IMG/VR virus record: IMGVR_UViG_3300042554_000451
Coordinates: 1 to 29,063 of that record
Length of the DNA: 29,063 nt
Direction: 5' to 3' (one strand)
From: a virus
Part shown: positions 1 through 29,063 of the stretch, piece after piece
Layout: each line of letters opens with the position of its first letter
Numbering within the stretch: the stretch's first letter is position 1
Position numbers and translations under genes: made by a program
Notes under the pieces: model-generated
The model's input: the letters and a program-made list of their open reading frames with translations, nothing else
The model's database searches: none
What the model was told of the DNA's origin: nothing

Positions 1-299
1 CTGACCCGATTTGCCAATCCGTTTTACCGGCTTAACAAGCAATCGACCTAGCAAAGTATTGGAAATCATTAGGTTTCTATGGCTGCGTTGGCGCAATCGC
101 TGACGTGCTTTCTTGTTCGACCCCCCCCGGCCTGGCCTCTCGCGGGGGGCGGCGTCTACATAACCTGACAGACACCGATTTGTTCAGAAAACTTGCCCCA
201 AACATGAACGCGCTGCTCGGAAAAATTTTGTGATTTATGGCTTGAATAGTGTTAAGGCGTTTGCTACACACTCGGCTTACCAGACAACGGAGAAGAAAA
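1..299. other. Left-edge region without a convincing gene
   Basis: No supported gene lies here. The first plus frame is open from base 1 to a TAG at 49-51, encoding 16 residues that start LTRFANPFYR. It could be the tail of a gene cut by the window edge, but it is too short to judge. A C8 run (121-128) and a G6 run (144-149) can pair into a GC-rich hairpin; it has no T tract on either side, so a terminator is not supported. The AT-richer stretch at about 220-270 is the likely place for a promoter of the recombinase-terminase genes, but no clear -35/-10 pair is visible. Confidence 0.4.
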
Positions 300-983
300 A
301 TGGCGGTTTACGGTTACACGCGCGTCTCGACAGAAGACCAGGTGCAGAACACGAGCCTCGACGATCAAGCACGCCAGATAGAGGGGATCGCCATGACGCA
401 CGATCTGACCCTCACGCATATCTACCGCGAAGAAGGCGTGTCGGGCGGTGTGTCCCTGTTCCAGCGGCCGGAAGGATGTAAGCTTGCCTTCCTCCGCGCC
501 GGCGATGTCGTTATCGTCTCGCGCCTTGACCGAATGTTCCGTGACGCCAGGGACGCACTGAACGTCATTGGTGATTGGGACGAAGCGGGTATACGGCTCA
601 TCATTAACGGCTACGGCGATGTGACCGACAACACCAATCCGTTTGGCCGGTTTATGGTTGAGCTTATGGCGGTCTTCAGCGGCGAAGAGCGACGCCGGAT
701 TAAGGAGCGCACAATGGCCGGTCGCAAAGCCAAGAAGAACGCCGGCGGACATCTGGGCGGCAACGCGCCGTTCGGATACGACATCGAAGGAAACGGCCGT
801 AACGCGAAACTGGTTCCAAACCCAGAGGAGCAGGATTGCATTACCACTATGAAAGTGGCACGCCTTAAAGGTCACAGTTTCCGTAACATTGAAGCGATCA
901 TCAAGAAGAAACACGGCAAGTACGTTAGCCACGTCACGATCCGCCGCATTCTTCAGGGAGACCACGTACATGGGAGTTCGTAA
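300..983 (+). CDS. Serine recombinase (resolvase/invertase family)
   Basis: This 227-residue protein should cut and rejoin DNA through a covalent phosphoserine bond. The N-terminal resolvase domain (about 3-140) opens with GYTRVST, giving catalytic Ser10 next to Arg8. The family signature SRLDRMFRD lies at 74-82 and supplies the conserved Arg/Asp residues. A long helix with EERRRIKERT follows, then a GGNAPFGY motif and a C-terminal HTH-like segment (about 188-217). It is slightly longer than classical resolvases (about 185-200 aa) and far shorter than large serine integrases. I chose ATG 300 because GGAG at 289-292 lies 7 bases upstream and the domain starts there; a longer reading from 249 only adds a basic non-conserved tail. 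The 3' end overlaps the terminase gene by 14 bp, so the two are probably co-translated. Whether it integrates, inverts or resolves phage DNA cannot be told from sequence. Confidence 0.93.
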   Translation: MAVYGYTRVSTEDQVQNTSLDDQARQIEGIAMTHDLTLTHIYREEGVSGGVSLFQRPEGCKLAFLRAGDVVIVSRLDRMFRDARDALNVIGDWDEAGIRLIINGYGDVTDNTNPFGRFMVELMAVFSGEERRRIKERTMAGRKAKKNAGGHLGGNAPFGYDIEGNGRNAKLVPNPEEQDCITTMKVARLKGHSFRNIEAIIKKKHGKYVSHVTIRRILQGDHVHGSS

Positions 984-2475
984 AACCACTTCTGCACAAG
1001 GCAAGCCAGCGCCAACCAGAGCCGCCAAGGCCGCAAAGGAAGCCGCGGACCTAATGGCGCAGAATACGAAGGCCGAACCGAACTTCTTTCTGGCGTTCCT
1101 CAAGAAGTATCGCGACGACCCAGTGGGCTTTGTGCGGGACATTCTGCGTACCACGCCAGACCCGTGGCAGGTTGAGTTCCTGAAAGCTATCAGCGCCGGG
1201 CACCGCCGCATCTCCGTGCGGTCGGGCCACGGGGTCGGCAAGTCCACAGCAGCGTCCTGGGCGATGCTCCACTACTTCCTGACGCGCTATCCGGTGAAGG
1301 TGGTCGTGACAGCGCCCACGAGCGCCCAGTTGTTCGACGCCATGTTTGCGGAACTTAAACGCTGGGTCAACGAACTGCCAGACATCCTCAAAACGCTGAT
1401 CGAGGTGAAGAGTGATCGTATCGAACTTAAGGCGGCTCCTAGCGAAGCATTCATCTCTGCCCGTACCTCCCGCGCCGAGACGCCTGAAGCTCTGCAAGGC
1501 ATCCACGCCGATAACGTCCTACTGGTGGCGGACGAAGCGTCGGGTATTCCTGAGTCGGTCTTTGAGGCCGCATCTGGTTCTATGTCTGGTCATAGCGCGA
1601 CCACTCTCCTGCTTGGGAACCCGACCAGAAATACCGGCCTATTTTATGACACCCACAACCGCCTGAAGGGCGAGTGGAAGACGTTCCATGTAAGTTGCAT
1701 CGACAGCCCCCGCGTCAGCGAAGCGTTCGTCAAAGAGATGATGCTGCGCTACGGCGAAGACAGCCCGGCGTACCATGTGCGCGTTTTGGGCAACTTCCCG
1801 CCGCGTGAAGAAGACACCGTCATTCCGGTCGAACTGATCGATGGGGCGATGAACCGTGAGATCAAAGTTGACGAGAACGGCGTTACCGTCTGGGGCCTCG
1901 ACGTTGCGCGCATGGGCAGCGACGCATCGGCCCTCGCGAAACGACGCGGCCCTGTGATCGAAGAGGTGCAGACCTGGAAAGGTCTCGACCTGATGCAGCT
2001 TACTGGCGCAGTCGTCGCCGAGTATGAGGCGCTGCCGCCCAGCCGCCAGCCGGTTGAGATACTCGTTGACTCCATCGGCCTTGGCGCGGGGGTACTTGAC
2101 CGTTTGCGCGAACTGGGACTGCCGGCGCGGGGAATTAACGTGGCCGAAAGCCCGGCAATGAAGGGGACTTACGCTAATCTCAGAGCCGAGCTTTGGTTCA
2201 AGTGCAAAGCCTGGCTGGCCAATCGTGACGTGAAAATCCCGAAAGATGAGCAGTTGTTCGCCGAACTTGCGGCGCCGAGATACACGTTCACGTCTTCGGG
2301 CAAGATGCAAGTGGAAAGTAAAGAAGCCATGAAGAAGCGCGGGCTAGGCTCGCCAGATAAAGCCGACGCGGTGTGCTTGTCACTAGCGACGGACGTGGCA
2401 ACGGCAATGCACGGATACTCCATGACTGGTGCGTTTAGGGGATCACTTAAGCGTAACATCAGAGGAGTTGTGTAG
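970..2475 (+). CDS. terL: Terminase large subunit (packaging ATPase/nuclease)
   Basis: This motor protein pumps DNA into the prohead through the portal and cuts the concatemer. It has 501 residues from ATG 970, preceded by GGGAG at 956-960; a longer frame from 889 would run inside the recombinase gene. The ATPase domain shows Walker A GHGVGKST (86-93, Lys91), Walker B VLLVADEAS (183-191, Asp188/Glu189) and a coupling motif LLLGNPT (about 214-220). The C-terminal RNase H-like nuclease shows GLDVAR (Asp311), ILVDSIG (Asp367) and SPDKADAV (Asp463/Asp466), the expected three acidic clusters. Size and motif order fit a complete TerL. No small terminase is recognisable next to it; the upstream place is taken by the serine recombinase. 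The portal follows after about 1.1 kb of small genes. Confidence 0.95.
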   Translation: MGVRKTTSAQGKPAPTRAAKAAKEAADLMAQNTKAEPNFFLAFLKKYRDDPVGFVRDILRTTPDPWQVEFLKAISAGHRRISVRSGHGVGKSTAASWAMLHYFLTRYPVKVVVTAPTSAQLFDAMFAELKRWVNELPDILKTLIEVKSDRIELKAAPSEAFISARTSRAETPEALQGIHADNVLLVADEASGIPESVFEAASGSMSGHSATTLLLGNPTRNTGLFYDTHNRLKGEWKTFHVSCIDSPRVSEAFVKEMMLRYGEDSPAYHVRVLGNFPPREEDTVIPVELIDGAMNREIKVDENGVTVWGLDVARMGSDASALAKRRGPVIEEVQTWKGLDLMQLTGAVVAEYEALPPSRQPVEILVDSIGLGAGVLDRLRELGLPARGINVAESPAMKGTYANLRAELWFKCKAWLANRDVKIPKDEQLFAELAAPRYTFTSSGKMQVESKEAMKKRGLGSPDKADAVCLSLATDVATAMHGYSMTGAFRGSLKRNIRGVV

Positions 2476-2540
2476 TTACGATAACTGTAGTAACTTATAC
2501 GAGATGCTCCTGCGTTGTCTCCTTTCCGACGCGGTTGAGC

Positions 2541-2572
2541 CGTAAAGTCGGGCCTCGCTCCCCGGCTTTACG
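2541..2572 (+). terminator. Hairpin 1 after terL
   Basis: Bases 2541-2552 pair with 2561-2572 (CGTAAAGTCGGG with CCCGGCTTTACG, one T-G wobble), leaving an 8-base loop. There is no T tract, so this may be an RNA structure protecting or separating terL mRNA rather than a true terminator. Confidence 0.5.
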
Positions 2573-2576
2573 ACCG

Positions 2577-2613
2577 AACGGGGGCCGGTGACCTCTCCAC
2601 ACCGGCCCCCGTT
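2577..2613 (+). terminator. Hairpin 2 after terL, perfect 14-bp stem
   Basis: Bases 2577-2590 pair perfectly with 2600-2613 (AACGGGGGCCGGTG with its reverse complement) around a 9-base loop. The following bases GTTCTCAATC hold only a weak T-rich tail. It is a strong stem in the gap between terL and the endonuclease VII-like gene, and could act as a partial terminator or a processing site. Confidence 0.55.
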
Positions 2614-2644
2614 CTCAATCCATATTAACAATCAAAATGAAACA

Positions 2645-2728
2645 ATGTATAACCCCGCGCAGTGGACTGAGGGGTTTACATGCAAGAGATGTCATCGCAG
2701 CGGCTACAGCGATTCCGCGCAGACCTGA
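2645..2728 (+). CDS. Short ORF with CxxC knuckle overlapping endonuclease VII gene
   Basis: This 27-codon frame starts at ATG 2645 and ends TGA 2726-2728. It encodes MYNPAQWTEG, then FTCKRCHR with a CxxC pair. It overlaps the endonuclease VII-like gene in another frame. In many endonuclease VII homologues a CxxC segment precedes the RYR.(I/L)T.E.(Y/F) core, so this ORF may be the missing N-terminus separated by a frameshift. No good ribosome site is visible upstream. It could equally be chance. Confidence 0.3.
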   Translation: MYNPAQWTEGFTCKRCHRSGYSDSAQT

Positions 2729-2994
2729 TGTACCGATACCGGATTACGGTCGAAAAGTTCTTAGAAATGCTCGAAGAGCAGGGCCGCTCGTGCCCGATCT
2801 GCGATACAGAGTTAAAGCCTGACACGCCGGATCGCGCTGGACCAAATAAGCCAGTAGTCGATCATTGCCATGACAACGGCGCTGTCCGGGGCCTCTTGTG
2901 CCATCGCTGTAATCTGCTTATCGGTCATGCTCGGAACAATACCGAGATACTACATCGAGCGATAGTTTACCTCGCCCAGCGATCCGTGCTATAG
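2680..2994 (+). CDS. Recombination endonuclease VII-like HNH nuclease
   Basis: This 104-residue protein belongs to the T4 endonuclease VII family, His-Me-finger nucleases that resolve Holliday junctions and branched DNA before packaging. Zinc ligands are Cys38/Cys41 (CPIC) and Cys74/Cys77 (CHRC). The catalytic stretch VVDHCH (Asp61, His62) and Asn78 straight after the last Cys match the T4 enzyme layout. The pre-core RYRITVEKFLEMLEEQG is typical of the family. T4's enzyme has 157 residues, so this copy is short. It keeps the nuclease core; the usual extra N-terminal CxxC segment is absent here but is found in another frame just upstream (2645-2728). ATG 2680 has GAGGGG at 2669-2674. It lies between terL and the small head genes, fitting a role in trimming branched DNA during packaging. 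Confidence 0.85.
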   Translation: MQEMSSQRLQRFRADLMYRYRITVEKFLEMLEEQGRSCPICDTELKPDTPDRAGPNKPVVDHCHDNGAVRGLLCHRCNLLIGHARNNTEILHRAIVYLAQRSVL

Positions 2995-3019
2995 CACTTC
3001 AATTACGTGGGAGTCCTGT

Positions 3020-3181
3020 ATGAAGAAGCCTACCAAGATGGACAAGAAGATCGGCAAGGTAATGGGCGAATTCAAAGCCGGTACTTTGCACAGCGGCAAG
3101 GGCGGTCCGGTTGTTAAGAGCCGCAAGCAAGCCGTAGCCATCGCGATGTCGGAAGGCCGCAAAGCCGCGAAGAAGAAGTAA
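3020..3181 (+). CDS. Small lysine-rich protein, DUF6496-like
   Basis: This 53-residue basic protein is missed by length cut-offs. It begins MKKPTKMDKK and contains KVMGEFKAGTLHSGKGG followed by SRKQAVAIAMSEGRKA. That layout (KVMxEFKxGxLxSG ... RKQAIAIALSEARKA) is what I know as DUF6496, a family of unknown function in bacteria and phages. GGAG at 3010-3013 lies 6 bases before ATG 3020. It is the first of three consecutive small basic genes between the nuclease and the portal. The charge suggests nucleic-acid binding or packaging with DNA, but that is inference. Confidence 0.8.
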   Translation: MKKPTKMDKKIGKVMGEFKAGTLHSGKGGPVVKSRKQAVAIAMSEGRKAAKKK

Positions 3182-3185
3182 CGCC

Positions 3186-3344
3186 ATGCCGATGAACAAA
3201 CCCGTCTGGGAAAAGAAGAACCCCGCCAAGAAGTCGAAGCCGCTTACCGCAAAGCAGAAGGCATCGGCCAAGGCTATGGCTAAGTCGGCCGGGCGTCCGT
3301 ACCCGAACCTAGTCGATAATATGCGGGCGTCGAAGAAGAAGTGA
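3186..3344 (+). CDS. Small lysine-rich protein of unknown function
   Basis: This 52-residue protein is very basic, with KKNPAKKSK near the start and ASKKK at the end. The middle segment AGRPYPNLVDNM looks conserved, and I associate it with small proteins beside podovirus portal genes. It starts 4 bases after the previous stop. Its TGA overlaps the GTG start of the next gene as GTGA (3341-3344), a sign of translational coupling. No fold or catalytic motif is visible. Confidence 0.72.
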   Translation: MPMNKPVWEKKNPAKKSKPLTAKQKASAKAMAKSAGRPYPNLVDNMRASKKK

Positions 3345-3601
3345 AGAAAGACAGCCGCCTTACTCGCGCTGGCGTTTCGGGCTATAACAAGCCTAAGAAG
3401 ACGCCGGGGCACCCGACGAAGAGCCATGTCGTTGTGGCCAAGGAAGGCGATCAGGTCAAGACGATCCGCTTCGGCCAGCAGGGCGTGAGCGGGTCTCCCG
3501 AGGGAACGAAACGCAATGAGGCGTTCAAGGCCCGTCACGCGAAGAATATCGCCAAAGGCAAGATGTCTGCTGCGTGGTGGAGCTCCAAAGTTAAGTGGTA
3601 A
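3341..3601 (+). CDS. Conserved basic phage protein of unknown function
   Basis: This 86-residue protein starts at GTG 3341, overlapping the previous stop by 4 bp. It carries SGYNKPKKTPGHPTKSH, then KTIRFGQQGVSG, then FKARHAKNIAKGKMSAAWW near the C-terminus. The pattern is familiar from conserved phage proteins next to portal genes, but I know no assigned function. It is strongly basic and ends WSSKVKW. With its two neighbours it makes a cassette of three basic proteins, possibly DNA-binding head or packaging factors. Confidence 0.82.
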   Translation: MKKDSRLTRAGVSGYNKPKKTPGHPTKSHVVVAKEGDQVKTIRFGQQGVSGSPEGTKRNEAFKARHAKNIAKGKMSAAWWSSKVKW

Positions 3602-3612
3602 GGAACAGCCGC

Positions 3613-5913
3613 ATGGCATATCGTAAAAACTCCAAGCCGACTAAAGAAGAAATGATGTCTGAGGACGAGCAGAAGATGATGCTCGAAGACGGCACTGAAA
3701 TCTCTATCGAGATGGAAGACGGCATGGAAGTAGAGATCGAGACGCCAGAGGAAGAAACTGGCGTCACCGAAGACGAACTTCACGGCATTGTCGCCGGGGA
3801 GATCGACGACGCGCAAGCCTATATTGATGATGTCATTAGCCCAGAGCGGGCTATGGCCGGCCAATACTACAAGGGCGAACCGTTCGGCAACGAAGAAGAA
3901 GGCCGCAGCCAAGTCATTTCGATGGATGTGCGCGATACCGTGCAGGCCATCATGCCGTCGATCATGCGCGTATTCTTCGGTTCGAGCAACGTCGTTGAGT
4001 TTGCGCCGAACGGCCCGGAAGATATTCAGAACGCCGAGCAGGCGACGGATTACGTCAACTACTGCCTGACCCGCGACAACAACCTGTTCATGGTTTGCTA
4101 CGAAACGTTCAAGGACGCGCTTGTCCGTAAGAACGGTATCTCCAAGGTTTGGTGGAACGAAGACGAAGACGTGCAGACCTACAACTTCGAAGGTCTGAGC
4201 GAAGAAGCCTACACCGTTCTCGCGTCGGACCCGGATGTCGAGATCGTCGAGGTCGAAATGGAAACCGGCGAAATGGCTATGATGGGGCCAGACGGCATCG
4301 AGATCATGGTGCCGAAGCCGACCGAGTATTCCTGCACGATCCGCCGTACCACGAAGAAGGGCCGGCTGTGTGTTGCGGCTGTTCCGCCTGAAGAGTTCCT
4401 TATCGACCGCCGCGCTCGTAACATCGAAGACGCGGAGTTTGTCGCGCATCGCCGTTATGTGACCGTATCCGATCTCGTAAAGATGGGGTACGAGATGGAC
4501 GAGATCGAGAACCTTGGCTACGAAACACAAGACGACTTTGAAGGCAACCAGGAAACCTTCGACCGGAATCCGAACGCAACGATTCTTGGCGCGGGCCGCA
4601 CAGACTTGGCGAGCCGCAAAATCCTTTATATCGAAGGGTACGTCCGCGTAGACATGGACGGCGACGGCATCGCCGAATTGCGCCGTGTTTGCGTTGGCGG
4701 TAGCGCCTATAAAATCCTACATAACGAACGCTGCGACCTGATCCCGTTTGTGTCGTTCTGCCCGGACCCCGAGCCGCACACCTTCTTCGGCCTGTCGATT
4801 GCGGATGTCACGATGGACATCCAGCTTATCAAGTCGAACATCCTGCGCAATATGCTCGACAGCCTCGCGCAGTCTATCCACCCACGCACTGCCGTCGTCG
4901 AGGGCCAAGTTAACCTCGAAGACGTGATGAACACCGAAGTTGGCGGTATCATCCGTATGCGCGCACCGGGCATGGTGCAGCCGTTTAGCCAGCCGTTTGT
5001 CGGCCAGGCCGCGTTCCCAATGCTGGCCTACATGGACGAACTGCGCGAGAACCGCACTGGCATCAGCAAGGCCGCTGCTGGCCTCGACGCCAATGCGCTC
5101 CAGTCCTCGACCCGCGCCGCCGTTGCGGCGACCATCACGGCCGCACAGCAGCACATTGAACTGATCTGCCGCATCTTCGCCGAGACGGGCATGAAAGTGC
5201 TGTTCGAAAAGGCACTGAAACTTATCACTATGTATCAAGATGCACCGCGCATGGTGCGTCTGCGTAATCAGTTCGTGCCGATTGATCCGCGCGTCTGGAA
5301 CTCGAACATGGACGTTGTGGTCAACGTGGCGCTTGGTTCGGGCACGACCGAAGAGAAGATGAACTTCCTCGGTCAGATCGCGGCCAAGCAGGAGATGCTG
5401 ATCCAGCAGGGCGGAGTTGACAACAACCCGTTGGTTGACCTGTCGCAGTACCGCAACACCTTGGCGCAGATGCTGGCAATGGCCGGGTTCAAGGACGCAG
5501 ATATGTTCTTCAAGAACCCCGCGCTCAATCCGCCCCCGCCGCCCCCGCCTCCGCCCCCTCCGTCGCCTGAGCAAATTCTGGCGCAGGTTCAAGTGCAGGC
5601 CATCCAAGCCGACATCCAGAAGAAGGCCGCAGAGCTTGAGCTTCAGCGCGAAGAGATGCTGCGTAAGGACGACCGCGAACGCGATAAGATTGACGCCGAT
5701 GTGATGATTAAGGCTGCGGAGATAGAAGCCAAGTATGGCGCGCAAGTCAACACCGCGCGAATCGAAGCCATGATGCAGCGTGATAGGGACGCCATGCGCC
5801 AGCAGGCTGAGACACAGCGCGCTGTGGCCACAGCCGCTGTTCAAGCCGCCCAGGCCGCTCAGGCTGCGCCCGCCCCCGAACAGACCCCTATGCCGCCTGA
5901 AGGGATGATGTAA
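3613..5913 (+). CDS. Portal protein (P22-like head-tail connector)
   Basis: This 766-residue protein should form the dodecameric ring at the head vertex that passes DNA and docks the terminase and tail. The first 60 residues are unusually acidic. The core begins near residue 105 with DVRDTVQAIMPSIMR, followed by AEQATDYVNYCLTRDN and DALVRKNGISKVWW, which I recognise from P22-type portals. A poly-proline stretch lies at about 640-652. A charged coiled coil rich in Glu, Arg and Gln (about 655-745) follows, and the end is Ala/Pro-rich. Length is close to the P22 portal (725 aa). ATG 3613 was chosen over a GTG at 3595 because AAGGA at 3600-3604 fits it. Its TAA overlaps the next ATG by one base (TAATG). 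Confidence 0.92.
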   Translation: MAYRKNSKPTKEEMMSEDEQKMMLEDGTEISIEMEDGMEVEIETPEEETGVTEDELHGIVAGEIDDAQAYIDDVISPERAMAGQYYKGEPFGNEEEGRSQVISMDVRDTVQAIMPSIMRVFFGSSNVVEFAPNGPEDIQNAEQATDYVNYCLTRDNNLFMVCYETFKDALVRKNGISKVWWNEDEDVQTYNFEGLSEEAYTVLASDPDVEIVEVEMETGEMAMMGPDGIEIMVPKPTEYSCTIRRTTKKGRLCVAAVPPEEFLIDRRARNIEDAEFVAHRRYVTVSDLVKMGYEMDEIENLGYETQDDFEGNQETFDRNPNATILGAGRTDLASRKILYIEGYVRVDMDGDGIAELRRVCVGGSAYKILHNERCDLIPFVSFCPDPEPHTFFGLSIADVTMDIQLIKSNILRNMLDSLAQSIHPRTAVVEGQVNLEDVMNTEVGGIIRMRAPGMVQPFSQPFVGQAAFPMLAYMDELRENRTGISKAAAGLDANALQSSTRAAVAATITAAQQHIELICRIFAETGMKVLFEKALKLITMYQDAPRMVRLRNQFVPIDPRVWNSNMDVVVNVALGSGTTEEKMNFLGQIAAKQEMLIQQGGVDNNPLVDLSQYRNTLAQMLAMAGFKDADMFFKNPALNPPPPPPPPPPPSPEQILAQVQVQAIQADIQKKAAELELQREEMLRKDDRERDKIDADVMIKAAEIEAKYGAQVNTARIEAMMQRDRDAMRQQAETQRAVATAAVQAAQAAQAAPAPEQTPMPPEGMM

Positions 5914-7697
5914 TGTTCGAAGATTACTACGGCGACCCCTACCGCGATTTTAATTTTCTTGACTATCTGCTGATAGGCGGCGGACCGGATTATGTTTCCG
6001 TAACCGACCCGGAAGCCGCGCCTCCCACTGAGCAGCCCATCACCGCCGAACCTGTAGCGGCGGAGCCGGTGTATTCGCCGCCTACACTTCTTCCGACAGT
6101 GGCCGAACCCGTTCCCGCAGAGCCAGTCTACACTCTGCCGACGCCGCAGCCCGTGCAGCCGGAGCCGAGCGTTCCGGAAGTCGATCTTGGTGGCTGGAAC
6201 TTGGGTATGGTCAGCACGGCCCCGCTCAACATCCTGAGCGACCCCGGTCCGGCCTACGATCCGAACATGCTCTTCCGTTTCGACACCGGAAGCAAAATCG
6301 GCGTGCCGGATGGACAGGGCGGCTGGACCTATCAAAATGCAGCGCCCCTCGTCTTTCAGCCGGGCCAGCAATACGTAATGACGGACGAGAGCGGGCAGAA
6401 CGTCATCGCCCGCGCCAGCACTCCGGAGGAGATGCAGAAGCTCGTCCAACTGTCGCAGGACCGGAATAACTGGGCGCTGTATCAGGCCGACGCTTCGGGT
6501 AACTACACGCCGGGCACCCAGCTATTTAGTCGCACCAACGCAGGAAGCCTTGGCAGTATGCTGCTGCCGATGGCCGGTATCGCTGGGCTTGCTCTTGGTC
6601 TCAGCGCGTTGGGCGCAGGTGCGGGTGGTGGGGCTGCGGCTGGCAGCACTGGTGCAGGCGCTGGTGCGGGCGCTGGTGCGGGCGCTGGTGCGGGCGCTGG
6701 TGCGGGCGCTGGTGCGGGCGCAGGCGCTGGGGCGATTACGGGGGGAAGCACTCTCGCAGCCGCAGCCCCCGCCATTACGGCCCCGGCCCTCGCGTCTGAA
6801 GCCCTCATAACCGTGCTTGCTCCGACCTCCGCCGGGCTTGGTCTTGGCGGGACGGCTGCCTTGTTGGGCGGCGCGGGCGCGTTGGGCGGTCTCTCCTCAA
6901 CACTTGGCGGCTTCCAGCCTAGCGGGACTAACTACGGCGATCGGGTCTTTGAGCAACAGCCAGACACGGCTATTCCCGAGACACAAGGCGCTGGGTGGGA
7001 CGTTGTAGCGTCGCAAATCAAACCACCGCCGATACCGCCGCTGACGGAAATCGTCTCAGCTGGTAGCCTTCTTGGTCCTGCTCTCACCACGCCGCCCGAG
7101 ATTTCTCTTCCTCGGACCGAGATGCCGGTAGAGCAACCGTTGCCGGAAGAAATTGTCGTAGAAGGCGCGCCATCACAGCCAATCCCACCCGTCGCAGTTG
7201 TCGGAGGCCTCGGTGCGGCCGCCTCGATACTTTCAGCCGGTGCGACTCCCCCGCAAGCGCCGGTCGAACAACCGTTGCCGGAAGAAATTGTCGTCGAAGG
7301 CACACCACCGCAGCCACCGCCGCTGACTGATATCGCCTCTATCGGTAGCATCCTCGGGCCGGCTCTAGTTACACCGCCCGAGATTTCTCTTCCCCGGACC
7401 GAAATGCCGCAGGATAATTTCCTGCGCGACATCATGCGCTACTATACGCTTGGTAGCGGCATCCTGGATGCGCTTGGCGTTGGCCAAGGCGGCGGTGCGG
7501 GTACGGCAATGCCGTATACTCCGACCTTCGGTGCCGTGCCGACTTTCGGCCGGGGTCAGTTCCAGCCGTTTACTGGCGACTACGAAACTTATGCCACGGG
7601 TCCGGAGTGGAACTTCTTTAACCAGCCCGCCCAGCCGCAGATGCCGGCAAATTCACCATTTCCTTTTCTTCTCCCGCCTAGTACACCAAGCGCATGA
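5913..7697 (+). CDS. Gly/Ala- and Pro-rich repeat protein, probably virion-associated
   Basis: I do not recognise this 594-residue protein. The N-terminus (about 25-95) is rich in Pro/Glu/Val with repeated PAEPVY-type units. A mostly polar segment follows. Residues about 210-275 are hydrophobic and Gly/Ala-rich, with an alternating (GA)n run encoded by a 12-bp tandem repeat. Residues about 375-500 hold a duplicated block (TPPEISLPRTEMP twice, EQPLPEEIVVEG twice). It overlaps the portal stop by 1 bp and the next gene by 4 bp (ATGA). Its place between portal and scaffold suggests a structural or internal head protein; the low-complexity Gly/Ala part could insert in a membrane or serve as a flexible linker. 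All functional statements are inference. Confidence 0.8.
   Translation: MFEDYYGDPYRDFNFLDYLLIGGGPDYVSVTDPEAAPPTEQPITAEPVAAEPVYSPPTLLPTVAEPVPAEPVYTLPTPQPVQPEPSVPEVDLGGWNLGMVSTAPLNILSDPGPAYDPNMLFRFDTGSKIGVPDGQGGWTYQNAAPLVFQPGQQYVMTDESGQNVIARASTPEEMQKLVQLSQDRNNWALYQADASGNYTPGTQLFSRTNAGSLGSMLLPMAGIAGLALGLSALGAGAGGGAAAGSTGAGAGAGAGAGAGAGAGAGAGAGAGAGAITGGSTLAAAAPAITAPALASEALITVLAPTSAGLGLGGTAALLGGAGALGGLSSTLGGFQPSGTNYGDRVFEQQPDTAIPETQGAGWDVVASQIKPPPIPPLTEIVSAGSLLGPALTTPPEISLPRTEMPVEQPLPEEIVVEGAPSQPIPPVAVVGGLGAAASILSAGATPPQAPVEQPLPEEIVVEGTPPQPPPLTDIASIGSILGPALVTPPEISLPRTEMPQDNFLRDIMRYYTLGSGILDALGVGQGGGAGTAMPYTPTFGAVPTFGRGQFQPFTGDYETYATGPEWNFFNQPAQPQMPANSPFPFLLPPSTPSA
6657..6716 (+). repeat. Five perfect 12-bp tandem repeats coding Gly-Ala
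   Basis: The unit GGCGCTGGTGCG occurs five times without mismatch (6657-6716) and is flanked by degenerate copies. Each unit adds four residues of Gly/Ala in frame, so copy-number change would not break the gene. Confidence 0.95.
7041..7409 (+). repeat. In-frame segmental duplications in the repeat protein
   Basis: Block A at 7041-7127 is repeated with divergence at 7323-7409, an 87-bp unit shifted by 282 bp. Block B at 7131-7166 is repeated with only two differences at 7266-7301 (shift 135 bp). Both shifts are multiples of three. The order A-B-x-B-A suggests two separate duplication events inside the gene. Confidence 0.85.
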
Positions 7698-7933
7698 CGG
7701 ACAGACAGAAACTCGTAGATCGCGGTAATCACGCCAAGCGTTTGCTTGAAGACGAATTGCTCGTTGAGTGTTTCGACCGCATCGAGAAAGATATATTCGA
7801 CGAGTGGAAACTAACTGGCCTCAACAACTATGACGAGCGCACTGATTTATTTCTCACGCTCAAATGCCTTGAGCGTTTGAAAGCCCGACTCCGGGCAATC
7901 CTCGATGACGGTACTATTGCATTGAGGAGTTAA
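7694..7933 (+). CDS. Small phage protein of unknown function
   Basis: This 79-residue charged, helical protein (MTDRQKLVDRGNHAKRLLED...) overlaps the preceding gene by ATGA (7694-7697). The pattern of a short helical protein with LLEDELLVECFDRIEKDIFDEW reminds me of unnamed small proteins between portal and scaffold genes in other phages. No membrane segment, signal or metal motif is seen. It may be a small head-assembly factor. Confidence 0.75.
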   Translation: MTDRQKLVDRGNHAKRLLEDELLVECFDRIEKDIFDEWKLTGLNNYDERTDLFLTLKCLERLKARLRAILDDGTIALRS

Positions 7934-7955
7934 CATCGCAGCTAAAAGGTGATAT

Positions 7956-8978
7956 ATGGCCACTGAAGACGGCAACCCCGATACTGGGATCGGACTTCAC
8001 GAAGCAACTCTTGCCATCAGTAAACTTCTCGGCCCTGAAGAGGACAACCAAGAGACTGAGGCGCTAGACCCAGAGATGGGTGAAGAGGCTGAAGTAGAAG
8101 AGTACGACGACAACGAAGCCGACGGGCAAGTTGAAGAAGAACTCGATGCTGAAGACTCGGAACCGACGGACGAAGATACAGACGAAGAAGTAACGCAGGA
8201 ACTTTCGGAAGACCTGACCATCAAGGTAAAAGTTGATGGCGAGGAGATGGAAGTCACCCTAGCCGAACTTCGGAATGGGTATTCAAGGACGGCGGATTAC
8301 ACGCGGAAAGTGACCGCTCTGGCCAATGAGCGCAAGACGCTCCAGGCTGAAGTAGAATCGATCCGCAACGAACGCGCTCAATACGAGCAGCTTCTGCCAG
8401 CACTGCGTCAGCAGTTGGAACAGAACGCTGCTGCGGAGCCTGATTGGGATAGTCTTTATGAAGAAGACCCCATTGAGGCAGCGCGGTTGGAACGTCATTG
8501 GCGGAAGTCCCGTGAGGAACAAACGCAAAAGCTCCAGGCCATCAACGCCGAGCAGCAGCGTCTCGCACAGGAAAACGCCAAGGAACAGCAGCGTGCAATG
8601 GCTGCGTTTATCGAGGCCGAACGTGCCAAACTACCTGAGGTAATCCCTGAGTGGAAGAACCAGGAAGTGCTGACACGGGAAGTCAACGATCTTCGCAAAT
8701 GGGCGTTGTCGCAGGGCTTGACGGAACAGGATGTGAACTCGCTGCAACAGGCGTCGCACATCGCTATTCTCCGCAAAGCCATGCTGTTCGATAAGGGTAC
8801 TAAGACTGTGGCTGAATCGAAAGCGCCGGCAACCAAGAAGGTGGCGCGAATTGTGAAGCCTGGCAGTAGTGGTACGCAAGTCAAGACGGGTTCGACCGAA
8901 GTAAAGAGGGCATCGCAGCGCCTCGTGCGTACTGGCCGTATATCAGATGCGGCTGCGCTTTTGGACAAACTCATCTAA
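7956..8978 (+). CDS. Scaffolding protein
   Basis: This 340-residue protein should template assembly of the capsid shell and then leave or be degraded. Residues about 25-85 are extremely acidic. A conserved module follows (about 92-125: VKVDGEEMEVTLAEL, NGYSRTADYTRK) that I know from phage scaffold proteins. Residues about 120-225 are a long Gln/Glu/Arg coiled coil. The C-terminal 60 residues are basic, as expected for the end that touches the coat. AAAGGTG at 7945-7951 precedes ATG 7956. It lies directly before the major capsid gene, the usual order. Confidence 0.9.
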   Translation: MATEDGNPDTGIGLHEATLAISKLLGPEEDNQETEALDPEMGEEAEVEEYDDNEADGQVEEELDAEDSEPTDEDTDEEVTQELSEDLTIKVKVDGEEMEVTLAELRNGYSRTADYTRKVTALANERKTLQAEVESIRNERAQYEQLLPALRQQLEQNAAAEPDWDSLYEEDPIEAARLERHWRKSREEQTQKLQAINAEQQRLAQENAKEQQRAMAAFIEAERAKLPEVIPEWKNQEVLTREVNDLRKWALSQGLTEQDVNSLQQASHIAILRKAMLFDKGTKTVAESKAPATKKVARIVKPGSSGTQVKTGSTEVKRASQRLVRTGRISDAAALLDKLI

Positions 8979-8991
8979 GAGGAATTTACTA

Positions 8992-9942
8992 ATGGCTATT
9001 GTTGCAAATACTTTCACCCGCTATTCGGCTATCGGTATCCGTGAAGACCTGTCGAATGTGATCTACAACATCTCGCCGGAAGAAACCCCGTTCATCTCGA
9101 ACATCGGCCGCGAGAACGTCAAGAACACCTACTTCGAATGGCAGACCGACAGCCTGGCCGCTGCTTCGGCTTCGAACGCCGCGCTGGAAGGCGACGACGT
9201 TTCGTCGTTCACCGCCGTGAACCCGACCAGCCGCGTCGGCAACTACACGCAGATTTCGACCAAGAACGTCGTGATCTCGGGTACGCTCGAAGCTCTGGAC
9301 AAGGCTGGCCGTCGTTCGGAACTGACCTATCAGCTTGCCAAGCTGGGTTCGGAACTGAAGCGCGACATGGAAAGCGCCCTGCTTGCCAACCAGTCGCCGG
9401 TTGCTGGTAACACCACCACCGCCCGCCGCACCGCTGGTCTGCCCGCGTGGCTGAAGACCAACGTCAATAAGGCGTCGGACGGCACCAACAACGCCGGCAT
9501 TTCGGCCCGTACCGACGGTACGCAGCGTGCGTTCACTGAGCCTCTGCTCAAGGACATCGTTTCGCAGGTCTGGACCTCGGGCGGTACGCCGAAGATGCTG
9601 ATGGTTGGTGCTTTCAACAAGCAGGCTGCCTCGGCGTTCAACGGCATTGCCACTCGCTACCGCGACGTTCCGGCTGGCCAGCAGGCCCAGATCATCGGCG
9701 CCGCCGACGTTTACGTGTCGGACTTCGGTACTGTGAACATCGTGCCGAACCGCTTCCAGCGCGCTCGTGACGCCTTTGTCGTCGATCCCGATTACGCGTC
9801 GATGGCGATCCTGCGTCCGATCCAGCAGATGGAACTGGCGAAGACCGGCGACGCCGAGAAGCGCCTGATGCTGGTTGAGTACGGTCTGAAGGTCTCGAAC
9901 GAAGCCGCTCACGGCATCGTGGCCGACCTTACCACGGCCTAA
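8992..9942 (+). CDS. Major capsid protein (SU10-type, DUF5309 family)
   Basis: This 316-residue protein forms the icosahedral shell. It begins MAIVANTFTRYSAIGIREDL, with ISPEETPFISNIG and TYFEWQTDSL shortly after, the hallmark start of the DUF5309/SU10 major capsid family (HK97 fold). ATG 8992 is preceded by AAGAGGAA at 8977-8984; the longer frame from 8947 would run into the scaffold gene. Codon use is strikingly biased to GC-ending codons (AAC, GAC, CTG, TCG) compared with its neighbours, as expected for the most abundant virion protein. A GC hairpin follows the stop. I see no N-terminal propeptide. Confidence 0.94.
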   Translation: MAIVANTFTRYSAIGIREDLSNVIYNISPEETPFISNIGRENVKNTYFEWQTDSLAAASASNAALEGDDVSSFTAVNPTSRVGNYTQISTKNVVISGTLEALDKAGRRSELTYQLAKLGSELKRDMESALLANQSPVAGNTTTARRTAGLPAWLKTNVNKASDGTNNAGISARTDGTQRAFTEPLLKDIVSQVWTSGGTPKMLMVGAFNKQAASAFNGIATRYRDVPAGQQAQIIGAADVYVSDFGTVNIVPNRFQRARDAFVVDPDYASMAILRPIQQMELAKTGDAEKRLMLVEYGLKVSNEAAHGIVADLTTA

Positions 9943-9955
9943 TTGACAGGGGGAT

Positions 9956-9979
9956 GGGGGCAGGTTTAGGCTTGCCCCC
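9956..9979 (+). terminator. GC hairpin after the capsid gene
   Basis: GGGGGCA (9956-9962) pairs with TGCCCCC (9973-9979) around a 10-base loop, 13 bases after the capsid stop. The tail TAACCTTTGG is not a good T tract. It may be a leaky terminator or an mRNA-stabilising end that raises capsid expression over downstream genes. Confidence 0.5.
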
Positions 9980-9999
9980 TAACCTTTGGAGATAATCCC

Positions 10000-10305
10000 A
10001 TGTCAAAGCGCCTTATTTCTAGCGACGCCGAAACCGGCATTAACACCTATCTCGATTACGACGGCACCGACGATAACGCCGTCATCGTAAAAGAGCAGGA
10101 CGTTACCGGAATTGTCGAGTCGAATAGGGCCGCGTTTGACGCTGCCCCGAAACGTTGGGGCGACATGACACACGTAGGCCGCATTCCGATGACGGTCTAC
10201 ATGGAGCTAAAGCAGAAGGGTATCCTGGACGACCAACAGGAACTCGTGAAGTGGCTCAATGATCCCGCCAATGCTATGTGGCGTGTACGACCGGGGACGA
10301 TCTGA
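10000..10305 (+). CDS. Small head-region protein of unknown function
   Basis: This 101-residue protein starts at ATG 10000 with GGAG at 9988-9991. The C-terminal half (HVGRIPMTVYMELKQKGI ... KWLNDPANAMWRVRPG) resembles short unnamed proteins found next to capsid genes in other phages, with a WLNDP motif. I know no function. Its TGA overlaps the next ATG (TGATG), so it is coupled to the adaptor gene and may belong to the neck or head. Confidence 0.78.
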   Translation: MSKRLISSDAETGINTYLDYDGTDDNAVIVKEQDVTGIVESNRAAFDAAPKRWGDMTHVGRIPMTVYMELKQKGILDDQQELVKWLNDPANAMWRVRPGTI

Positions 10306-10925
10306 TGGCAATCACGACTTACGCAGAACTGAAGTCGGCCATCGCGGATTGGCTAAACCGGGACGACCTGGACACCACAATCCCCAATTTCATTTCGCTG
10401 GCCGAAGCGCAGTTTAACCGGACCATTCGTCATCGCAAGATGGTGACGCGCTCGGATGCCACGCTGGACACACCGTATTTCGCGGTGCCGGCCGATTGGC
10501 TTCAGACTATTCGGTTCCAGCTTAATACGAACCCGGTGACGCCATTGCTCTATGTCACGCCGGAACAGGCGTTGGAAGAGAGCCAAGTCTACAGCGCATC
10601 GCAGCAGCCATTGTTTTACACGACTATTGGCCAGCAGTTCCAAGTTGTGCCGTATCCTGATGGCGAGTACGATGCCGAGCTTCTTTATTACGCCAAAATT
10701 CCGGCGCTGTCCGACAGCAACACGACCAATTGGTTGCTGACCGAAAGCCCTGACCTCTACCTTTACGCGGCCCTTATCCAGTCAGCCCCGTATCTCAAGG
10801 AAGATGAGCGAATCAATGTCTGGGCCGGGCTGTACCAGCGTCTGTTTGATGATATGATGCTGGCCGACGAACGCGCCCGCATTGGGTCGTCTAAGTTGAA
10901 GTCGCGTTTCCGCACGTTTGGTTAA
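10305..10925 (+). CDS. Head-tail adaptor protein (SU10-like)
   Basis: This 206-residue protein should bind under the portal ring and link it to the tail nozzle. The start AITTYAELKSAIADWLNRDD, then IPNFISLAEAQFNR and the later LPAD/VPADWLQ-type strand, is the pattern I know from the phage SU10 adaptor family. The C-terminus is helical and charged (DERARIGSSKLKSRFRTFG). ATG 10305 overlaps the previous stop by one base; a longer frame from 10278 adds only residues translated from the previous gene. It agrees with the SU10-type capsid two genes upstream. Confidence 0.86.
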   Translation: MAITTYAELKSAIADWLNRDDLDTTIPNFISLAEAQFNRTIRHRKMVTRSDATLDTPYFAVPADWLQTIRFQLNTNPVTPLLYVTPEQALEESQVYSASQQPLFYTTIGQQFQVVPYPDGEYDAELLYYAKIPALSDSNTTNWLLTESPDLYLYAALIQSAPYLKEDERINVWAGLYQRLFDDMMLADERARIGSSKLKSRFRTFG

Positions 10926-10936
10926 GGATCGGTTGA

Positions 10937-11317
10937 ATGTCTTTCTCGAATTATCTTGAGAACAAGGTTCTCCTGCACGTCTTCGGGGCGACTGCGTATA
11001 CCGCTCCGTCCACTCTGTATGTCGCGCTGTTTACCAGCGATCCAGGTGAGACCGGCAGCGGCACCGAAGTGTCGGGCGGTTCATACGCTCGACAGACGAT
11101 TGCGTTCACGGTGACGGGTAATCAGGCGTCCAACACTTCGGCGGTTGAGTTTCCGACTGCCACGGGTTCGTGGGGCACGATCACTTACGCCGCTGTTTAC
11201 GATGCGCTGTCGGGCGGCAACCTGCTGGCCTACGGCGCGCTCACGACTTCGAAGACTATTGCGTCGGGCGATGTGCTTCGCATCCCGGCCGGAGACTTCG
11301 ACATCAATCTGGATTGA
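10937..11317 (+). CDS. Tail fibre-like protein (SFSNYLEN family)
   Basis: This 126-residue protein starts MSFSNYLENKVLLHVFG and contains TLYVALFTSDPGETGSGTEV, SYARQTIAFTV and AAVYDALSGGNLL. This is a widespread small phage protein often annotated as a tail fibre protein. It is nearly all beta-strand with many Thr/Ser/Gly, and carries no signal peptide. It is followed after 3 bases by the Ser/Thr-rich repeat protein, so it sits at the head of the tail-fibre group. The exact virion position is unknown. Confidence 0.82.
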   Translation: MSFSNYLENKVLLHVFGATAYTAPSTLYVALFTSDPGETGSGTEVSGGSYARQTIAFTVTGNQASNTSAVEFPTATGSWGTITYAAVYDALSGGNLLAYGALTTSKTIASGDVLRIPAGDFDINLD

Positions 11318-11320
11318 TAG

Positions 11321-11983
11321 ATGGCCGGCTACGGTAGCGGCCTTTACGGACGTGGCAATTACGGCATAGACCCTAAGGAAATTGGGGTCACCGTAAACGC
11401 CACGTCTTCTACATCTGCGTCTGCGCAGATCGTAAAACTCGCCGCCGTTGCTTCCTCTGCTACTTCCTCGACGACGGTTACCGCTAACCGCGTACAGTCG
11501 ATCTCCGTCGCCGCCAACGCTGCTGCCAACGGTTCAGTATCAGCTACGCGCATTCAGCAGCCGAGCGTTACGGCTAGCGCCACGTCTAGCACGACTGTTG
11601 CCGTTACCCGCGTTCAGCAGAGTGGCGCTACATCAAACGCCGCGGCTTCGGTTAGTTGTTCGCTGCAAGGCGTGTTCCTTGTAAAGATTACGGCTAACGC
11701 TCAATCGTCTGCGCAAGTAACTGCCAACCGCATCCAGCGTGGGATCGTCACCGCAAATGCGCAATCGAGCGTAGCGGTAACTGCGGTTGAGAAGTGGGAG
11801 CCGCAGCCGGTAACACCGGAGACCTGGGCGCCACAAGAAACGACATCCGAGACATGGACTACTCAAGAAGATACTGCTATTTCTTGGACGCCGCAAGAAA
11901 CATCAAGCGAGACTTGGACTCCGCTTTCTGATACAAGCGAAACTTGGACGCCGCGAGTATTTCCAGACTCATTGGCTGCGTGA
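11321..11983 (+). CDS. Ser/Thr/Ala repeat tail protein with Trp decapeptide repeats
   Basis: This 220-residue protein has three parts. The N-terminus holds GLYGRGNYG (7-15), a motif that also occurs in the nozzle-like protein at 16446. Residues about 20-155 consist of about seven degenerate 18-21-residue units of the type V.ANA.SS..VTANR(I/V)Q. Residues about 157-215 are about six decapeptides with consensus ETWTPQETSS. I do not recognise a named family. Repeats of this kind suit an extended beta-structured fibre or a flexible stalk. It lies 3 bases after the previous gene and 8 bases before the S74 fibre gene, so a role in the tail-fibre complex is likely. Confidence 0.8.
   Translation: MAGYGSGLYGRGNYGIDPKEIGVTVNATSSTSASAQIVKLAAVASSATSSTTVTANRVQSISVAANAAANGSVSATRIQQPSVTASATSSTTVAVTRVQQSGATSNAAASVSCSLQGVFLVKITANAQSSAQVTANRIQRGIVTANAQSSVAVTAVEKWEPQPVTPETWAPQETTSETWTTQEDTAISWTPQETSSETWTPLSDTSETWTPRVFPDSLAA
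11789..11965 (+). repeat. Tandem Trp-containing decapeptide coding repeats
   Basis: About six 30-bp units code for variants of ETWTPQETSS (KWEPQPVTPE, TWAPQETTSE, TWTTQEDTAI, SWTPQETSSE, TWTPLSDTSE, TWTPRVFPDS). DNA conservation between units is partial, so they are old duplications rather than a fresh expansion. Confidence 0.85.
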
Positions 11984-11991
11984 GGTAAATT

Positions 11992-14097
11992 ATGGCTGAT
12001 ACTACCACGACGAACCTTGGACTTACGAAACCGGAAGTTGGCGCCAGCGCTGATACCTGGGGCACTAAGCTCAACACCGATCTCGACCTTGTCGATGCGG
12101 TTTTTAAGGCGGATGGTACGGGTACGAGCGTTGGTCTGAACGTTGGTTCTGGCAAGGTTCTGACTGTCGCCGGCAACGTCTCGGCCAATGGCGCTACTCT
12201 GTCGCCTACTGAACTCGGCTATCTCGACGGCGTTAGTTCGTCGATCCAGACGCAGATTAACAGCAAACAAGCCACTCTAGTTAGCGGCACGAACATCAAG
12301 ACTGTCGGCGGTAATACTCTTCTTGGTTCGGGCGATGTCGGAACGATTGGCGTTACTTACGGCGGTACTGGCACCACGACTGCCTTCACTGCCGGTTCGG
12401 TCGTCTTCGCCGGTGCTTCGGGCGTCTACACGCAGGACAACGCCAACCTGTTCTGGGACAACAGCAACGACCGTCTAGGTATCGGGACGGCTACGCCCGG
12501 TGCAAAGCTTCAGATCAACACACAGGACGGCTTCCGTTTCGATGTTGAGGCGGGCGCTGCGTCCACCATGCGGTTTGGCTCTGCCCTGACGGGTGAGGCC
12601 ACAGGGGCCATGGCATTTACCCGTACCACCGGGGCGATCACGTTTAGCAACGGTAGCACGGGTAGCGCGCTGACTGAGCGCGTGCGGATCACGGGGACGG
12701 GTAATGTCGGAATTGGGGTGACAGCGCCAGCGGTGCCGTTGGAAGTCTCTACCGATATCCGCGCCACGGGACTTTACCAGCGGGTCGATAACAGCGGCCT
12801 TTCTCTCAGCGGGGGGACCGCTTTCAACACGGCGGGTGCTGCCATAGCCCTGCGCGGATCGTCTTCGGCGTTCAACGTGTATGGTATGGAGTTCTACGCT
12901 GGTGGCTCCGAGCGCATGCGTATCGACAGCAGCGGGAATGTCGGGATTGGGACTGCCAGTCCGGGTGAGCGGCTCTACGTAATCTCCGCTTCGGGAGTGC
13001 AGATTGGTGCGACTAATGGGACTGTAAACCAACGTGTTGGTTACTGTCTTAGCGGCGTGGCCTATACGGGTTCCGCCTCTAATCACCCATATGCACTACT
13101 TACCAACGACACCGAGCGGATGCGGATCACCAATACGGGTCTGGTCGGCATCGGCACGACTTCGCCGGGCCAGACGTTCCAAGTTGTAGATAACAACAAC
13201 TACCAGATGCGTCTCGGCGCGGGCAGCTTGTTCAACTACGACATCGGGCGTAATGGTAGCGACGGCTTTTTCTATTTCTACGGCAACCAGTCCACGTTCA
13301 CCGGCTACGTCTTCAGCGGCGCAGATGGCGAGCGGATGCGGATTAACGCCAGCGGTAACGTCGGGATTGGGACGAGCAACCCTCAGCGCCGCCTACACGT
13401 GGCGTTGACCGCCACGCCCGGTGCGGCACAATCGGCAAAAACTGGGTTGCTTATCCAGAACCTTGACAACTCCGGCACGGGAGGTTCTCCGAACACGGCG
13501 GTCATCCAGTTCGCCTTCGACCCAGCTACCCCCCGTGCGTATATTGAAGCAGGTACGTTCGGTAACGATCTTTTGGCTTTCGGTCTCGGCGGCACCGAGC
13601 GCATGCGTATCGACAGCAGCGGTAACGTCGTGATCGGAGCAACGAGCGCTGCCGGGGCAAGGTTTAATGTCACTACTGCCAATGCAGCCGATGTTATCTA
13701 CGTTGACGCGAATACCGCAGGGGCGGCGGGGACGGCGGTTTATGTTCTGCCAATTCGCACTGCTGCCACCTTCCGTGGCGGTGTGCGTTGGAACGGCACG
13801 AGCGTTGAGTATAACACTACCTCGGACATCCGCCTCAAGGAGAACATCACCGATGCAGACGATGCTTCGGCCCTAATCGACGCGATCCAAGTCCGTAAGT
13901 TTGACTGGAAGGAAACTGGTTTTCATCAGCGCTACGGCTTCGTCGCTCAGGAACTGGTCGATGTCGCACCGGAGGCTGTTAGCGCATCGAGCGACCCGGA
14001 AGAAATGATGGGCGTAGACTACTCCAAGCTCGTCCCGATGCTCGTTAAGGAACTCCAATCTCTCCGTGCCCGCGTGGCGCAACTCGAAGGAAACTGA
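11992..14097 (+). CDS. Tail fibre/spike with S74 intramolecular chaperone
   Basis: This 701-residue protein is probably a trimeric receptor-binding fibre. The N-terminus ([23 protein letters not shown] split over residues 1-23) is a common fibre start. Residues about 155-560 hold at least five units of the type [16 protein letters not shown], a repeat typical of phage fibres. The C-terminus is a peptidase S74 chaperone: SDIRLKENI with Ser611 and Lys616 in the same spacing as the K1F endosialidase dyad (Ser911/Lys916), then [20 protein letters not shown] and a final coiled coil. By analogy the domain helps trimerisation and is cut off before Ser611. GAGGT at 11982-11986 precedes ATG 11992. No enzymatic polysaccharide-cleaving domain is recognisable. 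Confidence 0.92.
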
Positions 14098-14099
14098 CT

Positions 14100-14432
14100 A
14101 TGGCTATTACCAACACTTGGGCTGTCCAGCAGATGGACTGCTACCCCGAATACGAAGGCGAGGCCGATGTGGTCTTTGCCGTCCACTGGCGACTTGACGC
14201 TACCGACGGCACCTACGCCGCTGGTGCCTACGGTTCGATTGGCCTGACGCTGGACCCGGATGCAGACTTCGTGTCTTTCGCCGACCTGACCGAAGAGCAG
14301 GTTATCGGCTGGGTGCAGGACGCCATGGGCGAAGAGCAGGTCGATGCCCTCGAAGCCAACTTGGCCAAGCAGATCGCCGATCAGGCCAACCCGCCGGTCG
14401 TGAGTCCGACGCTGCCTTGGGCTGCCGCCTAA
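14100..14432 (+). CDS. DUF7936-like phage protein
   Basis: This 110-residue protein begins MAITNTWAVQQMDCYPEYEG and ends NPPVVSPTLPWAAA. It also has FADLTEEQVIGWVQDAMGEE. I recognise this as a conserved phage family (DUF7936) found beside tail-fibre genes, function unknown. AAGGA at about 14087 serves ATG 14100, two bases after the fibre stop. Its TAA overlaps the next ATG by one base. It might be a fibre chaperone or a small tail component; that is inference only. Confidence 0.84.
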   Translation: MAITNTWAVQQMDCYPEYEGEADVVFAVHWRLDATDGTYAAGAYGSIGLTLDPDADFVSFADLTEEQVIGWVQDAMGEEQVDALEANLAKQIADQANPPVVSPTLPWAAA

Positions 14433-14701
14433 TGCTGCACGGCGCCCTAGCCTTGCTTATGCAGGCCGCTATCGGCCTATCCACCGGAAACTGGTGGGCC
14501 GGCGCAGCTTTGGGCGTTGGACTCTTCATTGGCCGCGAACATGCCCAAGCTGAGTATCGCTGGATCGAGCGGTACGGCTTGGGCATTCGCGCCAATATGC
14601 CGTGGCATGGCGGGCTTCAGGGGCGTGTTTGGAATATTAAATCACTAGCCGATGTATTTTTGCCAATCTGCGCGGTTACGGCCGTCGCGCTTTTTGTCTA
14701 G
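14432..14701 (+). CDS. Small membrane protein of unknown function
   Basis: This 89-residue protein has a hydrophobic N-terminal segment (about 3-35, two short helices or one hairpin), a conserved-looking polar centre GREHAQAEYRWIERYG (about 36-51), then NMPWHGGLQGRVWNIKS and a C-terminal hydrophobic helix (about 71-89). Similar small membrane proteins occur near lysis genes in other phages. It starts on the previous stop (TAATG) and opens the lysis region, so a holin or antiholin role is possible but not shown. Confidence 0.78.
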   Translation: MLHGALALLMQAAIGLSTGNWWAGAALGVGLFIGREHAQAEYRWIERYGLGIRANMPWHGGLQGRVWNIKSLADVFLPICAVTAVALFV

Positions 14702-14710
14702 GTATACCTT

Positions 14711-14926
14711 ATGTCTGAAGTACACCACGAAGTAGAGATCGCTATCTTGCAAAAAGAACTTATCGATCTGACCGACAAGGTAGACACACTTTCAAAAGAA
14801 GTCGCCGGACTGGTTGACGCCTGGAAGACTGCGTCCGGTGTCGTCGGTTTTATTAAGTGGTTATCTGGTGTGATCGTCGCCGTGGGTATCATCTGGACTG
14901 CGTTTAAAATTAAGGTTGGAGCCTAA
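14711..14926 (+). CDS. Holin-like/XhlA-like coiled-coil membrane protein
   Basis: This 71-residue protein has an N-terminal heptad coiled coil (about 6-38, EVEIAILQKELIDLTDKVDT), then one membrane helix (about 46-65, FIKWLSGVIVAVGIIWTAF). This layout is like haemolysin XhlA-type lysis proteins. It precedes the endolysin directly, with the endolysin ribosome site lying inside its end, so the two are coupled. It probably makes or helps the hole that releases endolysin. Confidence 0.75.
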   Translation: MSEVHHEVEIAILQKELIDLTDKVDTLSKEVAGLVDAWKTASGVVGFIKWLSGVIVAVGIIWTAFKIKVGA

Positions 14927-14927
14927 T

Positions 14928-15359
14928 ATGTCCTTTGCTCTAGGAGCGCGTTCTAAGGAGCGACTGAAGGGCGTACACCCCGATCTCGTCCGTGTTGTCG
15001 AGCGTGCTATTCAGCTTACCGAAGTTGATTTTACTGTACTCGAAGGGCTGCGCACCGCCACACGCCAGCAGCAACTCATGGCCAACGGCGCGACCAAGAC
15101 CATGAACTCGCGCCACTTGACTGGCCACGCCGTCGATCTGGGTGCCCTGGTGGGAGGGTCTGTTCGCTGGGACTGGGGTTTGTATCTCAAACTAGCAGAA
15201 GCCGTTCGGTCTGCGTCCGTCAGCGAAAACGTCCCCATTCGCTGGGGCGGCACGTGGAAACTGCTGACCGCCATTCAGGGACCGATCACAGCAAAGGTTC
15301 TGAGCCGGTCGTTTCCCGACGGCCCGCATTTTGAGTTGCCCCGCGCAAACTATCCCTAG
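14928..15359 (+). CDS. Endolysin, M15-type peptidoglycan peptidase
   Basis: This 143-residue zinc peptidase should cut peptidoglycan cross-bridge peptides (L-alanyl-D-glutamate type) for lysis. SRHLTGHAVD gives His63 and Asp70, and PDGPHFEL gives Asp131 and His134. These match the T5 endolysin ligands and base (His66, Asp73, Asp130, His133) in spacing. FTVLEGLRTATRQQQL near the start is also typical. No signal peptide is present, so it needs a holin. ATG 14928 has GGAG at 14918-14921. The last 74 bp overlap the 3' end of the antisense HNH gene. Confidence 0.93.
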   Translation: MSFALGARSKERLKGVHPDLVRVVERAIQLTEVDFTVLEGLRTATRQQQLMANGATKTMNSRHLTGHAVDLGALVGGSVRWDWGLYLKLAEAVRSASVSENVPIRWGGTWKLLTAIQGPITAKVLSRSFPDGPHFELPRANYP

Positions 15360-15852
15360 CCGCCCGTATCTGCGCAACGGTCCTCCCAATGAGTTTCATC
15401 TCTTCAACGGTAAAACGATTGCCGCGCATAATGTTGCAGTCACCGCACGCGGTCTGCACATTACCTTTGGTGTGAGGTAGGTCGTTATCTATGCGATCCA
15501 ACCCGCGATTTTCGGTTGTTGTTCCGCAATAAACGCAAGGCTGTACGATATACGCATGGATTTCTTCGGCCGTCAAATCGCAATCATCGACGCGCTGGTA
15601 CGCTTTACGCAAATACGTAGCCCGGCCGCGTTGCGTTCGGCCCCAGCGCGCCATACGAGCTTTACGCAATTCTTTTTGTTCAGGCGTCAACGCACCCCAG
15701 CGTTCTTTGCGCCGGTCTCGGCCCTTTTTCCGCGCCCTATGGCATTCCTTACATTCATATGATAAGCCTAGCGGGCGGCTCTTTTCGCGATGAAAATTTT
15801 CCGGTGTTGCTTCTAGCAAACGATCACAACGAAAACATGTGCGGTGTGTCAT
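15286..15852 (-). CDS. HNH homing-type endonuclease, antisense in lysis cassette
   Basis: This 188-residue protein is the only minus-strand gene inside the plus block. It has an N-terminal zinc ribbon (TCFRC and ECKECHR), a long basic helical linker (about 40-85), then an HNH core: QPCVYCG, GLDRIDN, NVQTACGDCN and RGNRFTVEEM. This is the typical free-standing phage HNH endonuclease, a selfish element that copies itself into related phages lacking it. It sits between endolysin and the next lysis gene, in opposite orientation, and its 3' end overlaps the endolysin by 74 bp. No clear ribosome site precedes the ATG at 15852. Codon use is less GC3-biased than the neighbours, which supports later arrival. 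Confidence 0.88.
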   Translation of the reverse strand: MTHRTCFRCDRLLEATPENFHREKSRPLGLSYECKECHRARKKGRDRRKERWGALTPEQKELRKARMARWGRTQRGRATYLRKAYQRVDDCDLTAEEIHAYIVQPCVYCGTTTENRGLDRIDNDLPHTKGNVQTACGDCNIMRGNRFTVEEMKLIGRTVAQIRAARDSLRGATQNAGRRETTGSEPLL

Positions 15853-15897
15853 GTTGTCATTTTAGACGGACCGCACTACAAAGCAAGGAGTAATAAG

Positions 15898-16050
15898 ATG
15901 TTTGCAGGCTACAAGACTTATATCACGGCCGGCGTTGCCGTTCTCACCGCCGTTAGCGCGTACCTCGTTGGCGACGCCGATCTCATGCAGACCGCCAACC
16001 TGGTCTTCACCGCGCTTCTCGCCGCATTTGTGCGTAACGGCGTCAAGTGA
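15898..16050 (+). CDS. Small membrane protein, holin candidate
   Basis: This 50-residue protein (MFAGYKTYITAGVAVLTAVS...) has two short hydrophobic stretches (about 8-23 and 30-44) separated by GDADL, and a basic C-terminus RNGVK. Such 50-60 residue proteins near endolysin genes are common and may be holins. ATG 15898 has AAGGAG at 15885-15890. A longer reading from 15844 would begin in the HNH promoter side and lacks support. The stop overlaps the next start (GTGA). Confidence 0.75.
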   Translation: MFAGYKTYITAGVAVLTAVSAYLVGDADLMQTANLVFTALLAAFVRNGVK

Positions 16051-16268
16051 TCCAGTTACTCAAGCAACTGTTCGGTTTGCTTCAGGCGGTTGGGCGCCTG
16101 TTTGCCGACCGGCAGTTGCTTGACGCCGGAAAGGCGCAGCAGCGCGAGGCCGATTTACAGGAGGTGATGCGCCGTGAAGAACAAGCCGAACAAGCTGTGG
16201 CTACTCCCGATCCTGTTCGCGACGAGCGGTTGCGTTCTAGATTCGACCGCGCCCGCCGTAGTCAGTGA
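16047..16268 (+). CDS. Rz-like (inner-membrane spanin) candidate
   Basis: This 73-residue protein starts at GTG 16047 in a GTGA overlap. Residues 1-20 (MIQLLKQLFGLLQAVGRLFA) form an amphipathic helix instead of a clean membrane span. The rest is a charged coiled coil (ADRQLLDAGKAQQREADLQE and on). The gene is overlapped out of frame by a lipoprotein gene, the classical Rz/Rz1 arrangement. The missing strong membrane helix makes the call tentative. Confidence 0.6.
   Translation: MIQLLKQLFGLLQAVGRLFADRQLLDAGKAQQREADLQEVMRREEQAEQAVATPDPVRDERLRSRFDRARRSQ
16159..16168 (+). promoter_or_regulatory. Near-perfect Shine-Dalgarno for the o-spanin gene
   Basis: AGGAGGTGAT at 16159-16168 matches the 16S rRNA tail over ten bases and lies 5 bases before GTG 16174. 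It decides the start of the nested gene and explains how it is translated from inside the Rz-like gene. Confidence 0.8.
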
Positions 16269-16413
16269 CTACTGTAAGATCACCAAGCCAATCAGCTACG
16301 ATAGTCTGAAGGACACCGCCGAAACTATTGCGGAGATCGAGGCCCATAATAGCCGCTATGTCTGCGTTTGCGAACACGATTGTCCGGTAGATGCAAAGTC
16401 TGCTAAAAACTGA
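16174..16413 (+). CDS. Rz1-like lipoprotein (outer-membrane spanin)
   Basis: This 79-residue protein has a signal peptide of lipoprotein type: KNKPNK basic end, WLLPILFA hydrophobic core and lipobox TSGC, so Cys20 would be lipidated. The mature part holds DYCKITKPISYDSLKDTAET and IEAHNSRYVCVCEHDC. The order Cys, Pro-Ile, DT-ET, HN, Cys is what I know from Rz1-like phage proteins. It starts at GTG 16174 and overlaps the Rz-like gene by 95 bp. The spanin pair should join inner and outer membranes in the last step of lysis, which implies a Gram-negative host. Four Cys in the mature tail are more than usual. Confidence 0.75.
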   Translation: MKNKPNKLWLLPILFATSGCVLDSTAPAVVSDYCKITKPISYDSLKDTAETIAEIEAHNSRYVCVCEHDCPVDAKSAKN

Positions 16414-16445
16414 TATACGGTGAACGGTTAACTACGGACGCAAAC

Positions 16446-17927
16446 ATGGCCCTTCTTCCGATCAAACTACCACCGGGCATTTACCGCAACGGCACCGAGC
16501 TTGATGCTTCCGGCCGGTGGTACGACGCGAGCTTCGTCCGCTGGGTAGAAGGAATGATCCGGCCGATTGGCGGATGGCAGCAGCGCACCACGACGCAAAT
16601 GAGTGGCAAGCCGCGTGGCATGATTACGTGGCGTGATAACAGCAATACCCGTTGGATTGGCGTCGGCACGCACTCGAAACTGTACGCTGTTACGCAGTCG
16701 AGCGTTGTCGTAGACATCACGCCAACCGGCTTCACGCCGGGCAACGCCGACGCGACTGTCGGCGGGGGTTATTCTGTCGGTCTCTATGGTCGTGGTTTCT
16801 ACGGTACACCGCGTCCCGATGTCGGCTCGACAACGCCTGCAACAACCTGGACGATGGATACTTGGGGCGAGTACCTGGTCGCTTGCTCGAACTACGATGG
16901 CAAGATTTACCAGTGGCAACTTGACGCGACCACGCCAACCAAGGCCGCTGCGGTAACAAACGCGCCGACTTCGAATACCGCGGTTCTCGTGACGAACGAA
17001 CGCTCAATGATGGCGCTCGGTGCGGGCGGTAACCCGCGTAAAGTTCAGTGGTCTGATCTCGAAGACAACACCGTGTGGACTCCGTCCAGCACAAACAACG
17101 CCGGCAGTCTTATCCTTCAGACTGGGGGGCGGATCGTTACGGGTAAGCGCGTTCGTGGTCAGAACTTGATCTTGACGGACATGGACGCGCACATCGTCAC
17201 CTATACCGGCCAGCCGTTTGTCTACACTTCGGAATACGCCGGTCGTGCTTGCGGCCTTGCCGGGCCGAACGCTATCGCTGTGCAGGACAACTTCGCTGTC
17301 TGGATGGGCACGCGCGGCTTCTTCATGTACGACGGTTACGTAAAGTCGGTGCCGTGCGAAGTGTCGGATTACGTGTTCAGCGACATCAACCAGGCGCAGA
17401 TCAGTAAAGTCTACGCTGTCAACAACTCACAGTTCAATGAAGTGTGGTGGTTCTATCCGTCGTCTAGCTCGATGGAGAACGACCGCTATGTTGTGTGGGA
17501 CTACGCCCAAAACTACTGGACCATCGGAACGCTCGCACGCGCAGCGGGCACTGATCGGGGTCAGTTCGCCAATCCGCTGTACGTCACGCCAGACGGATAT
17601 ATCTACGACCACGAAGTCGGGGTGAACCACGGCGGCGCGGAAGTATATCTAGAATCCGGGCCGGTGCAAGTTGGCAATGGTGACCGCGTGTTTTACGTCA
17701 ACGAACTGATCCCCGACGAACGCACTCAGGGCCAAGTCACTGTATCGTTCTCGACAAAGTACTATCCGAATGCGCCAGTCTGGACGCACGGGCCGTACAG
17801 CATGGCCAACCCAACAAGTGTTCGCTTTAACGGACGCCAGGTCAAGATGAAGATTATCGCCCAGGATAACACTGACTGGCGCGTTGGGACGATGCGGCTT
17901 GAAGCAATTGCTGGCGGGCGCCGATGA
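16446..17927 (+). CDS. Tail nozzle/DNA-stabilisation-like protein
   Basis: This 493-residue protein begins MALLPIKLPPGIYRNGTEL and contains GRWYDASFVRWVEGMIRPIGGW, then a series of beta-propeller-like repeats with Trp and Gly (WGEYLVACSNYDGKIYQW, NFAVWMGTRGFFMYDG). I know this pattern from tail proteins of P22 gp10-type and SU10 nozzle-type. It should cap or extend the adaptor ring and close the DNA channel. GLYGRGFYG at 112-120 is shared with the repeat protein at 11321. Its end overlaps the next gene as ATGA. Confidence 0.85.
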   Translation: MALLPIKLPPGIYRNGTELDASGRWYDASFVRWVEGMIRPIGGWQQRTTTQMSGKPRGMITWRDNSNTRWIGVGTHSKLYAVTQSSVVVDITPTGFTPGNADATVGGGYSVGLYGRGFYGTPRPDVGSTTPATTWTMDTWGEYLVACSNYDGKIYQWQLDATTPTKAAAVTNAPTSNTAVLVTNERSMMALGAGGNPRKVQWSDLEDNTVWTPSSTNNAGSLILQTGGRIVTGKRVRGQNLILTDMDAHIVTYTGQPFVYTSEYAGRACGLAGPNAIAVQDNFAVWMGTRGFFMYDGYVKSVPCEVSDYVFSDINQAQISKVYAVNNSQFNEVWWFYPSSSSMENDRYVVWDYAQNYWTIGTLARAAGTDRGQFANPLYVTPDGYIYDHEVGVNHGGAEVYLESGPVQVGNGDRVFYVNELIPDERTQGQVTVSFSTKYYPNAPVWTHGPYSMANPTSVRFNGRQVKMKIIAQDNTDWRVGTMRLEAIAGGRR

Positions 17928-18568
17928 AACTCCCTTCGCCACCTCGAATCTATGATCCGCTGCACGAAGCGCAGCGCAATCGTATACTAGAGACGTTCGC
18001 CCAGCAGACGTATACTAAGGGGCAGGATGTCGGCATTTACGGCCCGGCCAAACTGATCGTGCCAGACGTTGATTCGCTCGAAGGCGCGGTGGTCAGTAAG
18101 TACGGCGTGTTCTCTGACACGACAACGCAGGCGGCCGGGGCCATCTACACGCCGCAAGCGATCACGTTTAACACGACAGACGCGGCGGATGGTTTCTCGC
18201 GTGGATCGCCAACGTCGCGCATTGTGGCTTCGCGCAAGGGGCACTTCAATTTCCAGTTCTCGTTGCAGTTGTCCAGTGGCAGCGCAAGCAACAAGAAGAT
18301 TTGGATTTGGCCGCGACTGAACGGCGCAGACGTAGCCAACTCCAACGGCGAAATCAGCCTAGCCGGCTCGAACACTATGCTCGTTCCGTCTTGGAACTGG
18401 GTTCTGTATCTGAACCCGAACGATTACTTTCAACTTATGTTCGCCGTCGAAGACACAAACATCCAGATCACAGCCACGGCCGCGCAAACTGGCACGGCAG
18501 GGACAGCCACATTCGCCCGGCCGGCTGTGCCGTCAGCTATTCTGACCGTGACAGAAGCACAACCGTGA
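17924..18568 (+). CDS. Beta-rich tail protein, jelly-roll-like
   Basis: This 214-residue protein has a short helical N-terminus (about 1-60) and a beta domain (about 60-185). The segments YGVFSDTTTQ, ITFNTTDAADG, FNFQFSLQLSS, WPRLNGADV and NDYFQLMFAVED are familiar from a C1q/TNF-like jelly-roll found in many phage tail and appendage proteins. The function is unknown, possibly a trimeric decoration. Start overlaps the nozzle gene by 4 bp and the stop overlaps the next ATG (TGATG). Confidence 0.78.
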   Translation: MKLPSPPRIYDPLHEAQRNRILETFAQQTYTKGQDVGIYGPAKLIVPDVDSLEGAVVSKYGVFSDTTTQAAGAIYTPQAITFNTTDAADGFSRGSPTSRIVASRKGHFNFQFSLQLSSGSASNKKIWIWPRLNGADVANSNGEISLAGSNTMLVPSWNWVLYLNPNDYFQLMFAVEDTNIQITATAAQTGTAGTATFARPAVPSAILTVTEAQP

Positions 18569-18933
18569 TGCAACTCCGTGCGGAATTCGACCGATGCGCT
18601 AAGTGGCTGGAGAACGCGTTGGTTTACTCGAACGGAACTCACGACATAGAGGATGTCTGGGACGGAATAGAGGCGGGACGTTTTGAATTTTGGCCGGGGA
18701 AGAACAGTGCCGTCGTTACCGAAATTTACGTTTATCCGAAAAAGAAAGTCTTCCATATTTTTCTCGCCGGCGGGAAAATGGAAGAGTTACTTGAGATGTG
18801 GGATTCCATTGAAATCTATGCTAAGGTAGTCGGGTGTACATCTCTTTCAGTTTCGGGCAGGAAGGGATGGATGAGGGTTTTAGAAAGCCGTGGCGCGAAA
18901 CACCTCTGCACTACGGTGATTAAGGAACTTTAA
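18568..18933 (+). CDS. GNAT-like phage protein (T7 gp13-like position)
   Basis: This 121-residue protein starts at ATG 18568 on the preceding stop; an open frame upstream to 18301 is translated only from the previous gene's other frame. It has IEDVWDGIEAGRFEFWPG, AVVTEIYVYPKKKVFHIFLAGG and VSGRKGWMRVLESRGAKH. The strand-helix order and the RKGWMRVL ... GAKH element resemble a degenerate GNAT fold, like the small internal protein beside T7-like ejection genes. No acetyl-CoA pyrophosphate loop is clear, so catalytic activity is doubtful. It sits just before the ejection-protein block. Confidence 0.75.
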   Translation: MQLRAEFDRCAKWLENALVYSNGTHDIEDVWDGIEAGRFEFWPGKNSAVVTEIYVYPKKKVFHIFLAGGKMEELLEMWDSIEIYAKVVGCTSLSVSGRKGWMRVLESRGAKHLCTTVIKEL

Positions 18934-18935
18934 GT

Positions 18936-19799
18936 ATGTCTAAAGGCGGTCAAACTGCAACGACAACCCAGCAGAATACGCTGGACCCGTTCATTAAGGA
19001 AGCGTTGACGCGCAATATGATGGCGGCCCAGCAGGTCGCTTCTTTGCCGTATCAGCCCTATAGCGGACCGCGCGTTGCAGGTTTCCGCCCAGCCGAGCAG
19101 CAGGCGTTCGAGATGGCGCAGCAGGCCGCAACCGGCCGGGTCGGCGCACCGGAACTGGCGCAAGCTACTCAAGTGGCACAGCAGGCGGCGATGTTCTCGC
19201 CGCAGCAGTTCCAGCAGAACGTTCAGGGTTTCATGAACCCGTACCAGCAGAACGTCATCGATGCCACAATGGCTCGTCTGTCACAGGCCCGCGCGGAGCG
19301 CGACGCTGCTACCAAGGCGCAGCTTGCGGCTTCGCGTGCGTTCGGCAATGAGCGTCGCGGTGTCTACGAAGCCCAGCTTGCAGGCGAACAAGAGCGCAAC
19401 ATGGCCGAGACATTGGCCAACCTGTATAGCCAAGGCTACGGTCAGGCGGCGCAGATGGCGATGGGTCTTCCGGGTCAGCAGCTTGCCGGCGCCGCGGCTC
19501 TCGCCGGCTACGGCAATCAAGCGCTTCAGCAGGAGCAGGCTCGTGCGGCGATGCTCGGAGGCGCCGGTCAGGCTCAACGTGGCATGGCGCAGCAGAACCT
19601 CGACGTGGCCTACCAGGACTTCCTTGCGCAGCGCGGCTATCCGGTCGAGCAGCTTCGCATTCTTCAGTCGGGTCTCAGCGGTCTCCCGGCCGTTACGTCT
19701 TCGACCAGTTCGACGACCACGCCGGGCCAGGGTTTCCTTGGCACTGCCAGCAACGTCGCTGGCGTCCTTGGTGGCCTCAAGAACCTTGGCTTCTTTTAA
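18936..19799 (+). CDS. Putative ejection (internal virion) protein
   Basis: This 287-residue protein is Gln/Ala-rich and mostly helical, with QQ-rich segments from about 30 to 250 (FRPAEQQAFEMAQQAA, ARAERDAATKAQLAASRAFG). The end is Gly/Ser/Thr-rich (TSSTSSTTTPGQGFLGTASN). This composition, and its place after the nozzle and before two larger proteins of the same style, suggest a podovirus DNA-ejection protein delivered into the cell envelope. AAGGAA at 18921-18926 lies just before ATG 18936. I recognise the type, not a named family. Confidence 0.75.
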   Translation: MSKGGQTATTTQQNTLDPFIKEALTRNMMAAQQVASLPYQPYSGPRVAGFRPAEQQAFEMAQQAATGRVGAPELAQATQVAQQAAMFSPQQFQQNVQGFMNPYQQNVIDATMARLSQARAERDAATKAQLAASRAFGNERRGVYEAQLAGEQERNMAETLANLYSQGYGQAAQMAMGLPGQQLAGAAALAGYGNQALQQEQARAAMLGGAGQAQRGMAQQNLDVAYQDFLAQRGYPVEQLRILQSGLSGLPAVTSSTSSTTTPGQGFLGTASNVAGVLGGLKNLGFF

Positions 19800-19812
19800 G
19801 TAGGAACGCGGC

Positions 19813-20583
19813 ATGGCTTACGATCCTCGCACTAGAACAGTTACGTTCCCCGGATTTGATTCGACGAATATGCTCCTTTCGCAGCGTACCGCTGCGGCTC
19901 CAGCCGCCGCTACGATGGGACCGGAAAGCACTTACGATAAACTTATCCGTGCGATGTCTGGCGGGAACATTTCTGATACTCTTTCGAGCGGCGATAAACT
20001 GCTGGCACTTAGCGCCCTGTTGGGGTCAGTTACTCGTGGATCGCGCGTTACGCCACAGGAAGTCATGGCCAATATCCGTAAGCAGCAACTCGGCCAGCTT
20101 GAAACGCAGGTGGCTGTTGAGCGCATGAAGGCCAACGAAACTACAAAAAAAGCCTTCCTACAGACGCTCCCAGAAAACGAGCGCAATATGGTTGCCCTTC
20201 TTAGTGACGAACAACTCGGCAAGTACATGATCGAACGTCAGAAGGGCCGCGAGGAGACCGACGCCGAAAAGAAACTCCGCGCTGCTGGTATCGACCCAGC
20301 GTCGCCCGATGGTCAGCGCATTCTCCGTAACGTTGCTTCATCGCAAGGAGTTATTTCGGTGACTGGGCCAGCCGGAACGACATATGTTCAGGCCGCAGAC
20401 GTTGTTCTCGGCGGGGGCGGTCAACGACCAGCCGCACAGACCATTCCGCAGCAGGCAATTGACGATCTTCGAGCCGGACGCGGGACAGTAGAGCAGTTCG
20501 AGAGCATCTTCGGCAAAGGAACAGCTACGCAGTATCTGGGAGGCGGTAGCGGCAACGCTACCGGCGGGTTTCGCGGACGGTAG
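19813..20583 (+). CDS. Putative ejection protein, probably frameshifted at its 3' end
   Basis: This 256-residue protein (MAYDPRTRTVTFPGFDSTN...) is helical in the middle (about 60-170) and Gly-rich at the end (YLGGGSGNATGGFRGR). AGGAA at 19802-19806 precedes ATG 19813. The stop TAG (20581-20583) comes after a CGG codon. Right there another frame, open from 20492, carries an M15-like peptidase domain without any start codon. A +1 shift within 20492-20580 would give a single protein of about 345 residues, with an ejection-type N-terminus and a peptidase C-terminus. So this gene may be truncated by an indel or may use programmed frameshifting. Confidence 0.78.
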   Translation: MAYDPRTRTVTFPGFDSTNMLLSQRTAAAPAAATMGPESTYDKLIRAMSGGNISDTLSSGDKLLALSALLGSVTRGSRVTPQEVMANIRKQQLGQLETQVAVERMKANETTKKAFLQTLPENERNMVALLSDEQLGKYMIERQKGREETDAEKKLRAAGIDPASPDGQRILRNVASSQGVISVTGPAGTTYVQAADVVLGGGGQRPAAQTIPQQAIDDLRAGRGTVEQFESIFGKGTATQYLGGGSGNATGGFRGR

Positions 20584-20851
20584 ATCGGTAATCCGAAATC
20601 TCTTCCCCAATGCCCGCATCACGTCGGCTTATCGCGGTCCTAGTCATCCGCTTTCCAAGGCCAATCCTCGGTCATACCATGCCACCAGCCGTGGTGCGGT
20701 TGATGTCGCTCCTATACCCGGCATGACATTTAACCAGTATGTCCAGTCTATCCGCAACGCCGGATATAGAGTAATTGAAGCAAGAGACGAAGTGACGAAC
20801 CCTTCGCGGTACGCTACTGGCCCTCACTGGCACGTTGTGATTGGAATATAA
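20492..20851 (+). CDS. M15-like peptidase domain without start codon (frameshift product)
   Basis: The frame is open from just after a TAG at 20489-20491 to TAA 20849-20851 and has no ATG, GTG or TTG in its first part; the first ATG lies deep inside the domain. From 20588 it reads VIRNLFPNARITSAYRG, then SYHATSRGAVDVAPIPGM, then YATGPHWHVVIGI. His (codon 20678) and Asp (20702) plus the HWH pair (20825, 20831) fit the metal ligands of M15/VanY-like peptidoglycan peptidases, and I recall near-identical wording in other phage proteins. It lies +1 relative to the preceding gene and stops 1 base before the next ATG. This points to expression as the C-terminus of the upstream ejection protein, to degrade the wall locally during DNA entry. 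Confidence 0.75.
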   Translation, partial: SSSRASSAKEQLRSIWEAVAATLPAGFADGRSVIRNLFPNARITSAYRGPSHPLSKANPRSYHATSRGAVDVAPIPGMTFNQYVQSIRNAGYRVIEARDEVTNPSRYATGPHWHVVIGI

Positions 20852-20852
20852 T

Positions 20853-23504
20853 ATGGCCGAGAATCCTTTTGCTAAGTATGCCCCTACGGCTTCGACCGGC
20901 GGTAGTGCGTTTGTAGAAGCTCCTGGCGCGGCCGAAGAGCGGGCGCGTAGGGCAGCAGAGGAGCAGCGTGCGCGAGAGGCTGCGGCCCGCGAAGCCCGTC
21001 GTGAAGGGCGCGATATTGGAGCATCCGCCCGCAGTCTTATTGGAGACTACCGCAAGGAGTTTCTCGGCAATCAGGAGGTAAAGGACTTCCGTAACGTCGC
21101 TAACGCCACTCGCCAAATCATCACACTTGCGCAGAGCGAAGGCACGGCGATGGGCGATATCGGCCTAATCTTCTCCTACATGAAGGCGCTTGATCCGGGT
21201 TCGGTGGTTCGTGAAGGCGAACAGGCTACTGCCCAAAACGCCGCGGGCGTTCCTGAACAAATTCGTAATGCCTACAACCGTCTTGCCAGCGGTCAGCGTC
21301 TTTCGCCCGAACAGCGCACCGACATGGCGAATACTGCACTCAATATCTACGGCGCTCGTTCGCAGGCATACAACACCTTCGCCAACACCTATCGCGGCCT
21401 TATTGCTGACGCGGGTGGCGATCCGGACAAACAGGGCGTCACTCTGGCACCGTCGCTGGCCCCGGCCCGCGCCGTAGTTACTGAAGCAGGTGCCGCTCCG
21501 GGTCGTATCGCCCCGGCCACGGCAGGCGCGGCACAGTTGACGGAACAAGACCGAGCTATACAAAGCGAAATGCAGGCCGCGTATAACGCAGCTATCAGCG
21601 CCGGAAAAACTCCGGATCAAATCCTTCAGGAATTGGTTGGCATCGGTCAGCGCTACAATCGCCAAATCGACCCTGCGTACCTCGACACCGTCCGCAAAGC
21701 CGCCACGGAACGGGGTCCGGTGCAGTTTATCGCGGAACCGACTGGAGAAACTTCGACTGCGCAGGGCTTGCTTGGCTCTGTTCTGAAAACCACTCCGGGC
21801 CAGATGGCTGCTGGTTTGTTCGGCGGAGCGGCAAATGCGCTCACTGCCGGATTTGCAATGGATGAGGCCACGAAGGAGTATCTTCGTGAAACGGCTCCGG
21901 GTTCGTCGTTGGTTGGTGAATTGACTGGCGGCGCACTAGCTACTATTCCGGCTATTCGTGGTGCGCAAGGCATCTTGGCCGGGACACGCTTGGCCGGGGC
22001 CGCGCCGCTCATCGGCGAGGCGGCTTACGGTGCGTTGTATGGTGCTGGCGAAGCCGGTCCCGATAATCGCTTGCAGGGCGCATTGACCGGCGGAATTGCC
22101 GGGCTTGCCGGTGGCGCGTTGGCTAATCGTTTTATGCCGGGTGGACCAGGTACGTTTACTGGCGCTCCGCGTTCGGCCGTTCCTACTCCGGGCCGTTTTG
22201 CTGGCCAACAGATTTCTCCGGAGCAAATTATCGCAGCCGGGCAACAAGCCAATATTCCGGTCATGACCAGCGACGTTATGCCGCCGCAAACTCGCGCTGC
22301 GCAGCTTATGCAGTCGGCTGGGGAAGTCATGCCGCTCGGCACGGCTGGTATGCGCCGTGAACAACAGGTCGCACGTCAGACCGCCGTGGAAGACCTTCTC
22401 GCAGAATACGGCGTTTCGGCGGACCGCGACATTGCCTCAGAAGTTGTGAGTAATCTTACTCAGAGTCGTTCCGATACAATCAATCGCTACAGCGGTATGA
22501 AGAAGAACATTATCCAGCAGTTTGCTGGACGCGGCGATGTTCCGGCTACGAAGTCGATCTCGGCCATCGATGGCCTGCTGAACGATTTGCGTGCGGAAAA
22601 CCTTCCGCAGCAGCTTGGTCCGCTGATCCGTCAGCTTGAGGATGTCCGCAACAGCCTTACCGGCCCAGGCGATCTCGCCAAAATCGAAGCTAATCGTAAA
22701 ACGCTTTTTAACCTTAAAGGCGACCCTAACCTTGCGTCGATCTCGGATAAGTCTGAGAAGGCATTCCAGCAGGTTTATTCCGCCCTCAACGACGACATGG
22801 GCGACTACATCAAGGCCAACGGCACGGCTAAGGACTTTAATCTGTGGAAGGCGGCTAACACTAAGTTGGCCCGCACTGCGGATGAACTTCGTGTCGGTAG
22901 CCTCAAGAACGTGCTAAATAAGGGTGAATTCGATCCGACGCTAGTGACGAAGATGCTAACCAGCAGCAAGCCGACCGAAGTTCGCACGCTGTTCACTAAC
23001 TTGAACAAGGATGGCCGCGAGAGCGCCCGCCTGCTTCTTATTCAAAACGCCGCAAAGCGCGCCATGAATACGGAAACTGGTGACATCGATCCGAGCCGTT
23101 TTGCTCGTGAAGTCATGGGTCTGTCCGACAACTTCTCGCAGTTCTTCGGTGCTTCCGATATGCGCCGCGTCAAGGGTCTGGCGGAAGTCCTGCGCGCTAC
23201 TAGCCGCGCACAGTCGGCGCAGTTCCTGCCGCGCACTGGCGAACAGCTTATGCCTGTCGCGACGATGGGCGGTTTTGGCGGACTTGGAACACTTCTTGGT
23301 ATGTCGTTTGGTCAGGGCGTTGCAATGTCTGCCGGCTTCGGCGCAATGAAGCGATTCTACGAAAGCAAGCTCGCGCGCGATCTTCTGCTTCGTATCAGCC
23401 AGGCTTCGGGTAGTAAGAAGGCCGAGCTTATCCAGCAGTTCACCGCCGGAGTTGCCTCTGCCGGTGCCGCTATCGGTGCAACCCGTATGAGTGAAGGACA
23501 GTAA
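20853..23504 (+). CDS. Large putative ejection protein
   Basis: This 883-residue protein starts MAENPFAKYAPT; ATG 20853 is preceded by GGAA at 20843-20846. Residues about 25-60 are a charged Ala/Arg/Glu helix. Residues about 60-290 are helical and polar. Residues about 305-430 are Gly/Ala-rich and hydrophobic (GGALATIPAIRGAQGILAGT, TGGIAGLAGGALANRFMPGG), a possible membrane-inserting part. The rest is helical again, with a second Gly/Phe-rich patch (about 800-830). This resembles large podovirus ejection proteins that build a channel across the envelope. No lytic transglycosylase motif is seen in it, which fits the wall-cutting activity being carried by the neighbouring M15-like domain. Stop overlaps the next ATG by one base. 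Confidence 0.8.
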   Translation: MAENPFAKYAPTASTGGSAFVEAPGAAEERARRAAEEQRAREAAAREARREGRDIGASARSLIGDYRKEFLGNQEVKDFRNVANATRQIITLAQSEGTAMGDIGLIFSYMKALDPGSVVREGEQATAQNAAGVPEQIRNAYNRLASGQRLSPEQRTDMANTALNIYGARSQAYNTFANTYRGLIADAGGDPDKQGVTLAPSLAPARAVVTEAGAAPGRIAPATAGAAQLTEQDRAIQSEMQAAYNAAISAGKTPDQILQELVGIGQRYNRQIDPAYLDTVRKAATERGPVQFIAEPTGETSTAQGLLGSVLKTTPGQMAAGLFGGAANALTAGFAMDEATKEYLRETAPGSSLVGELTGGALATIPAIRGAQGILAGTRLAGAAPLIGEAAYGALYGAGEAGPDNRLQGALTGGIAGLAGGALANRFMPGGPGTFTGAPRSAVPTPGRFAGQQISPEQIIAAGQQANIPVMTSDVMPPQTRAAQLMQSAGEVMPLGTAGMRREQQVARQTAVEDLLAEYGVSADRDIASEVVSNLTQSRSDTINRYSGMKKNIIQQFAGRGDVPATKSISAIDGLLNDLRAENLPQQLGPLIRQLEDVRNSLTGPGDLAKIEANRKTLFNLKGDPNLASISDKSEKAFQQVYSALNDDMGDYIKANGTAKDFNLWKAANTKLARTADELRVGSLKNVLNKGEFDPTLVTKMLTSSKPTEVRTLFTNLNKDGRESARLLLIQNAAKRAMNTETGDIDPSRFAREVMGLSDNFSQFFGASDMRRVKGLAEVLRATSRAQSAQFLPRTGEQLMPVATMGGFGGLGTLLGMSFGQGVAMSAGFGAMKRFYESKLARDLLLRISQASGSKKAELIQQFTAGVASAGAAIGATRMSEGQ

Positions 23505-23629
23505 TGGCTAAGACTGTAGTAAAGGGTGCGTGGCGTCCGCTACCAAAAGCCAAGCGGCGTAGTAAGCCAGTTGGTCTTCGCCACCGTAAGAAACTGGGGC
23601 CACGTAGTCACTTGCGTACTAAGTTCTAA
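23504..23629 (+). CDS. Tiny highly basic protein
   Basis: This 41-residue ORF starts at TAATG 23504, coupled to the large ejection protein. It begins MAKTVVKGAWRPLPKAKRRS and ends HLRTKF. Seventeen of 41 residues are Lys, Arg or His, and only hydrophobic anchors Trp10 and a few Leu/Val stand out. It looks like a nucleic-acid-binding peptide or a DNA-condensing virion component. No family is recognised. The start/stop coupling and clean frame support it being real. Confidence 0.62.
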   Translation: MAKTVVKGAWRPLPKAKRRSKPVGLRHRKKLGPRSHLRTKF

Positions 23630-23647
23630 GCGTCTACTATTCGGCCC

Positions 23648-24199
23648 ATGAAAATTATGGGCGTAGACCCCGGCGCTTCTGGCGCTTTAGTTATTCTCGA
23701 CACGGACGACCGTTCGATTGTCGTGATCGACATGCCCACTACTAAGGTTAAGCGAGGGCCACGAACCGTCAATCAGGTTGACGCCGTGGCCCTTTCTCAT
23801 GCACTCCGGCCGTATGCCGGAGAATGCACAGCCGCCGTTGAGCGGGTACATTCTATGCCAAACCAAGGGGTTGTCTCAACTTTCAGCTTTGGCCGCGCAG
23901 CCGGCGTTCTCGAAGGCGTCCTAGCCGCGCTCGATATTCCTTTCACCTTGATCCCGCCGCAGACGTGGACTAAAGCTATGCGATTGTTTGGCGGAAAGGA
24001 CGGAAGCCGAGCAAGAGCGCAAGAACTTTTCCCCGATCAAGCCCATCTCTTTGCGAGGAAGAAGGACGATGGCCGGGCGGATGCTGCGCTGATTGCTTGC
24101 TACGCCGCAGAGAGGCTGGAGAATGGATCACCTATTCGAGTATCAGAAGACGGGGGCAAAGTTCCTCGCAGAAAACCCCGCAGCCTTCCTGGCCGATGA
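23648..24199 (+). CDS. RuvC-like Holliday junction resolvase
   Basis: This 183-residue nuclease has the RNase H-fold resolvase layout: GVDPGASGA (Asp7), AAVERVH (Glu65), and KKDDGRADAALIACYA (Asp140/141 and Asp145). FSFGRAAGVLEGVLAAL and the PPQTWTK segment are typical of phage RuvC-type enzymes. It should resolve branched replication intermediates. ATG 23648 or ATG 23657 could be the start; the ribosome site is weak for both. The last 25 residues are read through the beginning of the helicase gene (77-bp overlap) and look unlike the family, so the domain proper ends near residue 158. Confidence 0.9.
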   Translation: MKIMGVDPGASGALVILDTDDRSIVVIDMPTTKVKRGPRTVNQVDAVALSHALRPYAGECTAAVERVHSMPNQGVVSTFSFGRAAGVLEGVLAALDIPFTLIPPQTWTKAMRLFGGKDGSRARAQELFPDQAHLFARKKDDGRADAALIACYAAERLENGSPIRVSEDGGKVPRRKPRSLPGR

Positions 24200-25406
24200 G
24201 CAGGGGCTGGGCAAGACAATCCAAGTCATCGCCGCGTGCGATCAGCTTGGCCTCAAGAAAGTCGCTGTAGTCTGCCCGGCCATCGCCAAGATTAACTGGC
24301 GCCGCGAGTTCGAACGCTGGGGCAAAGTCGAACGCGAAGTTCTCATCTATAGTTACGACAAACTAACGCAATCGAAGGAGGCGCGTAATGAGATCGCCAA
24401 ACTGGAGCCAGACGTTATTGTCCTCGACGAAGCGCACTATCTTAAGAATCGTCAAGCGAAGCGCACAAAGTATCTATATGGTCAGTACTGTCGTGGCGAC
24501 GGTCTTATTCGTTTTAGCGACCGCGTTTGGCTTCTTAGTGGCACTCCCATTCCTAATGATGTCTCTGACTTCTGGACTCATCTTAAAGCGATATGGAACT
24601 ATCCGCTAAACTTCGTAGACTATACTCTATATTTCTGTAAGACCTGGAACGGGCAGTTCGGCATTAAGGTTTTGGGCAACAAAGCTGAACGAATGGGCGA
24701 GTTCAAGTCCATCCTTCAGTCGATCATGCTCCGCCGCAAAGCTGACAAAGTTCTGACCGAGTTGCCGCCGCTCTGGTGGCAGGACACTGTGGTCGAGGTC
24801 AGCGGCTGGGATGACATGGCCCACATCGAAAGCCCGGAAGAGCGCCAAGCCGTCGAGCTTATCCTGCAAAGCGCCATCACGCAAGAGGATGTATCTGGCA
24901 AACTCGATTCGATTGTATCTAGCATGGCGTCGATGCGGCGCTTGACGGCTCTGGCCAAGGCGAAGCCGGTCGCCGCGCAGTTGTCGGCCGAGTTGAAGGA
25001 TCACGCCTACGACAAGGTGGTGGTGTTCGCCTACCACCGCGCTGCGCTCGAAGCATTGCGCGAAGAACTGGCGGAGTTTAATCCAGCCTACGTGGTGGGC
25101 GGCATCGGCACAGCCGAACGCCAGGCCGAGATCGACAAGTTCCAAAGCGATCCGTCATGCCGCGTCTTCATCGGCCAGATCACGGCGTGTTCGACCGCGA
25201 TCACGCTTACAGCCGCAAACCAAGTTGTCTTCGTGGAGATGGACTGGGTGCCGGCTACGAATGCTCAGGCATCGAAGCGCTGCCACCGCATCGGCCAGTC
25301 TAAGCCAGTGATCGTGCGGTCGTTTGGCTTGGCAAATTCCTGCGACGAAATCGTTGCACGGGCACTTGCTAAGAAAGCACAGATGATCTCTGAGGTGCTA
25401 GATTAA
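24123..25406 (+). CDS. SNF2-type DNA helicase/translocase
   Basis: This 427-residue enzyme carries the superfamily 2 motifs: Q-like FEYQKTGAKFL, Walker A ADEQGLGKT (24-32, Lys31), DEAH (102-105), SGTPIPN (139-145), and in lobe 2 TACSTAITLTAANQV and ASKRCHRIGQSKPV (motifs V and VI, HRIGQ). HRIGQ is the mark of SNF2 proteins. It is small, like the SMARCAL1-like helicases of phages. It probably remodels forks or branched DNA together with RuvC. ATG 24123 has AGAGG at 24111-24115; the earlier start at 24093 adds residues from the ruvC frame. It ends the rightward block. Confidence 0.92.
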   Translation: MDHLFEYQKTGAKFLAENPAAFLADEQGLGKTIQVIAACDQLGLKKVAVVCPAIAKINWRREFERWGKVEREVLIYSYDKLTQSKEARNEIAKLEPDVIVLDEAHYLKNRQAKRTKYLYGQYCRGDGLIRFSDRVWLLSGTPIPNDVSDFWTHLKAIWNYPLNFVDYTLYFCKTWNGQFGIKVLGNKAERMGEFKSILQSIMLRRKADKVLTELPPLWWQDTVVEVSGWDDMAHIESPEERQAVELILQSAITQEDVSGKLDSIVSSMASMRRLTALAKAKPVAAQLSAELKDHAYDKVVVFAYHRAALEALREELAEFNPAYVVGGIGTAERQAEIDKFQSDPSCRVFIGQITACSTAITLTAANQVVFVEMDWVPATNAQASKRCHRIGQSKPVIVRSFGLANSCDEIVARALAKKAQMISEVLD

Positions 25407-25407
25407 A

Positions 25408-25541
25408 ATCGAGACGGCCTGCCGGATCGATTGATAACGGTGCTGACCGTCCTCTCCAACAAGTGTGCCGTCTCGATAATAATAGGGGCGGCTTTAACGT
25501 GCCGAAGCAAGCGCCCGGTAGCCCGGACCTACCGCCCCTAT
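25408..25541 (+). promoter_or_regulatory. Two nested long-range inverted repeats in convergent intergenic region
   Basis: ATCGAGACGGC at 25408-25418 pairs perfectly with 25467-25477 (11 bp, 48 bases enclosed). Inside it ACGGT-gctg-ACCGT (25437-25450) makes a small hairpin. Next, ATAGGGGCGG at 25482-25491 pairs perfectly with 25532-25541 (10 bp), enclosing a 5-bp stem with 7-base loop (25517-25533) that partly competes. The block lies between the helicase stop and the terminator. It may be a structured RNA made from the helicase 3' end, or a DNA site such as an origin or recombinase target. No ORF is supported. Confidence 0.6.
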
Positions 25542-25544
25542 AAA

Positions 25545-25579
25545 AAAAGCCGGGGGCGACTTCCAAACCCCCGGCTTTT
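25545..25579. terminator. Bidirectional intrinsic terminator
   Basis: AAAAGCCGGGGG at 25545-25556 pairs perfectly with 25568-25579 around an 11-base loop. In plus sense the stem ends in TTTT. In minus sense it ends in TTTTTTT (complement of the A run 25542-25548), so it is strongest for the leftward operon. It separates the convergent transcripts of the helicase and DUF2815 genes. Confidence 0.93.
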
Positions 25580-25583
25580 CTGT

Positions 25584-25601
25584 GCGTCACTCAACTGACG
25601 C
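25584..25601. terminator. Small perfect hairpin beside the terminator
   Basis: GCGTCA (25584-25589) pairs with TGACGC (25596-25601) around a 6-base loop, between the DUF2815 stop and the main terminator. It has no T tract and may only help RNA stability at the end of the leftward message. Confidence 0.45.
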
Positions 25602-25617
25602 GCGTATAGAATCAGAC

Positions 25618-26178
25618 TTAGATCAGATCGTCAAGGTCCGAAATGTCTGCGGACGGACGAGCTTCAGCCGAGAACTCATCCGCGGCCGAGAGGCGACCGT
25701 CCATGCGCGGCCCGTCATCCGTCTTCTGGATGTTGCCCAGCGAAAACGCCACGCCGTTGTTGCCATTCACGCTGTAAGCGTATGCGCGCAGCGAAGCGCG
25801 GACCTTGGCGCCAGGGTAAATCTCTTTAGGATCAGAGATCGCAGCCGGCTTACCGTCGGGGCCAGCGAACTTCGAAACGACCTGCGGCGCCTGCTTCGAC
25901 TTAACGTTCATGAAGACCGCACCTTCAGGATAGCCCTTCTCGACACCGTCTTCGCGGAACGGCATACGAATTTTTCCGGACTGGAGCAGAGCTTTGAACT
26001 TGTCGCCCCACTTTTCTTTGCCAACGGCGAGGGCTGCGGCTTTGAGTTCGGTGATGTCGGTCCCGTCGGGAAACACCAGAGAGCAGGAGTACACCGGCTC
26101 TGTCGCTCCCGGCGGTGTCTGCGGTTCGAAGATGTGCGGATAGCTGATAACGGCTTCGGGTGTAATAACTTTGGTCAT
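25618..26178 (-). CDS. ssDNA-binding protein, DUF2815/Enc34 type
   Basis: This 186-residue protein should coat single-stranded DNA during phage replication. The start (TKVITPEAVISYPHIFEP) and segments YSCSLVFPDGTDI, GKIRMPFREDG and YPGAKVRASLRAYAY are typical of DUF2815, known from phage Enc34 as an SSB with OB fold. The C-terminus ends in an acidic tail (ADISDLDDLI), the usual partner-recruiting and DNA-mimicking end of SSBs. It is the last gene of the leftward operon and lies 15 bp after the nuclease gene. Confidence 0.92.
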   Translation of the reverse strand: MTKVITPEAVISYPHIFEPQTPPGATEPVYSCSLVFPDGTDITELKAAALAVGKEKWGDKFKALLQSGKIRMPFREDGVEKGYPEGAVFMNVKSKQAPQVVSKFAGPDGKPAAISDPKEIYPGAKVRASLRAYAYSVNGNNGVAFSLGNIQKTDDGPRMDGRLSAADEFSAEARPSADISDLDDLI

Positions 26179-26193
26179 AACGTAGTCTCTCTT

Positions 26194-27351
26194 TTACTCA
26201 GTCACGTCAAATTCGTCAGCCGCAAGGAGCGCGGCTGGCGGGCGGTTGTCGCTATCAGGGACCATCGAGACCCCAGTTGATACCGACATAACGAGCGTGC
26301 CGGGGAGGTTCTTCTTCCCAACAACGCGCTCGATCTGCGAAGGCGACTTCAACTTCTTTTCGTAGATGTCGTCGTCTTCGAGACCTTCCGTCGTCGCCCA
26401 TGCAAGCAGTTCCTCTTCGTTTTTCCAACGACGAGTAGGACGCTTTTCCACAAGTTTAAAGCCAGGCAGTGTCTGCCCAGTCTCAAGCATAGTGTGGGCG
26501 TGGCGACGGATGGACTTGATCCACTCCTCAAGCAGCGGAATCTTATCCATGTAATTTGCAACTTCTTCCGGCGTCAGGTCTTCGATACCACGGACCACGC
26601 CGAACTCATCTTGCGCGACAGCCAGCGCGTTGCTGCGCAGCGCCGAGCAAGTGCCCGACGCTTTGCAGAACTTACAGTGGTCGCCGGCAATCAGCGGCGC
26701 GTCGGGCTTCATGGCCGCGTGCGCTGCGTCAATAAGGTCAGTGCCGAAGTCAAGGATTTCGTCCTTCGTATAGCTGTGCGTCCGGATCGAACCGAGAACG
26801 TGCGGAGCGCGAGGCTGGACAATGGCGGTGTGGATCGCGTTGATCGGGGCGCGGTCGCCGATCTTCAGCACAGCGCCCAGTGCGTAGTACTTAAGTTGCG
26901 GATTGTCTTCCGCGTCTACGGCTACGCCCTGGCCGTGCTTGTAGTCGATCACCCAGAGGTTGCCGCTCGTCTTGCCATAGATCGTACAGTCGCTGGTGCC
27001 GAACATTGGCATCGGCGGGTCTAGTGCCTCAAGACTGAAGCGCTGCTCCAGCTTCAGCAGCGCAGGCGCTTCTTCTTCCGCGATAGAACGCACGTAGTCT
27101 ACGTAGATACGCACGGCGGAAGCCATGTTGTCATCGACTGGGTGATCGTTGAACGTGCGGCCGAGCATCGTGAACACGTCATCGATGTCGTTCTCCAGAC
27201 AATACTCACCCAGTTCGTGCGCCGCTGTGCCAAGTTCCGCGAACGGGCTTGACGTGTCCGGGAACTTTGCTTCGGCGTTGAGACTGCCGGGGCAGGCCAT
27301 GCGCCGCTTGGCATTGGACGCGCCGAATGAGGCGTGTGCGATCTCACCCAT
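26194..27351 (-). CDS. DUF2800 PD-(D/E)XK nuclease (RecB/Cas4-like)
   Basis: This 385-residue protein belongs to DUF2800. The nuclease core shows GTAAHELGE (His45), FGTSDCTIYG (Asp121), VIDYKHG (Asp136, Lys138) and NPQLKYYALG (Gln152), the RecB-family order. Three Cys at 226, 229 and 235 (HCKFCKASGTC) plus Cys20 near the N-terminus are placed like the iron-sulfur cluster ligands of AddB and Cas4. It probably resects DNA ends and works with the adjacent SSB in recombination or replication. Its ATG at 27351 overlaps the upstream gene by 8 bp. Confidence 0.9.
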   Translation of the reverse strand: MGEIAHASFGASNAKRRMACPGSLNAEAKFPDTSSPFAELGTAAHELGEYCLENDIDDVFTMLGRTFNDHPVDDNMASAVRIYVDYVRSIAEEEAPALLKLEQRFSLEALDPPMPMFGTSDCTIYGKTSGNLWVIDYKHGQGVAVDAEDNPQLKYYALGAVLKIGDRAPINAIHTAIVQPRAPHVLGSIRTHSYTKDEILDFGTDLIDAAHAAMKPDAPLIAGDHCKFCKASGTCSALRSNALAVAQDEFGVVRGIEDLTPEEVANYMDKIPLLEEWIKSIRRHAHTMLETGQTLPGFKLVEKRPTRRWKNEEELLAWATTEGLEDDDIYEKKLKSPSQIERVVGKKNLPGTLVMSVSTGVSMVPDSDNRPPAALLAADEFDVTE

Positions 27352-27928
27352 CTTCTAACTCCTCGCTCTGCGGCTGGAACTCAATCAGCCGGTTAACCTT
27401 GTCCGCGTAATCCGCGTCACGCTCCATCATGTACCCTGCCCGCTCGACGCCGTACATAACCGTGGAGTGGTCACGATTCATGATGCGACCGATATGTGGA
27501 TAAGACAACCCTCGTTCACGGAATGCCCTAAACAACGCAAACCGCGCCGGCATCAGAAAGTTATACCGATATGGTCCGGTGATGTCGCGCTTATGTACGT
27601 GGAACAACCGACTAGCTTCGTCGATAACCTCTGCGATTAACACGGATTTCCTTTCCTGTGGGTTCATAATGTCTTGGTATTTCGTCACGTAAGGAGCGCC
27701 CAGTAGCCAATGCGGATTTACTCCGAGAACTTTGGCCAGTGTCCACAGCCCGGCGATGGTGGGGTTTGTGCCCTGGCCATTACGAAGACGGCGAATGTGC
27801 GCGGCGGAATACTCTGACACTTTCGCCACCTCGTGTGAGGCCAGGCCGCTTGTGTCGATGGCTTCCCGAATGCGGTCGCGGACTAGAGCCTGCGCCGCAT
27901 CTAGGTCAAAGATGTCTTGGTGTGTCAT
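27344..27928 (-). CDS. XRE-type HTH fused to DnaA domain IV
   Basis: This 194-residue protein joins two DNA-binding domains. Residues about 16-78 are a Cro/cI-type HTH (IREAIDTSGLASHEVAKVSE, SAAHIRRLRNGQG, LAKVLGVNPHWLLG). Residues about 95-172 match DnaA domain IV: LFHVHKRDITG, ARFALFRAFRERGLSYPHIG and IMNRDHSTVMYGVER, where RDHST is the DnaA-box recognition signature. There is no AAA+ domain, so it cannot act as an ATP-driven initiator. It may bind origin-like or operator sites and control replication or the lytic switch. ATG 27928 was chosen over the TTG at 27937 because it makes an ATGA overlap with the upstream small gene, with GGA 5 bases before. Confidence 0.9.
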   Translation of the reverse strand: MTHQDIFDLDAAQALVRDRIREAIDTSGLASHEVAKVSEYSAAHIRRLRNGQGTNPTIAGLWTLAKVLGVNPHWLLGAPYVTKYQDIMNPQERKSVLIAEVIDEASRLFHVHKRDITGPYRYNFLMPARFALFRAFRERGLSYPHIGRIMNRDHSTVMYGVERAGYMMERDADYADKVNRLIEFQPQSEELEDG

Positions 27929-28053
27929 CGCATCCAATCAGTATCATCTAGGTCTTCGACGCCGCGAATGATCGCCTCTCGAACACAGTGGATGGCGTAG
28001 AAGAACACGGTCATTCCTATACCTACGCAAGCGGCAATGAGTAGCTCAATCAT
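27925..28053 (-). CDS. Small single-span membrane protein
   Basis: This 42-residue ORF has one hydrophobic helix (about 2-23, IELLIAACVGIGMTVFFYAI) and an acidic end (GVEDLDDTDWMR). GAGGGA and AGGAAG precede ATG 28053. It overlaps the next gene by ATGA and the previous one by 8 bp. No function is recognised; the topology would put the acidic tail in the cytoplasm or periplasm. Confidence 0.6.
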   Translation of the reverse strand: MIELLIAACVGIGMTVFFYAIHCVREAIIRGVEDLDDTDWMR

Positions 28054-28210
28054 CTTCCTCTTCCCTCTTTAGTGATATACGAATTTCATATTCGGCCCCG
28101 TTCCACTCAAGTGGAAACCGGGCAAAACATTCGGGCGTGAACAATCGCAGTTTATCGGCATCGTCGAGTATGCGCTTGCCCAAGTAGTGGATCAATTCCT
28201 CTTCGGTCAA
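28046..28210 (-). CDS. Small acidic/charged protein, TTG start
   Basis: This 54-residue ORF reads MTEEELIHYLGKRILDDADK, then LRLFTPECFARFPLEWNGAE and ends LKREEEDD. The TTG start overlaps the preceding TGA (TTGA), fitting the tight chain of this operon. The composition is protein-like and the frame is free of stops over its whole length. No family is recognised. Confidence 0.55.
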   Translation of the reverse strand: MTEEELIHYLGKRILDDADKLRLFTPECFARFPLEWNGAEYEIRISLKREEEDD

Positions 28211-28290
28211 AACCTCAACTCCCCATCATCCCAATCGTAAACGTCCCAACCAAAGTTGGTCCATATCCAGTGGCGCAGTGCGGGGGTCAC
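28207..28290 (-). CDS. Tiny Trp-rich ORF, GTG start
   Basis: This 27-residue ORF begins at a GTGA overlap with the previous gene and ends in a TTGA overlap with the next. It has five Trp/Phe-rich positions in HWIWTNFGWDVYDWDDG. It may be a real micro-protein or simply the link in the overlap chain; conservation would decide. Confidence 0.4.
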   Translation of the reverse strand: MTPALRHWIWTNFGWDVYDWDDGELRF

Positions 28291-28445
28291 GGGCGCTTCA
28301 CCATCAGGTAAATGCCAGCATAGACCGCCGCAAAATAGAATGCGCAGGCGAGGTATAGCCATGCCCAATCAGGGGTGCGGCTGCCAATCCAGCCAAGCAA
28401 TCCCATAAATCCTATAATCCCAGTCGTTTTCAGATGCGCTCCCAT
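28287..28445 (-). CDS. Small two-span membrane protein
   Basis: This 52-residue ORF has two hydrophobic segments (about 8-20, TGIIGFMGLLGWI; about 28-48, AWLYLACAFYFAAVYAGIYL), with a short loop GSRTPD between and a basic end MVKRP. ATG 28445 overlaps the upstream stop (TGATG). No family is recognised. Small membrane proteins in early phage operons sometimes act in superinfection exclusion, but nothing here proves that. Confidence 0.58.
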   Translation of the reverse strand: MGAHLKTTGIIGFMGLLGWIGSRTPDWAWLYLACAFYFAAVYAGIYLMVKRP

Positions 28446-28600
28446 CAACCCTTCTCCTGCAAAACAGCGCGGACGGCAGCGTATCTGCGGTTGGCGGCTG
28501 TTATTTCACGGCGACTTGGTAAAACGCCGTTGACCATCGCTGTGGCGATAATCCAGTCAATCGCCGCTTTGTTGGCCGCAATCTCCACCGGGTCGGTCAT
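28445..28600 (-). CDS. Small helical protein of unknown function
   Basis: This 51-residue ORF reads MTDPVEIAANKAAIDWIIAT, then AMVNGVLPSRREITAANRRY and ends VLQEKG. It is helical and slightly basic. ATG 28600 overlaps the upstream stop as ATGA; AGGAGCC lies just upstream within the previous gene. Fits the coupled operon; no family is recognised. Confidence 0.58.
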   Translation of the reverse strand: MTDPVEIAANKAAIDWIIATAMVNGVLPSRREITAANRRYAAVRAVLQEKG

Positions 28601-28995
28601 GGCTTGGCTCCTAGTGCTTGGCGAAAGTTTTCAAGCATCGGGCTTTTCATCCCAATACAGTCGCAGTCGTTTATCAGCAGCCGCCCATCCGCCTTCAACC
28701 GCTCCACCTCCGCACTCAGGGCTTCGATGCGGTCGGCGGCTTCATCCGCTCCAGCCAGCATACCGTTCTCTGCGGCAACGAAAATCCCATGCTCGTATGT
28801 GTAGCGCAACCGCTCAACCAACTCCCCATCATCCCCGGTAGCGCGAGGGACAAGGTGGTGCGTCTCGCGCAGTGCTGCGAGGGCTGCGGTGGCGAGGCCT
28901 TCGCAATCTTCCGGGTTGTCGAGGTATTGCATAATGTCGCGGCGACACAGATGTTCGTGAACCGCCCGCGCCATCGCTTCGATCAGGTCACTCAT
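28597..28995 (-). CDS. Hypothetical protein with C-terminal coiled coil
   Basis: This 132-residue protein starts MSDLIEAMARAVHEHLCRRD at ATG 28995, with AAGGAA about 7 bases upstream; a longer frame to 29046 adds a basic stretch without support. The first 45 residues have the form of many phage early hypothetical proteins (an ALAALRE helix). A coiled coil follows (ADRIEALSAEVERLKADG, about 88-105), then a short Cys-containing end (NDCDCIGMKSPMLENFRQAL). Function unknown. Confidence 0.68.
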   Translation of the reverse strand: MSDLIEAMARAVHEHLCRRDIMQYLDNPEDCEGLATAALAALRETHHLVPRATGDDGELVERLRYTYEHGIFVAAENGMLAGADEAADRIEALSAEVERLKADGRLLINDCDCIGMKSPMLENFRQALGAKP

Positions 28996-29063
28996 CTGCG
29001 GTTCCTTTCTGGCGGGTGGCTTCTTGATGCATATTCCACTGCGCAAACCGTATTGACGCCTTC
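28992..29063 (-). CDS. 3' end of a gene cut by the right window edge
   Basis: The minus frame is open from the edge to TGA at 28992-28994, giving 23 residues (EGVNTVCAVEYASRSHPPER then NRR). Its TGA overlaps the next ATG as ATGA, exactly like the other joints of this operon. That pattern is the main support; the fragment is too short to assign. Confidence 0.38.
   Translation of the reverse strand, partial: EGVNTVCAVEYASRSHPPERNRR

Follow-up and report, generated by a model that had tools for sequence, protein, structure and literature searches.

This locus raises the question of how a predicted peptidoglycan peptidase domain that lacks a start codon ahead of it could be translated from a frame hidden at the end of another phage gene. 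The window, by which we mean the whole stretch of 29,063 nucleotides of virus DNA that was analyzed, contains one copy of this M15-like domain. It lies in a stop-to-stop frame of 119 codons (20492-20851), +1 relative to the gene at 19813-20583 and overlapping it by 92 nt. As a first-pass annotation of the DNA had described, the frame terminates 1 nt short of the next ATG, at 20853, and offers no start codon before the domain, since the earliest ATG, GTG or TTG is located 153 nt inside the domain. The genes concerned are the following:

18936-19799, plus strand: upstream neighbor, a gp7-like DNA ejection protein (PHROG 4287, E 1.5e-11)
19813-20583, plus strand: 0-frame ejection-type gene in the position of P22 gp20, an open reading frame of 256 aa if terminated at the TAG at 20581
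20570-20851, plus strand: +1-frame M15-like hydrolase domain, 93 aa counted from the shared Phe (AlphaFold2 pLDDT 91)
20853-23504, plus strand: downstream neighbor, a gp16-like DNA transfer protein (PHROG 770, E 1.1e-53)
14928-15359, plus strand: separate M15 endolysin, the exit enzyme (Peptidase_M15_4, E 1.2e-6; PHROG 465 endolysin, E 1.8e-59)

The label of ejection protein, originally given to the gene at 19813-20583, is borne out by gene position and not by the gene's own sequence: it lies, like gp20, between the gp7-like and gp16-like genes, and neither PHROG and NCBIfam nor tblastn searches against cultured phages returned a match, including any to the gp20 family. We call its product an ejection-type protein on the basis of its flanking genes.

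The assignment of the hidden domain to the M15 type rests on its zinc-ligand pattern, H-x(6,7)-D followed by H-x-H, of which H37, D45, H86 and H88 (here H-x7-D and HWH) are invariant in 35 homologues. The domain is not matched by the Pfam M15 profiles, and the best TM-score among the Foldseek matches listed was to a zinc DD-peptidase (1lbu, TMq 0.54) at a non-significant E-value of 0.75. A comparison with hhalign relates it to M15_3-type domains encoded in the +1 frame at other loci (95%, E 3.7e-8, over 50 columns). The endolysin at 14928-15359 is the second M15-type enzyme of the phage, in agreement with the earlier proposal that it carries two.

To compare the locus with related phage proteins, we searched IMG/VR, where the protein search yielded 38 contigs and a profile search 80. 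Homologues, 85-44% identical, occur in dozens of contigs. Every close relative found has the domain placed +1 relative to the upstream ORF, with the break at one common position; distant members are mixed, some having the +1 break (the cyanophage Pam1, ON014753, which is cultured on Pseudanabaena, and L037/L038, L073 and L085) and others a plain in-frame fusion (Sphingopyxis phage VSN-002, L039, L040, L074 and others). These full-length fusions are what one would expect if the break were a sequencing or assembly indel or the mark of a decayed gene. However, all close relatives found share the break, which rules out an indel in this record; the +1 relation is present in more than 100 independent metagenome contigs as well as in Pam1; both frames are conserved as protein with their frame relation constant across relatives; and the plain fusions lack, according to a covariance model, the RNA element described below. 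We regard an indel or a decayed gene as having a negligible chance of explaining the locus, and +1 frameshifting, which the first-pass annotation had preferred over an indel, as the reading favored by the relatives.

An alignment of the relatives at the junction shows an element of fixed order, in which GGAGG is followed by a short inverted repeat and, after a spacer of 5 nt, by TTT and C. In the window it comprises the following features, with the 0-frame stop shortly after them:

20539-20543, plus strand: GGAGG, Shine-Dalgarno-like and abutting the stem, conserved at this position in 127 element loci, with one GGGGG variant
20544-20563, plus strand: 8-bp stem-loop CGGTAGCG-GCAA-CGCTACCG with a GNRA loop, supported by RNA folding and covariation, separated from TTT by exactly 5 nt at its 3' end
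20569-20574, plus strand: proposed +1 slip site TTT_CGC, with P-site tRNA-Phe moving from UUU (20569-20571) to UUC (20570-20572)
20581-20583, plus strand: 0-frame stop TAG, four codons past TTT, its position not conserved

The slip had previously been placed at CGG TAG, where the upstream gene stops. This site is particular to the clade of the window, and many relatives differ there, whereas TTT_C is constant with or without CGG TAG nearby; the better candidate therefore lies four codons upstream. TTT_C is found in 120 of the 121 loci with a +1 domain, and the remaining one, Pam1, has TTT_T. The 0-frame ends 2-15 codons after TTT_C, in 40 loci with a stop just one codon past TTT, and in L307 a stop in the +1 frame is located four codons before TTT. 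Between them, these stops limit where the shift can occur to some 12 nt on the 5' side of TTT and 6 nt on its 3' side, an interval in which the sole evident re-pairing would be that of UUU to UUC (in Pam1, of UUU to UUU).

Three other readings of the site were set aside. UUU_CGN is too narrow as the complete motif: it is present in the window and its close relatives, but elsewhere the sites are UUU_CAA, CCN, CTN, CAG or UCG, and the 0-frame codon following TTT can be CGC, CAA, CCN, CGN, CTC, CAG, CAC or UCG. A stop codon as stimulator disagrees with the variable position of the 0-frame stop, at 2-15 codons from the site, and a rare A-site codon with CGC being the commonest arginine codon of this phage.

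The RNA of the window folds at −15.4 kcal/mol (z −4.8). Across loci, the stem takes one of two registers. It has 8 bp closed by a tetraloop in the clade of the window, and 7 bp (plus a U.G pair) with a 5-nt loop in most others; the gap between the 3' arm and TTT is 5 nt in either case. In 59 distinct 34-mers, 98.8% of the cells in the stem were paired, compared to 34-40% in slid versions; cells with a double change numbered 63, against 22.6 ± 2.9 in shuffles, and the covariation score was 0.398 versus 0.105. In a set of 29 sequences collected by protein homology only, with registers mixed, pairing was 76.4% (vs. 62.1 ± 1.6) and double-change cells numbered 27 (vs. 8.2 ± 2.0). Individual pair columns exchange A-U with C-G, pass through A-U, G-C, U-A and C-G, or vary between G-C, C-G and U-G. 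The peptides encoded by the element differ between loci (GGQTATPSGNF, GGPTPPASGNF, GGGSGNATGGF, GGQASAPDPF and others), and since the amino acids vary, it is the RNA that is conserved and not the peptide. The conservation of GGAGG and of a covarying stem-loop at fixed spacing marks them as a putative stimulatory signal. Rfam had no match in the window, and an arrangement of GGAGG, hairpin and UUU_C was not reported in the open-access literature we searched.

To collect further loci we used a pattern that considers DNA only and is blind to protein. A narrow version located the element in other contigs, and a second, broader version placed no constraint on two of the stem pairs. The broader pattern matched at least 120 viral stretches, compared to 5 for a reversed-pattern control. 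Among the matches listed, 109 show the expected gene architecture (101 in +1, 4 in +1 but cut by the contig end, and 4 in frame), and one further true element is cut on its 5' side. Both free stem pairs were complementary in all 109 of these architecture-bearing matches, as against 0, 0 and 1 pairs in three chance matches. Hits of the short pattern in L099, L116, L118, L120, L152 and L154 fall on the beginning of a tail protein gene (MAGLDAFGT...) together with its ribosome-binding site, and were treated as false positives. Overall, the collection amounts to at least 127 distinct element loci; the hydrolase is in the +1 frame in 121 of them and in frame in 6. Single-linkage clustering places the upstream genes into one family (126 of 127), behind which stand four groups of hydrolases; given this single family and the ascertainment bias common to the pattern-found loci, the loci are not fully independent. 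Their neighbors include DNA-ejection and virion proteins of PHROG 598, 4287 and 6121.

Searches for cultured relatives of the window, by DNA and by the ejection protein, found none, and BLAST with the short element gave chance partial matches only. Of the cultured or complete podophage-type genomes we fetched, Pam1 alone has the element, which is absent from VSN-002, SR18, Ochrobactrum OH, BPP-1, BcepC6B and two spring-water genomes. It was also found in none of 385 bacterial genomes of one class (covariance model) and none of 398 genomes of the phylum (pattern), but this is a weak negative, as neither set included a known-positive genome.

The +1 domains behind the element match Peptidase_M15_3 or SLT in Pfam at other loci, and a fourth group matches the PHROG annotations 'endolysin' and 'tail injection transglycosylase'. 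With M15 types, two SLT-like groups and this endolysin-like group, the +1 frames appear, by similarity, to carry interchangeable predicted peptidoglycan hydrolases. The longest +1 extension, of 191 aa, was seen in L288 (2824-3396), where an extra segment of about 90 aa precedes the M15_3 domain.

Alternatively, a +1 domain could be a cistron of its own that starts internally, in which case GGAGG would serve as the ribosome-binding site and the hairpin would modulate translation. GGAGG is indeed a perfect Shine-Dalgarno core, and a GTG or TTG is present at some point in many +1 ORFs. Yet an ATG, GTG or TTG in the +1 frame, 3-13 nt past GGAGG, is found in only 10 of the 121 loci, nine of which are near-identical members of one clade, in which the window itself has GCG. 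As most +1 ORFs hold some GTG or TTG upstream, sequence alone excludes internal starts just in the 12 of the 121 loci, the window included, that have no canonical start up to 15 codons beyond the slip. An internal start would, moreover, leave unexplained both the constant TTT_C and the retention of the element by six in-frame fusions in which the +1 frame soon stops, and we consider it improbable.

In these six fusions (L072, L077, L078, L136, L248 and L251) the element is kept and the hydrolase is in frame 0, while the +1 frame reaches a stop after 10, 2, 3, 4, 4 and 1 codons, respectively. For reference, TTTC sites within long ORFs, taken from the six and from other element loci, have a median distance to a +1 stop of 23 codons; the probability of a sum of 24 or less for the six loci, a small sample, is about 1.4e-4. 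An in-frame hydrolase with a prompt +1 stop predicts the same two products as the layout with the hydrolase in +1. The six loci thus fit a device that sets the proportion of two products irrespective of the frame bearing the enzyme.

They also bear on the possibility that the stem-loop is a transcription signal, such as a terminator or slippage site, or a recombination site for hydrolase exchange, with the frame relation secondary. Hydrolase modules are swapped exactly downstream of the element, as an exchange site would have it, but such a site would keep neither the frame relation nor the prompt +1 stops of the in-frame versions; no terminator-like site was detected, and a run of three T is no homopolymer for slippage. 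We judge this explanation very unlikely, even more so than an internal start.

We conclude that the 3' end of the ejection-protein gene very probably carries a programmed +1 ribosomal frameshift cassette, as judged from comparative sequence analysis. In the mechanism we propose, with UUU in the P site, GGAGG would pair with the anti-Shine-Dalgarno and the hairpin would re-form right behind the E site, favoring forward movement; tRNA-Phe (GAA), wobble-paired on UUU, would then advance by one base and re-pair with UUC, which is fully cognate to it. Decoding in +1 would yield the ejection protein with the hydrolase, a predicted fusion of 345 aa (252 + 93), while the remaining ribosomes would stop within a few codons, so that the virion would contain a mix of ejection proteins with and without a wall-cutting entry enzyme. 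That the enzyme on a fraction of the copies serves entry is inferred by analogy from ejection-protein biology (PMC8954989).

Shine-Dalgarno and hairpin would act jointly in this mechanism. GGAGG lies 25 nt from the slip site in line, and looping out the hairpin would put it about 6 nt from the P-site codon; as the distance known for a +1-stimulating Shine-Dalgarno is 3 nt (PMC5009743), the role of GGAGG is conjectural. Some folds pair GGAGG with CUUUC and suggest an alternative role, in which it may extend the hairpin over the slip site. This alternative is weakened by the clade of the window, where G, T or A replaces the C of CUUUC.

Several known systems resemble the proposed frameshift in part. 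In prfB, encoding RF2, the codon that receives the P-site tRNA after the +1 shift likewise overlaps the first one, and an internal Shine-Dalgarno located 3 nt upstream drives the shift (PMC5009743). However, the prfB site is CUU_UGA, with a stop in the A site and a role in autoregulation, whereas here the site is UUU_C, a hairpin stands between GGAGG and the slip site, the stop is neither needed nor conserved, and the gene is a structural phage gene. The proposed re-pairing of tRNA-Phe from UUU to UUC is the same as in influenza A PA-X, where the +1 shift at UUU_CGU was shown by mass spectrometry (PMC3498833), and UUU is among the most slippery +1 codons in the prfB context (PMC10885494). PA-X and other UUU_CGN sites differ in being read by eukaryotic ribosomes, without evident stimulators and with low reported efficiency (PMC5009743), unlike the bacterial element with its conserved 5' stimulator-like part and its UUU_C followed by many codons (CGC, CAA, CCN, CTN).

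A hairpin 5' of the take-off codon is further known from T4 gene 60, where this stem-loop 'motor' is proposed to pull the mRNA and drive forward movement (PMC5009743), but there it accompanies a 50-nt bypass and a nascent-peptide signal, compared to the gapless single-base shift proposed here. Structural genes with two forms made by +1 shifts are known from Listeria phages PSA, A118 and A500 (PMC5009743); these have CCC_U sites with a pseudoknot or stop on the 3' side, the genes encode capsid and tail proteins that are extended differently at the C-terminus, and a 5' element of Shine-Dalgarno and hairpin is not described for them. Finally, hydrolase modules are known to move between ejection proteins, such as T7 gp16 (PMC8954989), where they are fused in frame and present on every copy, in contrast to the fraction predicted here. 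We found no paper in the open-access literature joining frameshifting with the hydrolases of ejection proteins.

It seems likely, though less so than the frameshift itself, that the element represents a new and widespread class of bacterial +1 signal, formed by a stem-loop abutting GGAGG, 5 nt and UUU_C, in which the looped-out hairpin and the Shine-Dalgarno push the ribosome forward, and which phages use as a transferable dosage device setting the fraction of entry hydrolase, with the enzyme in the +1 or the 0 frame alike. If true, this would be a large family of +1 sites with a 5' stimulator of Shine-Dalgarno plus hairpin, through which the forward push of a 5' mRNA hairpin on the bacterial ribosome could be studied directly. 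The exchange of the hydrolase module while the signal is kept suggests that the ratio itself is selected. The loci with swapped frames are a natural argument that selection acts on how much of the ejection protein bears the enzyme relative to the plain form, and turn the number of entry-enzyme copies needed per virion into a testable question.

The findings also suggest that many phage ejection genes are mis-annotated, with the entry hydrolase either missed or called as a separate hypothetical gene, as in Pam1 (L002, ON014753). There (5937-5970 and 6130-6279), the 'hypothetical protein' Pam1_15 is annotated from an internal ATG lying inside the +1 hydrolase domain; its true product is probably a frameshift fusion with Pam1_14. 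In L253, the gp16-like downstream protein (4770-7616) matches a PHROG transglycosylase family, and some such phages may have two entry hydrolases. The M15-like domain of the window also occurs, far from any recoding element, within very large in-frame proteins of about 1000 aa and more in L089 (6001-12264) and L041 (5001-7985), the former of which has methyltransferase/helicase-like sequence.
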